Shown here: one piece after another, positions 1 to 64,000 of the stretch
How positions within the stretch are numbered: position 1 is the stretch's first letter
Layout of the letters: every line of letters starts with the position of its first letter
Assembly: GCF_000956525.1 (NCBI RefSeq)
Contig: NZ_JYIW01000022.1
Coordinates: 1 to 64,000, forward strand
From: Microbacterium oxydans
GTDB taxonomy: Bacteria; Actinomycetota; Actinomycetes; Actinomycetales; Microbacteriaceae
Reading direction: 5' to 3'
Length of the DNA stretch: 64,000 bases
The notes under the pieces: model-generated
What the model was told of the DNA's origin: nothing
Seen by the model: only the letters and a program-made list of their open reading frames with translations
The model's database searches: none
Position numbers and translations under genes: made by a program

Positions 1-1
1 C

Positions 2-39
2 GAAGGAAGGGCGAGGGGGACCGGAAGGAAGGGCGAGGG
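2..39. repeat. 16-bp direct repeat, two copies
   Basis: GAAGGAAGGGCGAGGG occurs at 2-17 and again at 24-39, a 22-bp period. It lies upstream of the first gene and may be the end of a longer array cut off by the window edge. No function is evident. Confidence 0.6.
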
Positions 40-85
40 ATGCCGCGGAGCGGCGTGTGCGAGGGACGAGGTCGGCGGGTGGAGT

Positions 86-91
86 TAGGCT
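86..91 (+). promoter_or_regulatory. -10 hexamer for a leaderless gene
   Basis: TAGGCT ends six bases before the GTG at 98. The spacing predicts transcription starting at or next to the start codon, so the gene would be leaderless. The same arrangement recurs at several other genes in the window. Confidence 0.5.
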
Positions 92-97
92 CAGAGG

Positions 98-790
98 GTG
101 AATGAGGAGCTCGCTGCACGCATCGTCGCGGACTCCCGCGACCGCGTCGCATGGCTGCGAGCACGATCCCGCGGCATCACCGCGACCGACGTCGCCGGCC
201 TCACCAGCGAGAAGTCGATCGTCCGCGCGGCGGACGCCAAACTCGGCGGTGGCCCCCGTTTCGGCGGCAACGCGTACACGGATCACGGACGCCGTCGTGA
301 GCCCGAGATCGCGGCGTGGGTCGCGGCGACGCACGGCATCCTCCCCTCGTCCGCGCTCTTCCGCGCGAAGGTCGAGCACCGCCACCTGGCCACGCCCGAC
401 GGCATCGCGGTCGACGCCGAGGGCCGCGTGAAGCTCGCCGAGATCAAGACGACGAACAAGGCGTTCCGCGGCATCCCCCGCACCTACCTGCGTCAGGTCT
501 GGTGGCAGCAGCACGTGCTCGGCGCCGAGCGCACGCTGTTCGTCTGGGAGGAGCACGTCGACTTCGCGCCGATCCACGATGAGCCCCGCTGCGTGTGGAT
601 CGACCGAGACGACCGTGAGATCGCCAAGCTGGTCGGCCTCGCCACGGATCTGATCGACGAGCTCTACCGCCGCACGACCGGCATGCAGGTGCCGACCCGG
701 ATCGCGGATGCGACGGCAGCCGCTGCCGCGAGCCGACGCGAGCACCTCCGCGAACGCGACGCCTTCCGCGCACTCGCATTGGCCGAGTGA
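98..790 (+). CDS. YqaJ-like viral recombinase/exonuclease family protein
   Basis: 230 residues with the layout of the YqaJ/lambda-exonuclease PD-(D/E)xK fold. There is a glycine/histidine-rich segment with E68/E70 (GRRREPEIAAW), a D101-G102 pair (ATPDGI), the E115-I-K117 metal-binding/catalytic motif (LAEIKTT), and a conserved Q-rich helix near 133-138 followed by a hydrophobic strand. Family members resect or cut DNA in phage recombination and in some chromosomal contexts. The gene stands alone: no recT, single-strand-binding or other phage gene lies beside it, so its partner is unknown. The start is GTG at 98, chosen because a -10 hexamer sits six bases upstream (leaderless). It converges on the export cluster, with 19 bp between stop codons. 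Confidence 0.75.
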   Translation: MNEELAARIVADSRDRVAWLRARSRGITATDVAGLTSEKSIVRAADAKLGGGPRFGGNAYTDHGRRREPEIAAWVAATHGILPSSALFRAKVEHRHLATPDGIAVDAEGRVKLAEIKTTNKAFRGIPRTYLRQVWWQQHVLGAERTLFVWEEHVDFAPIHDEPRCVWIDRDDREIAKLVGLATDLIDELYRRTTGMQVPTRIADATAAAAASRREHLRERDAFRALALAE

Positions 791-809
791 CCCGAGGCTG
801 ACACGGCGC

Positions 810-1301
810 TCAGGTGCAGGTGTTGTTGCCGCCGAGGCCGAGCAGTCCCCCGACCGACAGCGTCTTCGTCGCGGCAGGCGACGCCCACGACGTCCCCGCG
901 TAGATCGACTCCACCCGCACGGTGTTCGACGAGCCGAGCAACGAGCCGAGCAACGTGTTCAACAGTGTGGACGAGATCGTGGCGGAGTACGTGTACGGGC
1001 CGCTGCCGGTCTGCGTGACGTTGGCGTTGTCGACCGCCACAGCGTTGATCGAGAGACGCTCCTGCACCTTGAGGTAGGGCGACGTCCAGGTGATCGTGAA
1101 TCCGGTGAAGGAGCCGAGGAAGCTCGTCACGGTGCAGGACGTGATGACCGGTGTCTCGAGCGTCGACGCGGTGAAGGATGCCGCCGAGTACTCGCTGTCG
1201 GTGAACCGCGCCTCGGTCATCTGCACTGACGGCAGCGCGGCGACGCCGACCAGCACCGCGAGCCCGACGACACCGGCGAGCAGTCTGCGTGAGCGCCTCA
1301 T
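810..1301 (-). CDS. exported protein with SipW-type signal peptide (third of the cluster)
   Basis: 163 residues. The N-terminus is basic (MRRSRR), then a hydrophobic helix (about 8-25), then RFTDSEYSAASFTA. This is the 'alternate' signal-peptide signature shared with the two other secreted proteins of this cluster and resembling substrates of SipW in Bacillus (TasA, camelysin). The rest is Ser/Thr-rich, beta-type and otherwise unrecognised, with cysteines near 57 and at the C-terminus (NNTCT) that could form a disulfide. The start overlaps the stop of the upstream gene by four bases (ATGA), so translation is probably coupled. It is the last gene of the five-gene minus-strand operon. It is inferred to be a surface or extracellular structural subunit; the exact role is unknown. 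Confidence 0.65.
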   Translation of the reverse strand: MRRSRRLLAGVVGLAVLVGVAALPSVQMTEARFTDSEYSAASFTASTLETPVITSCTVTSFLGSFTGFTITWTSPYLKVQERLSINAVAVDNANVTQTGSGPYTYSATISSTLLNTLLGSLLGSSNTVRVESIYAGTSWASPAATKTLSVGGLLGLGGNNTCT

Positions 1302-1939
1302 GACGGCCCCGCCCCGCTCACCGCTCGACGTCGTCGCCCGAGCACGAGCAGCGCACCGACAGCCGCGAGCACGATTCCGCCGCCGAACATCGACGGCGTC
1401 GTGGCAGGCAGTCCGGTCGTGGCCAGTCCGCCACCCGGACCGACGACCGCCGACTCGCCGGCACCTCGCGCATGCACGCGCACCTCGGTGCTGCCTCCGA
1501 CATCATCCGGATCGAGCGTGATCGCGAGACGCACATGCGCGGTCTGATCGTCGGCGATCCGGGTGAGCTCCACTTCGGCACCGTCGCGCGGGATGCTCCA
1601 GGCCGTTCGCAGCGCCGTCGCGCCGCCGGGGCATCCAGTGGCCTCCCATGCACGTGCGCAGAGCGAGACGTCGACGAGCAATGGTGCTGAGCCCGACGCA
1701 CTCACGCCGATGCTCACCAGTCCGGGATCCGGGGCATCAGCGCTGATCGCGACGTCCCACTGCACCGGGGCGCCAGGGCGCAGACTGGATGCCGCGTCCC
1801 AGTCCGCGACCGAGACCAGACGCAGCACATCCCCCTGGATCACCTGGGTCGTCGGAGCGGCCCCCGCCGGTGCTGCCACGAGCAGCGCCCCTGCAGCGAG
1901 CAGCACGGCGAACGGTGCGGCAGTGGGAGGTCGCCTCAT
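1298..1939 (-). CDS. LATTG-anchored surface protein (sortase-type substrate)
   Basis: 213 residues. It has a cleavable-looking signal peptide (MRRPPTAAPFAVLLAAGALL, with an A-rich cleavage region before APTT). The middle is a beta-rich region of about 140 residues with a Cys pair around ARAWEATGCPGG. At the C-terminus an LATTG motif is followed by a hydrophobic helix and RRRR, the order of a sorting signal. LAxTG motifs are typical of class E sortase substrates in high-GC actinobacteria. No sortase lies in this window, so the enzyme must be elsewhere. The ATG overlaps the stop of the signal peptidase gene (ATGA). A longer upstream frame exists but has no protein-like composition. Likely role: cell-wall component or anchor for the exported fibre-like proteins encoded beside it (inference). 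Confidence 0.65.
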   Translation of the reverse strand: MRRPPTAAPFAVLLAAGALLVAAPAGAAPTTQVIQGDVLRLVSVADWDAASSLRPGAPVQWDVAISADAPDPGLVSIGVSASGSAPLLVDVSLCARAWEATGCPGGATALRTAWSIPRDGAEVELTRIADDQTAHVRLAITLDPDDVGGSTEVRVHARGAGESAVVGPGGGLATTGLPATTPSMFGGGIVLAAVGALLVLGRRRRAVSGAGPS

Positions 1940-2556
1940 GTCGCACCGCCTGCTCGTCGGCGCCGTGACCCACCCGGCGAGCGCGGCCAGAACGCCCAGA
2001 CCACGAGCACCGTCGCGGCGAGCGTGAGACCGCCGAGCAGCACCGGATTGCTCATTCCCGCGACCGCCGTCGCGATGCCGGGGATGGAGAACAGCACGAT
2101 GCGCACCGAGGTGACGGTGTACGGGAACGCGTCTTCCGTCGCGTTCGCGTCGCCGCGCATCGTGATCACCCGCTCGGCAGCCGTGGAGCCGGCTTCGATC
2201 GACGTCACCCGGTGGGTCACCGGAAGCTCGCCCGCGCGGTCGACCGTCACGACGTCCCCGACGGCGATCTGCGCCGCGTCGATGCGCTGCACCGCGGCGA
2301 CGGAGCCGGCGGGGATGGTCGGCGACATCGATCCGGTGCTGAACATGATCAGCGTGATGTGGGCGGTGAAGGCCAGGATGACGAGCAGGATGCACACCGC
2401 ACCGCCGATCGCTGCGATCCACAGGAGCACATCGGCGATGAGACCACCGGGCCGGGCACGCCGCGGACCCGGCTCTGGGACCACCACCGCCCCGACGCCG
2501 GGCGCGGCGACCACGGCCTGCTCGCGCAGACTGCGTCTGGTCACCGGTGCGCTCAT
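1936..2556 (-). CDS. SipW-like (ER/archaeal-type) signal peptidase I
   Basis: 206 residues. A membrane helix (about 41-66) leads into FSTGSMSPTIPAG, holding the nucleophile Ser76. The second catalytic residue is His115 in PVTHRV rather than the Lys of ordinary bacterial LepB, so this is the Ser-His ER/SipW class. GDANATED matches the conserved domain D/E region, and a second membrane helix lies near the C-terminus (about 165-190). SipW-type peptidases process the special signal peptides of secreted fibre proteins. Its position between three proteins with that signal type strongly implies they are its substrates. Start ATG at 2556. The gene overlaps the next by four bases and follows the upstream secreted-protein gene by 37 bp. 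Confidence 0.85.
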   Translation of the reverse strand: MSAPVTRRSLREQAVVAAPGVGAVVVPEPGPRRARPGGLIADVLLWIAAIGGAVCILLVILAFTAHITLIMFSTGSMSPTIPAGSVAAVQRIDAAQIAVGDVVTVDRAGELPVTHRVTSIEAGSTAAERVITMRGDANATEDAFPYTVTSVRIVLFSIPGIATAVAGMSNPVLLGGLTLAATVLVVWAFWPRSPGGSRRRRAGGAT

Positions 2557-2593
2557 CCGTCCCTCCGTGCTCGTCCCCGTGGCATCCGTTCGC

Positions 2594-3211
2594 CTATGAC
2601 GAGGTCCCGATGAATTGCCAGGTCTGCGTCATCGTGAGACCCTGCGCCGCGTTGGCCGCCGTCGTGGGCAGCGTCACCGCGATGCAGTAGTTCACCGGTG
2701 CGCCGCCGTTCGCCGTGACCGCCTGCGTCGTCGCTCCGTTCGCGGTCAGCGCCGAGCCGTCAGCGACGACTGCCGTACCGGCCGGATACGTGGTCCCGTT
2801 GCAGGTGGTGCCCGCGATCGTGCGCACCCCGTAGGTGAGGTAGGTCGCGAGGCCGGTGCCGCCCGGCGTGCCGGCGTTCAGCTGCAGGGTGCCGGCCACC
2901 GAGGGGTTCGCCGTCTTGACGCTGAACAGCGCATACGTCGTCGTGCCCGGCGCCATGGCCGTCGGCGCGAGGGCGAAGCTGAGCGTCGCCGCGGCGCCCG
3001 TCGTCGCGTGGCTCGCGAAGGTGGCGCCGTCGACCGCTCCCACGATGTCGAACCGTCCCGCCTGGAACGTCGCCGCTGCGTACTCGGAGTCGTTCCAGGC
3101 GGCGAGCGTCGCAGCCGCCCCGATGCCGAAGACGAGTCCGCCGGCGAGCACCGCGCGAATGCGGCGGGAGCGCAATCGTCTCGCCTCCCGCATGCTGCTG
3201 CGGGTTGTCAT
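2594..3211 (-). CDS. exported protein with SipW-type signal peptide (second of the cluster)
   Basis: 205 residues. Basic N-terminus, hydrophobic helix (AVLAGGLVFGIGAAATLAAW), then WNDSEYAAATFQAGRFDIVG. This matches the WNDSEFATGTFTSGSFNLQG segment of the neighbouring 3219-3854 product, so the two are paralogues from a local duplication. The mature part is Ala/Gly/Thr-rich with a beta-sandwich-like composition and two Cys (TTCNG and NYCIA). It probably belongs to the TasA/camelysin-like group of secreted structural proteins processed by a SipW peptidase (family inference from the signal and context). The start is ATG at 3211, seven bases after the upstream stop; an in-frame ATG at 3193 is an alternative. 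Confidence 0.7.
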   Translation of the reverse strand: MTTRSSMREARRLRSRRIRAVLAGGLVFGIGAAATLAAWNDSEYAAATFQAGRFDIVGAVDGATFASHATTGAAATLSFALAPTAMAPGTTTYALFSVKTANPSVAGTLQLNAGTPGGTGLATYLTYGVRTIAGTTCNGTTYPAGTAVVADGSALTANGATTQAVTANGGAPVNYCIAVTLPTTAANAAQGLTMTQTWQFIGTSS

Positions 3212-3218
3212 GGCCGGC

Positions 3219-3854
3219 TCAGTTCGTCGACGTGGCCGTGAACTTCCAGGTGGCCGTCGTCGCGGTGCCCTGCTTGAGCGTCGCATCACCGGTGACCTTG
3301 AAGCAGAGCTGCACGGCCGTCCCTGCGGTGGCGGCGTCAGCGCCCTTGGTCAGGGCGACGGTCGTCACCCCGGTCTGGACGTCGAGGGTCGCGCCGGTCG
3401 CGATGGGGGTGCCGGTCGCGGATGCCGCGTTGCAGGTCGCTCCCGGTGCCAGCTGGTACACCTGGTACCCCAGGTGGCCGGAGTTCGAGGTGGCTGCGGC
3501 GTCGGCGGTCGTCCCGTTCGCGACGAGGTTCGCGCCGGTGGTCGTGCCGGCCGCGAGCCGGACCCAGAACCCGGCGTACACCGAATCACCGGGCGACATG
3601 TTGCCGACGAGGCCGGCGGGCAGTGTGAAGGCGAGCGACGCGGCCGTGCCACCGGTGTCGACGTTGTGGTCGCTGTAGTTCGCCGAGATGTCACCCGTGG
3701 TCGAGCCCTGCAGGTTGAACGAGCCGGATGTGAACGTTCCGGTCGCGAACTCCGAGTCGTTCCAGGCGGCGAGCGTCGCTGCGACGCCGACTCCGAGCAC
3801 GAGTCCTCCTGCGAGCACCGCGAGAACCTTGCGCTGATTGCTCTTCTTCGACAT
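3219..3854 (-). CDS. exported protein with SipW-type signal peptide (first of the cluster)
   Basis: 211 residues, first gene of the minus-strand operon. N-terminus MSKKSNQRK, hydrophobic stretch (about 9-27), then LAAWNDSEFATGTF, the alternate/SipW signal signature. The mature protein is rich in Thr, Ala and Gly with two Cys (GATCNA, VQLCFK). This is the same plan as the 2594-3211 product, so a paired disulfide is plausible. Start ATG at 3854, preceded by a GAGGGGG ribosome-binding stretch. I infer an extracellular fibre or matrix subunit by analogy with TasA. It could instead be a different secreted beta-protein using the same export route. Confidence 0.72.
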   Translation of the reverse strand: MSKKSNQRKVLAVLAGGLVLGVGVAATLAAWNDSEFATGTFTSGSFNLQGSTTGDISANYSDHNVDTGGTAASLAFTLPAGLVGNMSPGDSVYAGFWVRLAAGTTTGANLVANGTTADAAATSNSGHLGYQVYQLAPGATCNAASATGTPIATGATLDVQTGVTTVALTKGADAATAGTAVQLCFKVTGDATLKQGTATTATWKFTATSTN

Positions 3855-4030
3855 GAACCATCCCCCTCAGGAATCCGGCGACCGTGGGAACGCGTGAACC
3901 GGTCGCCCCTCAGGGACCTGCGTGTACAGCCGTACCCAATCCTCCCGAGACAAATCCCAGGTGACAAGGCTAATTCGCGCAGGACCAGCACTCATTGCGC
4001 GCATCCGATCACAACCTCATCACGGAGATA

Positions 4031-4076
4031 GTTGACGCATGTCAACCACAAGCGTATGGTTGACGAAGTTCAACCA
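4031..4076 (+). promoter_or_regulatory. promoter with two MarR-type operators
   Basis: A good promoter is visible: -35 TTGACG (4032-4037), 17-bp spacer, -10 TATGGT (4055-4060). Two inverted repeats of the form GTTGA-N6-TCAAC lie at 4031-4046 and 4057-4076 (the latter extends to TGGTTGA-N6-TCAACCA), centred 28 bp apart. One covers the -35/spacer and the other the -10/start region. The pair is ideally placed for repression by the MarR regulator encoded downstream in the same transcript. Confidence 0.75.
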
Positions 4077-4136
4077 TCTCGTGCGCGCCAGAGCTGTCGC
4101 GGAACCACTGATCCTCGCCCACACGAAAGGTCCGCC

Positions 4137-5852
4137 ATGACCACGGAGTCACCCGTCAAGATGACGCACCGTCAGGTGCTCGAAGCCCTCACGGGGCTGC
4201 TGCTCGGCATGTTCGTCTCGATGATCGCGACCACGGTCGTCTCGACGTCGATGCCCGTCATCGTCCACGACCTCGGCGGCGACCAGGCCGCGTACACCTG
4301 GGTCATCACCGCCACCCTGCTGACCACGGCGATCTCGACGCCGATCTGGGGCAAGCTCGCCGACCTGTTCAATCGCAAGCTGCTCATCCAGCTCGCGATC
4401 GTCATCTTCGTCGGCGCGACGGCTGCCGCCGGATTCGCCCAGGACACGAACACGCTGATCGCGTTCCGCGCCATCCAGGGCATCGGCGGCGGTGGCCTGG
4501 CAGCTCTCAGCCAGGTCATCATGGCCGACATCATCAGCCCGCGTGAGCGCGGCCGCTACATGGGCCTCTTCGGCGCCGTCATGGCCGTCGCGACCGTCGG
4601 CGGCCCGCTGCTCGGCGGCTGGATCACGGATGTCGCGAACTGGCGCTGGAACTTCTTCGTCGCACTCCCCTTCGCGATCGCCGCACTGATCATCCTGCAG
4701 AAGACGCTGCACATCAGCACCGCACGCACGCGCAAGGCATCGATCGATTACACCGGCATCGTGCTGCTCTCCGCCGCCGTCTCGCTGATCCTCATCTGGA
4801 TCACGAACGCCGGGTCCACCTTCGACTGGTGGAGCACCGAGACCGTGCTGATGGTCGGCGGCTCGATCATCGCCGCCGTCGCGTTCATCATCGTCGAGAA
4901 CAAGGTGCGCGAGCCGCTCATCCCCCTCTCGCTCTTCAAGGGCCGCACCTTCACCCTCTCGGTGATCGCGTCGATCTCGATCGGTGTCGCGATGTTCGGC
5001 ACCTCGGTCTACCTCGCCCAGTACATGCAGCTGTCCCGCGGCGCCTCGCCGACGGAGGCCGGCCTCATGACGCTGCCGATGATGGCCGGACTCCTGCTCT
5101 CATCGATGATCGTGGGCCAGCTCGTCACCCGCTTCGGCAAGTGGAAGGGCTACCTGATCCTCGGCTCCGTGCTGCTGATCGCCGGTTCCACGCTGCTGTC
5201 GACGCTGCACTACGACACGAACTTCGCGCTCGTCTCGCTGTACATGTTCTTCACCGGAGCCGGCGTCGGCATGACGATGCAGAACCTCGTGCTGATCGTG
5301 CAGAACGTCGCGAAGCCGAGCGAGATGGGCGTCGCCAGCTCCGGCGTCACGTTCTTCCGCAGCCTCGGCGGCACGGTCGGCGTCTCCGTCATGGGCGCCG
5401 TGCTGGCGAACTCCCTGACGACCCTGTTCGCCGACGGCAAGGAGCGCATCGGCACAGCGATCGCGCAACTGGGCGACAAGGGTGCCGAAGTCGCAGCGCA
5501 GCTCTCGAGCGGCACGCTCCCCGAGGTGCGTCTGCTCCCGGAGCCGGTGCGCTCGATCATCGAGGACTTCTACGCGCAGGCGATCTCGCACGCGTTCCTC
5601 ATCGGCATCCCGCTGGCCGTCATCAGCCTGATCGCGATCCTGTTCCTGCCGAACAAGCCGCTGACCACGATGACGACGAGCGAGCGGGCCCACGCCGACG
5701 CCACGAAGACGGATGCCGCCGACGGCGGTGTCGTCGACGACGCAGCCGATGTCGCGATCGCGGACGCGACCGCGCTCTCGGGTGCGACGACCGGAACGGT
5801 CACGGTGGTCTCAGGACGCTCCAGCGACCGGAACGCCGATGACCGAGACTGA
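4137..5852 (+). CDS. DHA2-family MFS multidrug exporter (14 TM)
   Basis: 571 residues of alternating hydrophobic helices, about 14, with the MFS loop motif near GKLADLFNRK and a motif-C-like glycine run (GGPLLGGW) typical of exporters. FRAIQGIGGGGLAAL is characteristic of the EmrB/QacA (DHA2) group, which expels drugs and other amphiphilic compounds using the proton gradient. The C-terminal 60 residues are hydrophilic and Asp/Ala-rich, probably cytoplasmic. The ATG at 4137 has GAAAGG six bases upstream; longer in-frame starts would run back through the promoter. It is co-transcribed with, and overlaps by 14 bp, the MarR gene. The double operator upstream implies derepression by the exporter's own substrates. 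Confidence 0.9.
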   Translation: MTTESPVKMTHRQVLEALTGLLLGMFVSMIATTVVSTSMPVIVHDLGGDQAAYTWVITATLLTTAISTPIWGKLADLFNRKLLIQLAIVIFVGATAAAGFAQDTNTLIAFRAIQGIGGGGLAALSQVIMADIISPRERGRYMGLFGAVMAVATVGGPLLGGWITDVANWRWNFFVALPFAIAALIILQKTLHISTARTRKASIDYTGIVLLSAAVSLILIWITNAGSTFDWWSTETVLMVGGSIIAAVAFIIVENKVREPLIPLSLFKGRTFTLSVIASISIGVAMFGTSVYLAQYMQLSRGASPTEAGLMTLPMMAGLLLSSMIVGQLVTRFGKWKGYLILGSVLLIAGSTLLSTLHYDTNFALVSLYMFFTGAGVGMTMQNLVLIVQNVAKPSEMGVASSGVTFFRSLGGTVGVSVMGAVLANSLTTLFADGKERIGTAIAQLGDKGAEVAAQLSSGTLPEVRLLPEPVRSIIEDFYAQAISHAFLIGIPLAVISLIAILFLPNKPLTTMTTSERAHADATKTDAADGGVVDDAADVAIADATALSGATTGTVTVVSGRSSDRNADDRD

Positions 5853-6336
5853 CCGCCAGGCCGAATCCCCCGAGGCGCGGACCGCTGCGGTCCGCGCCCT
5901 CGAGGCGGAGTTCAGCGAGCTGATCACGCACTTCCGTCGGCTGATCATGGAGAACGCGAACCGCGTCAGCCCCGGCATGCTCCCCGGTGCGTACAAGGCG
6001 CTCACCACCATCGCGCGATGCGAGCAGGTCACGGCATCCGCGCTGGCGGAGCGGATGCTGATGGACAAGGGCCAGGTCAGCCGCACCGTCAGAGAGCTCG
6101 AGGACCTCGGACTCATCGTGCGCACGCCTGATCCCAGCGACGGCCGCTCCTCGCTGCTGCGGCTCACCCCGCTCGGCGCCGAGCGGCTCGCGGCTGCCCG
6201 CGCGCCGCAGGAGGGGATGCTGATGAGCACCCTGCACGACTGGGACCTCACCGACATCGGCAACCTCACCCGGTTGCTGCACGCGCTGGCGTCGGGCGTG
6301 AACCCCGGCGCCGGCGAGCAGGAGTCCGCCGGCTAG
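5839..6336 (+). CDS. MarR-family repressor
   Basis: 165 residues with the MarR winged-helix core. The helix-turn-helix runs from VTASALAERMLMDKGQVSR into TVRELEDLGLIVR, and the wing contains TPDPSDGRSSLLRLTPLG. MarR proteins are dimers that leave their operators when they bind small phenolic or lipophilic ligands. The start (ATG 5839) lies inside the end of the exporter gene, 14 bp overlap, so translation is coupled. It is the obvious ligand-responsive repressor of the two palindromes at 4031-4076, and therefore autoregulated. Its TAG stop shares the CTAG palindrome with the stop of the convergent argP-like gene. Confidence 0.9.
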   Translation: MTETDRQAESPEARTAAVRALEAEFSELITHFRRLIMENANRVSPGMLPGAYKALTTIARCEQVTASALAERMLMDKGQVSRTVRELEDLGLIVRTPDPSDGRSSLLRLTPLGAERLAAARAPQEGMLMSTLHDWDLTDIGNLTRLLHALASGVNPGAGEQESAG

Positions 6337-7226
6337 TCGACCTGTCCTCGCGGCTGCAGCACGGCCCGAGCCTCGGCGGCGACCTCGGCCGCGATCGTGT
6401 CGAGGAGCTCCGAACGCAGGTTCCACTGCTGCCAGAACAGCGCGACGCGCAACGTCGGTCCACCGAGTCGGACCAGCCCGTCCGATCCCTGCGGCAGCGG
6501 CAGCATGCCCCAGCCGAGTCCGAGCTCGACCGCGAGCGCGTAGTCATGGGACGCCGGAACGTAGTGCCGCGGCACGCCCTGCTGTGCCACGCCGCGCTCG
6601 CGCAGCCACTCGTGCTGCAGCGTGTCACGGCGGTCGAAGTCGACGAACGGTGCTGCCCCGAGCGCGGTCGGCGTGGCCCCGTCGGCGAACCACCGTTCGG
6701 CGAACGCCGGCGCCGCGACCGCCTCGTATTCGAGCACGCCGAGCGGCGTGACCGAGCAGCCGGCGACGGGCACGTTCTCACTCGTGACGGCGGCCATGAC
6801 CGTGCCTGACTCGAGCAGACGAGCGGTGAAGTTCTGGTCGTCGCGGTGCAGATCGAAGTCGATGTCGTGCCGGGCCGACAGCCGCGCCAACGGAGCGAGG
6901 AACCACGTCGCCATGGAGTCGGCGTTCACGGCGAGCGGCACCGTGGTCCGCCGGGCGCCGCTCTCGGCATCCAGCCCGACCCCGGCCAGCGCATCGTGTT
7001 CGAGCAGGGCGATCTGACGAGCGAGCCGCACGACCGCCTCCCCCGCCTGGGTCAGTCGCGCGGGCTTCGAACGCACGATGAGGATGCGGCCGAGCTGCTG
7101 TTCGAGTGTCTTGAGTCGCTGACTCACGGCGGACGGTGTGATGCGCAGTCGGCGGGATGCGGCATCCAGCGTTCCCTCGTCGGCGACCGCAGCGACGGTG
7201 GCAGCCAGTTCCGGATCGATTCTCAC
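6333..7226 (-). CDS. LysR-family regulator, ArgP/LysG-like
   Basis: 297 residues. The N-terminal LysR helix-turn-helix (about 14-60; RITPSAVSQRLKTLEQQLG) is followed by a periplasmic-binding-like effector domain. ArgP/LysG proteins sense lysine/arginine and activate the divergent exporter gene. That arrangement is exactly present, with lysE starting 70 bp away on the other strand. Start GTG at 7226 (VRIDPELAATVAAV), matching the usual N-terminus of the family; no methionine start lies at the right place. It converges with the MarR gene, the two stop codons overlapping in one CTAG. Confidence 0.88.
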   Translation of the reverse strand: MRIDPELAATVAAVADEGTLDAASRRLRITPSAVSQRLKTLEQQLGRILIVRSKPARLTQAGEAVVRLARQIALLEHDALAGVGLDAESGARRTTVPLAVNADSMATWFLAPLARLSARHDIDFDLHRDDQNFTARLLESGTVMAAVTSENVPVAGCSVTPLGVLEYEAVAAPAFAERWFADGATPTALGAAPFVDFDRRDTLQHEWLRERGVAQQGVPRHYVPASHDYALAVELGLGWGMLPLPQGSDGLVRLGGPTLRVALFWQQWNLRSELLDTIAAEVAAEARAVLQPRGQVD

Positions 7227-7284
7227 ATAAGCGATGCTAATGGTTCGGTAGGAATCCTCGCTGGTGGTGATGTTGCCGCGTTCG

Positions 7285-7290
7285 TAGGCT
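7285..7290 (+). promoter_or_regulatory. -10 hexamer for leaderless lysE
   Basis: TAGGCT ends six bases before the ATG at 7297, predicting a leaderless transcript. The rest of the 70-bp divergent region, rich in A/T around 7227-7250, is the likely ArgP-binding site, but I cannot define a motif. Confidence 0.45.
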
Positions 7291-7296
7291 GATCGC

Positions 7297-7959
7297 ATGC
7301 TCTCCGTCCTCGCCGGCCTCGGCCTCGGCCTCTCGCTGATCGTCGCGATCGGCGCCCAGAACGTGTTCGTGCTCCGCCAGGGCATCCGTCGGCAGCACGT
7401 GCTCGCGGTCGTGATCGTGTGCGCGCTCTCGGATGCCGCGCTGATTATCGCCGGGGTCGCTGGCCTCGGGTCGGTGATCGCCGCAGCACCCTGGCTCATC
7501 GTGGTGGCCCGGTGGGCGGGGGCCGCCTTCTTGCTCGTCTACGGACTGCTGGCTGCGCGCCGCGCCTGGCGCGGCACCGGCGACGCTCTGCAGGTGGACA
7601 GCGCCGAGGACTCGATGTCGACGGCGTCCGGCGGTACGCGCACCGCGACCCGCACCCGCACGCCGCTGGCGCCGGTGCTGACCACGGTGCTCGCCCTCAC
7701 CTGGCTGAACCCGCACGTCTATCTCGACACGGTGCTGATGCTCGGCTCCATCGCGGCGACGCATGGCGAGGAGCGCTGGCTGTTCGCCGCCGGAGCCGTC
7801 ACCGCCAGCATCCTCTGGTTCACCGCGCTCGGCTTCGGCGCGCGCTACGTCGGCCGCTGGTTGCGGACCCCGCTGTCATGGCGCATCCTCGACGCGGTGA
7901 TCGCGGTCGTGATGGTGTCGATCGCCGTGAGCCTGGTGCTGCCGGTGCTCGGCGGCTGA
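7297..7959 (+). CDS. lysE: LysE/ArgO-family basic amino acid exporter
   Basis: 220 residues, about six membrane helices. The family hallmark IGAQNVFVLRQGI lies at residues 17-29, and the conserved LTWLNPHVYLDT segment follows a hydrophilic loop (about 93-122). LysE/ArgO exports L-lysine and L-arginine, relieving excess taken up from peptides. It is divergent from the ArgP/LysG-like regulator. The ATG at 7297 is supported by a -10 hexamer at 7285-7290, giving a leaderless message. The loop is Thr/Arg-rich and longer than in Corynebacterium LysE (inference from memory), otherwise ordinary. Confidence 0.9.
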   Translation: MLSVLAGLGLGLSLIVAIGAQNVFVLRQGIRRQHVLAVVIVCALSDAALIIAGVAGLGSVIAAAPWLIVVARWAGAAFLLVYGLLAARRAWRGTGDALQVDSAEDSMSTASGGTRTATRTRTPLAPVLTTVLALTWLNPHVYLDTVLMLGSIAATHGEERWLFAAGAVTASILWFTALGFGARYVGRWLRTPLSWRILDAVIAVVMVSIAVSLVLPVLGG

Positions 7960-7986
7960 TCCGCGGCAAGGCGTCGAGTCTGCGCG

Positions 7987-8343
7987 CTATCCGTCGATCT
8001 GCGCCATACGCGCATGGACGAGCGCAGTGATCGCGCTCACCGGCAGCGGATGCTCGGGCTGGAACCGGATGGTGCCCTTCTCGACGCTGACTCCGGGGTG
8101 ATCCGCGAGCAGGTCCGCGACCTCCGCCACCGCCGCAGGGCTGAACGGATAGACGCCGATGTGCTTCTTCGCGCGCATCACGGAGAGCAGCGACTTCCCA
8201 CGGTAGACGAGCGCCGGCATCCCGTAGCCCTTCCCCTGCTCCGCATCCGGGGCGAGCGTCTTCGCGACGGCGTATACCCGCTGGATGCTGTCACGATCGG
8301 CCGGATCGAGGTCGGCCACGTAGTCGTCGATGGTGCCCATCAC
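7987..8343 (-). CDS. DUF1801 / YdhG-like protein
   Basis: 118 residues. IDDYVADLDPADRDSIQRVY, then EQGKGYGMPALVYRGKSLLS and KKHIGVYPFSPAAV are the recognisable blocks of the DUF1801 (YdhG/Fra-like) fold. Some members have been called intracellular iron chaperones, but most have no proven role, so I assign none. Start ATG at 8343, with a second Met at 8340 equally possible. Divergent from the acetyltransferase gene, with 88 bp between. Confidence 0.75.
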   Translation of the reverse strand: MMGTIDDYVADLDPADRDSIQRVYAVAKTLAPDAEQGKGYGMPALVYRGKSLLSVMRAKKHIGVYPFSPAAVAEVADLLADHPGVSVEKGTIRFQPEHPLPVSAITALVHARMAQIDG

Positions 8344-8431
8344 GGCATCCTGCCACCTGGAACAGCCACCCGCGAGTCCGGGTCAGGTTCCGATCCGCCG
8401 GTTCCGGTCCCCATCTGCGAATATCGAATTC

Positions 8432-8980
8432 ATGACCGCCCTTCGTCGAGTCCGACACGATGCGCTCACCACGCAGGACGTTGCGGAACTGCGGACGCTC
8501 TTCGATGCCGAATACGGCGCCGCCCACGGCGACTGGGATCCGGATGCTCCATACGGGTATGCCCCCGCCGACGTGCACATCATCGCCGGCGACGGCCGGG
8601 CGCTCGGACACGTCGGATATCAGCGCCGCACCATCCGAGTCGGGGACCGTATGGTCACCGTCGCCGGCACCGGAGGGATGCTGGTCGGCCCACAGGCGCG
8701 CGGCAGCGGCCTCGGAATGCGCCTCCTCGCTGAGTTGCAGGCGGCGATGCGTGCGAGCAGGGACATCGAGTTCGGGTATCTGGGCTGCGCCCCCGCTGCC
8801 GCGCCGTTCTACGTGCGCGCCGGCTGGGTCAGAGTCCACGTCGCCGAACGCCACGTCTCCAGGAGCGACGGCACACACGTGTGGGAAGCTCCGGGAGCCC
8901 CCATACTGGTCTGCGCGGCCGCACGCGAGGTCGATGAATGGCCCTCCGGCGATGTCGACCTCCAGGGGCGCCCCTGGTAG
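8432..8980 (+). CDS. GNAT acetyltransferase, AAC(2')-like
   Basis: 182 residues with the GNAT core. A beta strand VTVAGTGGMLV is followed by the acetyl-CoA loop GPQARGSGLGMRLL (about 88-101), and CAPAAAPFYVRAGW is the late-helix/strand typical of GNATs. The overall plan, including the closing VDLQGRPW, recalls aminoglycoside 2'-N-acetyltransferases and NodA-like proteins, but the substrate cannot be read from sequence. Start ATG at 8432, since upstream residues in frame have no protein character. Convergent with the ABC importer genes. Resistance function is only a possibility. Confidence 0.75.
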   Translation: MTALRRVRHDALTTQDVAELRTLFDAEYGAAHGDWDPDAPYGYAPADVHIIAGDGRALGHVGYQRRTIRVGDRMVTVAGTGGMLVGPQARGSGLGMRLLAELQAAMRASRDIEFGYLGCAPAAAPFYVRAGWVRVHVAERHVSRSDGTHVWEAPGAPILVCAAAREVDEWPSGDVDLQGRPW

Positions 8981-9017
8981 TCGACGACCCGCCCCGCCCA
9001 GCGGGCGATACTCGCGC

Positions 9018-9818
9018 TCAGATCCCGTCGAGCGGGCGGAGGATGCGGGTGAGGAAGCGCTGCGTCCGCTCATGCTGCGGCGCGGTGAAGACCCGCTCCG
9101 GAGTCCCCTGCTCGACCACGACGCCGCCGTCCATGAAGAGCACATGATCCGCGGCCTCGCGTGCGAAGCTCAGCTCGTGCGTGACCACAGCCATCGTCCA
9201 GCCCTCGTCGGCGAGCTCCTTGATGACGACGAGCACGTCCCCCACGAGCTCTGGGTCGAGCGCGCTGGTCGGCTCGTCGAACAGCAGCAGATCCGGCTTC
9301 AGCGCGAGCGCGCGGACGATGCCGACGCGCTGCTGCTGGCCGCCCGAGAGCTGGTGCGGACGAGCATCCGCCTTGTCGCTCAGGCCGACGCGGTCGAGCA
9401 GCGCCAGCGCCTCGGCGACGACCTCGTCCTTCGGACGGCGCTGCACCCGCCACGGCCCCTCGATCACGTTCTCGAGCACCGTGAAGTGCGGGAAGAGGTT
9501 GTGATGCTGGAAGACCATCGCCGATCGGTCACGCAGCGCCAGCCGTGTCTGCGCACGCTGGCGCGTCGGCGTCTTCGCCGCCGCGGCGAAGTCGATGTCG
9601 GGACCACCATCGACGACGATCGTGCCGGCATCCGGCGTCTCGAGTCCGTTCAGGGCGCGCAGCACCGTCGTCTTGCCCGAACCGCTGGGGCCGATGAGCA
9701 CGACCACCTCACCCCGGTGCAGTGTCAGGTCGATGCCGCGGAGCACCTCGTTGTCGCCGAAGCTCTTGCGCAGTCCTCTGGCGGTGAGCAGGGGCTCGCC
9801 CGGTTCAGTTCGCGACAT
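9018..9818 (-). CDS. polar amino acid/cystine ABC importer, ATPase
   Basis: 266 residues. Walker A GPSGSGKT at about 42-49, Q-loop [12 protein letters not shown], signature [15 protein letters not shown], Walker [15 protein letters not shown] and the H-loop His in [10 protein letters not shown]. It belongs to the GlnQ/TcyC-like ATPases that power uptake of amino acids at the cytoplasmic membrane. It overlaps the permease gene by 14 bp and is the third gene of a binding protein, permease, ATPase operon. Confidence 0.9.
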
Positions 9819-10470
9819 TGCGGTCCAACCTTCTCTCCAGCGCGCTCTGGCCGAACGACAGCACCAGGCAGATCACCCAGTAGACCAGCGCAGCTGCGAG
9901 GTAGAGCACCATGAACTCCAGCGTGGCCGACGCGATCTGCTGCGCCACCTTGAACAGCTCGGTCACCAGGATCAGCGATGCGAGCGATGTGTCCTTCACG
10001 AGCGAGATGAACGTGTTCGACAGCGGCGGCACCGACACCCGCGCGGCCTGCGGCAGGATCACGCGGGTGAGCGTACGCGTGCGATTCATCCCGACCGTGT
10101 ACGCGGCCTCCCACTGCCCCTTCGGCACCGACAGGATCGCCGCCCGAACCACCTCGGCCCCGTACCCGCCGACGTTCAACGACAGGGCGATGATCGCGCT
10201 CGGCCACGGATCGATCTTGAGCCCGATCGACCCGAGGCCGTAGAAGATCACGAACAGCTGCACGATCATCGGCGTCCCACGGATCACCGAGATGTAGAAC
10301 CGGGCGATGCCCGACACAACCGGCTGCACCGAGATTCGCATCAGAGCGACGCCCACCGCGATCACCAGTCCGATGGCGAACGAGACGAGCGCGAGCGGCA
10401 CGGTCACCGTCACGCCGGCCAGCGCGATGGGGCCGAGCGAGTCGAGGAACAGCTGCCAGGGGTTCTCCAT
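9805..10470 (-). CDS. polar amino acid/cystine ABC importer, permease
   Basis: 221 residues of the HisM/TcyB type with about five membrane helices. The EAA loop, contacting the ATPase, is EAAYTVGMNRTRTLTRVILPQA (residues about 118-139). A single permease gene suggests a homodimer. It starts three bases after the stop of the substrate-binding gene and overlaps the ATPase gene, so the three are translationally linked. Confidence 0.9.
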   Translation of the reverse strand: MENPWQLFLDSLGPIALAGVTVTVPLALVSFAIGLVIAVGVALMRISVQPVVSGIARFYISVIRGTPMIVQLFVIFYGLGSIGLKIDPWPSAIIALSLNVGGYGAEVVRAAILSVPKGQWEAAYTVGMNRTRTLTRVILPQAARVSVPPLSNTFISLVKDTSLASLILVTELFKVAQQIASATLEFMVLYLAAALVYWVICLVLSFGQSALERRLDRNVAN

Positions 10471-10473
10471 GCG

Positions 10474-11292
10474 TTACTGCGTGACGTCTTCGCCGAAGTA
10501 CTTGTCGCTGATCTCCGCGAGCGTGCCGTCGGCGCGCAGCTCGTCGAGGGCCTTGTCGACTGCTTCGACGAGCGTCGTCTTGTCCTTCGTGAACACGAAC
10601 GCCTGCGTACCGGCATCCTCGGTCTCGGCCGCGATCTTCAGACCGGAGGGGCTGTTGGTCTTCTCGTAGTCGAGGAAGGTGAGCTTGTCGTTGATGGTCG
10701 CATCGACCCGGCCCTGGCGCAGCAGCTCGACCGCCTGCGCCCACCCTTCGACGCCCTCGACCGTGGCACCGGAGTCGGTGGCCAGCTCGTACCAGTTGCT
10801 GGTCAGCGACTGGGCCGTGGTCTTGCCGTCGAGATCGGCGAAGGAGGAGATCGAGTCGTCGTCTTCGGCGACCACGATGACTCCTGGCGAGACCGTATAC
10901 GGCTCGCTGAAGAGGTACTTGGCCTCACGCTCGTCATTGATGCTGACCTGGTTCGCGATCACGTCGAAACGGTCGGCATCGAGACCCGCGAAGATCGAGT
11001 CCCACTGGGTCTCCTCGAACTTCACCTCGAGGTCGAGCTTGTCGGCGACGGCCTGGATGATCTCGACGTCGAAGCCGGTCAGGTCGCCGGTACCGCCATC
11101 GGCGTGGAAGCTGAACGGGCGGTAGGTGCCCTCGGTCGCGACCGTGAGGGTACCGTCGCTCACCAGGCCGAAGCCGGAGGATGCCGAGCTTTCGCCGCCG
11201 CTCGTCGACTCCGGGGCACTGGTGCCGCTGCACGCGGTGAGTGCCGCTGCGGTGAGGACGAGAGCCGTGACGGCGATGAGACGACGGGACAT
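10474..11292 (-). CDS. amino acid (cystine-like) ABC substrate-binding lipoprotein
   Basis: 272 residues. A lipoprotein signal peptide ends in LTACSG (lipobox Cys about 21). The mature protein is an SBP_bac_3 domain, with GTYRPFSFHADGGTGDLTGF, QWDSIFAGLDADRFDVIANQ and YLFSEPYT. These resemble cystine-binding FliY/TcyJ more than glutamine- or histidine-binding proteins, so cystine is my best guess for the ligand. The start at 11292 has a strong AGGAGGG ribosome-binding site about eight bases upstream. Longer in-frame starts run into the rplA terminator and are unlikely. First gene of the importer operon. Confidence 0.88.
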   Translation of the reverse strand: MSRRLIAVTALVLTAAALTACSGTSAPESTSGGESSASSGFGLVSDGTLTVATEGTYRPFSFHADGGTGDLTGFDVEIIQAVADKLDLEVKFEETQWDSIFAGLDADRFDVIANQVSINDEREAKYLFSEPYTVSPGVIVVAEDDDSISSFADLDGKTTAQSLTSNWYELATDSGATVEGVEGWAQAVELLRQGRVDATINDKLTFLDYEKTNSPSGLKIAAETEDAGTQAFVFTKDKTTLVEAVDKALDELRADGTLAEISDKYFGEDVTQ

Positions 11293-11400
11293 GAGGGAAC
11301 CCTCCTGGGGTAGGTGCAGTGCGCGGATGCTGTGGCGCGCGGTTGTTGGACTCATCACAGTATGCGGTGCGCCAGGGGACTCCGCATCGCATGACGCTGG

Positions 11401-11433
11401 ATTTCTGCATCCGCTGGCCATGGATGCAGAAAT
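11401..11433. repeat. 12-bp inverted repeat upstream of the importer
   Basis: ATTTCTGCATCC (11401-11412) and GGATGCAGAAAT (11422-11433) are perfect complements around a 9-nt loop. The right arm shares four bases with the rplA terminator stem, so the two hairpins exclude each other. It could be a second terminator arm or an operator; the sequence does not decide. Confidence 0.6.
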
Positions 11434-11459
11434 GCCCCCGGGCGGACCCGGGGGCATTT
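11430..11459 (-). terminator. rplKA intrinsic terminator
   Basis: AAATGCCCCCGGG and its perfect complement form a 13-bp stem with a four-base loop, 13 bp beyond the rplA stop. As is common in high-GC actinobacteria there is only a short U-run within the stem end. Confidence 0.85.
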
Positions 11460-11472
11460 CAGAGAGTCAGAC

Positions 11473-12159
11473 TCAGATGGCGTTGACGTCCAGCGGGATG
11501 CCGGGGCCGAACGTGGTCGACACCGCACCCTTCTGGATGTAACGGCCCTTCGAGCTCGACGGCTTGAGGCGGACGATCTCCTCGAGCGCTGCGCCGATGT
11601 TCTCGTTCAGCTGCTCGGCGGTGAAGGATGCCTTGCCGACGACGAAGTGCACGTTCGCGTGCTTGTCGACGCGGAACTCGATCTTTCCGCCCTTGATCTC
11701 CTCGACGGCCTTGGCCGTGTTCGGGGTCACGGTACCGGTCTTCGGGTTCGGCATCAGGCCACGCGGACCCAGGACCTTTCCGAGACGACCGACCTGGCCC
11801 ATGAGCTCAGGGGTGGAGACGGCTGCATCGAAGTTGGTCCAGCCATCGGCGACCTTCTGGATGAGCTCGGCGCCACCGACCTCGTCGGCGCCTGCGGCGA
11901 TCGCGGCCTCAGCGGCCGGACCCGTCGCGAACACGATGACGCGGGCGGTCTTACCGGTGCCGTGGGGCAGGATGACGGTGCCGCGCACCATCTGGTCCGC
12001 CTTGCGGGGGTCGACTGCGAGCTTCAGCGCGACCTCGACGGTCGAGTCGAACTTCGCCGAGCCGGTCTCCTTCGCGAGGGCGACTGCCTCGGACGGGGTG
12101 TAGAAACGGTCTGCCTCGATCTTCTCGGCGGCAGCGTTGTAAGCCTTGGACTTAGCCAT
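11473..12159 (-). CDS. rplA: 50S ribosomal protein L1
   Basis: 228 residues, normal length. [19 protein letters not shown], the glycine-rich [15 protein letters not shown] (about 130-144) and the closing GPGIPLDV are diagnostic of L1. L1 binds 23S rRNA at the L1 stalk, and in many bacteria its own mRNA. It lies 11 bp after rplK, in the usual rplK-rplA order. A strong hairpin follows. The rplJL/rpoBC genes are not next to it here; the importer operon is. Confidence 0.97.
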
Positions 12160-12170
12160 GATTATTCTCC

Positions 12171-12602
12171 TCAGCCCTCGACCGTGATGCCCATGGAACG
12201 GGCGGTACCGGCGATGATCTTCGAGGCGGCCTCGATGTCGTTTGCGTTCAGGTCGGACTGCTTGGTCTCAGCGATCTCGCGAACCTGAGCCTTGGTGATC
12301 TTCGCGACCTTGACCGTGTGCGGGGTCGCAGAGCCCTTGGCGATGCCTGCGGCCTTCTTGATGAGCTCCGCTGCGGGCGGGGTCTTCAGGATGAACGTGA
12401 AGCTGCGGTCCTCGTAGACGGTGATCTCGACGGGGATGACGTTGCCGCGCTGCGACTCGGTCGCGGCGTTGTACGCCTTGCAGAACTCCATGATGTTGAC
12501 GCCATGCTGACCGAGCGCGGGGCCGATCGGCGGCGCCGGGTTGGCTGCACCTGCCTTGATCTGCAGCTTGATCAGGCCGGTCACCTTCTTCTTCGGTGCC
12601 AT
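12171..12602 (-). CDS. rplK: 50S ribosomal protein L11
   Basis: 143 residues. [15 protein letters not shown], then [18 protein letters not shown] (proline hinge and thiostrepton region) and the C-terminal rRNA-binding part with [15 protein letters not shown]. It is the GTPase-centre protein of the large subunit. Start ATG at 12602 with GGAAAG upstream; longer frames lead into repeat DNA. First of the rplK-rplA pair. Confidence 0.97.
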
Positions 12603-12686
12603 TCTCTTTCCTTTCATCGAATCGGATGCCGGAGCATCCGTTTCTCCCACTGGTCCGGCATCTCCGGCCCGTGGTCGTCTGCGCGC

Positions 12687-12708
12687 CCCTTCGACAAGCT
12701 CAGGGACC
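12687..12708. repeat. short dispersed repeat, family B
   Basis: TTCGACAAGCTCAGGGACC preceded by CCC. One of at least six related copies in the window (24026, 28645, 43202, 49617, and weaker at 57055 and 57997). This copy sits 85 bp upstream of rplK. Confidence 0.75.
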
Positions 12709-12772
12709 ATCGCACAAACCACATAAGTCTACCCGATCCCGCCGTGCGCGACGACCGCCGCATCCCCCGAGC

Positions 12773-12830
12773 TGAGGAGCCAGCACACGCCGCATCCGCC
12801 CGACGCGCTGCGGCGCGTTCTGACCCCTCA
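12773..12830. repeat. 58-bp palindromic element, copy 1
   Basis: The left arm begins TGAGGAGCCAGCACACGCCG and the right arm ends GCGCGTTCTGACCCCTCA. The arms are imperfect complements around a variable centre, total 58 bp. It lies between the nusG terminator and rplK. First of seven copies in the window, all exactly 58 bp long. Confidence 0.85.
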
Positions 12831-12852
12831 CGAGCAGGGGGCGGGGACGCGA

Positions 12853-12882
12853 AAACGGCCGCCCCCGAGGGGACGGCCGTTT
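12853..12882 (-). terminator. secE-nusG terminator
   Basis: AAACGGCCG pairs with CGGCCGTTT, and CCCC with GGGG inside, around a two-base loop with one C-A mismatch. It starts 13 bp past the nusG stop. Confidence 0.8.
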
Positions 12883-12894
12883 CGGGAAAACGTG

Positions 12895-13950
12895 TCAGAC
12901 CATCTTCGTGACCTGGTCGAACGACAGCTCGACCGGGGTCTCACGCTCGAAGAGCGAGACGAGGACGGTGAGCTTGCCGCTCTCCGGCTTGATCTCGCTG
13001 ATCGAACCGGGCAGACCCGCGAACGAGCCCTCCTTGATCGTGATGGTCTCGCCGACCTCGAAGTCGACCTCGGCCGGCAGCGGACGAGCGACGGCGACGC
13101 CGCCCTTCGACGCGATGTTCTTGGCGGTCGGGACGTCCTTGACCTCGACGAGCGACTTCAGCATGTTGAAGGCCTCTTCGAAGCGCAGCGGCGTCGGGTT
13201 GTGGGCGTTGCCCACGAAGCCGGTGACGCCAGGCGTGTGGCGGACGACCGACCAGGTGTCCTCCGTGAGCTCCATGCGAACCAGCACGTAGCCGGGGATG
13301 CGCACGCGGGTGACCATCTTGCGCTGGCCATTCTTGATCTCGACGACGTCCTCCATCGGGACCTCGATCTGGTAGATCTCGTCCTCGACCTCGAGCGTCG
13401 ACTTGCGCTGCTCGATGTTCGCCTTGACCTTGCGCTCGAAACCGGCGTACGAGTGGATGACGTACCACTTGCCCGGCAGCATGCGCAGGTCGAGACGGAA
13501 GGCCTCGTACGGGTCCTCCTCGGCGTCGTCGTCCGCATCCTGGGAGTCGTCGTCAGCGCCCTCGGCCGCGGGGCGGTCGTCCTCGCCGTTGATGTCGGGA
13601 CCGTCGTAGGGGGTGACCTCGTCGGCCGCCTCGGCCTCGTGCTCGGCGGTCTCCTCTGCCACAGCGTCGTTGAGGACCTCGGCGGCGGCCTCAGCCTCAG
13701 CCGCTTCGTCCAGGTTGAGAGCGTCGTTCACAATCGCATCCGCTTCCGGGTCGTCGACCTCGATGTCACCATCGATGTCGGTGTCGTCTTCTTCGCCGTC
13801 CACGTCTTCGACGTGCAGCGCCACATGTTCTGCCGAGGTCACCGAGAGCTCTTCCGCAGCGAGGACGTTGCCCTCCTGGGCCTCGTCTTCCTCGCTCGAC
13901 TGCTCTGCCGCGGTCGCCCAGTCGGCATCGTCGGAATATCGTTCAGACAC
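12895..13950 (-). CDS. nusG: transcription termination/antitermination factor NusG, with long acidic N-terminus
   Basis: 351 residues. Residues 1 to about 160 are highly acidic and low-complexity (runs of Glu/Asp/Ala). The NGN domain starts at [20 protein letters not shown], and the KOW domain near the end has [19 protein letters not shown]. NusG binds RNA polymerase, Rho and S10, linking transcription to translation. Canonical NusG is about 180 residues; an acidic extension occurs in other actinobacteria, but this is a long one. The start is GTG at 13950 with GAGGAGC upstream ([11 protein letters not shown]). It follows secE by 41 bp. Confidence 0.95.
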
Positions 13951-13991
13951 GTTGTTCTTGCTCCTCGCTGCGGCCGGAGCCGCGGGCGTCA

Positions 13992-14264
13992 TCAGCTTGG
14001 GATTCCGAATACCCAGTGCGTCACGTACGCGAACAGAGTGTCCAAGCCGTAGACGATGCCCATGACGATCAGAACGAAGACGAGCACCACACCGGTGAAC
14101 TTGAACAGCTCCTTGCGAGTCGGGGTGACGACCTTGCGCAGTTCGGAGATGACCTGACGGATGAACAGGGCGATGCCCCCGAAGAACCGGCCGAAGAAGC
14201 CCTGCTTCTTCTCACGGGTGGCGCCGACTGCGACGACCTCGCCGCGCGGGTCTTCCTGATCCAT
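13992..14264 (-). CDS. secE: preprotein translocase subunit SecE
   Basis: 90 residues with one C-terminal membrane helix (about 56-78; [20 protein letters not shown]) preceded by the conserved amphipathic segment [20 protein letters not shown]. It is the small subunit that clamps SecY. It sits between tRNA-Trp and nusG, the standard order. Confidence 0.95.
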
Positions 14265-14303
14265 CCTGAATGTACCTTTCGTGTGTCAGCGAACGCTGAC
14301 GCG

Positions 14304-14376
<73 letters not shown>

Positions 14377-14533
14377 AGAGACCGGGAGGTCTCGGGGTGT
14401 CGTCTCCATCCTGTCATCATCCGGAGGTCCGTGGACCCGAGGCATGGCGAAAGAATGCAGACAACAACTGCTCGTCAAGCATACGGCATCGATCCGGCGG
14501 TGCCGAACCGGGATCGGGAACCCGTGTTCTTGT

Positions 14534-14539
14534 TAGGCT
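14534..14539 (+). promoter_or_regulatory. -10 hexamer for the HSP90-like gene
   Basis: TAGGCT in a GTTAGGCTCGG context, about 31 bp before the GTG start. The resulting short leader holds the strong AGGAGGAGGG ribosome-binding site (14555-14563). Confidence 0.4.
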
Positions 14540-14570
14540 CGGCGAGCGGATGCAGGAGGAGGGAGCGCCG

Positions 14571-16394
14571 GTGAGCGCTGAAGTGCAGCAGTTCCAGGTG
14601 GATCTGCGCGGAGTCGTCGATCTGCTCAGCCGGCACATCTACTCGAGCCCCAGGGTCTACCTGCGCGAGCTCCTGCAGAACGCCCGCGATGCGATCGCGG
14701 CACGGCGTGAGGTCGACGGCGGTGGCGGGACGATCCGCATCACACCGCTGACCGCGGAGAACGGCGAGTTCGTGCTGCGCGATGACGGCGTCGGGCTCAC
14801 CGCGGCCGAGGTCGCCGATCTGCTCGCGACGGTCGGACGCAGCTCGAAGCGCGACATCTTCGACCTGCCGCGCAGCGACTACCTCGGTCAGTTCGGGATC
14901 GGTCTGCTGAGCTGCTTCATGGTCGCCGACACGATCGTCATCCGTTCGCGCAGCGCCAAGGGCGGCGCCTCGGTCGAATGGACCGGCAGCGCTGACGGCA
15001 CCTTCCAGGTCGCCGAGATCGACGAGGCACTGCCGATCGGCACCAGCGTGCACCTGGTGCCGCGGTTCGACGCCGACGAGCTGCTCCGCCCGGCCGCCGT
15101 GCACGAGCTCGCGACGACGTTCGGAGAGTTCCTCCCGGTCCGCGTCACGATCGACGCCCAGGGCGGCACGATCGACATCACCCGCGAGCCGCCGTTCCTC
15201 GACGCCGCCTCCGATGTCGAAGCCGCCGTGTCCTACGGGCGCGATCTGCTCGGCGCCGGCCCCCTCGACGTGATCGAGTTGAGCGAATCGGCGACCGGCA
15301 CGCGCGGACTCGCCTACGTGCTGCCCTTCGCCCCGCCGCCAGGGGCCCGACAGGCCACGCGCATGTATCTGGGGCGGATGCTGCTCGCCGAGCGCGTCGA
15401 CGACGTGCTGCCGGAGTGGGCGTTCTTCGTGCGGGCGGTGATCGATTCGACCGGACTCGCGCCGACCGCGAGTCGCGAATCGCTCGTGGAGGACGCCGCA
15501 CTCGAACGCGTTCGCGAACAGCTCGGCGCCGGCATCCGCAGATGGGTGCTCGAGCTGGGCCTGCGCGAACCGCACCGCCTGGCGCAGTTCGTCGCGATCC
15601 ACGAGGTCGGCCTGAAATCCCTCGTGCGGCACGACCCGGAGCTCGCGCAGTTCATCACGCGTTGGCTGACGGTCGAGACCACGCACGGCACCGTCACCAT
15701 CGGCGACCTCGTCGAGCGCTACCCGCACGTGCGCTATGCGGCATCCGTCGACGAGTTCCGCCAGGTCGCCGGCATCTCGCCGAGCTCCGAAGTGCTCGTG
15801 AACGGCGGATACCTGTACGACGCCGACCTCATCCGGATGCTCCCGGAGCTGTACCCCGCCGTCACGGTCGAGCAGGTCGATGTGACGGGCGAGCTCGACC
15901 GGCTCGACCCGCCGCCGCTCGACGACCGGGACGCCGCGGTCGCCCTGGAGGCCCGTGCGGGGGCCGTGCTGGCGGCATCCGACTGCTCCGTCGTCGTCCG
16001 CTCGATCGATCGAGCCGACCTCGCGGGGCTGTACGTGGCCGACCCCGAGGTGCTCCGCGCGATCGACCGCACCCGCACCAAGGGCATCGCAGGGTCGCTG
16101 TGGGGCGGGGTGCTCGACCGCATCGACCAGACCCGTTCGGCAGCCCGCGACGACGACCTCAGCGCGCGGCTCTGCCTGAACTGGTCGAACCGCGTCGTCA
16201 GGGCCCTCGTGCGCGTCGACGACGACGCCGTGTTCGCCCGTACCGTGCAGCTGCTCTACATCCAGGCACTGCTGGCCGGACACCACCCGCTCAGCGATGC
16301 CGATCGGCGGCTCATGACCACCGCCCTCAGCGACCTCGTCTCCCTCTCCGCGGGGCTGGAAGGGGACACCATCCCCTTCGACGAGGCGCACTGA
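14571..16394 (+). CDS. HSP90-family ATPase (HtpG-like, divergent)
   Basis: 607 residues. The GHKL ATP-binding site is complete: E33/N37 in YLRELLQNARDAI, the D72-x-G-x-G motif in LRDDGVGLT, and the glycine lid GQFGIG (106-111). A middle domain with SRESL and a poorly conserved C-terminal dimerisation region follow. It is HSP90-like but clearly divergent from standard HtpG. The GTG start at 14571 is chosen because AGGAGGAGGG lies eight bases upstream. A large TPR protein gene starts 43 bp downstream, an arrangement recalling eukaryotic Hsp90 with TPR co-chaperones. The clients are unknown. Confidence 0.88.
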   Translation: MSAEVQQFQVDLRGVVDLLSRHIYSSPRVYLRELLQNARDAIAARREVDGGGGTIRITPLTAENGEFVLRDDGVGLTAAEVADLLATVGRSSKRDIFDLPRSDYLGQFGIGLLSCFMVADTIVIRSRSAKGGASVEWTGSADGTFQVAEIDEALPIGTSVHLVPRFDADELLRPAAVHELATTFGEFLPVRVTIDAQGGTIDITREPPFLDAASDVEAAVSYGRDLLGAGPLDVIELSESATGTRGLAYVLPFAPPPGARQATRMYLGRMLLAERVDDVLPEWAFFVRAVIDSTGLAPTASRESLVEDAALERVREQLGAGIRRWVLELGLREPHRLAQFVAIHEVGLKSLVRHDPELAQFITRWLTVETTHGTVTIGDLVERYPHVRYAASVDEFRQVAGISPSSEVLVNGGYLYDADLIRMLPELYPAVTVEQVDVTGELDRLDPPPLDDRDAAVALEARAGAVLAASDCSVVVRSIDRADLAGLYVADPEVLRAIDRTRTKGIAGSLWGGVLDRIDQTRSAARDDDLSARLCLNWSNRVVRALVRVDDDAVFARTVQLLYIQALLAGHHPLSDADRRLMTTALSDLVSLSAGLEGDTIPFDEAH

Positions 16395-16437
16395 ACCTGC
16401 CGCCGCACACCGTCCTCCCGAAGGGAACCACATCAGC

Positions 16438-19236
16438 ATGGCTCGTCCGAAGAAGCGCTTCCAGCAGCTCATCGAGGAGATCGACCGCACCCCCTGGGGT
16501 CCAGCGGAGCAGGCACTGGTCGCCGAAGCGGTCGCACTCGCGATCGAGCTGGGCGATGAGCAGCTCGAATACCAGGCTCGGATGCGGCAGACCGCCTCGG
16601 CGAACATGACCGGTGCCACCGACGTGATGCTCAACTCGTTCGCCTGGTGCCTGGCGCATCACGACCAGGATCCGCAGCGGTTCCCCGCCGACCTCGACAA
16701 CGGCGGCGCCGACCTGATGTGGCAGTTCAAGTGGATGGCGTCGTCGCTGCGCTCCTCCCCCGCGTTCTCGCAGGAGCAGATCGTCGCAGTGCTCGACGAC
16801 ATGGAGTCGCACTACCGTGCGGCCGGACTCGGCATGAGCGGCGTGCTCACGGCCCGGTTCGAGGACGCCTGGGACGCCGGCCGCACCGAGGATGCCGAGC
16901 AGCTGCGCGTGCAGCTCGAGGCGACGCCCCGCGACGAGCACAGCCACTGCGACGCCTGCGGACGCAGCCAGTTCGCCGGGTTCTTCGCGGAGACAGGGCG
17001 CGATGAGGATGCGATCCGCCTGGTCGAGGAGATGATCGAAGGCGGCTTCTCCTGCGGCGAGGAGCCCGAGCACGCGCTCTCCCGAGTGCTCGTGCCGTAT
17101 CTGCGCGCCGGACGCGGCGAGGAGGCGAAGACCGCGCACCTGCGCAGCTACCGCCTCGCCAAGGACAACCCGGACAACCTGCGCATCGTGGCGAACAACA
17201 TCGTGTTCGCCGCGCTGACCGGCAATGAGGCTCGTGCACTGGCACTCGTCGAACGGCACATCGCGTGGCTCTCGCACGACGGACTCAACGTCGACGCGCA
17301 CTTCGCCGCGCTGGCGGCATTCGCCTTCGCACTCGATCGCGTCACCGCGGCAGGTCACGGCGACACCCCGGTGCGCGGCGCCGAGTCACCGGCACTCGAG
17401 CCGTTCTTCGGCGCGCACGAAGGGGTCTGGAGCGCAGCAGAGCTCGCCGCGGTCGCCTGGTCGGCAGCCGAGCACATCGGCGCGGAGTTCGACCGCCGCG
17501 ACGGCACCGAAGGGCACGCCAAGAGTCTCGTGCGGATGCGGGCGCTCGCAGACGAGCACTACGACGTGCCGATCCGATCGGATGCCTTCGTGGCGACCGC
17601 ACCGGCGACCACCCCGACCGACGCCGACGGCTGGTTCGAGCGTGTGATGGAGCTCGCCCAGTTCGGCGCCGAGCACGAGACCCTCGAGGCGCTCCCCCGC
17701 GCACTCGCCGTCGATGATCCGGCCAAGCGCGCACAGCTGCTGTCGATGCATGTCGGGATCCTGGTGGCACTCGACCGCGCCGACGAGGCCCTGGCGCTGC
17801 TGCCCGAGCGGGTGGCGGCGCTGCGCGAGGCCGGCCGGGTCGAGCAGGCCGACCTCGAAGAACGGCTCGGACTCGCGACGTTCGGACTGAACACGCCAGA
17901 GGCCACGGCTGACCTGGAAGACGCGCTGGCCGAGGCATCCGATCTCCCCGCCTGGTCGCGCGGAGACCTCGCGATCAGCCGCGCCGCGCTGCACCTGCAG
18001 TCCGACGAGGCGGATGCCGCCCTCGACCTGGCCGAGCAGGCTGCGCGCGCCTTCGCCGAGGCGGAGGACACTCGGCTGTCGAACACCACGACACTCATCG
18101 CGATCGCCGCGGTGCTGCAGAAGAACGACATCGAGGCGACCTCGGTGATCCTCGAACGCTTCCTCGCGCAGGACGACCTCAGCATCGGCCACCGGGCACA
18201 GGCGCTGCACACGCGAGCGCGCGTTCGTGGCGGCACGAACGAGTACCGCGAGGGTGCGACGGATGCCGACGAGGCGTGCCGCCTGCTCGCGGGCATCGGC
18301 GCGACCAAGGCCCTGGCATCGGCGCATCTGCTGGCCGGAGCGCTCTGGGAAGACGCCGGCGAGCCCGAGAAGGCGGTCGCCCGCTACCGCGTGACGGCAC
18401 GCCTGACCGCGCAGGAGGGCGGCGATCTCGCGGGTGCGAACTTCCGCCTGGCGCGGGCGATGCTCGCAGTCGGGGATGCCGAGGAGGCGGCCGAACTCTT
18501 CGGATCGGTGCTCGAACAGGAGGAGCAGGCCGAGGTCGCGGCGGGCTCGCGCGCCATGACCGCATCGATGCTCGCCCGCTCGCTGAGCGCTGCCGGCGAG
18601 CACGGCCAGGCCTTCGGCGCGTTCGGCTATGCGGCAGGCCTCTACGGCGAGGCGGAGGAGCACGCCGATCAGGCGCTCTCCATGAGCGAGCAGGCGAAGA
18701 TCCTCGCGCAGTTCGACGAGCACGACGACGCGCTGGAGATGCTGGAGTCGGCAGCCGAGATCGTGCGGCGGGCACCGGATGCGGTCGGCGCGATCGCGGA
18801 GGTGCTGCACAACCTCGGCCAGATCTACGGCGGACGGCAGGATGAGCGCGCGTTCGCGCTGTTCGACGAGGTCACCGCCCTCGCCACGCAGCACGAGGCC
18901 GAATGGCTGCTGGCTGACGTCACCGACTCACGAGGGCGCGCGCTCGCCCAGGTGGGTCGCATCGACGAGGCGGTCGCCGCGGTGCTCACCGCCGCCGACT
19001 CCTTCGCCGGGATCGGTGACAGCGGTTCAGCCGGCGGGTCAGAGCTGTTCGCCGCTCGACTGCTCGCCGGCAACGACCGCGCCGACGATGCGGTCGCCGT
19101 CTACCGCAGCGCCGTGGACCACGGCGAGGCCCACCCGCCGCTGCGGCAGGTCGCGGCGCTGGAACTCGGCAACACGCTCGAGGCGCTCGGTCGCCACGGC
19201 GAGGCCGCCGAGGTTCGAGCGCTCATCGAGAGCTGA
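16438..19236 (+). CDS. large tetratricopeptide-repeat protein, partner of the HSP90-like gene
   Basis: 932 residues, soluble, no signal peptide or membrane helix. The sequence is almost entirely alpha-helical and dominated by degenerate 34-residue TPR units, clearest from about 400 to the end (for example ALDLAEQAARAFAEAEDTRL, AIAEVLHNLGQIYGG). A CxxC pair sits at HSHCDACGRS (about 175). TPR superhelices dock short peptides and scaffold complexes. The gene follows the HSP90-like ATPase by 43 bp on the same strand with GAAGGG upstream, so the two very likely form one operon and act together (inference). Catalytic residues are absent. It could be a co-chaperone or a client-recruiting scaffold. 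Confidence 0.85.
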   Translation: MARPKKRFQQLIEEIDRTPWGPAEQALVAEAVALAIELGDEQLEYQARMRQTASANMTGATDVMLNSFAWCLAHHDQDPQRFPADLDNGGADLMWQFKWMASSLRSSPAFSQEQIVAVLDDMESHYRAAGLGMSGVLTARFEDAWDAGRTEDAEQLRVQLEATPRDEHSHCDACGRSQFAGFFAETGRDEDAIRLVEEMIEGGFSCGEEPEHALSRVLVPYLRAGRGEEAKTAHLRSYRLAKDNPDNLRIVANNIVFAALTGNEARALALVERHIAWLSHDGLNVDAHFAALAAFAFALDRVTAAGHGDTPVRGAESPALEPFFGAHEGVWSAAELAAVAWSAAEHIGAEFDRRDGTEGHAKSLVRMRALADEHYDVPIRSDAFVATAPATTPTDADGWFERVMELAQFGAEHETLEALPRALAVDDPAKRAQLLSMHVGILVALDRADEALALLPERVAALREAGRVEQADLEERLGLATFGLNTPEATADLEDALAEASDLPAWSRGDLAISRAALHLQSDEADAALDLAEQAARAFAEAEDTRLSNTTTLIAIAAVLQKNDIEATSVILERFLAQDDLSIGHRAQALHTRARVRGGTNEYREGATDADEACRLLAGIGATKALASAHLLAGALWEDAGEPEKAVARYRVTARLTAQEGGDLAGANFRLARAMLAVGDAEEAAELFGSVLEQEEQAEVAAGSRAMTASMLARSLSAAGEHGQAFGAFGYAAGLYGEAEEHADQALSMSEQAKILAQFDEHDDALEMLESAAEIVRRAPDAVGAIAEVLHNLGQIYGGRQDERAFALFDEVTALATQHEAEWLLADVTDSRGRALAQVGRIDEAVAAVLTAADSFAGIGDSGSAGGSELFAARLLAGNDRADDAVAVYRSAVDHGEAHPPLRQVAALELGNTLEALGRHGEAAEVRALIES

Positions 19237-19240
19237 GCCG

Positions 19241-19360
19241 GGTCGCGCGGTCGCGCGGTCGCTCTCACGCGTTCGCGGTCGCGCTCTCTCTCGCGCGGTC
19301 GCACTCGCGCTCGCGCGGTCACGGTCGCTCTCTCGGTCGCGCGCTCGCGCTCCCGCGTTC
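19241..19360. repeat. low-complexity CGCGCGGTCGC-type repeat
   Basis: About 120 bp of degenerate short repeats built from GGTCGCGCGGTCGC, GCTCTCTC and CGCTCGCGC units, between the TPR gene and a 58-bp palindrome. No open frame of protein character and no clear promoter. It may have expanded by slippage. Confidence 0.7.
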
Positions 19361-19364
19361 ACGC

Positions 19365-19422
19365 TGAGGGGTCAAAACGCGCCGTTCGCATCCGCGTGCC
19401 AGCGGCGCGTCTTGGCCCCTCA
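19365..19422. repeat. 58-bp palindromic element, copy 2
   Basis: TGAGGGGTCAAAACGCGCCG at the left; CGGCGCGTCTTGGCCCCTCA at the right. The centre is unpaired (TTCGCATCCGCGTGCCAG). It lies between the convergent TPR and pyruvate oxidase genes, 14 bp past the latter's stop, so it may double as a terminator. Confidence 0.85.
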
Positions 19423-19436
19423 CGGCATCGGGGCGC

Positions 19437-21158
19437 TCAGAACAGCTGGCGCCAGTTCGCCCTCGCCAGGTCGAGCAGCTCGTCTCCGCGTCCCGACATG
19501 ACCGTGCGGATCGCGTAGAGCGCGAAGCCCTTCACCTGCGCGGCCTCGATCGCCGGCGGCATCGACAGCTCCTGTCGCTCGGTGACGACGTCGAGCAGCG
19601 CTGGTCCGTCGTGGGCGAGCACTTCGCGCACGGCGTCCGGGAGATCCTCGCTCCGCTCGACCCGACGCGCGAAGATGCCCATGGCCTCGGCGATCGCGGC
19701 GAAGCTCGGGTTGTCGAGGCCGGTGCCGTAGGTCACGAAGCCGGCGGCCTTCATCTCGAGCTCGACGAAGTTCAACGACGAGTTGTTCACCACGATCGTC
19801 TTCACCGGCAGTCTGTTCTGCGTCAGGGTCAGCAGCTCGCCGAGCATCATCGCGAGGCCGCCATCGCCGGCGAGCGCGACGACCTGACGGTCCGGATGCG
19901 CGACCTGCGCGCCGATTCCGTGCATCAGCGCATTCGCCATGGAGCCGTGTGTGAACGACCCGATCAAGCGGCGCTGCTCGGTCATCCGCAGGTATCGGGC
20001 CGCCCAGACCGTGGGAGAGCCGACATCGGCGGTGAAGATCGCATCATCCGCCGCCTGCTCGTTCAGCAGCCGGGCGAGGTACTGCGGATGGATCGGGCGT
20101 CCCGCCTTGGTCGGCACCGCGAGATCGTCGAGCTTCGCACGGGTCTTGCGGTAGTGCGCGGTGGCGTCGTCGAGGTGGCCGCGGTCCTTCTCGGCGAGCC
20201 GCGGCAGCAGCGCCTCAGCGGTCGCACCGACGTCGCCGACGAGCCCCAGATCGAGCGGATGACGTTTGCCGAGCTGCTCGCCGCGGATGTCGACCTGGAT
20301 CGTGGTCGCGCCATCCGGATAGAACTGCTCATACGGGAAGTCGCTGCCGAGCACCAGCAGCGCATCGGCCGATTCCATGGCGCGGTACCCGGAAGCGAAG
20401 CCGAGCAGTCCGGTCATGCCGACGTCGAACGGGTTGTCGTACTCGATGAACTCCTTGCCGCGGAGCGCGTGCACGATCGGCGCGCCCAGGCGGTCGGCCA
20501 GCGCGATGACCTCGTCGTGCGCGCCTTCGACACCCGCACCGGCCAGGATCGTGACACTCTTGGCCTCGTTCAGCAGCGTCGCCGCACGCTCGAGCTCGGC
20601 ACCACTGGGAACGACGACCGGTCGGGTGCGCTCGATCACGACCGCACGGTCATCGGCGATGTCGGCAAGCGCGACGTCACCGGGGATCACCAGCACGGCG
20701 ACGCCGCGCTTCTCGATCGCCGCGCGCATCGCGATCTCGAGCAGGCGCGGCATCTGTCGCGGGTCGGCGACGTACTCGACGTAGACACTGCACTCACGGA
20801 AGAGCTCCTGCGGGTGAGTCTCCTGGAAGTACCCCGTGCCGATCTCGTTCGTGGGGATGTGCGCCGCGATCGCGAGCACGGGCACCCGCGAACGGTTCGC
20901 GTCGTACAGGCCGTTGATCAGGTGCAGGTTGCCTGGACCACAGGACCCGGCGACGACTGCGAGCTGGCCCGTGGTCGCAGCATCCGCCGCCGCCGCGAAG
21001 GCAGCGGACTCCTCATGCCGCACATGCACCCATCGGATCGTGCCGTCCTTTCGGAGGGCGTCCGTGAAGCCGTTCAGCGAATCTCCGGGGAGACCGTAGA
21101 CGCGATCGATCCCGTTGGCGTGCAGAGTCTTGACGATGTTCTCAGCGACATTGGCCAT
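19437..21158 (-). CDS. poxB: pyruvate dehydrogenase (quinone) / pyruvate oxidase
   Basis: 573 residues, the usual length of PoxB. The TPP enzyme layout is complete: the N-terminal Pyr domain with catalytic Glu in RHEESAAFAAAADA (about 50), the central FAD-linked domain, and the C-terminal PP domain with the GDGG...NN thiamine-Mg motif (GDGGLAMML to VVNNSS). PoxB decarboxylates pyruvate to acetate at the membrane, passing electrons to quinone. The acetate could feed the glyoxylate shunt encoded downstream in this window. The ATG at 21158 is preceded six bases away by the -10 hexamer TAGGGT, so it is leaderless. Confidence 0.93.
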   Translation of the reverse strand: MANVAENIVKTLHANGIDRVYGLPGDSLNGFTDALRKDGTIRWVHVRHEESAAFAAAADAATTGQLAVVAGSCGPGNLHLINGLYDANRSRVPVLAIAAHIPTNEIGTGYFQETHPQELFRECSVYVEYVADPRQMPRLLEIAMRAAIEKRGVAVLVIPGDVALADIADDRAVVIERTRPVVVPSGAELERAATLLNEAKSVTILAGAGVEGAHDEVIALADRLGAPIVHALRGKEFIEYDNPFDVGMTGLLGFASGYRAMESADALLVLGSDFPYEQFYPDGATTIQVDIRGEQLGKRHPLDLGLVGDVGATAEALLPRLAEKDRGHLDDATAHYRKTRAKLDDLAVPTKAGRPIHPQYLARLLNEQAADDAIFTADVGSPTVWAARYLRMTEQRRLIGSFTHGSMANALMHGIGAQVAHPDRQVVALAGDGGLAMMLGELLTLTQNRLPVKTIVVNNSSLNFVELEMKAAGFVTYGTGLDNPSFAAIAEAMGIFARRVERSEDLPDAVREVLAHDGPALLDVVTERQELSMPPAIEAAQVKGFALYAIRTVMSGRGDELLDLARANWRQLF

Positions 21159-21164
21159 GCTTCG

Positions 21165-21170
21165 ACCCTA
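21165..21170 (-). promoter_or_regulatory. -10 hexamer for leaderless poxB
   Basis: TAGGGT on the minus strand, six bases before the ATG. Confidence 0.45.
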
Positions 21171-21211
21171 CGCCTGCTCCCGCACGCGGGTCCCGTCTCC
21201 GTTCTCCGACG

Positions 21212-21269
21212 CGAAGGGTCAGGACACGCCCCGCCGCATTCGATCCGCACGGCGCGTTCTGACCCCTCG
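21212..21269. repeat. 58-bp palindromic element, copy 3
   Basis: CGAAGGGTCAGGACACGCC at the left; GGCGCGTTCTGACCCCTCG at the right. It is 34 bp from copy 4, both between poxB and the DUF559 gene. Confidence 0.8.
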
Positions 21270-21303
21270 GGAGGAACACGGCCATGCGGCAGCGCCGTTA
21301 CGG

Positions 21304-21361
21304 TGAGGGGCCAGAACACGCCGTCACCCGTTGGCGGACGGCGGCGGGTCGTGACTCTTCA
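21304..21361. repeat. 58-bp palindromic element, copy 4 (degenerate right arm)
   Basis: The left arm TGAGGGGCCAGAACACGCCG is intact. The right arm is partly eroded (GGTCGTGACTCTTCA), while the centre still pairs (GCCGTC with GACGGC). It ends exactly where the 19-bp tandem array begins. Confidence 0.75.
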
Positions 21362-21445
21362 GGCGAGCAGATCACGCGGAGGCGAGCGGATCACGCGGAG
21401 GCGAGCGGATCACGCGGAGGCGAGCGGATCACGCGGAGGCGAGCA
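21362..21445. repeat. 19-bp tandem repeat overlapping the DUF559 stop codon
   Basis: GGCGAGCGGATCACGCGGA is repeated four times head to tail (21362, 21381, 21400, 21419; the first copy has one change) plus a partial fifth unit inside the gene. Read on the minus strand, the last codons and TGA stop of the DUF559 gene are within the array, so the 3' end of the gene appears to have been copied outward. Confidence 0.85.
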
Positions 21446-22316
21446 TTCGACGGATGCGACGCACGAGAGCATCCGGATCGTCGATGTCACGGCGGGTGAC
21501 CGTCGTGTATCGGTACCCCAGCGCCTCGAGCTCTGCCCGCCTCATCTGGTCACGGCTCCATCGATCAGGATCTCGATGATGGTCTCCGTCGTACTCGATG
21601 ATCAGCTTGCGATCGCGGTAGAGCATGTCGACTCGGGCGACGAACCGGTGCTCGTCCCAGATCTCGACGTTGCACTCCGGGGCCGCCAGGCCAGCATCGA
21701 TGAGGATCAGGCGCACCATCGACTCCCGCGGAGACTCAGCCCGGTCATCAGCCAACTGCAGTGCCCGTTCGCGTGCGAGCGCACCGCGTCCGCCCGAGTA
21801 CCGCTGCTGCATCTCCTCCAGCTCGACGATCGTCGCCAGCGGCCGTCTGCGAGAGATGAGCGCATCGGTGACCGCCAGCAGGCCCGATATCGGAAGGGTG
21901 CGCGAGACATCGATCCAGGTCCGGGCCGGCGAGAGGCATGGCATTCCTCGGACGAACTGCACATCGTCGTCCTCGATCGCCAGACGATGACCGAACACGT
22001 CAGCTCGTCGCACTCGCGTCGCGTGCCGCGGCACACCGATGCGCGGCCTCGCCCAGGCATCCGCTTCCACGATCCGCGAGAGCGGAAGTCCCCAGAGGGC
22101 GGCAGCAGTGACACCGCAGGCGAAGGCATGACCCGGGATCGCGTCCAAGAGAAGCTGCAGTCGCTCGACGTCCGTCAGCGTGCCGCTCGTCCTCGTCCCG
22201 TGGAACGGGCTGCTCAGGTCTTTCGCGCGCAGTCGTTTCGTGCTCACACCGTGCCCACGCGCCTCCCGGATGGTGAACGCAGCGGGGAGATGAGAAGGAA
22301 GCGGCGATGGATGCAT
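21429..22316 (-). CDS. DUF559 (Vsr-like) endonuclease-domain protein
   Basis: 295 residues. The N-terminal part looks like the AbiEi-type winged-helix region common in actinobacterial members of this group (FTIREARGHGVSTKRLRAKD, then a middle region with AALWGLPL). The C-terminal DUF559 domain (about 215-290) is a PD-(D/E)xK-like Vsr relative: VARVDMLYRDRKLIIEYDGD, then HH and RWSRDQMRRAELEALGYR. Such proteins are usually annotated as endonuclease-domain or antitoxin-like proteins; activity is unproven. Start ATG at 22316. The gene is bracketed by two 58-bp palindromes on each side, and its stop lies in a 19-bp tandem array. Confidence 0.7.
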   Translation of the reverse strand: MHPSPLPSHLPAAFTIREARGHGVSTKRLRAKDLSSPFHGTRTSGTLTDVERLQLLLDAIPGHAFACGVTAAALWGLPLSRIVEADAWARPRIGVPRHATRVRRADVFGHRLAIEDDDVQFVRGMPCLSPARTWIDVSRTLPISGLLAVTDALISRRRPLATIVELEEMQQRYSGGRGALARERALQLADDRAESPRESMVRLILIDAGLAAPECNVEIWDEHRFVARVDMLYRDRKLIIEYDGDHHRDPDRWSRDQMRRAELEALGYRYTTVTRRDIDDPDALVRRIRRMLASA

Positions 22317-22419
22317 CCGCCGATTGTGCGCGCCCGGGAACTGTCCGCCGCGAGTGATGCTCCCCACGCGCCGGCCGTTGTGCGAGATTCGCCGCAACGG
22401 TCACGCAGTGCAGACCGAG

Positions 22420-22477
22420 TGAGGAGCCAAGACACGCCGCAGGCCGCTCGGCCGGCACGGCGTGTTTCGACCCCTCG
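22420..22477. repeat. 58-bp palindromic element, copy 5
   Basis: TGAGGAGCCAAGACACGCCG at the left; CGGCGTGTTTCGACCCCTCG at the right, centre AGGCCGCTCGGCCGGCA partly self-complementary. 81 bp from copy 6, both upstream of the DUF559 gene. Confidence 0.82.
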
Positions 22478-22558
22478 GCGGAGGGGCGGACCCGCGTCGC
22501 GGACGCGGCCGCGGCAGCGGCAGCGGCAGCGGCACGAGGGTAGTCCGCGATGCGGGAG

Positions 22559-22616
22559 CGAGAGGGCAGAACACGCCGCCGTCCCGGCCGGGACGGCGGC
22601 GTGTTCTGGCTCCTCG
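22559..22616. repeat. 58-bp palindromic element, copy 6 (near-perfect)
   Basis: Two 29-bp halves that are complementary except for three positions near the outer ends. The half is CGAGAGGGCAGAACACGCCG followed by CCGTCCCGG. It begins 12 bp beyond the stop of the aldehyde dehydrogenase gene and would make a strong terminator hairpin for that operon. Confidence 0.9.
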
Positions 22617-22627
22617 GCAGGGAGCGC

Positions 22628-23992
22628 TCAGCCGATACGGATGAGCTTCTTGTTCACGAACTCGTCCGCGGCGAGGTGGCCCAGCTCACGCGACGTGCCG
22701 CTGCGCTTGATGCCGCCGAACGGCAGCTCCGGGCTGTCGGCGAGCACGAGGTTGACGTAGACCATGCCTGCCTCGATCTTGTCGGCCACGCGCTCCGCCT
22801 GCTCCGCGTCCGTCGTGAAGACGTAGGAGCCGAGCCCGAAGGTCGTGTCGTTCGCGAGCTCGATCGCAGCGTCCTCGTCGGCGACCCGGTAGACCACCGC
22901 GGCGGGGCCGAAGAGCTCCTCGCGGTACACGTTCATCTCCGGCGTCACGTCGGCGAGCACGGTCGGTGCGAAGAACGCACCGTCGCGGGTGCCACCCGTC
23001 AGCAGCGTCGCGCCCTGCTCGACCGCCTGGTCGATCTGCTTCTGCAGGTTCTCGGCTGCGGTCTCGGACGAGACGGGTCCGAGGACCGTGTCGTCGAGTG
23101 TCGGGTCGGTCGCCTCGACGGCTGCCATCGCGGCCGTGAACTTCTCGACGAAGGTGTCGTACAGGTCGTCGACGATGATGAAGCGCTTGGCGCCGTTGCA
23201 GGCCTGTCCGTTGTTGTCGAGGCGGGCATCCACGCCCGCACGGACGGTCGCGTCGAGGTCATCCGTCGAGAGCACGATGAACGGGTCGGACCCGCCCAGC
23301 TCGAGCGCGACCTTCTTGAGGTTGCGGCCGGCGATCTCGGCGACCGCAGCGCCGGCGCGCTCCGAACCGGTCAGCGACACGCCCTGCACGCGCGGGTCGG
23401 CGATCATCGTCGCGATCTGCTCGTTCGTGGCGAGCACGTTCTGGTACGCGCCCTTCGGGAATCCGGCGTCGTGGTAGATCGCCTCGATCGCCGTCGACGA
23501 CTCGGGGCACTGCGGCGCTGGCTTCAGCAGGATCGTGTTGCCGACGATCAGGTTGGGAGCCGCGAACCGCACGATCTGGTACGCCGGGAAGTTCCACGGC
23601 ATGATGCCGACGAGCGGCCCCAGCGAGGACCGGCGGATGATGGCGGTGCCGTCGCCGAGGATCGCGATCGGCTGATCGGCCATGATGGCCTCGGCCTGGT
23701 CGGCGTAGTACTCGGCGATGTCGGCGGCGAAGTCGACCTCGCCGAGGGCGGCCTCGCGAGGCTTGCCCATCTCGCGCACGAAGACGTCGGCGAGCTCCTC
23801 GCGGCGCTCGCGGTGCAGCTCTGCCGCGCGACGCAGCAACGCTGCACGCTCGGCGACGGTGGTCGAGCGCGACCACTCGCGGTGTGCGCTGTCCGCCGCT
23901 GCGACGGCGTCGTCGATCTGCGCGTCCGTGAAGGTGTCGAAGGATGCCAGCGTCTCGCCGGTGGCGGGATTGATGACGGCGTAGTCGGTCAT
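22628..23992 (-). CDS. NAD(P)-dependent succinate-semialdehyde dehydrogenase-like (ALDH)
   Basis: 454 residues, aldehyde dehydrogenase superfamily. Catalytic Glu in KKVALELGGSDPFIV (about 225) and nucleophile Cys in NNGQACNGAKRF (about 260). It lacks the longer N-terminus of classical GabD and resembles the shorter actinobacterial SSADH group. In this putrescine/GABA operon one dehydrogenase should oxidise 4-aminobutanal and the other succinate semialdehyde; sequence alone does not say which is which. It is the last gene of the minus-strand operon, separated from the second ALDH by a 66-bp gap containing a hairpin. Confidence 0.85.
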   Translation of the reverse strand: MTDYAVINPATGETLASFDTFTDAQIDDAVAAADSAHREWSRSTTVAERAALLRRAAELHRERREELADVFVREMGKPREAALGEVDFAADIAEYYADQAEAIMADQPIAILGDGTAIIRRSSLGPLVGIMPWNFPAYQIVRFAAPNLIVGNTILLKPAPQCPESSTAIEAIYHDAGFPKGAYQNVLATNEQIATMIADPRVQGVSLTGSERAGAAVAEIAGRNLKKVALELGGSDPFIVLSTDDLDATVRAGVDARLDNNGQACNGAKRFIIVDDLYDTFVEKFTAAMAAVEATDPTLDDTVLGPVSSETAAENLQKQIDQAVEQGATLLTGGTRDGAFFAPTVLADVTPEMNVYREELFGPAAVVYRVADEDAAIELANDTTFGLGSYVFTTDAEQAERVADKIEAGMVYVNLVLADSPELPFGGIKRSGTSRELGHLAADEFVNKKLIRIG

Positions 23993-24020
23993 GGTTCGTC
24001 CTCTCAGGTGGGGGAAGCGG

Positions 24021-24050
24021 TGGGGCCCTTCGACAGGCTCAGGGCCCCAC
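24021..24050 (-). terminator. hairpin formed by a family-B repeat between the two ALDH genes
   Basis: TGGGGCCCT and AGGGCCCCA flank TCGACAGGCTC, extended by one more G-C pair outward: a stem of about 10 bp with an 11-nt loop. The core TTCGACAGGCTCAGGG is family B. It may attenuate expression of the distal dehydrogenase. Confidence 0.7.
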
Positions 24051-24058
24051 CCGGGTGT

Positions 24059-25534
24059 TCAGGAGACCGGGATCAGCGTGTACTTGGTCGACAGGTACTC
24101 GTGGATGCCCTCGAAGCCGCCCTCGCGACCGACGCCCGACTGCTTGACGCCGCCGAAGGGAGCCGCGGCGTTCGACACCACGCCCACGTTGAGTCCCATC
24201 ATGCCGGTCTCGAGCGCATCGATCATCCGCTGCCCGCGCTGCAGGCTCTCGGTGAACACGTACGAGACGAGTCCGTACTCGGTGTCGTTGGCGAGGCGCA
24301 CGGCTTCTTCCTCGGACTCGAAGGTCGCGATCGCGAGCACCGGTCCGAAGATCTCCTCGCGGAGGATGGCGCTGCCGGCGACGACGTCGGTGAGCACGGT
24401 CGGCTCGTAGAACGTGCCGACGCCCTCGAGCGCCTTGCCACCGGCGAGCAGCGTCGCGCCACGGCCGACCGCCTCGTCGACGAGTTCGCCCGCCTTGGCG
24501 ACGGCATCCTCGTCGATGAGCGGTCCGATCGCGACGCCGTCCTCGGTGCCGCGGCCGATCTTCATGCCGTTCACACGCGCGGTGATGCGCTTGGCGAACT
24601 CGCCGGCGACGTCCTTGTGCACGATGAAGCGGTTGGCTGCCGTGCAGGCCTGACCGATGTTGCGGAACTTCGCCGCGAGCGCGCCGTCGACGGCCTTGTC
24701 GAGATCGGCGTCCTCGAACACCACGAACGGCGCGTTGCCGCCGAGCTCCATCGAGACCCGGAGCACGCCTTCGGCTGCCTGGGCGATGAGCTTGCGGCCG
24801 ACCTCGGTCGAGCCGGTGAACGAGAGCTTGCGCAGCCGCGGGTCGGCGATGATCGGCGCGGACAGCGCGCTCGACTTCGACGTCTGCACGACGTTCACGA
24901 CACCCTCGGGGAGCCCTGCCTGCTCGAGGAGCGACACGAAGTACATCGTGGTGAGCGGCGTGAGTGCCGGGGGCTTGATGACCACGGTGCAGCCGGCGGC
25001 GAGTGCTGGTGCGATCTTGCGCGTCGCCATCGCGAAAGGGAAGTTCCACGGCGTCACGAAGAACGACGGGCCGACCGGGCGCTGCGAGACGACCATGTGG
25101 CCGGTGCCCTCGGGGTTCAGGCCGTAGCGGCCGTTGATGCGCACTGCCTCCTCGCTGAACCAGCGGAGGAACTCGCCGCCGTAGACGACCTCGCCACGAG
25201 CCTCGGCGAGGGGCTTGCCCATCTCGAGGGTCATCAGCAGCGCGAGGTCCTCCTTGTGCTCCTGCACGAGGTCGAACGCGCGACGGAGGATGTCGCTGCG
25301 CTTCCGGGGTGCGGTCGCCGCCCAGGCGTCCTGCGCCGCGACGGCCGCATCGAGCGCGCGGATGCCGTCGCCTGGCGTCGCATCGGCGATCGTGCGGATG
25401 ACCGCGCCGGTGGCCGGGTCCTTCACGTCGAAGGTCTTGCCGGTTTCACCATCCGTCCACTGTCCGCCGATGAAGAGGCCGGTGGGGACGCTGTCGAGCA
25501 GTGCCTGCTCGGCCGGTGCGATCTGAGTGCTCAT
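24059..25534 (-). CDS. succinate-semialdehyde / aminobutyraldehyde dehydrogenase (GabD-like)
   Basis: 491 residues with the GabD N-terminus (LFIGGQW), coenzyme region TPWNFPFAMATRKIAPALAA, catalytic Glu in MELGGNAPFVVF (about 256) and Cys in IGQACTAANRF (about 290). It is full length. GabD oxidises succinate semialdehyde to succinate using NAD(P)+. In context it completes the path from putrescine through GABA to the TCA cycle. It lies 27 bp downstream of the APC permease gene, in the same operon. Confidence 0.88.
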   Translation of the reverse strand: MSTQIAPAEQALLDSVPTGLFIGGQWTDGETGKTFDVKDPATGAVIRTIADATPGDGIRALDAAVAAQDAWAATAPRKRSDILRRAFDLVQEHKEDLALLMTLEMGKPLAEARGEVVYGGEFLRWFSEEAVRINGRYGLNPEGTGHMVVSQRPVGPSFFVTPWNFPFAMATRKIAPALAAGCTVVIKPPALTPLTTMYFVSLLEQAGLPEGVVNVVQTSKSSALSAPIIADPRLRKLSFTGSTEVGRKLIAQAAEGVLRVSMELGGNAPFVVFEDADLDKAVDGALAAKFRNIGQACTAANRFIVHKDVAGEFAKRITARVNGMKIGRGTEDGVAIGPLIDEDAVAKAGELVDEAVGRGATLLAGGKALEGVGTFYEPTVLTDVVAGSAILREEIFGPVLAIATFESEEEAVRLANDTEYGLVSYVFTESLQRGQRMIDALETGMMGLNVGVVSNAAAPFGGVKQSGVGREGGFEGIHEYLSTKYTLIPVS

Positions 25535-25561
25535 GGGTTCTCTTTCTGTGAGGAGTGGGGG

Positions 25562-27103
25562 TCAGCGGCGGCGACGGCTCGGCGGCGCATCGATGCCGAG
25601 GGTCTCGCCGCGGAAGAAGGCCGGGCGCTTGACGGCGTTCCAGATCATCACCGCGATGCCGACCACGATGATCAGCATCCCGAGGATGAAGACGATGCCG
25701 ACACCGCCGATCTGCGTGCCGGATCCGTATGCCGGGTCCATCGAGTCGATCAGCGTCGTGAAGAACAGCACCGCGAGGATCAGACCGCCGACGAGCGGGA
25801 ACAGGAACGTGAAGAAGACGTTCCGCGCCGAGTCGAACCACTGCTTGCGGAAGTACCAGACGCAGGCGAAGGCGGTGAGTCCGTAGTAGAAGCAGATCAT
25901 CATGCCGAGCGTGAGGATCGTGTCCCACAGGGTGTCTTCGCTGACCAGGCGCATCACGGCGTAGAAGGCGGATGCCACGACCGCCGAGACGATCGTCGCG
26001 TACCCGGGCGTGAAGAACCGCGGGCTGACCTTCGCGAAGGACTTCGGCAGTGCGCCGTAGTGTCCCATCGCCAGCAGCGTTCTCGCGGGTCCGACGAACG
26101 TCGACTGCAGCGAGGATGCGGAGCTGGTGAGCACAGCCAGCGAGACGAGGAATGCGAGCGGGCCGAGGATCGGGCCGGAGAGGTGGAAGAACACGTTCTC
26201 CTGGATGTCCTCGTTGCCGAGCCCGAGCGCGCCGCTGCCGACGCCGGCGAACATGATCATCGCGACCGCGAGCAGCAGGTAGAGCGAGACGATCGTGAGC
26301 ACCGTCGCGGTGGCGGCACGGCCCGGCGTCTTCTCCGGGTCCTTGGTCTCCTCGTTCATCGTGAGCGTGACGTCCCAGCCCCAGAAGATGAAGATCGACA
26401 GTGAGAGGCCGGCGGCGACCGCGCTGAACGACGAGATCGCGAAGGGGTTGAACCAGTTGAGGTCGAACGGCTGGTAGTCGAAGCCGTTACCGTTCACGGC
26501 CTGCACGATCGCGGCCCCGGCGAAGAACACCAGCACCAGGATCTGGAAGCTCACGAGCCAGTACTGCAGCTTCTGCGTCGTCTGCATGTCGCGGTACGAC
26601 ACCCAGGTCGCGCCGAGCATGAACAGCAGGCACACGCCGATGTTGATCCAGGTGTTGCTGGCGAGTCCGGCGATGTCGGCGTTGCCGGAGATCTGCGAGA
26701 TCAGGAGGAAGAGGAAGTCGACCGCGATGCCGGCGAGGTTGGAGAGCACCAGGATCGTCGCGACGACGAGCCCCCACCCCGCCATCCAGCCGATCCAGGG
26801 TCCGAACGCCCTCGTCGCCCAGGTGAAGGAGGTGCCGGAGTCCGGCATCCGGTTGTTCAGCTCGCGATAGCCGAAGGCGACCAGCAGCATCGGGATGAAG
26901 CCGATCAGGATGATCGCGGGGATCTGCGATCCGACGGTGGAAGCGACCGGACCGACCGCAGCCGTGAACGTGTACGCAGGGGCGATGCACGAGATGCCGA
27001 TCACGATGGCGCCGATCAGACCCACCGTTCCTGCGCTCAGCCCCTTGCTCGAGATGCCGGTGGTGACTGCTGCGGGCTCCGTCGCCCGTTTCGAGCTGCT
27101 CAT
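25562..27103 (-). CDS. APC-family amino acid/polyamine permease
   Basis: 513 residues, about 12 membrane helices, with the APC superfamily opening (GLIGAIVIGISCIAPAYTFT) and the FTWATRAFGPWIGWMAGWG consensus around helix 3. It probably imports putrescine, GABA or a related amine, judged from the putrescine oxidase and GABA enzymes in the same operon; the substrate is not readable from sequence. The ATG overlaps the stop of the Usp gene by one base (TGATG). Confidence 0.88.
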   Translation of the reverse strand: MSSSKRATEPAAVTTGISSKGLSAGTVGLIGAIVIGISCIAPAYTFTAAVGPVASTVGSQIPAIILIGFIPMLLVAFGYRELNNRMPDSGTSFTWATRAFGPWIGWMAGWGLVVATILVLSNLAGIAVDFLFLLISQISGNADIAGLASNTWINIGVCLLFMLGATWVSYRDMQTTQKLQYWLVSFQILVLVFFAGAAIVQAVNGNGFDYQPFDLNWFNPFAISSFSAVAAGLSLSIFIFWGWDVTLTMNEETKDPEKTPGRAATATVLTIVSLYLLLAVAMIMFAGVGSGALGLGNEDIQENVFFHLSGPILGPLAFLVSLAVLTSSASSLQSTFVGPARTLLAMGHYGALPKSFAKVSPRFFTPGYATIVSAVVASAFYAVMRLVSEDTLWDTILTLGMMICFYYGLTAFACVWYFRKQWFDSARNVFFTFLFPLVGGLILAVLFFTTLIDSMDPAYGSGTQIGGVGIVFILGMLIIVVGIAVMIWNAVKRPAFFRGETLGIDAPPSRRRR

Positions 27104-27987
27104 CAGCGGACTCCTGCTTCGGCGCGCGTGCGCGGGACGACGATCATCGGGACGGGCAGCTCGTGCAGCATCTTCGCCGCCGTGGAGCCCAGGAACAGCC
27201 GCCGAGGCTGTGCGAGTCGGCTGGAACCGACGAGGACGACCTCGCCGGGGAGCCAGGACAGGTGGGCGACGGCATCCTCGACGCTGTCGCCCGGTGCTTC
27301 CTCGACCACCGCTTCGAGTCCCTCGGGCAGCAGCTCCTTGGCCATCGCCAGCACCTCATGCGCGTGCGCGTCGCCGACGAGCCGGATCGCTCCGGTGTCG
27401 AGGCCGGGCGGCACATCGAACGGCACGAGTGACACGAGGCGCAGCCCGACCTTGCTCGTCGCCGCGACCGACGCGGCCTCGTCGAGCAGGTTCTCGGCGC
27501 CCGGACGGGTGCCGACGGCGACGGTGACCCGCGGGATGACGTGGTCGTCCTCATCTGCGGTGCCCCTGGGCGCGAGCGCGACCGGGATGCTCGACGAGTG
27601 CAGCAGTTCGGACGCCACGCTGCCGAGCCGGTGGCGGCCGAACAGCCCGCCGCCGGCCGCACCGACGACGATCAGCCGAGCGCCGAACTCCTCGCCGGCC
27701 GCGATCAGCCCTTCCGCGAACGACTCGGCGAAGCGCACGTGCCCGCTGCGGGTCAGCTCCTGCGGCAGTCGGACGATCGCGGCTTCCAGCCACTTCTTGG
27801 CCTGTCCCCTGATGTGGTCCTCGTATGCGCGCTCCGGCGGCACCGCGGCGCTCCGGGTGCCCTCGGTCGGCAGCACGATCACCAGATGGACGGTGGCACC
27901 CAGGCTGCGCGCGAGGCGCGCGCCGAGGGCCGCGGCGTCAGCGCCGGCATCCGTCGCCGTATACCCGACGACGATGGCACCGGTCAT
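27103..27987 (-). CDS. tandem universal stress protein (two UspA domains)
   Basis: 294 residues containing two UspA folds. Domain 1 (about 1-145) begins MTGAIVVGYTATDAG and ends with the nucleotide-binding loop VVGAAGGGLFGRHRLGSVAS. Domain 2 carries VLVGSSRLAQPRRLFLGSTA. Both have the G-x2-G-x9-G(S/T) type ATP-binding pattern. Usp proteins modulate stress survival and sometimes regulate transporters. Here the gene is wedged between putrescine oxidase (four-base ATGA overlap) and the APC permease (one-base overlap), suggesting a role tied to that permease (inference). Confidence 0.88.
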   Translation of the reverse strand: MTGAIVVGYTATDAGADAAALGARLARSLGATVHLVIVLPTEGTRSAAVPPERAYEDHIRGQAKKWLEAAIVRLPQELTRSGHVRFAESFAEGLIAAGEEFGARLIVVGAAGGGLFGRHRLGSVASELLHSSSIPVALAPRGTADEDDHVIPRVTVAVGTRPGAENLLDEAASVAATSKVGLRLVSLVPFDVPPGLDTGAIRLVGDAHAHEVLAMAKELLPEGLEAVVEEAPGDSVEDAVAHLSWLPGEVVLVGSSRLAQPRRLFLGSTAAKMLHELPVPMIVVPRTRAEAGVR

Positions 27988-29396
27988 TCCGCGCCCGCTG
28001 CCGTCTCGCTCGCCGTGCGGCTCGAGTCCACGATGTTCGAGGCGACGAGGTGCCCCATGCGGATCGCACCGTCGACGTGCTGGTAGCCGGCGCCGGCGAG
28101 GTCGCTGCACGCGAAGTGGATCGGGCCGACCGCCGAACGGAGGTCTGCGCCGTAGCGGTGCAGGCCACCCATGTCGAAGCTCGCGGCGTACGCACCGCGG
28201 GTCCACTCCTCGGTGCCCCAGTCGCTCTCGTAGTAGACGACCGGGTTCTTGGCCTCGGGGCCGTAGTAGTGCGAGAGCGATTCGAGGATGCGCTCCTTGC
28301 GCTCCTCGGCCGAGAGCGCGAACACGTCGTCCGCGTTCCGGTCGCTCACGAAGCCGACGAGCGTTCCCCGCTCATCACCGTGGTTCGTGTTGTCGTATGC
28401 CTCGTGCGACAGCTCGTACGGGCTGAACGCGGTGCCGCTGAGTCCCTGCTCGCGCCAGAACGGACGGTCGTAGACCGCGTGCACCTTGATCACGAAGCCC
28501 ATCGAGATGTGCTGGTGCATCTGGTGCTGTCGTCGCGGCAGCGGCGGCACGAAGGAGATGCGGCTGTACAGCACCGGTGCGTGCGCGAGGATCGCGTAGC
28601 GCGCCTTCACCGTGAGTTCATCCGTCGTCGCGACGACGAACTGCGTCCCTGAGCCCGTCGACGGGTCGCTCCACTCGAGCGAGCGGACCGGCTGGTTCAG
28701 CAGCACGTCGTCGCCGAGGCGCTCGGCGAGCAGCTGCGGCACCTGCTGCAGACCGCCGACGACGCGCTTGTCGAGGATGAAGTCGGCGTCGACGAGGTGG
28801 GAGTACGAGCCGGCGGATGCTGCCATCAGCAGCGACTGCAGCAGCGAGAACGAGTGCGTGGGCTTCGTGAGCATCGCAGAGCCGGTCGCGAACGCGAGGT
28901 TCAGCACTGCCTCGTCGTCGTCGGTCTGCTGGCGGAGCCAGGCATCCCACGTGATCGAGTCCCACTCGGCGGCGTTCGGGTGCTCCCACGGACGATCGGG
29001 GTCGATCTCGGCGACCATCGCATCGAGGCGCTCGGTGATCTCGGCGATGACCCGCTCGGTCTCGGCCGACACCGGGAACATCTCGCCGGTGAAGCGCGAG
29101 GCGACGCCGTCAGGTCCGACGTACACGCTGTCGCCCTCGCGGTAGCGGCTGAAGGTCTCGAGGCCCAGCTCGGCGACCGTGTCGATCAGCGCGTCCTGGT
29201 CGGGCGAGACCCACTGTCCGCCGAGCTCGAGCATGGCGCCGTCGATGACGTCGGTCCACAGACGTCCTCCGACGCGATCGCGCGCCTCGAGGACGGCGAC
29301 CGAGAGGCCGGCCTTCCGCAGGTCGTTCGCCGCCGTGAGCCCTGCGGCTCCGGCGCCCACGATGAGCACGTCCCGGGTGATCTCAGCCATCTGCAT
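27984..29396 (-). CDS. puo: FAD-dependent amine oxidase, putrescine oxidase type
   Basis: 470 residues. Rossmann FAD motif VLIVGAGAAGLTAANDLRKA at 9-28, then the amine-oxidase GGRLWT signature, and the C-terminal FAD contact GAGYQHVDGAIRMGHLVA. Its overall likeness is to putrescine oxidases of actinobacteria (Rhodococcus, Kocuria), which convert putrescine to 4-aminobutanal, ammonia and H2O2. A family-B repeat copy has added the in-frame loop DPSTGSGTQ at about residue 245. ATG at 29396 or the internal Met at 29390. First gene of an operon with Usp, permease and two ALDHs, all coupled or closely spaced. Confidence 0.88.
   Translation of the reverse strand: MQMAEITRDVLIVGAGAAGLTAANDLRKAGLSVAVLEARDRVGGRLWTDVIDGAMLELGGQWVSPDQDALIDTVAELGLETFSRYREGDSVYVGPDGVASRFTGEMFPVSAETERVIAEITERLDAMVAEIDPDRPWEHPNAAEWDSITWDAWLRQQTDDDEAVLNLAFATGSAMLTKPTHSFSLLQSLLMAASAGSYSHLVDADFILDKRVVGGLQQVPQLLAERLGDDVLLNQPVRSLEWSDPSTGSGTQFVVATTDELTVKARYAILAHAPVLYSRISFVPPLPRRQHQMHQHISMGFVIKVHAVYDRPFWREQGLSGTAFSPYELSHEAYDNTNHGDERGTLVGFVSDRNADDVFALSAEERKERILESLSHYYGPEAKNPVVYYESDWGTEEWTRGAYAASFDMGGLHRYGADLRSAVGPIHFACSDLAGAGYQHVDGAIRMGHLVASNIVDSSRTASETAAGAE
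28645..28667. repeat. family-B repeat inside the putrescine oxidase gene
   Basis: GTCCCTGAGCCCGTCGACGG on the plus strand. Translated on the minus strand it gives PSTGSGT in frame, in what looks like a surface loop between beta strands. Confidence 0.7.
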
Positions 29397-29414
29397 CTCC
29401 TTCGTTGAAAAATG

Positions 29415-29455
29415 CCGGTCGCGACCCGCAATCCCCCGATCAGGGTCGCGACCGG
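29415..29455 (-). terminator. gabT terminator
   Basis: CCGGTCGCGACCC and GGGTCGCGACCGG form a perfect 13-bp stem with a 15-nt loop, just past the gabT stop and before the putrescine oxidase gene. It separates the two transcription units or attenuates read-through. Confidence 0.8.
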
Positions 29456-29469
29456 ACGCTTGTGTGCGA

Positions 29470-30837
29470 CTACTTCGCGGTGGCGGCGAGCGCCGCTGCG
29501 ACGACGTCGAGTCCCTCGTTCAGCAGCGCGTCGCCGATCGACAGCGGCGGCAGGAATCGGATGACGTTGCCGTAGGTGCCGCAGGTCAGCACGATGACGC
29601 CCTGCGCGATGCAGGCCTTCGCGACGGCCGCGGTGAGCGCGGCATCCGGTGCCTTGGTCTCGGGGTCGACGAACTCGGCGGCGATCATCGCACCGTGGCC
29701 GCGGATGTCGCCGACGCGGGCGTCGTGCTCCTGGATCTCGGTGAGGCGCTGCGTGAGGATCGTGCCGATCTCGCGGGCCCGCTCGATGACGCCGTCGTTC
29801 TCGAAGACGTCGATCGCGGCGAGCGCTGCGGCGCAGGCGATCGGGTTGCCGCCGTAGGTGCCGCCGAGGCCGCCGGCGTGCGAGGCGTCCATGATCTCGG
29901 CGCGACCGGTGACGGCGGCGAGCGGGAGGCCGCCGGCGATGCCCTTGGCTGTCGTGATGAGGTCGGGCTCGATGCCGAAGATCTCGCTCGCGAACATGTG
30001 TCCGGTGCGGGCGAAGCCGGTCTGCACCTCGTCGGCGATGAAGACGACGCCGTTCGCGCGGCACCAGTCGAGGATCGCGGGCAGGAAGCCGTCAGCGGGG
30101 ACGATGAAGCCGCCCTCGCCCTGGATGGGCTCGATGATGACGGCGGCCAGGTTGTCGGCGCCGATCTGCTTCTCGAGCTGCAGGATGACGCGCGCTGCCG
30201 CCTCGTTGCCCTCGAGGCCGTCGCGGAACGGGTACGACATCGGAGCGCGGTAGACCTCGGGGGCGAACGGACCGAATCCGCTCTTGTACGGCATCGACTT
30301 GGCCGTGAGCGCCATGGTCAGGTTCGTGCGGCCGTGGTAGCCGTGGTCGAAGGCGACGACGGCCTGACGGCCGGTGTGCTTGCGGGCGATCTTGATCGCG
30401 TTCTCGACGGCCTCTGCACCGGAGTTGAACAGCGCGCTCTTCTTCGCGAAGTCACCGGGGGTGACCCGGTTGAGCGCCTCGGCGACCTCGATGTACGACT
30501 CGTACGGCGAGATCATGAAGCAGGTGTGGGTGAACTGCGCCGCCTGGGCGGCGACGGCGGCGGCGACCTTCGGGTGCGCGTTGCCGACCGTGGTGACCGC
30601 GATGCCGGAGCCGAGGTCGATGAGCGAGTTGCCGTCGGCGTCCACGACGACGCCGCCGCCTGCTGCCACGGTCGCGACGGGCACGGTGTGTCCGACGCCG
30701 GCGGCGACGGCATCCGCCTTGCGGGCGAGGATCTCGGCCGAGCGGGGGCCAGGAAGCTCGGTGACCAGGCGACGCTCCTGGGGGAGGTCGGGTCCGCCGA
30801 GAGGAACAGCAACAGCAGTGGTGTCGAGGAGTGCCAT
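29470..30837 (-). CDS. gabT: 4-aminobutyrate aminotransferase
   Basis: 455 residues, class III PLP aminotransferase. HGYHGRT, the ADEVQTGFARTG Asp region, the PLP lysine in TTAKGIAGGLPL (about 300) and GGTYGGNP are all present, as is NSGAEAVENAIKIAR. It converts GABA plus 2-oxoglutarate to succinate semialdehyde plus glutamate. It lies directly upstream of the putrescine oxidase operon and divergent from the PucR regulator. The ATG at 30837 follows a -10 hexamer (TACGCT) by seven bases, implying a leaderless message. Confidence 0.93.
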   Translation of the reverse strand: MALLDTTAVAVPLGGPDLPQERRLVTELPGPRSAEILARKADAVAAGVGHTVPVATVAAGGGVVVDADGNSLIDLGSGIAVTTVGNAHPKVAAAVAAQAAQFTHTCFMISPYESYIEVAEALNRVTPGDFAKKSALFNSGAEAVENAIKIARKHTGRQAVVAFDHGYHGRTNLTMALTAKSMPYKSGFGPFAPEVYRAPMSYPFRDGLEGNEAAARVILQLEKQIGADNLAAVIIEPIQGEGGFIVPADGFLPAILDWCRANGVVFIADEVQTGFARTGHMFASEIFGIEPDLITTAKGIAGGLPLAAVTGRAEIMDASHAGGLGGTYGGNPIACAAALAAIDVFENDGVIERAREIGTILTQRLTEIQEHDARVGDIRGHGAMIAAEFVDPETKAPDAALTAAVAKACIAQGVIVLTCGTYGNVIRFLPPLSIGDALLNEGLDVVAAALAATAK

Positions 30838-30844
30838 GTTCGCG

Positions 30845-30850
30845 AGCGTA
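30845..30850 (-). promoter_or_regulatory. -10 hexamer for leaderless gabT
   Basis: TACGCT on the minus strand, seven bases from the ATG. The rest of the 121-bp divergent region has GTACAA repeated at 30885 and 30915, a possible site for the PucR regulator. Confidence 0.4.
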
Positions 30851-30958
30851 CGGGCGTCGCGAGGACCCACGCATTCGCCGACCTGTACAATCTGGATCAC
30901 GGATCTGCCAGCGCGTACAAGCCCCTGATCGCGCCGGTCCGCTCGGAGAGGAGTCGTC

Positions 30959-32458
30959 GTGGACCAGCCGACGCTGCGCGCACTGCTCGCCCGTCGAGAT
31001 CTCGGGCTGCGCCTCGTCTCCCCCGATGCGTCGCTGTCCGACGGCGCACTCGACCGACCGCTGCGCTGGGTGCACAGTTCCGACCTCGCCGATCCCACCC
31101 CCTTCCTCGCCGAGGATCTCGTACTGCTCACGACCGGCACGCAGTTCGACGACCCGGATGCTGCCGACACGTACGTCGCACGGCTGATCGACCGCGGCGT
31201 GCTCGGGCTGGGCTTCGGCACCGAGGTGCATCGCGCCGGCATCCCAGACGAACTGCTCGCCGCCTGCACGACCAGGGGGATGCCGCTCTTCGAGGTGCCC
31301 TACCGCACACCGTTCATCGCCGTCGCCAGGGCGCACTCCGAGGCGATCGCCGCCCAGGCGTACGCGCGCCGCTCGTGGGCCCTCGACACGCAGCGAGCGC
31401 TCGCCCTCGCCGCGCTGCGTCCGCACGGGCTCGACGCCACCCTCGCCGAGCTCGGCCGTCGTCTCGGCGTGTGGGCCGGGATGTTCGATGCCGCCGGTGC
31501 GCTGCTGCTCTCGCATCCCCGCGAGTCGGTCGATCCTGTGGTGCTGGCAGAGCTCGGCGATCGGGTGATGGAGATCCTCGCCCGCGGGCTCGAAGCCGGG
31601 CAGTCGCTGACGATCGGCGACGACACCTTCATGCTCTTCACGATCGGACGCGGCGGGCACCTGCGCGGCGTGATCGCGATCGCGACCGATGCCCTGGATC
31701 AGGAGGCGAGGTCGGTCGTGACCTCGGTGATCGCGATGTCAGGACTCGCGCTGGAGCAGAGCGAGCAGCTGGCGCGCAGCCGCCGTCGCCTGCACACGCA
31801 GCTCCTCGAGTCGCTGCTCGCCGACGATCCGACCCTGACACGGCGGGTGATCGGCGGACTCCCTGCGGCTCCGGTGGTGGTCGCCGTCGCCTCCGACGCC
31901 CCGGCCGGTCCGATCGCCGACTGGTGGGAGCGCCAGCGGGCGGACCACGGCACCGCGTTCTTCCTCGCCGAATCGGACGAGGGCGTCACGGTCTGCGTCT
32001 CGGCCACGGACGACGATCTCCTCGACGAGCTCGCGACGCGCTTCGGCATCCGGCTCGGCGTCTCGGAGCCGGAAGGCTACGACGCCTTCTCGCGAGCGCA
32101 CGCCCAGGCGCTCACGGCACTGCGGCAGCGGTCGGGCACCGGCGCCGAGCGCTATGCGGACACGGTCGGCTCGAGCATCCTCAGCGCTCTCGCCACGGAC
32201 GAGGCGAGACTCGTGGCCGAATCGCGCCTCGCCCCGCTGCGTGCACACGACGAGTCCGGCTCCGCTGAGCTCGAGCATTCGCTGCGCTGCTGGCTGCGCA
32301 ACGATGCGCGCGCCGAGCCGGCTGCCCTCGAGCTCGGGATCCACCGGCACACGCTGCGGGCGCGCATCGCGCAGGCGGGGACGCTGCTGGGGATCGACCT
32401 GTCGTCGTTCCCCGCGCGTGCCGAGCTCTGGGCGCTGCTGCAGACGGCGAGGGACTGA
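30959..32458 (+). CDS. PucR/CdaR-family transcriptional regulator of the GABA/putrescine genes
   Basis: 499 residues. An N-terminal PucR sensory domain (about 5-125; VHSSDLADPTPFLAEDLVLL), a GGDEF-like middle domain, and a C-terminal HTH_30 helix-turn-helix (LELGIHRHTLRARIAQA). PucR members activate purine, GABA or polyamine catabolism. Divergent from gabT with 121 bp between, so the likely targets are gabT and the downstream operon. The GTG start at 30959 has GGAGAGGAG five to six bases upstream. Its stop is 12 bp from the convergent riboflavin kinase gene. Confidence 0.88.
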   Translation: MDQPTLRALLARRDLGLRLVSPDASLSDGALDRPLRWVHSSDLADPTPFLAEDLVLLTTGTQFDDPDAADTYVARLIDRGVLGLGFGTEVHRAGIPDELLAACTTRGMPLFEVPYRTPFIAVARAHSEAIAAQAYARRSWALDTQRALALAALRPHGLDATLAELGRRLGVWAGMFDAAGALLLSHPRESVDPVVLAELGDRVMEILARGLEAGQSLTIGDDTFMLFTIGRGGHLRGVIAIATDALDQEARSVVTSVIAMSGLALEQSEQLARSRRRLHTQLLESLLADDPTLTRRVIGGLPAAPVVVAVASDAPAGPIADWWERQRADHGTAFFLAESDEGVTVCVSATDDDLLDELATRFGIRLGVSEPEGYDAFSRAHAQALTALRQRSGTGAERYADTVGSSILSALATDEARLVAESRLAPLRAHDESGSAELEHSLRCWLRNDARAEPAALELGIHRHTLRARIAQAGTLLGIDLSSFPARAELWALLQTARD

Positions 32459-32470
32459 CCGCTGCTGCCG

Positions 32471-32878
32471 TCAGCTGCCGACACCCGCGGCTGCGTCGAG
32501 CAGCGCCCGGCAGCGCGCCACGTCATCCGCCGTCTGCTCGATCAGATCGTCGACCGCGTCGAACCGCAGGGTCGGCCGAAGCCTCGCCACCAGGTCGACC
32601 GTCAGCATCCGGCCGTAGAGGTCGATCTCGACGTCGTGCAGATGCACCTCGATCCGTCGCTCGCGCGCACCGGCGAACGTGGGATTCGTGCCGACGCTCA
32701 CGCTCGCCGCCCATGGGTGCGGATCATCGTCGACCCGCACCCATGCCGCGTAGATGCCGTCGTCAGGCAGCGCCGGCGGCTCGCACTCGAGGTTCGCGGT
32801 CGGGAAGCCGAGCACCCGACCGCGGCCGTCGCCCGGGACCACCACGCCGGTGATCACCGCGAGCGGCGATGTGATCAC
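32471..32878 (-). CDS. rcaA: stand-alone riboflavin kinase (RcaA-like)
   Basis: 135 residues, only the riboflavin kinase domain. GRGRVLGFPTANLE (about 18-31) is the flavokinase signature, SVGTNPTF follows, and the catalytic Glu lies in RRIEVHLHD. Housekeeping bacterial flavokinase is fused to FAD synthetase (RibF), so a lone kinase is unusual. It matches RcaA of the riboflavin-catabolic cluster described in Microbacterium maritypicum, where it makes FMN. The start is GTG, overlapping the flavin reductase stop (GTGA), so it is translated with that gene. The five-gene order kinase, reductase, regulator, ribokinase, lyase matches that cluster as I recall it. Confidence 0.88.
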   Translation of the reverse strand: MITSPLAVITGVVVPGDGRGRVLGFPTANLECEPPALPDDGIYAAWVRVDDDPHPWAASVSVGTNPTFAGARERRIEVHLHDVEIDLYGRMLTVDLVARLRPTLRFDAVDDLIEQTADDVARCRALLDAAAGVGS

Positions 32879-33384
32879 GACGTCTCGGCGGTCGCGATCG
32901 AGCGGTAGCGGCTCTGCTGGAAGACCAGCGGCTCGACATCGTCGAAGACCGTGATGTCTGCGATCTCGAAGAGCGCGATCTCGTGGTCGCCGCCGTCGAA
33001 GGTGCTGTGCAGGCGGCACGTGAGCCAGAGCGCGGCGTCCGCGATCAGCACCGCGCCGGCATCCGTGCGCTGCCAGCCGTGCGTGCCGAAGCGGTCGCCT
33101 TCTCGCGACGACAGCGAGCGGCTGAGCGGCTCGTGATGCGCCGCGAGCACGCTCATGCCCAGTTCGGGCACGGCGCGCAGGATCGGCCACGTCTTCGAGG
33201 AACGAGCGGCGCTCACCGCGACGAGCGCCGGCTCGAGCGAGATCGAGGTGAACGAGTTGACCGCCATGCCGACGGCACGGTCGTCGACGTGGGCCGCGAG
33301 GGCGACCACACCGGTGGGATACACCGAGAATGCCCGGCGGAGGGCGAGGTCCCGCGGCAGAGCGTCGGTCGCGACAGTCGTCAT
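32875..33384 (-). CDS. rcaB: flavin reductase (RcaB-like)
   Basis: 169 residues of the split-barrel flavin reductase family (HpaC/NtaB type): FSVYPTGVVALAA, VNSFTSISLEPALVAVSAAR, and a late GDHEIALFEI segment with the conserved GDH. Such enzymes use NAD(P)H to reduce free FMN or riboflavin for partner monooxygenases. Here it would feed reduced flavin to the RcaE-like enzyme. ATG at 33384 with GAAAGGAA upstream. It is first in a two-gene transcript with the kinase, under the operator at 33401-33442. Confidence 0.88.
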   Translation of the reverse strand: MTTVATDALPRDLALRRAFSVYPTGVVALAAHVDDRAVGMAVNSFTSISLEPALVAVSAARSSKTWPILRAVPELGMSVLAAHHEPLSRSLSSREGDRFGTHGWQRTDAGAVLIADAALWLTCRLHSTFDGGDHEIALFEIADITVFDDVEPLVFQQSRYRSIATAETS

Positions 33385-33400
33385 TTCGGGTTCCTTTCGT

Positions 33401-33451
33401 TAGTCAACTTTGACTAGTTCTGATCATAGGCAACTTTGATCATGCAAACAA
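33401..33451 (-). promoter_or_regulatory. rcaBA promoter with two operator sites
   Basis: Promoter on the minus strand: -35 TTGTTT (33446-33451), 17-bp spacer, -10 TATGAT (33423-33428). TAGTCAACTTTGACTA (33401-33416) is a perfect inverted repeat, and a weaker relative TAGGCAACTTTGATCA (33427-33442) fills the spacer. The same TAGTCAA-N2-TTGACTA site stands before the transporter operon at 39279, so one regulator, most likely the adjacent PadR protein, controls both. Confidence 0.8.
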
Positions 33452-33474
33452 CAGGAGATTCGAGTCGCAGCCGT

Positions 33475-33480
33475 TAGCAT
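33475..33480 (+). promoter_or_regulatory. -10 hexamer for the leaderless PadR gene
   Basis: TAGCAT ends seven bases before the ATG at 33488. This favours that start over the upstream ATG at 33479, which overlaps the hexamer. Confidence 0.45.
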
Positions 33481-33487
33481 GAGGGGC

Positions 33488-34078
33488 ATGTCGACCACCC
33501 GCCTCGTCGTCCTCGGCGCCGTGAAGCAGTTCCAGCCGGTGCACGGATACTTCCTCCGTCGAGAGCTGATGACCTGGCACGTCGACGAATGGGCGCACAT
33601 CCAGCCCGGCTCGATCTACAACGCCCTGCGCGCACTCGAGGTCGACGGCTACATCGCCGAGAGCGGCACCGAGGCCGAGGGCAAGCGCCCAGCCCGCACC
33701 ACGTACCGGATCACGCCGGCCGGAGAGGTGGAACTGCAGCGGATGCTGCGCGAGAACCTCTGGAACGTCGCCGCCTTCGACACCCAGGCGATCATGACCG
33801 TCGCCTCGTTCATGTTCGTGCTGAGCCGGCAGGAGGTCATCGCCGGCCTCGAGCATCGACTCATCAAGAGCGACGCGATCATCACGCAGAACGGCTTCGA
33901 CGTGCAGGACACACTGCGTTCGGAGACCACACCGAAGTACGTGCGCGAGATCTTCGACCTCTCCACCGCCCGGCTCGCCGCGGAGAAGCAGTGGCTGATG
34001 GATCTGCTCGACCGCCTGCGCTCCGGCGAGTACGTCTTCGCCGGCGAGACGGTACCCGCCGACGCCGCCGCCGAGTAG
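33488..34078 (+). CDS. PadR-family regulator of the riboflavin genes
   Basis: 196 residues. PadR winged helix at the N-terminus (VLGAVKQFQPVHGYFLRREL, then HIQPGSIYNALRALEVDGYI and a TTYRITPAG wing), followed by a long alpha-helical dimerisation region. It occupies the place of the uncharacterised third gene of the known rca order. Divergent from rcaBA with two operators between, so probably autoregulated and derepressed by riboflavin or a product (inference). Start ATG 33488 on the basis of a -10 hexamer seven bases upstream. Confidence 0.85.
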   Translation: MSTTRLVVLGAVKQFQPVHGYFLRRELMTWHVDEWAHIQPGSIYNALRALEVDGYIAESGTEAEGKRPARTTYRITPAGEVELQRMLRENLWNVAAFDTQAIMTVASFMFVLSRQEVIAGLEHRLIKSDAIITQNGFDVQDTLRSETTPKYVREIFDLSTARLAAEKQWLMDLLDRLRSGEYVFAGETVPADAAAE

Positions 34079-34119
34079 CCCGGAGGCCGAGCAGCCCAGC
34101 GCGAGCAGCCCGCCCCCGG

Positions 34120-35007
34120 CTATCGACGCGATGCGATGAGCGCCGCGATCGAGGCGGGCGAGAGCGCGGCGGTCGTCGCCCCTCGGTGCTGCGAGACGAT
34201 CGCGCCGGCCGCGCACGCGCGCACCAGGGCGTCTTCGATCCGCTCCCCCACGGCGAGCGCGGCAGCCAGCGCACCGCAGAAGGCGTCACCGGCACCGGTC
34301 GTGTCGACGGGATCGATCCGGAAGGCGCCGATGTCCAGCGCCTCCTGCCCTGAGCGGTGCAGCGTCACCCCGGCTGCGCCGCGGGTCAGCACCACGGCAC
34401 CCGCACCGGCGGCCCGCAGCCGATCGACCCCGCCGAGCTCCTCGCATTCGGTCTCGTTCACGATGAGCACGTCCACGTCGTCGAGCATGTCGATCGCGGC
34501 ATCCTGGGCCGGGGCGGCGTTCAGCAGAGTACGCGCGCCGGCAGCGCGACCGGCGCTCAGGGCTGCGGCGACCGCGGCCGCCGGGATCTCGAGCTGCACC
34601 AGCACGACCGCCGCGCCCTCGACCCCGGCGACGGCATCCGACACGTCCAGCTCGGCGTTGGCGCCGGCCGCGACGATGATGCTGTTGTCGCCGCCGTCCA
34701 ACGCGAGCACGTGCGCGACGCCGGTCGGCGCATCGGCGCTGCGTCGCAGGACCGCCCTCACGCCGGCATCCGTCAGCGTCTGCTGCAGCAGCTCGGCTCC
34801 GTCATCACGACCGACGACCGCGCAGAAGCGTGTCGGGGCGCCGCTGCGAGCCGAGGCGACGGCCTGATTCAATCCCTTGCCGCCCGCGAAGCGCCCGCCG
34901 GCGCTGCCCAGGAGCGTCTCGCCGACCAGTGGAGGGCGCGAGACCTCGACCACGAGGTCGACGTTCGCGCTCCCCACCACGGCGACACCGGTGAGCGTGT
35001 CAGACAC
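34120..35007 (-). CDS. rcaD: ribokinase (RcaD-like, PfkB family)
   Basis: 295 residues, PfkB fold. VVGSANVDLVVEV start, sugar-binding GGRFAGGKGLNQAVA (about 37-51), ATP/anion-hole motif with catalytic Asp DTTGAGDAFCGALAAAL (about 235-251). Ribokinase phosphorylates D-ribose, the sugar proposed to be released when riboflavin is cleaved, directing it to the pentose phosphate pathway. It overlaps the end of the upstream lyase gene by eight bp, placing it in the transporter-lyase transcript rather than with a ribose operon. Confidence 0.88.
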   Translation of the reverse strand: MSDTLTGVAVVGSANVDLVVEVSRPPLVGETLLGSAGGRFAGGKGLNQAVASARSGAPTRFCAVVGRDDGAELLQQTLTDAGVRAVLRRSADAPTGVAHVLALDGGDNSIIVAAGANAELDVSDAVAGVEGAAVVLVQLEIPAAAVAAALSAGRAAGARTLLNAAPAQDAAIDMLDDVDVLIVNETECEELGGVDRLRAAGAGAVVLTRGAAGVTLHRSGQEALDIGAFRIDPVDTTGAGDAFCGALAAALAVGERIEDALVRACAAGAIVSQHRGATTAALSPASIAALIASRR

Positions 35008-36379
35008 GCGACATCGACCGCCGGTACTGCGCTCCGGTGTGCGAATCGGCGAGCGCCGGCGTCGGGGTGCCCATCAGGCGCTCGCGCAGCGACTGCGGCT
35101 CGTCCGACTGGTCGGCGATCGCACCGCGCTCCTTGAGGATCGGCAGCACGTGCTCGATGAAATCGACCGTGGATGCCGGCGGGATGACCGGGGCGAACAG
35201 GTACCCGTCGAGGTCTGCGCCGTCGGCGAGCTCGATCATCCGGTCGGCGATCTGCTCAGGCGTCCCCACGATCGGGCGGGCACCGACGCCGTGCGCGTGC
35301 CAGTCGCCGAGCACATCGCCGACGGTCTTGTCCGCGAAGCGCGCGACCTGCGTCTGGGAGAGCTCGGTGCGCAGATCCGACATCGGGGTGCTCGGCGCGT
35401 ACGCCGAGAGGTCGAGGCCGGTGAACCAGGCGTAGGAGGCGACCGTGACGTCGGGGTTCTGCGCGTCGGCGAGTTCGGCGTACTTGCGCTTCGCCTCGGC
35501 CTCGGTGCTGCCGACGACCGCGGCGAACGCCGACATGATCTTCACCTCGTCGGCCGCGCGACCGTTCTTGACGGCCTCCTCGCGGATCGCGCTCGAGTGC
35601 GCCCTGAGCTGGTCGACCGAGCCGCTGCCGACGAAGATCGCCTCGCCGTGCTTGCCGCCGAACTCGCGGCCGGCAGGTGACGCCCCCGCCTGGAACAGCA
35701 CCGGCGTGCCCTGCGGCGAGCGCGAGGTGTTGCCGTAGCCGTGCGAGCGGAAGTACGGGCCGTCGTGTGCGATGCGGTGCACCTTCGACGGGTCTGCGAA
35801 TCGACCGGACTTGTCGCGCTCGAGCGCGCCCTCCTCCCAGGCCTGCTCCCACAGCTTGTAGACCACCTGCATGAAGTCGTCGGCCATCAGGTAGCGCTCG
35901 TCGTGGCCGACCATCGGCACGCCGAATCCCTGCACGGCGGTGTCGGCTGTGCCGGTGGTGACGACGTTCCAGCCGATGCGCCCGCCGGAGAGGATGTCGA
36001 GCGTGGCCATCCGGCGCGCGAAGGAGTACGGCGGCTCGAGCAGCGTCGAACCGGTGGCGACGAGTCCGAGCCTGGTGGTCTCTGGGATCAGCGCCGCGAG
36101 GATGATCGCCGGGTCGAGACGCGGCAGGTCCAGCCCCTCGATCGAGCAGATGTCCGGGCGCTCACCCGCGACATCGGCCCAGCCCCACGCGTCGGCGAGG
36201 AAGAGGAAGTCGAACCCGGCATCCTCGACCATGCGCGCGGTGTCGCGCCAGTACTCCAGCTTGTCGAAGAGGTACCGCTTGTTGTCCGGGTGGCGCCAGG
36301 TCGCGGTGCCGGAGTCGTTCGCCTGGGCGTTCTCGAAGAGGCCGAGGCGCAGCTGCTTCACGCTGTTCTGATCGGTCAT
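35000..36379 (-). CDS. rcaE: riboflavin lyase/hydrolase (RcaE-like LLM flavoenzyme)
   Basis: 459 residues, luciferase-like flavin-dependent family of the NtaA/SnaA/DszA type. LRLGLFENAQ start, FLADAWGWADV, the flavin-binding SGGRIGWNVVTTG, PQGTPVLFQAGASPAGREF (all diagnostic of the subgroup) and a C-terminal GTPEQIADRMIEL. In the M. maritypicum pathway this class cleaves riboflavin to lumichrome and ribose using reduced flavin and oxygen. The context here (reductase, lone kinase, ribokinase, importer) makes that assignment much more likely than sulfonate or NTA oxidation. A 105-bp gap with two alternative hairpins separates it from the transporter genes. Confidence 0.87.
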   Translation of the reverse strand: MTDQNSVKQLRLGLFENAQANDSGTATWRHPDNKRYLFDKLEYWRDTARMVEDAGFDFLFLADAWGWADVAGERPDICSIEGLDLPRLDPAIILAALIPETTRLGLVATGSTLLEPPYSFARRMATLDILSGGRIGWNVVTTGTADTAVQGFGVPMVGHDERYLMADDFMQVVYKLWEQAWEEGALERDKSGRFADPSKVHRIAHDGPYFRSHGYGNTSRSPQGTPVLFQAGASPAGREFGGKHGEAIFVGSGSVDQLRAHSSAIREEAVKNGRAADEVKIMSAFAAVVGSTEAEAKRKYAELADAQNPDVTVASYAWFTGLDLSAYAPSTPMSDLRTELSQTQVARFADKTVGDVLGDWHAHGVGARPIVGTPEQIADRMIELADGADLDGYLFAPVIPPASTVDFIEHVLPILKERGAIADQSDEPQSLRERLMGTPTPALADSHTGAQYRRSMSRV

Positions 36380-36416
36380 GTGCTGGTGCCTTCCTTGTGG
36401 GTGGTTCGTGTCGATT

Positions 36417-36471
36417 CGGGGTTCCAGGGCATGCCGATGGAACCCCGGGGCGGGTGGGGCCCCGCCCCGGG
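36417..36471 (-). other. two overlapping, mutually exclusive hairpins before rcaE
   Basis: On the minus-strand transcript the first hairpin pairs 36461-36471 with 36444-36454 (11 bp, CCCGGGGCGGG type). The second pairs 36439-36447 with 36417-36425 (CGGGGTTCC). Four bases belong to both stems, so only one can form. It lies between the permease stop and rcaE. It could be an attenuator, an mRNA-processing site or simply a leaky terminator. I see no FMN-riboswitch consensus. Confidence 0.55.
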
Positions 36472-36484
36472 ATGGGATGCCGCG

Positions 36485-37333
36485 TCAGCCTTTCGCAGTG
36501 ACCTCGCCGTCGCTCCACCAGAGCACGCGCTTGCGCACCAGGGCGAGGACGATGATGAGCAGCACGCCGAGCAGGCAGAGGAGGGCGATGCTGGCCCAGG
36601 TGACGGCGAGGTTGGCCTGTGCCGCGGAGGTCGTGACGAGCGAGCCGAGGCCTGCCTGCTGACCGGCGGCGACGAACTCGGCGACCGCCGCGCCGACCAC
36701 GGCGAGCGGCAGGGCGATGCGGAGACCGGCGAACACGTAGGGCATGCTGCCGGGGAACCGCAGCTCGCGAAATATCTCCCAGCGCGAGGCGTGCAGCGTC
36801 TTGAAGACGTCGAGCGCTCGGTGATCCACGTCGCGGAGCCCGGCGAGCGAGTTCACGAGCATCGGGAAGAACACCACGAGCCCGGTCACGATGAACTTGG
36901 GCACCATGCCGAACCCGAAGGCCACGACGAGCGCGGGAGCGATCGCCACGATCGGCGTCACCATGACGATGATCACGAGCGGCATCACGGCCCGTTCGAT
37001 GAGCTGGAACTCCGCCATCACCACCGCGAGCAGGAAGCCTGCGAGGATGCCGGCCGCGGCGCCGACCACGACCTCGAGCAGCGTCACGAGGAAGTTCGAC
37101 CAGTACATGCCTGCGTCGTCGACGAGGCTGGCGCCGACCGCCTCGAGGGTCGGGAGCACGTACGGGTTGGTCCATGCCACGATCTGCCAGAGCAGCGCTG
37201 CGATCACGAACGTGATCAGGGTCGGCACCCACGATCCCCACCGCAGCCAGGGTGGGATGCCTCGTCGCGGCTGAGCCTGCAGTCGGGCGGTGGCGAGGGT
37301 CGCTGTCGTATCGCGGATCGTCATCTCAGACAT
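36485..37333 (-). CDS. ABC importer permease (SsuC/TauC/RibX type)
   Basis: 282 residues, about six membrane helices, BPD_transp_1 family; the EAA-like loop is FKTLHASRWEIFRELRFPGS. The family handles sulfonates, thiamine precursors and, as RibX, riboflavin. With its place in the rca transcript, riboflavin or a flavin breakdown product is the likely cargo. Start ATG 37333, overlapping the ATPase gene by eight bp; an alternative ATG is at 37324. Confidence 0.85.
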   Translation of the reverse strand: MSEMTIRDTTATLATARLQAQPRRGIPPWLRWGSWVPTLITFVIAALLWQIVAWTNPYVLPTLEAVGASLVDDAGMYWSNFLVTLLEVVVGAAAGILAGFLLAVVMAEFQLIERAVMPLVIIVMVTPIVAIAPALVVAFGFGMVPKFIVTGLVVFFPMLVNSLAGLRDVDHRALDVFKTLHASRWEIFRELRFPGSMPYVFAGLRIALPLAVVGAAVAEFVAAGQQAGLGSLVTTSAAQANLAVTWASIALLCLLGVLLIIVLALVRKRVLWWSDGEVTAKG

Positions 37334-38126
37334 GGGCGTTCTCCGTCTGCGCGCGCAGCGCACCGCGCACGACTGCTTCCAGTTCGCGGAACTCGTCCGT
37401 CGCATAGGCGTGCTCGTCACGCGGACGCGGCAGGTTCACGTCGATCACCTGCGCGATGCGCCCGGGGTGGGCGGCCATCACGACGATCCGGTCGGAGAGC
37501 ATGATCGCCTCCGGCACGGAGTGCGTGACGAACATCACGGCCTTGCGGTTGGACTGCCAGAACTCCAGCAGGGCGATGCGCTGCAGGTCGCGGTTCATCT
37601 CGTCGAGCGCCGAGAACGGCTCATCCATCAGCATGATGGCCGGATCGAACACGAACGCCCTGGCGATCGCCGCACGCTGCTGCATGCCGCCGGACAGCTG
37701 GCCAGGGTACTTCGTCATGGCGTTGCCGAGCCCGAAGGTCGCGAGCAGCTCAGCCGGGTCGCGGAGCGCTCGCCCGGCATTCGCCTTGGCATTGATGCGC
37801 ACCGGCAGCTCGACGTTCTCGCGCACCGTCTTCCAGGGCAGCAGTGCGGGCGACTGCGGCACGAGACCGATCTTCTTGTCACGGGACGCCGCGGTCACGC
37901 TCTCGCCATCGATCGTGACGGTGCCGGAATCGGCGTCGATGAGCCCGGCGACCACCTTGAGCAGCGTCGACTTGCCGCAGCCGCTGGGGCCGATCACCGA
38001 AACGAACTCACCCATGCCGATCGTCAGGCTGACGTCATCGAGCACCGTGACCTTCGCGCCGTCGACCCCGAAGGTCTTGGTGACGCCGCTGACCTCGACG
38101 CCTGCGCCCTGTGCGACCGCCATCAC
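37326..38126 (-). CDS. ABC importer ATPase (SsuB/TauB type)
   Basis: 266 residues. Walker A GPSGCGKST (about 45-53), Q-loop PQSPALLPWKTV, signature LSGGMQQRAAIARAF, Walker B IMLMDEPFSALD, H-loop VTHSVPEA. It overlaps both neighbours by four to eight bp, so it is translated with the binding protein and permease. Confidence 0.9.
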   Translation of the reverse strand: MMAVAQGAGVEVSGVTKTFGVDGAKVTVLDDVSLTIGMGEFVSVIGPSGCGKSTLLKVVAGLIDADSGTVTIDGESVTAASRDKKIGLVPQSPALLPWKTVRENVELPVRINAKANAGRALRDPAELLATFGLGNAMTKYPGQLSGGMQQRAAIARAFVFDPAIMLMDEPFSALDEMNRDLQRIALLEFWQSNRKAVMFVTHSVPEAIMLSDRIVVMAAHPGRIAQVIDVNLPRPRDEHAYATDEFRELEAVVRGALRAQTENAHV

Positions 38127-39229
38127 TTGGCCGGCCAGATCAGGGTGTCACCGTCATACAGGTCAGCGGTGAGGTCGGCATCCATCATGTCAGCGATGTC
38201 CGGGAGGTCCTTGACCCCGCCGTACTGCTCGACGAGCGCGTACTCGGGCTTCCACATGTCGGCCGTCTGCACGCCGGGGTTGCCGCCGGCGCTCTCGCGC
38301 ACCCAGGCGGATTCGACCTCCCACGTGCGGGCGAGCTGGTCGCGGGGGAAGGCCGCACCCTGGTTGTTCTCCTCAGCGAGGGCGGCGAGCGTGTCGATGC
38401 AGGCGTCCGACTCGTCGAGGCAGTACTGCAGCGCCTTCAGCGTCGCGCGCATGAAGTCGGCGGCGACCTCGCGGTGCTCGTCGAGGAAGCGGGAGTTGAC
38501 CTCCATCACGTTGTACGTGCCCTCGACGCCCAGGTCGGACGGGAGGAACTCGCTGAACGGCATGTCCTGCGCCTTGAGCGACTGCGGCTGGTTCGAGGCG
38601 TAGCCGACGATCGCGTCGACCTGGTCGCGAACCACGACGGTCGGGTCGTAGTTGGTCATCTTCACCATCTCGACCTTCGAGACGTCGACGCCTGCTTCGT
38701 CGAGCATCGCCGAAGCGATCGGGGTGAGGTTGATGAAGTAGCCCAGCGAGCCGCCCTCGAGATCCTTCAGGCTCTGCAGCTTCTCGTTGCCGAAGATCGA
38801 GAACGGCGGGGTGGTGCCGTAGGTCGCGACGGCGGTGAGGTTCTTGCTGTTGGCGGCTGCCAGCATCACATCGGATGCCGAGCCGAGCGCCGTGAACTGC
38901 GCCTGGCCTGATGCGACGAGCTGCTGCCCGTTCGCGCCGGATGCGTTGATCTCGACGTCGAGGCAGAGCTCATCGAAGTAGCCGAGCTCCTGCGCGAGGA
39001 ACACGTCGAGCTGCCCAGCGCTGGCCGAGTAGCCGTAGCCGGAGATGTAGGTGATCGTGCCTGCGTCCTGATTTCGCTGGCAGGTGTCGGTGTCGACTGC
39101 TGCACTCGTGGGGGCGGTGTCGCCGCCTGGCGTCTGCGCGGAGCATGCTCCGAGCGTCAGCGTGGCGGCGAGAACGCACGTCAGGGTGGCAGTGATGCGG
39201 AATCGGGTTTCCGCAGAGGAAGTAGCCAT
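38123..39229 (-). CDS. NMT1/THI5-like substrate-binding lipoprotein, likely riboflavin-binding
   Basis: 368 residues. A lipoprotein signal peptide ends in LGACSA; the mature part is an NMT1/SsuA-like periplasmic-binding fold (GYGYSASAGQLDVFLAQELG, SGQAQFTALGSASDVMLAA, GTYNVMEVNSRFLDEHREVA). The same family includes RibY, a riboflavin-binding protein. First gene of the transporter-rcaE-rcaD transcript, whose promoter carries the TAGTCAA-N2-TTGACTA operator. Start ATG 39229; upstream in-frame residues run through that operator. Riboflavin as ligand is an inference from context. Confidence 0.85.
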   Translation of the reverse strand: MATSSAETRFRITATLTCVLAATLTLGACSAQTPGGDTAPTSAAVDTDTCQRNQDAGTITYISGYGYSASAGQLDVFLAQELGYFDELCLDVEINASGANGQQLVASGQAQFTALGSASDVMLAAANSKNLTAVATYGTTPPFSIFGNEKLQSLKDLEGGSLGYFINLTPIASAMLDEAGVDVSKVEMVKMTNYDPTVVVRDQVDAIVGYASNQPQSLKAQDMPFSEFLPSDLGVEGTYNVMEVNSRFLDEHREVAADFMRATLKALQYCLDESDACIDTLAALAEENNQGAAFPRDQLARTWEVESAWVRESAGGNPGVQTADMWKPEYALVEQYGGVKDLPDIADMMDADLTADLYDGDTLIWPAK

Positions 39230-39274
39230 GAGGGTCCCTTCTCGGCCGTTCGTCATTGATGGCTCGATGAAAGT

Positions 39275-39294
39275 AACATAGTCAAGATTGACTA
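39275..39294 (-). promoter_or_regulatory. operator/promoter of the transporter-rcaED transcript
   Basis: TAGTCAAGATTGACTA (39279-39294), a perfect inverted repeat with the same arms and spacing as the rcaBA operator. It abuts a -10 candidate TATGTT (39275-39280, minus strand). A weaker CAACTTTTGAC copy follows around 39308-39318. Confidence 0.75.
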
Positions 39295-39371
39295 AGCAAG
39301 AACAAACCAACTTTTGACGAAACAGGGCGCGCTGAACCGCCGCGAGCCCCACGGCCGCACGGCCGCACGGA

Positions 39372-39998
39372 TCAGTCCAGGGAACGGTCTGCGGGATGCA
39401 GGTAACGGCGCACGAACTCGTCGAACAGCGGCACCATGTCGACAGACTCGTCCAGCAACCACTGCAGCTGGATGCCGTCCATGACCGCACTGATCAGACG
39501 CGCCGCGAGCACGGGATCGATGTCGTCCCGCACCTCGCCGGCATCCTGGCCGCGACGGAGGATCTCGGCGGCCTCATCAGCCCTGGCCCGATAGCGCGCA
39601 GCGAAGTCGCCGTGCGATGGGTGTTCGGCATCCGTCGCCTCCGCAGAGACGATCGCGTACAGCGAGGTCAGGCCCCTCGACGTCTGATTGTGGGCGACGA
39701 CCCGCCTCGCCTGCTCGATCAGGGTGTGCTCCGCCGGGTCGCCCGCCGCAGCGCGTACCGCCTCGTCGCGCTGGTGCAGCACCTCGGCGAACAGCTCCTC
39801 CTTGTCGGCGAAGTGATGCAGCAGACCGGAGGGGGTCACTCCCACGCGCTTGGCGATCTCGCGCAGGGATCCGCCGTGGAACCCGGTGCGCGAGAACACC
39901 ACGAGCGCCTCGTCCACGATGGCCTGGCGCCGCGCCTGGCCTGTGGCGTACGGGCCGCGAGACCCACGACCCGCTGCCGGCTGTCCGTCCGCACCCAC
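39372..39998 (-). CDS. TetR-family regulator
   Basis: 208 residues. N-terminal TetR helix-turn-helix (about 24-70: RQAIVDEALVVFSRTGFHGG, SLREIAKRVGVTPSGLLHHF, then ADKEELFAEVL). The ligand domain is long and Arg/Ala-rich. GTG start at 39998 with GGGAG upstream. It follows the glycoside-hydrolase-like gene by 37 bp on the same strand, so it probably regulates that gene or sugar utilisation; a link to the riboflavin operon, whose promoter lies downstream, is less likely. Confidence 0.82.
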   Translation of the reverse strand: MGADGQPAAGRGSRGPYATGQARRQAIVDEALVVFSRTGFHGGSLREIAKRVGVTPSGLLHHFADKEELFAEVLHQRDEAVRAAAGDPAEHTLIEQARRVVAHNQTSRGLTSLYAIVSAEATDAEHPSHGDFAARYRARADEAAEILRRGQDAGEVRDDIDPVLAARLISAVMDGIQLQWLLDESVDMVPLFDEFVRRYLHPADRSLD

Positions 39999-40035
39999 TG
40001 CCTGCTCCCATCCCTCGGCGTGGGGAGCTCGCGAC

Positions 40036-41592
40036 TCAGCCCGTGTGGCCGTGGCCCTGCGTCCCCCACGACGAGCCGAACTCCTGCTGTCGCATCGCGG
40101 GTCGCAGACGCTGCTCCATCTCGCGATCCACGAAGTAGTCCTTGAGCTTATCCCGCGTGAGCTCGTTGCCGATCGCGGCCATGATCATCGACTGGTCGAG
40201 CGACAGGTACCGCTCGGCGACCGTGTCGCTGCGCACGGCGACGGCATCGTAGAACCCTCCGGGACCGTAGGCGCCGAGGTCGTGCTCGATGCCACGGAGG
40301 TTGCGCAGCACGCCCGCGCGGTCATACGGCAGCGCGAGGAAGGATGCGTGCGGAGTCACCACGCCGTCGCCGAACTCGGGAGCGGGATTCGTGCCGGTCG
40401 CACACCCCGGTCGATCGACGTCGACGTCGGTCTTCTCGGCATCCGAGGTGTAACCGTCCGACCGCATCCCGGCGATGTCGACGCCGTACTCCGCGTATCC
40501 GCCGAAGGGATCGCTCGCCGGGGAGAAGCCCCAGTAGCCGTACCCGGCCTCGTCGAGTCCGTGCTGCTGCTGGACGGCGACCGTGATCGGGTGGTTGAGG
40601 CGCCACGACTTCGGGCCCCACTTCGTCTCGGGAACGAGGAGGTCGGGCATGAGCGACTCGAACATGCTGCCACCCCAGCTCGGGACGAACGACATCCCTT
40701 CGTAGCTGTACGTGCCCTCCCAGACCTCGAGGTCACCGTAGGTGCGGTACTCCCCCTGCGGGAGCTGCTCCTGCCAGGCCCAGTCACAGCCAGGGGGCAT
40801 GGTTCGGTGCGTGCCGTACAGCGCCTCGGCCGGGATCTGGCCGTTGGCGATGCCGAGGTAGGTGGCGATTCGGCTCTCGCTCACGGTCGTGTCGTAGTGA
40901 TGGCACGTGTAGTAGGCGGTGTCTCCCGAGCCGTTGTACATCGGTGCCTCGACGCTGCAGTCCGGCGGAGCCGCGTCCCAGAAGCCGCCGCGATTGGTGC
41001 CGGCTGGCAGTCCAGGAGCACCGGCGGGGTCGAAGAACGACGCGAAGTCCATCGAGTCGTAGAGCGCGTCGACTTGCGCCGCGAGCCGAGGCTCCGCCTC
41101 GCGCACGATGCGCAGCGCGGCGGCGAGCCATCCGTTGTCCACGGTGCTGAGGAACGGATGCACAGGGTCGCCGGAGTCGGGCCAGGTGGTCAGCTTCTCC
41201 CCCGTCGTCGGGGAGTACCAGTTGTAGAACATCCCGCTCGCATCATTGCGCTCGAGGCCGGCCAGCGTCTCGAGCGTCGTCGACAGGCGGTCACGTGCCT
41301 CGTGCGCGCTGATGACTCCGAGATCGCGCGCGGTCACCGTCGACCACAGGTATCCGCCGATGTTCGTCGGCGAGGTGTACGCGCTGGCCGTCGCCAGGTC
41401 ACCGGTGATGTTGTCGGCCGGCAGCCCCGTCGTCTCGTCGGTCATCGCGTCGAGGGAGTGCCAGGTGTCCGTGGCCCATCGCTTGAGGTCCTGGGTGCCG
41501 GATCGGTCGTCGCCGGCCATCGCAGGACCGGCGATCGTCAGGGCGGAGACGACCAGCCCGGCCGTCACCACTGCGCTCATCCATCGCTTCAT
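40036..41592 (-). CDS. secreted DUF3131/glycoamylase-like (GH144-type) protein
   Basis: 518 residues with a Sec signal peptide (MKRWMSAVVTAGLVVSALTI then AGPAMA). An (alpha/alpha)-barrel-like sequence with TSPTNIGGYLWSTVTARDLG, TVDNGWLAAALRI and SFVPSWGGSMFESLMPDLLV, the blocks of the DUF3131/glycoamylase family that includes GH144 beta-1,2-glucanases. The true substrate is unknown. Start ATG 41592 with GAGGAG upstream. Followed on the same strand by a TetR regulator. Confidence 0.72.
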   Translation of the reverse strand: MKRWMSAVVTAGLVVSALTIAGPAMAGDDRSGTQDLKRWATDTWHSLDAMTDETTGLPADNITGDLATASAYTSPTNIGGYLWSTVTARDLGVISAHEARDRLSTTLETLAGLERNDASGMFYNWYSPTTGEKLTTWPDSGDPVHPFLSTVDNGWLAAALRIVREAEPRLAAQVDALYDSMDFASFFDPAGAPGLPAGTNRGGFWDAAPPDCSVEAPMYNGSGDTAYYTCHHYDTTVSESRIATYLGIANGQIPAEALYGTHRTMPPGCDWAWQEQLPQGEYRTYGDLEVWEGTYSYEGMSFVPSWGGSMFESLMPDLLVPETKWGPKSWRLNHPITVAVQQQHGLDEAGYGYWGFSPASDPFGGYAEYGVDIAGMRSDGYTSDAEKTDVDVDRPGCATGTNPAPEFGDGVVTPHASFLALPYDRAGVLRNLRGIEHDLGAYGPGGFYDAVAVRSDTVAERYLSLDQSMIMAAIGNELTRDKLKDYFVDREMEQRLRPAMRQQEFGSSWGTQGHGHTG

Positions 41593-41714
41593 CGTGTCTC
41601 CTCGTCGAGAACGGCACCGCAGACCGCGGCGCTCCAGCACGCGAAAACCTAACACGTGTTCTATGTTCGCTCAACCCCCCCCTGCCGAGCGGACTCCCGC
41701 GGAAGCAGTCGACG

Positions 41715-43229
41715 TCAGCTGGGCGCGTGCGCCTCCAGGAACTCGTACACGTCCGTCGTGTCGACGCCGGGGAACGCACCGGTCGGCAGCGTCGCGAGCA
41801 GCGTGCGCGGCGTCTTCACATTCGGCCAGGAGTGCTCGCGCCAGCGGTCCTCGAGATCCGCAGGAGCACGGCGGCAGCACACCTCGACGGAGTGCTTCGA
41901 GACGCCGCGATGCTGGGTGTCTCGACCGACGAACCACTTCGTGTCGGCGAAGCGCACCCCGACGCTCACCGAATGCAGCCCCTCGCTGGACGCCTCGACC
42001 CGGGCGGTACACCAGTAGGTGCCGTTGCCGGTGTCGGTGTACTGGTAATACGGGTTGAAGCGGTCGTCCTCGTCGAACACGACGCGGCTCGTCCACTTGC
42101 GGCAGCACATCTGGCCCTCGATCGCCCCGAGACGATCGGTCGGGAAGTTCACGTCGTCGTTCTCGTACGCCTTCGTGATCGTGCCCGACTCATGCACCTT
42201 CAGGAAGTGCACCGGAATGTCGAGGTGCCGGGTCGCCAGATTCGTGAACCGGTGCGCCGCTGTCTCGTACGACACCGAATACGCGTCGCGCAGATCCTCG
42301 ATCGAGATCGAACGGCGGGCCTTGGCGTCCTTCAACGCGGGCACGACGTGCGCCTCGGGGATCAGCAGCGCACCCGTGAGGTAGTTCGTCTCGACCCGCT
42401 GGCGCAGGAACTCGGCGTAGCTGCGCGGCTCGGAATGCCCGAGCATGCGGCTCGACAGCGCCTGCAGCACCGCGGTGCGGGCATCGCCCTTCGCCGGCAC
42501 CCGGCTCGACAGGTACAGCCGGCCGTGCGCGAGGTCGGCGACACTGCGGGTCGTCTGCGGCAGGTCCGGTGCGTAGTGGAGGGTGAAGCCGAGGTAGGCC
42601 GCGATCTCGGATGCGGTGCGCTGCGTGAGCGGTCCGCCAGGATGCCCGACCGCACCGAGGATCTCGGATGCCGTGGTCTCGAGGTCGGCGAAGTGGTTGT
42701 CCTGCCTGCGCATCAGGTGCCGGAGCTCCACGTTCGCGCGGCGGGCCTCTTCCGGCGTCGCCGCCCGCTCGTCCTTGAGGCGATCGATCTCGCCGTGCAG
42801 CGCGAGCAGCGCCTTCAGCGCATCCGTCGGCACGCTCTTCGCGATGCGGAACGGCTCGATCCCGAGGGCTTGGAAGGTCTGCCCCTTCATCGCTCGTTCC
42901 AGCGCGATCTCCACGGCGCTGCGTTCGTCGAGCGGTTCGCCCTCGAGCAGCGCATCGATCGTGACGCCGAGCGCCCGAGCGATCGCCTGCAGCTGCGTGA
43001 GCTTGGGCTCGCGCTTGCCGGTCTCGACCATCGACATCTGGCTCGGCGCGCGATCGACCGCCGCGGCGAGGTCGTCGAGGGTCATGCCTCGTGCGGTCCG
43101 CAACTGCCGGATGCGGCGTCCGATCGTGAGCGAGTCGGCGTCTTCCGCGTCGGAGCGCAGGGTTCCTGAGCCGCGATCCTGGGTCCCTGAGCCGCGATCC
43201 TGGGTCCCTGAGCCTGTCGAAGGGGTCAT
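41715..43229 (-). CDS. ramB: RamB-type regulator of acetate metabolism
   Basis: 504 residues. Helix-turn-helix of the XRE type at about 37-92 ([35 protein letters not shown]). The long C-terminal region has the RamB/ScfR family blocks ([33 protein letters not shown]) and two Cys pairs ([16 protein letters not shown]). RamB represses aceA/aceB and acetate-activation genes in Corynebacterium; here the gene is divergent from aceA. Start ATG 43229. The first 24 residues ([20 protein letters not shown]) are encoded by repeat DNA and are not part of the domain. Confidence 0.88.
43160..43227. repeat. 21-bp tandem repeat fused to a family-B repeat at the ramB 5' end
   Basis: GGGTCCCTGAGCCGCGATCC plus T is repeated (43160-43180 with one change, 43181-43201), followed by a complete family-B copy GGTCCCTGAGCCTGTCGAAG at 43203-43222. 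On the minus strand it codes for [20 protein letters not shown] at the N-terminus of RamB. Confidence 0.85.
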
Positions 43230-43236
43230 GCCGGCG

Positions 43237-43310
43237 ATTCTGTCACAGAAACAGAATTTCCTACGATCTTCTCCGCACATTCGGTCATCGGATGCTCCGA
43301 ACTTCACACA
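43237..43310. promoter_or_regulatory. divergent ramB-aceA control region
   Basis: On the minus strand CAGAAT lies seven bases before the ramB ATG (-10, leaderless). On the plus strand TACGAT (43262-43267) is a possible aceA -10, giving a leader of about 105 nt. GAACTTCACACA (43299-43310) weakly resembles the Corynebacterium RamB site. None of these is decisive. Confidence 0.35.
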
Positions 43311-43378
43311 CAGTGGGAACACGCCACCCGCTGGATGCTTCGACAGGACCAGCGATCCACGCTCATCGAGGAGACATC

Positions 43379-44719
43379 ATGACGAACACCGCAGGAACCA
43401 ACGCACCCCGTCCAGCCGGCCTGCGCGCCGGCGACCAGGTGCAGACGGCTGCCGAGCTCCAGGAGATCTGGGAGACGGATCCTCGGTGGGACGGCGTCGA
43501 GCGCACATACACGGCCGACGACGTCATCCGCATCCGCGGCTCGGTCCGTGAGGAGTCGACGCTCGCCCACCGTGGCGCCGAGAACCTCTGGAATCTGCTG
43601 CACACCGAGGACTACGTGCGGGCCCTCGGCGCGTACACCGGCGGCCAGGCCGTGCAGCAGGTGCGCGCAGGGCTCAAGGCGATCTACCTCTCCGGCTGGC
43701 AGGTCGCGGCCGACGGCAACCTCGCCGGTCAGACCTACCCCGACCAGTCGCTGTACCCCGCGAACTCGGTGCCGGCGGTGGTCCGCCGCATCAACAACGC
43801 CCTGATCCGCCAGGACCAGCTCGAGCACGCCGAGGCCATGAGCGGCACGGGTGAGATCACCCAGGACTGGCTCGCCCCGATCGTCGCCGACGCCGAGGCC
43901 GGCTTCGGCGGACCGCTGAACGCCTACGAGCTCGCGCAGTCGCTGATCCAGGCGGGAGCTGCAGCCATCCACTGGGAGGACCAGCTGGCGAGCGAGAAGA
44001 AGTGCGGCCACCTCGGCGGCAAGGTGCTCGTGCCGACGCAGCAGCACATCCGCACCCTGAACGCGGCGCGCCTCGCAGCCGACGTCGCCGGCGTCCCCAC
44101 CGTCATCATCGCCCGCACGGATGCCCTCGCCGCCGACCTGCTCACCAGCGATGTCGACGAGCGCGACCAGGCGTTCACCACCGGCGAGCGCACGACCGAG
44201 GGGTTCTACCGCATCCGCCCCGGCATCGAGTCGGTCATCAGCCGCGGGCTCGCCTTCGCCCCGTATGCAGACCTGCTGTGGGTCGAGACCGGCGAGCCGG
44301 ACATCGAGCTCGCCCGGTCGTTCGCGGCGGCCATCCACGAGCAGTTCCCCGGCAAGCTCCTCGCCTACAACTGCTCACCGAGCTTCAACTGGAAGCGCCA
44401 CCTCTCGGATGCCGAGATCGCGACGTTCCAGCAGGAGCTCGCCGACCTGGGCTACAAGTTCCAGTTCATCACCCTCGCCGGCTTCCACGCCCTGAACTAC
44501 TCGATGTTCGACCTCGCCCGCGGCTACGCCGATCGCGCCATGAGCGCATACGTCGAGCTGCAGGAAGCCGAGTTCGCCGCTGAAGCAGACGGCTACACCG
44601 CCACCAAGCACCAGCGCGAGGCGGGCACCGGCTACTTCGACGTCATCTCCACTGCGCTCAACCCCGACAGCGCGACCCTCGCCCTCGCCGGCTCCACCGA
44701 GACCGCGCAGTTCCACTGA
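43379..44719 (+). CDS. aceA: isocitrate lyase
   Basis: 446 residues. Catalytic Cys in [14 protein letters not shown] (about 200), substrate-binding EDQ in [12 protein letters not shown], and YNCSPSFNW. It splits isocitrate to glyoxylate and succinate for growth on acetate or fatty acids. ATG at 43379 with GAGGAG five bases upstream. Divergent from ramB and 20 bp upstream of aceB on the same strand, so both shunt enzymes form one operon. Confidence 0.96.
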
Positions 44720-44739
44720 TTTCGCAAAGGACCACGATC

Positions 44740-46395
44740 ATGACCACTCCCACCGCTCCCCCGACCACGGCTCCGATCCAGACGACCCAGCAGGGTCCGG
44801 CGATCGAGGTCAACGGCGCTCTGCGCGACCGCTACGACGAGATCCTCACCCCCGGAGCGATCGCCTTCCTCACCGAGCTGCACCACCGCTTCGCCTCGCG
44901 TCGCCATGACCGGCTCGCCGACCGCATGCGTCGCCGCTTCGAGATCGGCAACGGTCACGACCCGCGGTTCCGCGACGACACCGCGCACATCCGCGATGAC
45001 ACCGAGTGGTGCGTCGCCGGAGCCGGCCCTGGACTCGAGGACCGCCGCGTCGAGATCACCGGTCCGACAGACCCGAAGATGACGATCAACGCGCTGAACT
45101 CGGGCGCGCGGGTCTGGCTCGCCGATCAGGAGGACGCCACGAGCCCCACCTGGAAGAACGTCATCGAGGGTCAGCTGTCGTTGCGCGACGCCATCCGGGG
45201 CGAACTCTCGTTCACCTCTCCCGAGGGCAAGGAGTACCGCGTCACGGCGGACCGCACGCCGACGATCGTGATGCGTCCGCGCGGCTGGCACCTGCCGGAG
45301 AAGCACATCTCCTTCATCGACCGCGCAGGGCGCCGCACCTCGGCATCCGGCTCCCTGGTCGACTTCGGGCTCTACTTCCTGCACAACGCGCAGGCGCTGA
45401 TCGACGGCGGCCGCGGGCCGTACTTCTACCTCGCCAAGATCGAGTCCAGCGAAGAGGCCAAGCTCTGGGATGACGTCTTCTCGTTCAGCGAGGAGTACAT
45501 CGGCATCCCGCACGGCACGGTCAGGGCGACCGTGCTGATCGAGACGCTTCCCGCCGCGTTCGAGATGGACGAGATCCTGTACGAGCTGCGCGACCATTGC
45601 GCCGGCCTGAACGCAGGGCGCTGGGACTACATCTTCTCGATCATCAAGAACTACCGCGGCCGCGGGGCACGGTTCGTGCTCCCCGACCGCAGCGAGGTCA
45701 CCATGACGGTGCCGTTCATGCGGGCGTACACCGACCTGCTCGTGCAGACCTGCCACAAGCGGGGCGCATTCGCGATCGGCGGCATGAGCGCGTCGATCCC
45801 CAACCGCCGCGACCCCGAGGCGACGGCACGGGCGATCGAGAAGGTCGCCGCCGACAAGAAGCGCGAGGCCGGCGACGGCTTCGACGGCACCTGGGTCGCA
45901 CACCCCGACCTGATCCCGACAGCGCTGGCCGAATTCGATGCGGTGCTCGGAGACCGGCCGAACCAGGTCGACCGCCAGCGCGACGACGTTCGCGTGCAGG
46001 CATCCGATCTGCTCGATCTGCACATCGGTCGCCCGATCACGGCGCAGGGCGTCCGCGACAACGTGTCGGTCGCGATCCGCTACCTCGAGGCCTGGTTGCG
46101 TGGTCTGGGTGCCGTCGCGATCGACAACCTGATGGAGGATGCCGCGACCGCCGAGATCAGCCGCTCGCAGGTCTGGCAGTGGATCCATCAGGACCGCAGC
46201 ACGCAGGACGGCACCGCGATCACGACCGAGTACATCGAGGGACTCATCTCCCAGGTGCTCGCCCAGGCGACGCGGAGCGCCGGCGACCGGTTCGACGACG
46301 CGGCGGAGATCTTCCGCGAGGTGTCGCTGCGCGAGGAGTTCCCCGCATTCCTCACCCTCGGCGCGTACTCGAAGTACCTGATCGACGAAGACTGA
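44740..46395 (+). CDS. aceB: malate synthase A
   Basis: 551 residues, A-type length. MRPRGWHLPEKH, the catalytic region LIETLPAAFEMDEILYELRD with the Glu, NAGRWDYIFSIIK and GMSASIPNRRDP are diagnostic. It condenses glyoxylate with acetyl-CoA to malate, the second shunt step. It starts 20 bp after aceA with AAAGGA upstream. A 16-bp hairpin closes the operon. Confidence 0.96.
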   Translation: MTTPTAPPTTAPIQTTQQGPAIEVNGALRDRYDEILTPGAIAFLTELHHRFASRRHDRLADRMRRRFEIGNGHDPRFRDDTAHIRDDTEWCVAGAGPGLEDRRVEITGPTDPKMTINALNSGARVWLADQEDATSPTWKNVIEGQLSLRDAIRGELSFTSPEGKEYRVTADRTPTIVMRPRGWHLPEKHISFIDRAGRRTSASGSLVDFGLYFLHNAQALIDGGRGPYFYLAKIESSEEAKLWDDVFSFSEEYIGIPHGTVRATVLIETLPAAFEMDEILYELRDHCAGLNAGRWDYIFSIIKNYRGRGARFVLPDRSEVTMTVPFMRAYTDLLVQTCHKRGAFAIGGMSASIPNRRDPEATARAIEKVAADKKREAGDGFDGTWVAHPDLIPTALAEFDAVLGDRPNQVDRQRDDVRVQASDLLDLHIGRPITAQGVRDNVSVAIRYLEAWLRGLGAVAIDNLMEDAATAEISRSQVWQWIHQDRSTQDGTAITTEYIEGLISQVLAQATRSAGDRFDDAAEIFREVSLREEFPAFLTLGAYSKYLIDED

Positions 46396-46405
46396 CACTC
46401 CCCCA

Positions 46406-46451
46406 CGAGCCCCCGATCGCGTTCGCATCCAGCGGCGCGATCGGGGGCTCG
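46406..46451 (+). terminator. aceAB terminator
   Basis: CGAGCCCCCGATCGCG and CGCGATCGGGGGCTCG form a perfect 16-bp stem with a 14-nt loop (TTCGCATCCAGCGG), 10 bp after the aceB stop. The loop resembles the centre of 58-bp element copy 2. Confidence 0.85.
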
Positions 46452-46493
46452 GCGGCGTCTGCCGAACCCGGAGCCGATGGTCCGCCGCGGACG

Positions 46494-46499
46494 TACGCT
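46494..46499 (+). promoter_or_regulatory. -10 hexamer, leaderless gene
   Basis: TACGCT ends six bases before the ATG at 46506. Confidence 0.45.
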
Positions 46500-46505
46500 G
46501 GACTC

Positions 46506-46940
46506 ATGACAGACGTCTGGGGCGACATCGCCGGCGAGTTCCTGCATCTCTACCCGCGGGGCAATCGGCTCCTGGCGGTGACCGGAGTGGACGCCGAGCG
46601 CTCGCGCCGCACGGCCGACGACCTCGCCGCCGCGCTGACTGCGGCGGGCCAGCAGGTCGAGCGCGCACACACCGCGGATGGGGATGGCGAGGCGTTGCGA
46701 GCCGAGATCATCGCGCCCTTCCGTGCCGCAGCGCAGGACGGGCGCGTGCTGCTCGTCTCCGGTCCGGCCGCGTTGATGGACGAGGGAACCCGAGGCATCT
46801 GGAACTTCACCCTGTGGCAGCTCGCTGGCGATGAGCCGCCGCACAGCGTGGCATCCGCCCTCGTCGACGTCACCGATCCCGACAACCCGGTCCGCCGCTT
46901 CGCGGACTACTGCGCCCTGCCGGCATCCTTCGGGGCCTGA
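46506..46940 (+). CDS. degenerate uridine kinase-like (P-loop) protein
   Basis: 144 residues. LLAVTGVDAERSRRTADDLAAAL sits where P-loop kinases of the uridine-kinase group have G-x-D-G-x-G-K-[ST]; the glycine, lysine and Ser/Thr are missing, so nucleotide binding is probably lost. The later LLVSGPAALMDEGTRGIWNF and VDVTDPDNPVRRFADYC resemble the strand-plus-tail of the same group. No function can be given. Leaderless start at 46506. Convergent with the Lrp gene across a palindromic repeat. The kinase relationship is my inference and not certain. Confidence 0.55.
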   Translation: MTDVWGDIAGEFLHLYPRGNRLLAVTGVDAERSRRTADDLAAALTAAGQQVERAHTADGDGEALRAEIIAPFRAAAQDGRVLLVSGPAALMDEGTRGIWNFTLWQLAGDEPPHSVASALVDVTDPDNPVRRFADYCALPASFGA

Positions 46941-46963
46941 CCGCGTCGAATCGCCGGCTGCGT

Positions 46964-47081
46964 GGTCGCTCCGGTCGCACTTCGTGCCGGTCGCTGGACG
47001 CCGGGGTCGTTCCGGTCGCAGTTCGTGCCGCTCCGCGACCGCCGGGGCAGCACGAAGTGCGACCGGAATGAACGCCCCGGC
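46964..47081. repeat. direct and inverted repeat block between convergent genes
   Basis: GGTCGCTCCGGTCGCACTTC and GGTCGTTCCGGTCGCAGTTC are direct copies about 42 bp apart (46964 and 47006), each followed by GTGCCG and later GCCGGGG. An inverted third copy (GCACGAAGTGCGACCGGAAT at about 47050) pairs with the second to give a long stem. It probably terminates both converging genes. Not part of the 58-bp family. Confidence 0.75.
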
Positions 47082-47091
47082 CGCGAACCGC

Positions 47092-47601
47092 TCAGGTGAA
47101 CGACGCGGCCACCGAGTTGCGGTGGTAGTCGAAGACGATGCTCGTGCGCGTCGATGCGACGCTGCTCTGCGCCGATAGATGCTCGAGCACGAACTCGCGC
47201 ATCTCCGACGAGTCGGCCACGGCGATGTGGAGCAGGAAGTCGTCGTCGCCGCCGAGGAAGAACACCTGGATCACCTGCGGCAGGACCCGCACACGTTCCG
47301 CGAACTCGACGATGCTCTCCCGCCGCCCGCTCGGGCGCAGCGTCACGCCGATGATCGCCTGGAGTCCGGCGCCCAGCATCCGCTCGTCCACGCTCGCGTG
47401 GAACCCCGTGATCACGCCGCGATCGATCAGCGACCGCAGGCGCGCATGCGCGGTCGACGGTGCGACGCCGAGCGTGCCGGCCAGCTCGGCGTTCGTCATC
47501 CGTCCGTCGCGACTGAGCAGCCGCACGATCTCCGCGTCGATCGGGTCGAGCGCCGGCGCCCGAAGAGTCTTCGGCCCAGCGGCCCGATCTGCCTCATCCA
47601 T
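47092..47601 (-). CDS. Lrp/AsnC-family regulator (AldR-like)
   Basis: 169 residues. Lrp helix-turn-helix (LDPIDAEIVRLLSRDGRMTN, AELAGTLGVAPSTAHARL) and the C-terminal RAM ligand domain (VTLRPSGRRESIVEFAERV, FFLGGDDDFLLHIAV). Divergent from alanine dehydrogenase, the arrangement of mycobacterial aldR-ald, where alanine-bound AldR activates ald. Start ATG 47601 with TAATAC five bases upstream (leaderless). Confidence 0.9.
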   Translation of the reverse strand: MDEADRAAGPKTLRAPALDPIDAEIVRLLSRDGRMTNAELAGTLGVAPSTAHARLRSLIDRGVITGFHASVDERMLGAGLQAIIGVTLRPSGRRESIVEFAERVRVLPQVIQVFFLGGDDDFLLHIAVADSSEMREFVLEHLSAQSSVASTRTSIVFDYHRNSVAASFT

Positions 47602-47606
47602 ACGAA

Positions 47607-47637
47607 GTATTATTCAGCATTTCGACTGCAGCCGAAT
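47607..47637. promoter_or_regulatory. aldR-like/ald divergent control region
   Basis: TAATAC (47607-47612, minus strand) is the -10 of the regulator gene. ATTCAGC (47612-47618) and GCCGAAT (47631-47637) form an imperfect inverted repeat of the Lrp type in an A/T-rich patch, a candidate binding site. The ald leader is about 60-100 nt. Confidence 0.4.
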
Positions 47638-47732
47638 CTTCTCAAGGGAATCTGTTGAAGTACCGACGTTTCTGCGATTCTGTGTTCACGAACGCGACAG
47701 CAGTCTTCACGGACACGACACATGGAGGATCG

Positions 47733-48818
47733 ATGAAGATCGGCGTACCGACCGAGGTCAAGAACAACGAGAACCGGGTCGCTCTGACGCCCGCCGGCGC
47801 CGACCGCCTGGTGCACGAGGGCCATCGGGTGATCGTGCAGTCCGGTGCAGGGCTGGGATCGAGCATCACGGATGACGCGTACCGCGCCGTCGGCGCAGAG
47901 ATCGTCGACTCCGCCGCCGAGGTGTGGGCTGCGGCCGACCTGCTGATCAAGGTCAAGGAGCCGATCGCCCAGGAGTACGGCTTCCTGCGTCCCGACCTCA
48001 CCCTCTTCACCTATCTGCACCTCGCCGCGGACCGGGCCCTCACCACCGCGCTGGTCGATGCCGGCACCACCGCGGTGGCGTACGAGACGGTGCAGCTGCC
48101 CGACCGAAGCCTGCCCCTGCTGGTGCCGATGAGCGAGATCGCCGGACGTCTGTCGGTGACGATGGGCTCGTACGCGCTGCTGCGCTCGAACGGCGGCCGC
48201 GGCACCCTGCTCGGCGGTATCGCCGGCACCCCGCGAGCGAAGACCGTCGTGATCGGCGGCGGCGTCGCCGGAGAGCACGCTGCGGCGAACGCACTCGGCC
48301 TGGGCTCGAAGGTCACCGTGATCGACATCTCCCTGCCGCGTCTGCGCGAGCTCGAGCACCGCTACGGCGGCGCACTCGAGACCCGCGCATCAAGTCGCTA
48401 CGACATCGCCGAGGAGCTCGCCACCGCCGACCTCGTGATCGGCTCGGTCCTGATCCCCGGTGCCGCAGCGCCCAAGCTCGTGACCGACGACATGGTCGCC
48501 ACCATGAAGCCCGGCTCGGTGCTGGTCGACATCGCGATCGACCAGGGCGGATGCTTCGAGGGCTCGCGCCCGACCACGCACGACGACCCGACGTTCGCGG
48601 TGCACGACTCGATCTACTACTGCGTCGCGAACATGCCGGGCGCCGTGCCCGAGACCGCAACGCGTGCGCTCACCAATGCGACACTGCCCTACGTCTCGGC
48701 GATCGCCGGCAAGGGCTGGGACCGTGCCGCAGCCGACGACGCCGCACTCGCGAAGGGCCTGAATGTGCACGGCGGCCGCATCATGCTCGATGCCGTCGCT
48801 CAGGCGCACGGCCTCTGA
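47733..48818 (+). CDS. ald: alanine dehydrogenase
   Basis: 361 residues, right length. MKIGVPTEVKNNENRVALTP, lysine in DLLIKVKEPIAQEY, the NAD-binding GGGVAGEHAAANALGLG (about 174-190), and NMPGAVPETATRALTNATLP. It interconverts alanine and pyruvate plus ammonia. ATG at 47733 with GGAGG five bases upstream. An upstream in-frame ATG at 47655 would add 26 residues unlike the family. Divergent from its presumed Lrp-type regulator. Confidence 0.95.
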   Translation: MKIGVPTEVKNNENRVALTPAGADRLVHEGHRVIVQSGAGLGSSITDDAYRAVGAEIVDSAAEVWAAADLLIKVKEPIAQEYGFLRPDLTLFTYLHLAADRALTTALVDAGTTAVAYETVQLPDRSLPLLVPMSEIAGRLSVTMGSYALLRSNGGRGTLLGGIAGTPRAKTVVIGGGVAGEHAAANALGLGSKVTVIDISLPRLRELEHRYGGALETRASSRYDIAEELATADLVIGSVLIPGAAAPKLVTDDMVATMKPGSVLVDIAIDQGGCFEGSRPTTHDDPTFAVHDSIYYCVANMPGAVPETATRALTNATLPYVSAIAGKGWDRAAADDAALAKGLNVHGGRIMLDAVAQAHGL

Positions 48819-48858
48819 CCCCCTGCGTTCCCTCGCTCCTCCCTCCCCCTCCGACCCG

Positions 48859-48916
48859 TGAGGGGTCAGAACACGCCGCGCCGGCTCCGCCCGGCGCGGC
48901 GTGTTCTGACTCCTCG
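48859..48916. repeat. 58-bp palindromic element, copy 7
   Basis: TGAGGGGTCAGAACACGCCG left and CGGCGTGTTCTGACTCCTCG right. The centre GCGCCGGCTCCGCCCGGCGC also pairs. It lies 40 bp after ald and 56 bp before aspC, 26 kb from the nearest other copy. Confidence 0.88.
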
Positions 48917-48959
48917 CTCGATCGGGCGTCATTCCCTGCGCGGTGCGTGTCCACCCGGG

Positions 48960-48965
48960 TACGCT
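48960..48965 (+). promoter_or_regulatory. -10 hexamer for the leaderless aminotransferase gene
   Basis: TACGCT ends seven bases before the GTG at 48973. Confidence 0.45.
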
Positions 48966-48972
48966 CGTAGTC

Positions 48973-50190
48973 GTGACCGAACGAGCTCCTCTCTCCCGCA
49001 AACTGTCCGCGATCGCCGAATCCGCGACCCTCAAGGTCGATGCCAAGGCGAAGGCTCTCAAGGCCGAGGGCAAGCCCGTGATCTCGTATGCGGCGGGCGA
49101 GCCGGACTTCTCGACGCCGCAGTTCATCGTGGATGCCGCCGCCGAGGCACTCGCCGACCCCGCGAGCTACCGATACACGCCGGCGGCCGGACTCCCGGCA
49201 CTGCGCGAGGCGATCGCCGCGAAGACACTGCGCGACTCGGGCCTCGAGGTCTCGCCGAGCCAGGTCATCGTGACCAACGGCGGCAAGCAGTCGGTGTACC
49301 AGGCGTTCCAGGCCGTGGTGAACCCCGGCGACGAGGTGCTGCTGCCTGCGCCGTACTGGACCACCTATCCTGAGGCGATCCGTCTCGCCGACGGTACTCC
49401 GGTCGAGGTCTTCGCCGGTGCCGACCAGGACTACAAGGTCACCGTCGAACAGCTCGAGGCGGCCCGCACCGAGCGCACGACCGCGTTGGTCTTCGTCTCA
49501 CCGTCGAACCCGACCGGCTCGGTCTACACCGCCGACGAGACGAAGGCGATCGGCGAGTGGGCGCTCGAGCACGGCATCTGGGTCATCAGCGACGAGATCT
49601 ACCAGAACCTCACGTACCCTTCGACAGGCTCAGGGACCCCGACCAAGGCGACGTCGATCGTCGAGGCGGTCCCCGAGGTCGCGGGTCAGACGATCCTCGT
49701 CAACGGCGTCGCGAAGACCTACGCGATGACCGGCTGGCGTGTCGGCTGGATGGTCGGCCCCGCGGACGCCATCAAGATCGCCGCGAACCTGCAGTCGCAC
49801 CTGTCGAGCAACGTGAACAACGTCGCGCAGAAGGCGGCGATCGCCGCGCTGAACGGTCCGCAGGACGAGGCCGAGCAGATGCGCCAGGCGTTCGACCGGC
49901 GCCGCCGCCTGATCGTGGCTGAGCTGTCGAAGATCGACGGCGTCCGGGTCCCGAACCCGCTCGGCGCGTTCTACGTGTACCCCGATGTGCAGGGCCTGCT
50001 CGGCCGCACCTGGGGCGGCGTGACGCCGACCACCTCGCTCGAGCTCGCCGACCTCATCCTGGACCAGGCCGAGGTCGCGGTCGTCCCCGGTGAGGCGTTC
50101 GGACCGAGCGGCTACCTCCGCCTCTCCTACGCCCTCGGCGACGATGCGCTCCTCGAAGGGGTGCAGCGCCTCCAGCGTCTGTTCGCCTGA
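48973..50190 (+). CDS. aspC: aspartate (class I/II) aminotransferase
   Basis: 405 residues. [18 protein letters not shown]-stacking [32 protein letters not shown] lysine in [16 protein letters not shown] (about 245), and [10 protein letters not shown]. It transfers amino groups between aspartate and 2-oxoglutarate. After [11 protein letters not shown] a family-B repeat inserts PSTGSGTP in frame, in a loop just before the next helix; the enzyme is otherwise intact. GTG at 48973 supported by a -10 hexamer seven bases upstream. Divergence from neighbours and a strong downstream hairpin make it monocistronic. Confidence 0.93.
49617..49638. repeat. family-B repeat inside aspC
   Basis: CCC followed by TTCGACAGGCTCAGGGACC, read in frame as PSTGSGTP. 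Same core as the intergenic copies at 12687 and 24026. Confidence 0.8.
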
Positions 50191-50203
50191 CCCCACGAAT
50201 CGA

Positions 50204-50242
50204 GAAGGCCCCCTCGCGCAGTCGTCTGCGGAGGGGGCCTTC
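50204..50242 (+). terminator. aspC terminator (bidirectional)
   Basis: GAAGGCCCCCTC and GAGGGGGCCTTC, 12-bp stem, 15-nt loop, between the convergent aspC and VOC genes. Confidence 0.88.
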
Positions 50243-50251
50243 GTCGTGTCG

Positions 50252-50653
50252 TCAGGATTCCGGCTGATAGCCGATCAGCCAGCGGATGCCGTAGCGGTCC
50301 ACGAGCATTCCGTCCCAGTCACCCCAGGGGCGCCGCTGCAGCGGATCGATCACGCGTCCACCGACCGAGAGATCGGCGAACCAGCCGGTGAGCGTCGAGG
50401 CGTCGGCGGTGCCGAGGAGTGAGAAGAACATGCCGTTCATCTGCACAGCATCCGCGTCGATGCCTGCATCCGCGCCGGAGAGGTCGACGACCCCTTCCAA
50501 CATCGCGTGCGCGATCGCGTCGGCGGGGCCGTCGTGCCGGTCGAACTGGGCGTAGTCGAACATTCGCAGCTCGCCACCGAACACGGACTGGTAGTGCCGC
50601 ATCGCCTCGGCCGCGTTCCCGGGGAACAGCAGGTACGGAGTCAGTCCACTCAT
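50252..50653 (-). CDS. VOC-fold protein, PhnB-like
   Basis: 133 residues of the PhnB/3-demethylubiquinone-methyltransferase-like glyoxalase fold: SGLTPYLLFPGNAAEAMRHY, FGGELRMFDYAQF, and the closing WGDWDGMLVDRYGIRWLIGY (WG-x3-G-x3-D-x-x-G-x-x-W). The family is widespread and mostly uncharacterised. Start ATG 50653 with TACACT six bases upstream (leaderless). Confidence 0.85.
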   Translation of the reverse strand: MSGLTPYLLFPGNAAEAMRHYQSVFGGELRMFDYAQFDRHDGPADAIAHAMLEGVVDLSGADAGIDADAVQMNGMFFSLLGTADASTLTGWFADLSVGGRVIDPLQRRPWGDWDGMLVDRYGIRWLIGYQPES

Positions 50654-50659
50654 GCGGCG

Positions 50660-50665
50660 AGTGTA
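50660..50665 (-). promoter_or_regulatory. -10 hexamer for the leaderless VOC gene
   Basis: TACACT on the minus strand, six bases before the ATG. Confidence 0.45.
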
Positions 50666-50685
50666 GTCCCGGAGCTCGAACCGCG

Positions 50686-51816
50686 TCAGAGTTCGACGTC
50701 GACGAGCACCGGCTCCGGCTGCAGCACGAGTCCGAACTCGGCGTGCACGCGACTCTGGATGAAGCGCGCGAGCTGCGCGACCTCGGCGGCACTCGCGCCT
50801 CCTCGGTTCGTCAGCGCGAGCGCGTGCTTGGTCGACACCGATGCGCGCGACTGCGGCAGCTTGAAACCCTTGCGGATGCCGGCCTGCTCGATGAGCCAGG
50901 CGGCGCTGACCTTGACGTCTGCCGGTTGGCGTCGAGGCGCCTCGACGAGCCCCTCGTACGTCGCGAGCGGGATCACGGTCACGGCGTCGAGATCCGGCGC
51001 GACCGGCCAGCGCGGGCACTCCGGCGGCAGTGCGCGCGCCACGCCCTCCGGCACGATCGCGTTCTGGAAGAACGAGCCGACGCCATGGGTGTCCGGGTCG
51101 TTCTCGTCGAGCAGCATGCCCTTCGACGCCCTGGTCGCGAGGATGCGGTCGCGCACCCAGGCGAGCGGCACGGGAGTGTCGTCGGAGAGTCCGAGTGCCC
51201 GTCGCAGCTGTTCGCCTCGCACGATGCGCTCGCTCGCGACCACCAGGTCGACCGTGGCCGACAGGATCACGGCACGTCGCTCCGGCACGCTGCCGTAGTG
51301 GTGCTTGAGCACGGAGGTGCGGAAGCCGAGACCGAGTTCGGATGCCGGCACGGTCGAGATCTCGCCGGTGCTCTCGTCGATCAGCTCGACCTCGACCAGC
51401 GTCTCCTGGATCTCCTGACCGTAGGCACCGATGTTCTGCACCGGCGCGGCGCCGACGGTGCCCGGGATGCCTGACATCGCTTCGAGGCCCGCGTAGCCGT
51501 GCTCGACCGCGTAGGCGACGAGCGCGTCCCACCCGTGTCCTGCCTGGGCCCTGAGACGGACGCGCCCTGCGTGCGGAGAGGGCAGCTCTTCGATGCCCTC
51601 GGTCAGCACCCGGATGACGGTGCCCTCGAACGGCTCGTCGCCGACGAACAGATTCGATCCGCCGCCGAGCACGAACCAGTCGTCTCCGCGGGACCACGTG
51701 TCGCGCAGCGCTTCGACGAGGCCCTCGGTGGTGTGCGCCTCCTGCATCCGCTCGGGGGCGGCGCCGGTGCGCAACGTCGTGAGCTCGGCGAGACGGATCG
51801 GCTCGATCTCGCGCAT
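50686..51816 (-). CDS. murB: UDP-N-acetylmuramate dehydrogenase
   Basis: 376 residues. FAD-binding FVLGGGSNLFVGDEPFEGTV (about 47-66), GLEAMSGIPGTVGAAPVQNIGAYGQE, catalytic Ser region GVGSFFQNAIV, and the C-terminal GFKLPQSRASVSTKHALAL typical of this enzyme. It reduces UDP-GlcNAc-enolpyruvate to UDP-MurNAc for peptidoglycan. It lies 13 bp downstream of the MaoC-type gene on the same strand, so probably in one transcript with the two dehydratase genes, an arrangement also seen in mycobacteria. Confidence 0.95.
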   Translation of the reverse strand: MREIEPIRLAELTTLRTGAAPERMQEAHTTEGLVEALRDTWSRGDDWFVLGGGSNLFVGDEPFEGTVIRVLTEGIEELPSPHAGRVRLRAQAGHGWDALVAYAVEHGYAGLEAMSGIPGTVGAAPVQNIGAYGQEIQETLVEVELIDESTGEISTVPASELGLGFRTSVLKHHYGSVPERRAVILSATVDLVVASERIVRGEQLRRALGLSDDTPVPLAWVRDRILATRASKGMLLDENDPDTHGVGSFFQNAIVPEGVARALPPECPRWPVAPDLDAVTVIPLATYEGLVEAPRRQPADVKVSAAWLIEQAGIRKGFKLPQSRASVSTKHALALTNRGGASAAEVAQLARFIQSRVHAEFGLVLQPEPVLVDVEL

Positions 51817-51829
51817 CAGACGACGCCCA

Positions 51830-52231
51830 TCAGACGGCGACGCGCAGCTGCGCCTTGACGAGCACAGTGGTCTCGTCGAACGTGACCTTCAGATCGATGC
51901 GAGCAGACTCGCCGTCGACCGCGCCGACGGTCGCGAGCACGTGCACGTCGGCGCCGTCGACTGGGTCGACCACGACGGGCTTGGTGAAGCGGACGCCGTA
52001 ATCGAGGATCCGCGTGCCCGGCTCGAGGGCGGCCACGACGACCGATGAGGCGATGCCCATCGTCAACATGCCGTGCGCGAGCACGCCGGGAAGCCCGACG
52101 GACGCCGCGATGTCATCGCGGTAGTGGATGGGGTTGAAGTCTCCGGAGGCACCGGCGTAGCGCACGAGCGATTCCCGATCGAGGTGCACGGTGCGCGCGG
52201 CGATCGTGTCTCCGACTGCGTAGGCCATCAC
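51830..52231 (-). CDS. MaoC/HadB-like (3R)-hydroxyacyl dehydratase subunit
   Basis: 133 residues (132 if the second Met is used). Hot-dog fold with the hydratase-2 motif YAGASGDFNPIHYRDDIAAS, holding the catalytic Asp and His, and VLAHGMLTMGI. With the neighbouring FAS1-like subunit it should form a heterodimeric dehydratase acting on 3-hydroxyacyl thioesters. Start overlaps the upstream stop by four bases (or one). Confidence 0.88.
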   Translation of the reverse strand: MMAYAVGDTIAARTVHLDRESLVRYAGASGDFNPIHYRDDIAASVGLPGVLAHGMLTMGIASSVVVAALEPGTRILDYGVRFTKPVVVDPVDGADVHVLATVGAVDGESARIDLKVTFDETTVLVKAQLRVAV

Positions 52232-52674
52232 TCCCCCTCTCCGACCAGCAGCACGCTGGTCGCGGTCACGACATGAGCACCGTCGACGTCGGTGATCTCG
52301 GCCTCGCTGGTGATCAACGCGTTGCCACCCATCGTGCGGATGCCGGTGACCTTCAGCTGCCCGACGAGCTCGTCACCGGCCACGATCGGACGCGAATACG
52401 TGAAGCGCTGCTCGGCGTGGATCGTGCGCGCGAGCACGATGCCGGAGTCGTCGAGGGCGAGCAGCTGCTGCAGCGTCTGATCCTGGACCACCATCGCGAA
52501 GGTCGGCGGCGCGACGACGTCGGCGAATCCGGCCGCGCGGGCCGCCTCGACGTCGGTGTGCTGCGGGGCATCGGCGAAGACGGCGCGAGCGAACTCGCGG
52601 ACCTTCTCTCGTCCGACGAGATACGGGGGCGTCGGCGGGAACTCCCGGCCGACCAGTTCTGGGTTCACTGCCAC
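52228..52674 (-). CDS. FAS1-like (HadA/HadC-like) dehydratase partner subunit
   Basis: 148 residues, N-terminal MaoC-like hot-dog without the D...H pair: GREFPPTPPYLVGREKVREF, VVAPPTFAMVVQDQTLQQLL, IHAEQRFTYSRPIVAGDELV. It supplies substrate binding to the catalytic partner encoded next. The start is GTG at 52674, six bases after TAGGAT (leaderless). Confidence 0.86.
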   Translation of the reverse strand: MAVNPELVGREFPPTPPYLVGREKVREFARAVFADAPQHTDVEAARAAGFADVVAPPTFAMVVQDQTLQQLLALDDSGIVLARTIHAEQRFTYSRPIVAGDELVGQLKVTGIRTMGGNALITSEAEITDVDGAHVVTATSVLLVGEGE

Positions 52675-52680
52675 CCCTCG

Positions 52681-52686
52681 ATCCTA
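52681..52686 (-). promoter_or_regulatory. -10 hexamer for the leaderless dehydratase-murB transcript
   Basis: TAGGAT on the minus strand, six bases before the GTG at 52674. Confidence 0.5.
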
Positions 52687-52714
52687 CCGAGGGCAGCCGA
52701 CACCCGCGCTCCGG

Positions 52715-53515
52715 TCAGCCCTTCTTGCGACCGCGGATCGCCTTGAGCGCCATCTGCACTGCGATCACGACGAGGTATGCCGCGAACAGCACGTTGCCGA
52801 CGGAGGGGTCGACGATGGTCGCGATCCATGCGCCAAGGGCCGTGGTCGTGCAGGCAGCGATGCCGATCATCGCGCCGGCCAGCAGGTCGACGTTGCGATG
52901 ACGGATGTTGCCGATCGTTCCGGAGATCGCGGTCGGGATCATCATGAGCAGCGAGGTGCCCTTCGCGACGAGGTCGCTGGTGCCGAAGACGAGCATCAGC
53001 ACCGGCACCACGATCACTCCGCCGCCGACGCCGATGAGTCCAGCCAGGACGCCGGTCCCCACACCGACCGCGACCAGGGCGACGCCGGTGAGCCAGGTGA
53101 GTTCGAACACGGCATCGCGAGAGGGGACGACGAGGAACAGCGTGACGATCACGACGACGAGGAAGCCGACGAAGCCCCATCGCAGCGCGGTCTGCGAGAT
53201 CCGAGGCAGCAGGCGGGTGCCGATCTGCGCGCCGACCACTGCGCCGGCGGCGAGGATCAGCGCCGGGATCCAGGCGACCGAACCGGACGCAGCGTACGAG
53301 ATCACGCCGACGCTCGCGGTCGGCACGATCGCGGCGAGCGAGGTGCCCGCGGCGAGGCGCTGATCGAAGTGCAGGAACAGGACGAGCAGGGGCACGATCA
53401 CCGTGCCGCCTCCGACGCCGAACAGGCCGGAGAGGAGCCCGGCGAGAAGGCCGATCCCGATGAAGGCCGCGTATGCTCGCGGGCCCCGATGCAGACCGGT
53501 GGCGACGTCGTTCAC
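52715..53515 (-). CDS. TauE/SafE-family membrane permease
   Basis: 266 residues, seven to eight membrane helices in two internally similar halves, each with the conserved GLLSGLFGVGGGTVIVPLLV / GLIGVGGGVIVVPVLM glycine motif. The family exports or imports sulfite, sulfoacetate and other organic anions; the substrate is unknown here. GTG start at 53515, preceded by GGGAGGA. Divergent from the acyl-CoA ligase, with 211 bp between in which I see no convincing promoter pair. Confidence 0.88.
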   Translation of the reverse strand: MNDVATGLHRGPRAYAAFIGIGLLAGLLSGLFGVGGGTVIVPLLVLFLHFDQRLAAGTSLAAIVPTASVGVISYAASGSVAWIPALILAAGAVVGAQIGTRLLPRISQTALRWGFVGFLVVVIVTLFLVVPSRDAVFELTWLTGVALVAVGVGTGVLAGLIGVGGGVIVVPVLMLVFGTSDLVAKGTSLLMMIPTAISGTIGNIRHRNVDLLAGAMIGIAACTTTALGAWIATIVDPSVGNVLFAAYLVVIAVQMALKAIRGRKKG

Positions 53516-53726
53516 GCTTCGTTCCTCCCACGCGACCCGACGAAGGCCGCACCGATCCCAGCCTACTCCCGCACCGCGTTCGTCCCGTCTCGCGCTCAGG
53601 CGGCGAGGCTCTGCATCCGTTCCCACACGAATCCTCGATGACCCCTGGGACGCAGTCCCCGACTATGCGACACTTGATCCCACTCCCGGGGACGACGCGG
53701 TCTCCGGCCGGATCGAAGGAGATCTC

Positions 53727-55301
53727 ATGGTTCGCAGCACGTTCCCCGATGTGGAGATCCCCGACGTCTCCGTCTTCGACTTCCTGTTCGGCGACCTCGA
53801 CGAAGCCAGACTCGACGCCGTCGCACTGATCGACGGCACCAGCGGCGCCGAGACCACGTACCGCCAGCTCATCGGCCAGATCGAGCTCTTCGCGGGCGCG
53901 CTCGCAGCGCGCGGGGTCGGCGTCGGCACCCGGGTCGGCGTGCTCTGCCCGAACATCCCCGCCTTCGCGACGGTCTTCCACGGCATCCTCCGCGCCGGCG
54001 CCACCGCAACCACCATCAACTCGCTCTACACACCCGACGAGATCGCCAACCAGCTCACCGACGCCGAGGCCGACTGGCTGGTCACCGTGTCACCACTGCT
54101 CCCAGGCGCGCAGGCGGCAGCCGAGAAGGTCGGCATCGCGGCCGACCATCTCATCGTGCTCGACGGCGCCGACGGGCATCCCTCTCTCCCCGCACTCCTC
54201 GGCGAAGGCCACCCGGCTCCGGAGGTGTCGTTCGACCCGGCCGAGCACCTCGCAGTGCTGCCGTACTCCTCCGGCACGACCGGCCGCCCGAAGGGCGTGA
54301 TGCTGACGCACCGCAACCTGGTCGCCAACGTCAGCCAGTGCCGCTCGACGATCTCACTCGCCGACGACGACCGCGTGCTCGCAGTGCTCCCCTTCTTCCA
54401 CATCTACGGCATGACCGTGCTGCTGAACTTCGCACTTCGCCAGCGCGCTGCGCTCGTCACCATGCCGAGGTTCGACCTCACCGACTTCCTCAGGGTCGTG
54501 GCAGAGCATCGGACGACCTGGGTGTTCATCGCACCGCCGATCGCGGTCGCCCTGGCGAAGCATCCGCTCGTCGACCAGTACGACCTGTCGTCGATCAAGG
54601 TGATCTTCTCCGGCGCCGCGCCCCTCGACGGCGCACTCGCGTCTGCGGTCGCGACACGTCTGCACTGCACGGTCTGCCAGGGCTACGGCATGACCGAGAC
54701 GAGCCCGGTGACGCACGCGATCCCCGCAGACCGAGACGACCTGGACCGCTCGAGCGTCGGGCTGCTCCTCGCCGGCACCGAGGCCAGGCTGGTCGACTCC
54801 GAGACGGGCCGTGACGTCGAAGCGCCCACCGAGGGCGTCAGCGAGCCCGGCGAGATCCTGATCCGCGGCCCCCAGGTGATGAAGGGCTACCTGAACCGCC
54901 CGGACGCGACCGCCGAGATGCTCGACGGCGACGGCTGGCTGCACACGGGCGACGTCGCGACGGTGACGCACGATGGGATCTTCCGCATCGTCGACCGTCT
55001 GAAGGAGCTCATCAAGTACAAGGGCTATCAGGTCGCGCCCGCCGTGCTCGAAGCGGTGCTGCTGGAGCATCCTTCGATCGCGGATGCCGCAGTCATCGGT
55101 GCATCCGACGACGACGGTCAGGAGGTGCCGAAGGCGTTCGTCGTGGTGCAGCAGGGCGCGGAGCTCGACGCGGATGCTGTCATGGCCCATGTCGCCGCAC
55201 GCGTCGCGCCGCACGAGAAGGTCCGGCAGGTGGAGTTCATCGAGGCGATCCCGAAGTCGGCGTCCGGCAAGATCCTGCGCAAGGACCTCCGCTCGCGCTG
55301 A
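53727..55301 (+). CDS. AMP-forming acyl-CoA/4-coumarate-CoA-type ligase
   Basis: 524 residues, ANL superfamily. P-loop YSSGTTGRPKGVMLTH (about 178-193), GYGMTETSP (about 324-332), hinge GDVATVTHDGIFRIVDRLKE and the catalytic lysine near SASGKILRKDL. It activates a carboxylate (fatty or aryl acid) to its CoA thioester. ATG at 53727 with GAAGGAG six bases upstream. Its substrate is not defined. Convergent with rplQ across a strong hairpin. Confidence 0.9.
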   Translation: MVRSTFPDVEIPDVSVFDFLFGDLDEARLDAVALIDGTSGAETTYRQLIGQIELFAGALAARGVGVGTRVGVLCPNIPAFATVFHGILRAGATATTINSLYTPDEIANQLTDAEADWLVTVSPLLPGAQAAAEKVGIAADHLIVLDGADGHPSLPALLGEGHPAPEVSFDPAEHLAVLPYSSGTTGRPKGVMLTHRNLVANVSQCRSTISLADDDRVLAVLPFFHIYGMTVLLNFALRQRAALVTMPRFDLTDFLRVVAEHRTTWVFIAPPIAVALAKHPLVDQYDLSSIKVIFSGAAPLDGALASAVATRLHCTVCQGYGMTETSPVTHAIPADRDDLDRSSVGLLLAGTEARLVDSETGRDVEAPTEGVSEPGEILIRGPQVMKGYLNRPDATAEMLDGDGWLHTGDVATVTHDGIFRIVDRLKELIKYKGYQVAPAVLEAVLLEHPSIADAAVIGASDDDGQEVPKAFVVVQQGAELDADAVMAHVAARVAPHEKVRQVEFIEAIPKSASGKILRKDLRSR

Positions 55302-55320
55302 CCCCCGCGGCTCCGGAGAA

Positions 55321-55362
55321 CGACGAAGCCCGCCACCCCGGAAGGGGCGGCGGGCTTCGTCG
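55321..55362. terminator. bidirectional terminator between the ligase and rplQ
   Basis: CGACGAAGCCCGCC and GGCGGGCTTCGTCG, 14-bp stem with a 14-nt loop that can fold further (CCCC/GGGG). It closes both the plus-strand ligase gene and the minus-strand rpoA-rplQ operon. Confidence 0.88.
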
Positions 55363-55374
55363 TGATGAGAGTGC

Positions 55375-55920
55375 TTACTTCTCGACAGCGTCCTCGGCGG
55401 CAGCCTCGGCTGCTTCGCCCTCGGCCTGCGACTCGGCACCGGCGTCGGCAGCGTCCTCGGCGGGAGCCTCCTCGACGGGAGCCTCCTCGGCGGGGGCTTC
55501 CTCGACCTTTGCCGGCTTCTCAGCGGCAGCGGTCTTCTTGGCCGACTTCGCCTTCGGCGTGACGGGCTCGAGAACGAGCTCGATCACTGCCATGGGGGCG
55601 TTGTCACCCTTGCGGTTGCCGACCTTCGTGATGCGGGTGTAGCCACCCTCACGGTCAGCGACCAGCGGAGCGATCTCAGCGAAGAGCGTGTGCACGACGC
55701 TCTTGTCGCCGATGACGGCGAGCACGCGACGACGCGCGTGCAGGTCGCCACGCTTGGCGAAGGTGATCAGACGCTCGGCGAGCGGACGCAGGCGCTTGGC
55801 CTTGGTCTCGGTCGTCTTGATCGACTTGTGGGTGTAGAGCGCCGCTGCGAGGTTGGCAAGCATGAGGCGCTCGTGGGCGGGGCCGCCTCCGAGGCGGGGA
55901 CCCTTGGTGGGCTTGGGCAT
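55375..55920 (-). CDS. rplQ: 50S ribosomal protein L17 with acidic C-terminal tail
   Basis: 181 residues. The core (1-118) is normal L17 ([20 protein letters not shown], then [19 protein letters not shown]). It is followed by an Ala/Glu/Lys-rich tail of about 60 residues ([18 protein letters not shown]) not found in most L17 proteins. Last gene of the alpha operon, 32 bp after rpoA. Confidence 0.96.
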
Positions 55921-55952
55921 AATCGTCTAACTCCTGGTCAGAAGGTCGGGGT

Positions 55953-56942
55953 TCAGAAGGACTCGTCTTCGCTGCCGCCGTAGAAGTGGGCGCCGTCGAA
56001 ACCGGGCACCGAATCCTTGAGCGACAGACCGAGCGAGATGAGCTTGTCGCGCACCTCGTCGACCGACTTCTGGCCGAAATTGCGGATGTTCATGAGCTGC
56101 GTCTCCGACAGGGCGACGAGCTCGGAAACGGTGTTGATGCCCTCACGCTTCAGGCAGTTGTACGAGCGGACCGACAGGTCGAGGTCTTCGATCGGCATCG
56201 ACAGCTCGCTGGAGTTCACTGCCTCCACCGGCGCCGGACCGATCTCGATGCCCTCGGCCTCGACGTTCAGCTCTCGGGCGAGGCCGAACAGCTCGGTCAG
56301 CGTCTTGGCGGCCGAAGCGACGGCATCGCGCGGGACGATGCTGTTCTTGGTCTCGACGTCGAGGATGAGCTTGTCGAAGTCGGTGCGCTCACCGGCACGA
56401 GTCGCCTCGACGCGGTAGCTGACCTTCAGGACGGGCGAGTAGATCGAGTCGATCGGAATCTGACCGGCCTCGGCGTACTCGTTGCGGTTCTGCGTGCCCG
56501 AGACGTAGCCACGGCCACGCTCGATCGTGAGCTCGAGCTCGAACTTCGCGGTGTCGTTGAGCGTCGCGATGACGAGCTCGGGGTTGTGCACCTCGACACC
56601 GGCCGGAGCCGAGATGTCAGCGGCGGTCACTTCGCCGGAACCGGTCTTGCGCAGGTACGCGGTGATGGGCTCGTCGCGCTCCGAGGAGACGACCAGGCCC
56701 TTGATGTTGAGGATGATCTCGGTGACATCCTCCTTCACGCCGGGGATGGTGCTGAACTCATGCAGCACACCGTCGATGCGAACGCTGGTGACAGCGGCGC
56801 CGGGGATCGACGACAGCAGGCTGCGACGCAGCGCGTTGCCGATCGTGTATCCGAAGCCGGGCTCCAGAGGCTCGATGATGAACCGGCTCCGGTTCTCGAC
56901 GATCTTTTCCTCGGTGAGTGTGGGACGCTGTGCAATAAGCAC
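55953..56942 (-). CDS. rpoA: RNA polymerase alpha subunit
   Basis: 329 residues. N-terminal dimerisation domain ([20 protein letters not shown]) and C-terminal alpha-CTD ([38 protein letters not shown]). Standard length. Downstream of rpsK with a 156-bp gap that carries a degenerate family-B repeat. Confidence 0.98.
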
Positions 56943-57054
56943 TCTGTGTTCCTTTCGATCACATGACCGCTATATGACATGTGGTTGGTGAGGTCTTGAG
57001 TTGTGGAAGTCGATGCCCGCATGCGGGCGGAGAGCCGCTCGACCCTCAGACGTC

Positions 57055-57082
57055 GGCTCAACGAGCCTGTCGAAGGGTGAGC
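57055..57082. repeat. degenerate family-B repeat between rpsK and rpoA
   Basis: GAGCCTGTCGAAGGGTGAGC flanked by GGCTC, matching the GAGCCTGTCGAAGGG core of the family. Confidence 0.55.
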
Positions 57083-57098
57083 GGCTCACCGAGCCGGA

Positions 57099-57497
57099 TC
57101 AGACGCGGCGACGCTTCGGCGGACGGCAGCCGTTGTGCGCCTGCGGGGTGACATCCTGGATCGAGCCGACCTCGAGGCCTGCGGCCTGGAGCGAACGGAT
57201 CGCGGTCTCGCGGCCGGAGCCCGGACCCTTCACGAGGACGTCGACCTTCTTGACACCGTGCTCCGCAGCCTGACGGGCAGCGGACTCGGCAGCCATTCCG
57301 GCGGCGTACGGGGTCGACTTGCGGGAGCCCTTGAAGCCCACGCCACCGGACGATGCCCACGCGATGACCGCGCCGGACGGGTCCGTGATCGAGACGATCG
57401 TGTTGTTGAACGTCGACTTGATGTGGGCCTGGCCCAGCGCGATGTTCTTCTTTTCCTTGCGGCGCGGCTTGCGCGCGGCGGCCTTGGGTGCAGCCAT
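57099..57497 (-). CDS. rpsK: 30S ribosomal protein S11
   Basis: 132 residues. [40 protein letters not shown] and the C-terminal [12 protein letters not shown] are diagnostic. Standard size. 31 bp after rpsM. Confidence 0.98.
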
Positions 57498-57528
57498 GAA
57501 AGTGTTCTCCTAGTCCCTGAGGCCGCGC

Positions 57529-57903
<375 letters not shown>

Positions 57904-57996
57904 GCGGTTCTCCTGGATGTTGTGGAGGTGTGGAACAGGATCGGTGCCCGGGCCTCCGCCCGAGGTGTCAGCCCCGATGTGCGCAGCTCCCCCACT

Positions 57997-58019
57997 GGGT
58001 CGCTGTGCCTGTCGAGGCG
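57997..58019. repeat. degenerate family-B repeat between rpmJ and rpsM
   Basis: GGGTCGCTGTGCCTGTCGAG plus GCG, about four changes from GGGTCCCTGAGCCTGTCGAA. Placed in the 182-bp rpmJ-rpsM gap, where I see no gene. Confidence 0.45.
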
Positions 58020-58085
58020 TCTGATCCTGCCGTCTGTGTATTCAGTTGTGAGATGTGCGCGAGCAGTGCCGCGCAGCGCAGGTGC

Positions 58086-58202
58086 TTAGCCCTGGCGCTG
58101 CTTGTGACGCGGGTTGCTCTTGCAGATCACCATGACGCGGCCGTGACGGCGGATCACCTTGCAGTGATCGCAGATGGGCTTGACGCTGGGGTTGACCTTC
58201 AT
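58086..58202 (-). CDS. rpmJ: 50S ribosomal protein L36
   Basis: 38 residues beginning [20 protein letters not shown] and ending NPRHKQRQG. The zinc-ribbon ligands are Cys11, Cys14, Cys27 and the His near 33, so this is the zinc-binding (C+) type. It lies 65 bp downstream of infA, the common infA-rpmJ-rpsM order. Confidence 0.96.
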
Positions 58203-58267
58203 GATGTTTCCTGTTCGCTGTCTTCGTACCGCCCCGAGACCGAGGCAGGCCGTTACTTCTCGACCGG

Positions 58268-58489
58268 CTAGCGGTAGCGGTAGACGATACGGCCGCGAGT
58301 GAGGTCGTAGGGGCTGAGCTCCACGACCACGCGGTCTTCGGGGATGATGCGGATGTAGTTCTGCCGCATCTTGCCGGAGATCGTTGCAAGGACCTTGTGT
58401 CCGTTGCTCAGTTCAACGCGGAACATCGCGTTGGGGAGAGCCTCGGAGATCACGCCCTCGATCTCGATGACACCGTCTTTCTTAGCCAT
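58268..58489 (-). CDS. infA: translation initiation factor IF-1
   Basis: 73 residues, single OB fold ([20 protein letters not shown], then [20 protein letters not shown] and YRYR). Start ATG 58489. It has its own promoter 110 bp upstream. Confidence 0.97.
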
Positions 58490-58801
58490 AGCCTCGCTGA
58501 CGCTTCTGCAGACCGGTCGATCTGCGGTGGGTGATTGGGTTTGTGATGCTGCACCGCCGGACACGCCGAATCAAGGCACAAAGCACCAAAGATCTATCGT
58601 AGTCCCTCTGTGGCCATCGGGCAACTCAGCAGCGGTCGAGCTCGGCATCTCTGTCATGGTGCTCGGCAGGGCCGCCATCGCGCGCCACAGAGTCGAAGCG
58701 GAAGAGACTACTCCGCGCGAAGAGCAGACCTATCGAGGGTTATTGGCGGTCTTGGGCCTGATGTTCGTTCCCGAGACCGCGGCGACTTCAGCGAACCGGC
58801 A
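58490..58801. other. 312-bp gap between the thiol-disulfide gene and infA
   Basis: It holds the infA promoter at its infA-proximal end. The remaining stretch (58625-58801) has no gene of credible composition and no strong terminator hairpin, though the DsbA-family gene must end there. Confidence 0.55.
58596..58624 (-). promoter_or_regulatory. infA promoter
   Basis: -35 TTGCCC (58619-58624), exactly 17 bp, -10 TACGAT (58596-58601) on the minus strand; leader about 100 nt. It marks a separate start for infA-rpmJ-rpsM-rpsK-rpoA-rplQ. Confidence 0.7.
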
Positions 58802-59458
58802 TCAACCGAAGATCTTCGCGAACTCTGTCGCAATTTCTGTGTTCTCGATGCGCTTTCCATCAATCTCGATGGTCGGCGTGCCCTTGATCTCATGTTCCTT
58901 CGCCTGAGCGACGGGGAACTTGATGTACTCCTTGTCGGCAATGCAGTCCGCCGACTTCGTGGCACCTGCCTGCTCGGCGTAGGACGCGAGCTGGTTGTCG
59001 TCGAGGCCAGCCGAGCCCTCTGCGGGCTGGTTCTTGAACAGCAGGTTCATGAACGGGATCGCCGCATCAGGGTCATTCTCCGCGACGCAATACATGGCTG
59101 CCGCGGAGCGGGACGAGTACTCGGTGGTCGAGCGGAAGTCGAGGATCGCGATTGGGTGGATATTGAGTGTGATCTCGTCGTTCGCGGCTGCCGTCTGGAG
59201 CTGCTCACCGTACGCCTCTTCGAACTGGCCGCAGATCGGGCACATGAAGTCGATGTACGTGTCGATCGTCTTATCGCCCTTGCCGACGGTGATCGCGCCG
59301 GTCTCCTGGCTGATCAGAGCGCCGTCTGGCGTCGGGCCGGGAGCGGTCGCCTGGTTGTTCAGGAACACCACGAGTCCACCGAGAACCACCAGCACCACGA
59401 CCACAGCGGCCGAGACACCGATCGCGAACCAGTTGGTGTTGCTCTTCGCCGCTGCCAT
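58802..59458 (-). CDS. membrane-anchored DsbA-family thiol-disulfide protein
   Basis: 218 residues. An N-terminal membrane anchor (about 11-33; WFAIGVSAAVVVVLVVLGGL), then a thioredoxin_4/DsbA domain with the CPIC active site in YIDFMCPICGQFEEAY. The second half contains GTPTIEIDGK with the cis-Pro. It probably forms or isomerises disulfides in exported proteins. It overlaps the map stop by one base, so it is expressed with the SecY-Adk-Map transcript, and could serve the Cys-containing exported proteins elsewhere (inference). Confidence 0.9.
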   Translation of the reverse strand: MAAAKSNTNWFAIGVSAAVVVVLVVLGGLVVFLNNQATAPGPTPDGALISQETGAITVGKGDKTIDTYIDFMCPICGQFEEAYGEQLQTAAANDEITLNIHPIAILDFRSTTEYSSRSAAAMYCVAENDPDAAIPFMNLLFKNQPAEGSAGLDDNQLASYAEQAGATKSADCIADKEYIKFPVAQAKEHEIKGTPTIEIDGKRIENTEIATEFAKIFG

Positions 59459-60309
59459 TACTTTCCGATCTCTCGAGGCTCGACCCCGAACGGGGCGAGT
59501 CCGGCTCTTCCACCATCGGGCGCGGTCAGCACCCAGATACCCCCATCATGCAGGGCCACGCTATGTTCCCAATGTGAGCCATCAGTGCCATCGACGGTCG
59601 TGACGGTCCAGTCGTCGTCCTCGATGAACGTGGCCTCACCACCCGCCGTGACCATGGGCTCGATCGCCAGCACGAGGCCGGGCTTGATCTCGGCGCCGGG
59701 GTCGGGGGTGCGGTAGTTGAAGACGCTGGGCGCCTCGTGCATCTTGCGTCCGATGCCGTGACCGACATATTCACGGAGGATGCCGTAGGTCTCCCCCGAC
59801 ACCTCCGACGGGCCCTGCGCCTCGATGTACGCCTGGATGGCGGCACCGATCTCGCCGATGTGGTTCGCAGACGCCATGGCAGCGATGCCGGCCCACATGG
59901 ATCCCTCAGTGACGCGGGAGAGCTCCTCGCGTCGTGCGACGAGTTCGGGACGCTCAGGGTCGGGCACGACGAAGGTCACAGCGCTGTCGCCGTTCCAGCC
60001 CTCGAACTGCGCACCGCAGTCGACTGAGACGATGTCGCCGGCCTGCAGCACGCGCTCCCCCGGGATGCCGTGCACGACCTGCTCGTTGACCGAGACGCAG
60101 ATCGTGTGGTGATAGCCGCGTACCAGCTGGAAGTTCGACTCGGCGCCGCGGGCGATGATCGCGGCGTTCGCGGCCGCATCCAGCTCCAGCGTGGTGACCC
60201 CGGGACGGATCAGCGGACGCACGGCGTCGAGCGCCGCCGCCGTGATCAACCCTGGCTGCACCATGGACCGCAGCTGAGCCGGGGTCTTGTAGATCGACCG
60301 GCGGAACAT
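59458..60309 (-). CDS. map: methionine aminopeptidase, type I
   Basis: 283 residues. Metal ligands are present in the usual order: the first His in RGYHHTICVSVNEQVVHGIP, D-D pair in VSVDCGAQFEGWNGDSAVTF, YVGHGIGRKMHEAP, then LAIEPMV and HWEHSVAL. It removes the initiator Met. ATG at 60309, one base after the adk stop. Confidence 0.96.
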   Translation of the reverse strand: MFRRSIYKTPAQLRSMVQPGLITAAALDAVRPLIRPGVTTLELDAAANAAIIARGAESNFQLVRGYHHTICVSVNEQVVHGIPGERVLQAGDIVSVDCGAQFEGWNGDSAVTFVVPDPERPELVARREELSRVTEGSMWAGIAAMASANHIGEIGAAIQAYIEAQGPSEVSGETYGILREYVGHGIGRKMHEAPSVFNYRTPDPGAEIKPGLVLAIEPMVTAGGEATFIEDDDWTVTTVDGTDGSHWEHSVALHDGGIWVLTAPDGGRAGLAPFGVEPREIGK

Positions 60310-60310
60310 C

Positions 60311-60916
60311 TCAGGAAGCGGAGACTGCCGGGCGCAGGCCGCGAGCGGCAAGCGCCTCGGCGATGCGCGAGGTGATCTCGTCGAGCGACCCAACCCCGTC
60401 GATGCGGTCGACGATGCCCTTGGCACCGTAGACCTCGAGGATCGGAGCGGTCTCGCGTTCGTAGATGTCGAGGCGGTGGCCGATGGCCTCCGGGGTGTCA
60501 TCCGATCGTCCCTGCTCGGTGGCGCGGAGCGTCAGACGCTCCAGGCTCTCCTCGCGGGGCACGTCGAGCAGGATCACCGCGTCGAGCGCAGACCCGCGCT
60601 CGGCCAGGAACGACTCCAGGTGCGCCACCTGCGCGGTGTTGCGCGGGTACCCGTCGAGCAGGAACCCGTTCTCCGCGTCATCCTGCGACAGACGGTCGCG
60701 CACGATCTCGCTGGTCAGCTCGTCCGGCACGAGGTCGCCCTTGTCGAGGATCTGCGTGACCTGCTGGCCGAGCGGCGTCCCCTCCTTGATGTTCGCGCGG
60801 AAGATGTCGCCGGTCGAGACGACCGGGATGCCGTAGGACTCAGCGATGCGGACACCCTGCGTGCCCTTCCCGGAGCCCTGCGGGCCGACGATCAGGAGAC
60901 GTGCGGATGTCGTCAT
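60311..60916 (-). CDS. adk: adenylate kinase
   Basis: 201 residues. P-loop IVGPQGSGKGTQ (about 9-20), FLLDGYPRN, and a short LID without zinc-binding cysteines. Balances AMP/ADP/ATP. Start overlaps the secY stop (ATGA). Confidence 0.95.
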   Translation of the reverse strand: MTTSARLLIVGPQGSGKGTQGVRIAESYGIPVVSTGDIFRANIKEGTPLGQQVTQILDKGDLVPDELTSEIVRDRLSQDDAENGFLLDGYPRNTAQVAHLESFLAERGSALDAVILLDVPREESLERLTLRATEQGRSDDTPEAIGHRLDIYERETAPILEVYGAKGIVDRIDGVGSLDEITSRIAEALAARGLRPAVSAS

Positions 60917-62235
60917 CGAAGAAGCCCTTCGTAATGGCGCTGCTGCAGCTGCGCGTCGATCTGCTTGACCGTCTCGAGACCGACACCCACGATGATCAGG
61001 ATGGACGCGCCGCCGAACGGGAAGTTCTGGTTGGCGCCGACCGTGGCGAGGGCGATCAGCGGGATCAACGCGATCAGACCCAGGTAGATGGATCCAGGGA
61101 GCGTGATGCGCGTCAGGACGTAGTCGAGGTACTCGGCGGTCGGTCGACCGGCACGGATGCCGGGGATGAACCCGCCGTACTTCTTCATGTTGTCGGCGAC
61201 CTCGACGGGGTTGAACGTGATCGCGACGTAGAAGTAGGTGAACCCGATGATCAGCAGGAAGTACGCCAGCATGTAGATCGGGTGGTTTCCGGTGGTGAAG
61301 TTCGCGCTGACCCAGGTGACCCACGCAGCCGGCGTCGAGCCGTCCTGCGGGGTGTTGAACTGCGCGATGAGCGCAGGGATGTACAGCAGCGACGAGGCGA
61401 AGATCACGGGGATCACACCCGCCATGTTCACCTTGATCGGGATGTAGGTGTTCGTGCCGCCGTATGTGCGGCGTCCGACCATGCGCTTGGCGTACTGCAC
61501 CGGGATCCGTCGCTGCGACTGCTCGACGAACACCACGAGGCCCATCACGATGATGCCGACCAGCAGCACCAACAGGAAGGTCTCGAAGCCGCGGCTCTCC
61601 CAGATCATCCACATCGCGCCGGGGAACGTGGCCGAGATCGAGGTGAAGATGAGGAGCGACATGCCGTTGCCGATACCGCGCTCGGTGACGAGCTCGGCGA
61701 ACCACATGATGAGGCCGGTGCCGGCGGTCATCGCCATGATGATGAGCAACTGCGCCCACCACACATCGTTCGTGAGTAGGTTCTGGCAGGCCGCGACGTC
61801 GGATGCACCGAACAGCTGCCCGCTGCGGGCGACCGTGACGAGCGTCGTCGACTGCAGCAGCGCGAGGGCGATCGTCAGGTAGCGCGTGTACTGGGTCAGG
61901 CGGGCCTGGCCGGCCTGCCCCTCCTTGTGCAGCGCCTCGAAGTGCGGGATGACGACGCGGAGCAGCTGGGTGATGATCGTCGCGGTGATGTACGGCATCA
62001 CACCGAGCGCGAAGATCGACAGCTGGAGCAGCGCACCGCCGGAGAAGAGATTGACCAGTCCCAGGAGTCCGTCAGCGCCCTGGTTCTGCGCGAGGCACTG
62101 CTCGACGTTCGGGAAGTTCACGAACGGAGCAGGGACGTTTGACCCGAGACGGTAGATGGCCACGATGGCCAGGGTGAAACCGATCTTCCGACGCAGGTCG
62201 GGCGTGCGGAAGATCCGCGCGATGGCGCTAAACAA
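60913..62235 (-). CDS. secY: preprotein translocase subunit SecY
   Basis: 440 residues, ten membrane helices, VMPYITATIITQLL, the plug region, and C-terminal loop blocks (GFIPGIRAGRPTAEYLDYVL). Rare TTG start at 62235 (LFSAIARIFRTPDL), chosen because AGGAGG lies seven bases upstream and no ATG or GTG fits. It is preceded by the rplO terminator, so it needs its own promoter or read-through. Partner of SecE encoded 48 kb away. Confidence 0.95.
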   Translation of the reverse strand: MFSAIARIFRTPDLRRKIGFTLAIVAIYRLGSNVPAPFVNFPNVEQCLAQNQGADGLLGLVNLFSGGALLQLSIFALGVMPYITATIITQLLRVVIPHFEALHKEGQAGQARLTQYTRYLTIALALLQSTTLVTVARSGQLFGASDVAACQNLLTNDVWWAQLLIIMAMTAGTGLIMWFAELVTERGIGNGMSLLIFTSISATFPGAMWMIWESRGFETFLLVLLVGIIVMGLVVFVEQSQRRIPVQYAKRMVGRRTYGGTNTYIPIKVNMAGVIPVIFASSLLYIPALIAQFNTPQDGSTPAAWVTWVSANFTTGNHPIYMLAYFLLIIGFTYFYVAITFNPVEVADNMKKYGGFIPGIRAGRPTAEYLDYVLTRITLPGSIYLGLIALIPLIALATVGANQNFPFGGASILIIVGVGLETVKQIDAQLQQRHYEGLLR

Positions 62236-62322
62236 GGACGTTCCTCCTGAAAAGGTTGCCGAATCCCGAAGGACGGCTGAATGACCAGGGTAACCTACCC
62301 CAGCCATGCCGGGAGACCGAAG

Positions 62323-62359
62323 CACAAGAGGGGCCGGAGAATCTCCGGCCCCTCTTGTG
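62323..62359 (-). terminator. terminator after rplO
   Basis: CACAAGAGGGGCCGGAGA and its exact complement (18 bp) meet at a one-base centre, so the real loop is GGAGAATCTCC. It lies between rplO and secY, separating the two halves of the spc gene string. Confidence 0.85.
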
Positions 62360-62365
62360 TGATGG

Positions 62366-63001
62366 TTACTTGACGGATCCGCCAGCAGCCACGATCTTCT
62401 GCTCGGCAGAACCCGAGACCTTGTCGACCGCGACGGTGAGCTTCACGGCGATGTCGCCGTTTCCGAGAACCTTGACCTTCTCGTTCTTGCGAACGGCACC
62501 CTTGGCGACCAGGTCGCTGATGGTGACATCGCCACCCTTCGGGTACAGCTCCGCGAGCTTCTCCAGGTTCACGACCTGGTACTCGACGCGGAACGGGTTC
62601 TTGAACCCGCGCAGCTTCGGGGTGCGCATGTGCAGAGGCATCTGCCCACCCTCGAAGCCGACGCGAACGGTGTTGCGAGCCTTGGTGCCCTTGGTACCAC
62701 GACCAGCGGTCTTACCCTTGGAGCCTTCACCGCGACCGACACGGGTCTTCGCGGTGTTGGCGCCCGGGACGGGACGCAGGTGGTGCACCTTCAGCACGCC
62801 GGGGCGGGATGCCGGAGCATCCTTCTTCGGCGCAGCCTTCTTGGCAGCGGGCTTCTTGGCCGCAGAGTCAGCCGTTGCGTTGGAGGCGGCGGCCTTGGCC
62901 GGTGCCTTCTTCGCTGCGGGCTTCTTCTCAGCGGCAGCCTTGGGAGCGGCAGCCTTCTTCGGGGCCTTCTCGGCCTCGACGGCGTCGTTCTTCTCAGCCA
63001 T
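62366..63001 (-). CDS. rplO: 50S ribosomal protein L15 with Lys/Ala-rich N-terminal extension
   Basis: 211 residues. Residues 1 to about 68 are a low-complexity [14 protein letters not shown]-type segment like histone H1 tails; the real L15 starts at [20 protein letters not shown] and includes [17 protein letters not shown]. Most L15 proteins are about 145 residues. Stop is followed by a strong terminator. Its start overlaps the rpmD stop by one base. Confidence 0.95.
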
Positions 63002-63186
63002 TAGTCGATCTCCTCAACCTTGACGAGGTGGGCGACGGTCTTGACGTACCCGCGCGTCTGCGCGTCGTCGGGGCGAACGGTGCTGTCACCGATTCGCTTC
63101 AGACCGAGGCTGCGCAGCGTGTCCCGCTGGTTCTGCTTCTCGCTCACCTTGGACTTGACCTGTGTGACCTTGAGGCGCGCAGCCAT
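63001..63186 (-). CDS. rpmD: 50S ribosomal protein L30
   Basis: 61 residues ([20 protein letters not shown], then [20 protein letters not shown]). Overlaps both neighbours by one base. Confidence 0.97.
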
Positions 63187-63902
63187 CAGGCACCTACCTT
63201 CTGTGCGGCGATGGCGTCTGCCTCCGCGCGGACCAGACGCGCCGGAGCCACCTGGTCGAACTCGAGGCCGCGACGTGCGGCGACCGCACGGGGCTCCTCG
63301 AGCTGCTTCAGGGCAGCAACGGTCGCGTGCACGATGTTGATCGTGTTCGACGAGCCGAGCGACTTCGACAGCACGTCGTGGATGCCGGCGCACTCGAGGA
63401 CGGCGCGAACCGGACCACCGGCGATAACACCGGTACCGGCAGCAGCCGGACGGAGCAGGACCACACCAGCGGCGGCCTCACCCTGCACGGGGTGCGGGAT
63501 GGTGCTGCCGACGCGCGGAACGCGGAAGAAGTTGCGCTTGGCCTCTTCGACACCCTTCGAGATCGCCAGGGGGACCTCTCGTGCCTTGCCGTAGCCGACA
63601 CCGACCAGACCGTTGCCGTCACCGACGACCACGAGGGCGGTGAAGCTGAAGCGACGACCACCCTTCACGACCTTCGAGACGCGGTTGATGGTGACGACGC
63701 GCTCCAGGAACTGGTTGTCGCCACGATCGCGCGAGTTGCGGTCACGTCCGCCACCCTGGTTGCGATCGCGACCGCCACCGCGGCGGCCCTCGCGAGCCGG
63801 CTCAGCCTGGGTCGTGCCGGCGGCCGTCTCAGAGACGACAGCGGCCGCCTCAGGAGCGGCAGCAGCCGTTTCGGTCACTTCGTTCTCCTTGTTGTCACTC
63901 AC
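63186..63902 (-). CDS. rpsE: 30S ribosomal protein S5 with extended N-terminus
   Basis: 238 residues. The first about 65 are Ala/Glu then Arg/Gly-rich ([20 protein letters not shown]). The normal S5 begins near [20 protein letters not shown] and has [23 protein letters not shown] start at 63902, overlapping the rplR stop (GTGA). Confidence 0.96.
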
Positions 63903-64000
63903 AGTGCCAGCCCCCCTTCACGGGCGCCATCGGCGATGGCTGCGACACGACCGGCGTAGCGGTTGCCACCACGGTCGAACACTGCCTCGGAAACGCCGGC
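63899..64000 (-). CDS. rplR: 50S ribosomal protein L18, C-terminal part (runs off the window)
   Basis: Only the last 33 codons are present: [20 protein letters not shown] followed by [13 protein letters not shown] and [24 protein letters not shown] is the recognisable L18 C-terminus. Stop overlaps the rpsE GTG by four bases. The rest lies beyond position 64000. Confidence 0.93.

Follow-up and report, generated by a model that had tools for sequence, protein, structure and literature searches.

Genes for predicted DUF559-family nucleases are usually framed by matching palindromes in Microbacterium and other actinomycetes

The sequence under study (hereafter, the window) is a stretch of 64,000 nucleotides of Microbacterium oxydans (RefSeq assembly GCF_000956525.1, contig NZ_JYIW01000022.1, positions 1 to 64,000 of the forward strand). 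The window harbors seven copies of a palindrome and a gene with a Pfam DUF559 match (E 3e-5, over its cut-off), with two copies of the palindrome directly on each side of this gene (Table 1). All the seven copies are exactly 56 bp long (58 bp if a further Y...R outer pair is considered) and consist of two conserved 20-bp arms (consensus GAGGGGTCAGAACACGCCGC) and a 16-bp centre without conserved sequence. The neighbours of the DUF559 gene are, according to Pfam, a TPP enzyme gene and an aldehyde dehydrogenase gene. The start codon of the DUF559 gene was chosen by alignment with its homologues, even though a second, more upstream start is also open.

Table 1. Position of the DUF559 gene, of its predicted domains and of the palindrome copies in the window.
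Feature	Coordinates	Strand	Description
DUF559 gene	21429..22316	-	295 aa; most likely start ATG at 22316, alternative start TTG at 22397
AbiEi-antitoxin-like region (predicted)	21747..22316	-	codons 1-190
Nuclease domain (predicted)	21432..21746	-	codons 191-295
Palindrome copy 1	12774..12829		dispersed; nusG-rplK gap, beyond the native hairpin next to nusG
Palindrome copy 2	19366..19421		dispersed; between convergent genes
Palindrome copy 3	21213..21268		3' side of the DUF559 gene
Palindrome copy 4	21305..21360		3' side of the DUF559 gene
Palindrome copy 5	22421..22476		5' side of the DUF559 gene
Palindrome copy 6	22560..22615		5' side of the DUF559 gene; 12 bp from the stop of the aldehyde dehydrogenase gene
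Palindrome copy 7	48860..48915		dispersed; between an alanine dehydrogenase gene and a class I/II aminotransferase gene

In order to assess the distribution of the palindrome in the whole genome, a covariance model was built and searched against its 3.81 Mb, disclosing 38 copies at E <= 1.5e-6, with the next candidates at E 0.04. Since 150 of 13,097 first-look candidates were scored, this number represents a lower bound; indeed, a weaker related match (39 bits) beside a DUF559 paralogue of the same genome (L036; L numbers denote DUF559 loci) turned up only in a later search of the DUF559 loci. At this density, 0.014 copies would be expected in 1.4 kb, whereas four are seen around the DUF559 gene. 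Moreover, a 10-base piece of the arm with up to 1 mismatch occurs 17 times in the window against 4.8 expected, the largest of 100 shuffles being 10. Of the 35 copies examined (out of 38), all 56 bp long, 17 lie between convergent genes, 14 between tandem genes, none between divergent genes, 3 at contig ends and 1 inside an ORF call; for comparison, 39 of 129 gaps in the same sequence are divergent. Seventeen of 35 same-genus genomes have a match to the model, twelve of them with ten or more strand hits; the distribution is patchy.

The first-pass annotation had noticed the four copies around the DUF559 gene, had likened the arrangement to the pairing of REP elements with RAYT transposases, and had proposed that the gene product might act on the repeat, with coincidence as the alternative. 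In order to check whether DUF559 genes and the palindrome are associated also in other strains, DUF559 homologues were retrieved from 18 genomes of the genus and, together with the paralogues of the window's genome, gave 35 loci. Of the 26 loci from genomes bearing this palindrome, 10 have palindromes of this family on both sides and 3 on one side only; of the 9 loci from palindrome-free genomes, none does. A first scan of the own DUF559 paralogues for the window's palindrome had found none, which looked like evidence against the association until each of them proved to have flanking palindromes of another sequence or of weaker likeness (L035 on one side only). When the two flanks of each locus were compared with each other without assuming any sequence, 24 of 34 loci (L134 gave no tblastn hit) scored >=22 against 1 of 136 other genes of the own genome, the one being the gene located between copy 2 and copies 3-4. 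It should be noted that the control genes were called with a codon-usage gene finder of our own, which mis-starts some genes.

The analysis was then extended to an independent set of loci from titled actinomycete records. A wider alignment had no stretch conserved enough to scan with, and a smaller one was used; the best 80 of at least 556 relatives were kept by similarity to the query and not by palindrome, and 5 of them were discarded because of short flanks. Of the 75 usable loci, 58 carry matching sequence on both sides (flank-to-flank score >=22) against 1 of 214 neighbouring genes, again a gene directly beside a DUF559 gene; 54 of 75 against 1 of 214 do so when both strands must match (>=18), as a palindrome demands. 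The 4 remaining loci match on one strand only, one of them (L202) in repetitive-looking sequence. Of the 17 loci lacking a matching pair at this score, one (L164) keeps a whole downstream copy and an upstream stub. In a further comparison, a strong palindrome is present on at least one side in 81 of 100 loci against 16 of 104 control genes, and on both sides in 48 against 1. Framed loci come from Microbacterium, Leifsonia, Herbiconiux, Subtercola, Rathayibacter, Agromyces, Jiangella, Isoptericola and others. Five of 6 loci on plasmid records, for which no control was run, also score >=22 (three Arthrobacter and two Tsukamurella, one of the latter only as an inverted repeat), while a Nonomuraea locus does not. 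The downstream match starts a median 4 bp after the stop codon and the upstream one ends a median 105 bp before the annotated start, and the two flanking copies have no fixed relative orientation (21 inverted, 22 direct, 15 undecided of 58).

Interestingly, the sequence of the palindrome differs between protein clades and follows the protein. Among 77 framed loci of 102, pairs of loci share the palindrome (score >=18) in 4 of 4 cases above 80% protein identity, 26 of 35 at 60-80% (i.e., 30 of 39 at >=60%), 40 of 148 at 50-60%, 8 of 198 at 45-50% and 9 of 2,541 below 45%; these last 9 pairs show that some arm sequence is common to distant clades. The rank correlation (Mantel rho 0.242) exceeds all 999 permutations (highest 0.146). 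In at least three genomes the framing family is also dispersed between other genes, namely the own genome and two of the genomes compared with it (designated by G numbers), G007 and G013. In G007, the window's model found 43 copies at E <=0.0012; in all 8 scored (of 17) they resemble the flanks of G007's own DUF559 gene more than those of the window's, and G007's flanks are best or tied best of all in 7 of 8 (GC-skew sampling of G007 was noisy and only suggests where the terminus lies). In G013, another family is dispersed, with seven further matches at six places. Over all genomes, however, 22 of 32 scorable dispersed copies match the DUF559 flanks of their own genome best, and 13 of these 22 (8 own copies, scored out of 13, and 5 from G013) were found with models or queries from the same families, so that part is circular. 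The copies of G018, G020, G023, G027 and one of G007 ranked own flanks second or third, whereas those of G005, G009, G012, G016 and G024 ranked them sixth or lower and may be orphan families or belong to genes that were not retrieved.

At syntenic sites the unit can be present, absent, or replaced by another palindrome. The gap between the TPP-enzyme and aldehyde dehydrogenase genes was read in 16 of 79 genomes: the window, G023 and G083 hold palindrome-DUF559-palindrome (gaps of 1469, 1175 and 1174 bp), while G001, G004 and G005 have 121, 50 and 154 bp with no DUF559 gene and no palindrome of this family (G005 has another inverted repeat there); the other ten gaps hold up to 2.6 kb of other sequence. 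Homologues of the same clade (51-57% identity) sit between a murB gene and a class I/II aminotransferase gene in G016 and, by sequence likeness, in G027, and next to murB at a contig end in G019, so the unit occupies different places in different species. The nusG-rplK gap was read in 10 of 15 loci tried (30 were retrieved). The window and G083 carry the window's palindrome, G001 carries an array of the family that frames G001's own DUF559 gene (L129), G100 and G029 carry other palindromes, and in G002, G063, G021, G030 and G064 none was seen; where present, the palindromes lie beyond the native hairpin next to nusG, which is kept. The G100 palindrome resembled the family of one own paralogue (L037), and a subsequent search disclosed in G100 a 76% homologue of that paralogue framed by that family. 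The G029 homologue found in the same search shares only the outer part of the stem and is not counted as a success.

Concerning the protein, the AlphaFold2 model obtained from 102 homologues has a mean pLDDT of 96.9 and a pTM of 0.92, and is confidently made of an AbiEi-like DNA-binding half plus a Vsr/I-Bth0305I-like (EDxHD) nuclease half. Residues 195-295 match the catalytic domain of the homing endonuclease I-Bth0305I (3r3p, Z 12.5, rmsd 2.4, 93 aligned) and Vsr (1cw0, Z 10.0, rmsd 2.4, 97 aligned), while residues 1-190 match the AbiEi antitoxin (6y8q, Z 9.6, rmsd 6.0, 176 aligned) and Rv2827c (1zel, Z 8.0, rmsd 4.5, 192 aligned). The list of structural matches is filled mostly by nuclease-domain hits, so the N-terminal match rests on these two related entries of moderate Z and on the PADLOC AbiEi models, which match up to 47 of 102 homologues; Foldseek alone gave nothing at E <=0.001, and NCBIfam matched 0 of 4 proteins. 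Pfam DUF559 is found in 80 and MTES_1575 in 91 of the 102 homologues. E198, R202, E241, H247 and D256 are present in 102 of 102 and D230 in 100 of 102, also in loci without a detected pair. The dN/dS ratio is 0.17 for G083 against G023, the one unsaturated pair; the two pairs with the window's gene give 0.18-0.19, but with saturated dS. So the protein is kept as a protein and as a likely nuclease.

The arrangement recalls that of REP elements and RAYT transposases (REPtrons), where the gene is flanked by and coevolves with a short palindrome, which is also dispersed at gene ends and sometimes in arrays (PMC2817692, PMC3733652). Nevertheless, the enzyme is unrelated (AbiEi-like plus Vsr/EDxHD fold), and no Y1_Tnp (PF01797) match was found in any of 35 same-genus genomes, while the same search detected it in E. 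coli and four other genomes out of 14 controls. Furthermore, in the window's family the outer edge is Y-GA in 15 of 15 copies and the 10 flanking bases hold no conserved tag, such as the GTAG (or CGTC) of REPs, and the flanking copies lack the fixed inverted orientation of RAYT units. Hence, the system works like REP/RAYT but is not a member of it. The nuclease fold and the nearly invariant acidic and histidine residues are shared with EDxHD homing endonucleases, a family to which a cyanobacterial DUF559 gene has already been assigned (PMC9403480); however, no intron or intein was seen around the gene, which does not interrupt its supposed site but sits between two whole copies, and an AbiEi-like half is fused on. 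With respect to AbiEi antitoxins, which bind inverted repeats (PMC7319586), and to Rv2827c, a nuclease domain is present on the same chain, and no toxin-like gene lies beside it in the window. With Vsr mismatch endonucleases and other DUF559 proteins the nuclease fold is shared, whereas the protein described here has two domains and is framed by cognate palindromes; no framing is mentioned in the consulted parts of the description of a Vsr-like DUF559 protein of Caulobacter (PMC12907096).

The whole body of data indicates that the association is real and general, and supports the REP/RAYT-like pairing proposed by the first-pass annotation, although the clade specificity of the palindrome, the nature of the enzyme and its AbiEi-like half could not have been known from the window alone. 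It is quite likely that the gene and the palindromes form one system, in which a dimer of the protein recognises its palindrome and helps spread or maintain it. That the protein acts on the palindrome is likely but inferred, and that it moves the palindrome or its own gene is only the best available reading; no binding, cutting or movement was observed. According to this model, one AbiEi-like half would bind each conserved arm, and the nuclease domains would cut in or near the unconserved centre, much as I-Bth0305I is described to dimerise on a target of nearly 60 bp (PMC3943268). Cutting both flanking palindromes would release the gene with a half-palindrome at each end, and joining to a cut single palindrome elsewhere would recreate two whole palindromes around it; single palindromes would then be empty sites and by-products of spread. 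The substrate might be a duplex, but a hairpin or cruciform would also suit the data: own copies keep arm pairing above shuffles (602 Watson-Crick cells of 700 against 574, sd 5.8) and so does the centre (124 of 280 against 102, sd 7.3), while in G007 the arms do (310 of 340 against 302, sd 2.9) and the centre does not (49 of 136 against 49.7), even though these shuffles ignore that the copies are related.

Other explanations appear unlikely. The palindrome might be mainly an operator, with the AbiEi-like half repressing its own gene and the dispersed copies being extra regulatory sites; in fact, AbiEi antitoxins autoregulate by binding inverted repeats in their promoter (PMC7319586), and a copy ends upstream of the annotated start. 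However, an equal copy sits at the stop codon, the dispersed copies lie at gene ends and none of 35 between divergent genes, and the nuclease residues are nearly invariant, which a pure repressor would not need. Only slightly less plausible is the idea that the palindromes are transcription terminators or insulators travelling with the gene, the protein not acting on them, as might be suggested by the location of the classified dispersed copies downstream of genes and by the short distance between the DUF559 stop and the downstream copy. Against this, no T-run exists in the 10 bases on either side of any of 15 own copies, and a terminator scan of 19200-22700 found 0, although it only allows loops of 3-8 bases; moreover, the arms are conserved base by base, which a hairpin terminator does not need, the sequence follows the protein clade, and in the nusG gap the palindromes lie beyond a native hairpin. 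It is very doubtful that the protein is a stand-alone defence or repair nuclease of the AbiEi/Vsr type, the palindromes merely marking a favoured insertion context: the Vsr fold, the PADLOC matches and the Caulobacter protein would fit, but no toxin-like partner is found beside it in the window, clade-specific palindromes on both sides are not expected of defence genes, and none of 125 pattern matches in viral contigs was confirmed as a relative. Lastly, coincidence in a repeat-rich spot can be dismissed, since, even though palindromes also cluster elsewhere in this genome without a DUF559 gene beside them (three clusters of three copies), the association recurs across genera with different palindrome sequences and controls near zero, palindrome and protein co-vary, and the forward test in G100 succeeded.

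A more far-reaching reading, which is possible but tentative, is that of a family of selfish or partly domesticated elements, widespread in Actinomycetes, in which a dimeric AbiEi-Vsr fusion nuclease cuts its own roughly 58-bp palindrome and cut palindromes exchange halves, so that the framed gene can leave one palindrome and enter another. It would be a second, non-homologous origin of REP-like repeats and a natural collection of nucleases with long, clade-specific palindromic targets. The partner enzyme described for REP palindromes is the HUH RAYT, and a 2013 survey left its CGTC-tagged palindromes without any (PMC3733652). To our knowledge the pairing is new: literature searches, which mostly did not cover subscription papers, turned up no paper pairing DUF559, MTES_1575 or EDxHD proteins with dispersed palindromes (among those consulted, besides the papers cited above, PMC12306157 and PMC5552033). 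A second, unrelated enzyme family paired with its own palindromes would show that this way of life arose twice, would give a function to many of the DUF559/MTES_1575 proteins that Pfam lists as unknown or restriction-like, would explain scattered palindromes in actinomycete genomes and, because each protein clade comes with its own palindrome, would offer many enzyme-site pairs. It is also worth noting that DUF559 relatives are rarely on phages or plasmids, with 1 phage record and 6 plasmid records.

The palindromes are unevenly distributed. In the genome under study, none (0 of 38) of its own copies is located on the two contigs C25 and C26, which together make up 42% of the genome; similarly, in the same-genus genome G007, just 1 of 43 copies falls in the third of the chromosome that probably holds the terminus; an origin-side preference is unexplained. 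One palindrome (L105) lies in frame inside an open reading frame that, according to our reading, joins a fumarylacetoacetate-hydrolase-like and an RraA-like gene. In the window, a tandem repeat with a 19-bp unit (AGGCGAGCGGATCACGCGG, about five units) is located directly beside palindrome copy 4 and the 3' end of the DUF559 gene.

Coordinates of the regions and features described in the text
Feature	Sequence	Coordinates
Contigs with none of the 38 copies	own genome, C25 and C26	
Third of the chromosome probably holding the terminus	G007, C1	1102578-2332629
Palindrome inside an open reading frame (L105)	G000, C24	386113-386168
19-bp tandem repeat	window	21361-21455
DUF559 remnant with a palindrome on each side (L140)	G024, C4	456699-459905
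Tandem palindrome arrays on both sides of a DUF559 gene	L166 (M. sorbitolivorans)	2640-4200

In genome G024, a DUF559 remnant (locus L140), matching only the last 69 residues (72% identity), still has a palindrome on each side, which looks like a decayed unit. Two M. oleivorans records (L164 and L165) share one locus at 86% identity; in both of them the downstream palindrome is kept, while the upstream one is reduced to a stub in L164. In M. sorbitolivorans, tandem arrays of several palindromes are located on both sides of a DUF559 gene (locus L166), like the BIME clusters of REPs. Lastly, in the TPP-aldehyde dehydrogenase gap of genomes G005 (L264) and G099 (L265), where the DUF559 gene is lacking, other long inverted repeats of unknown family are present.
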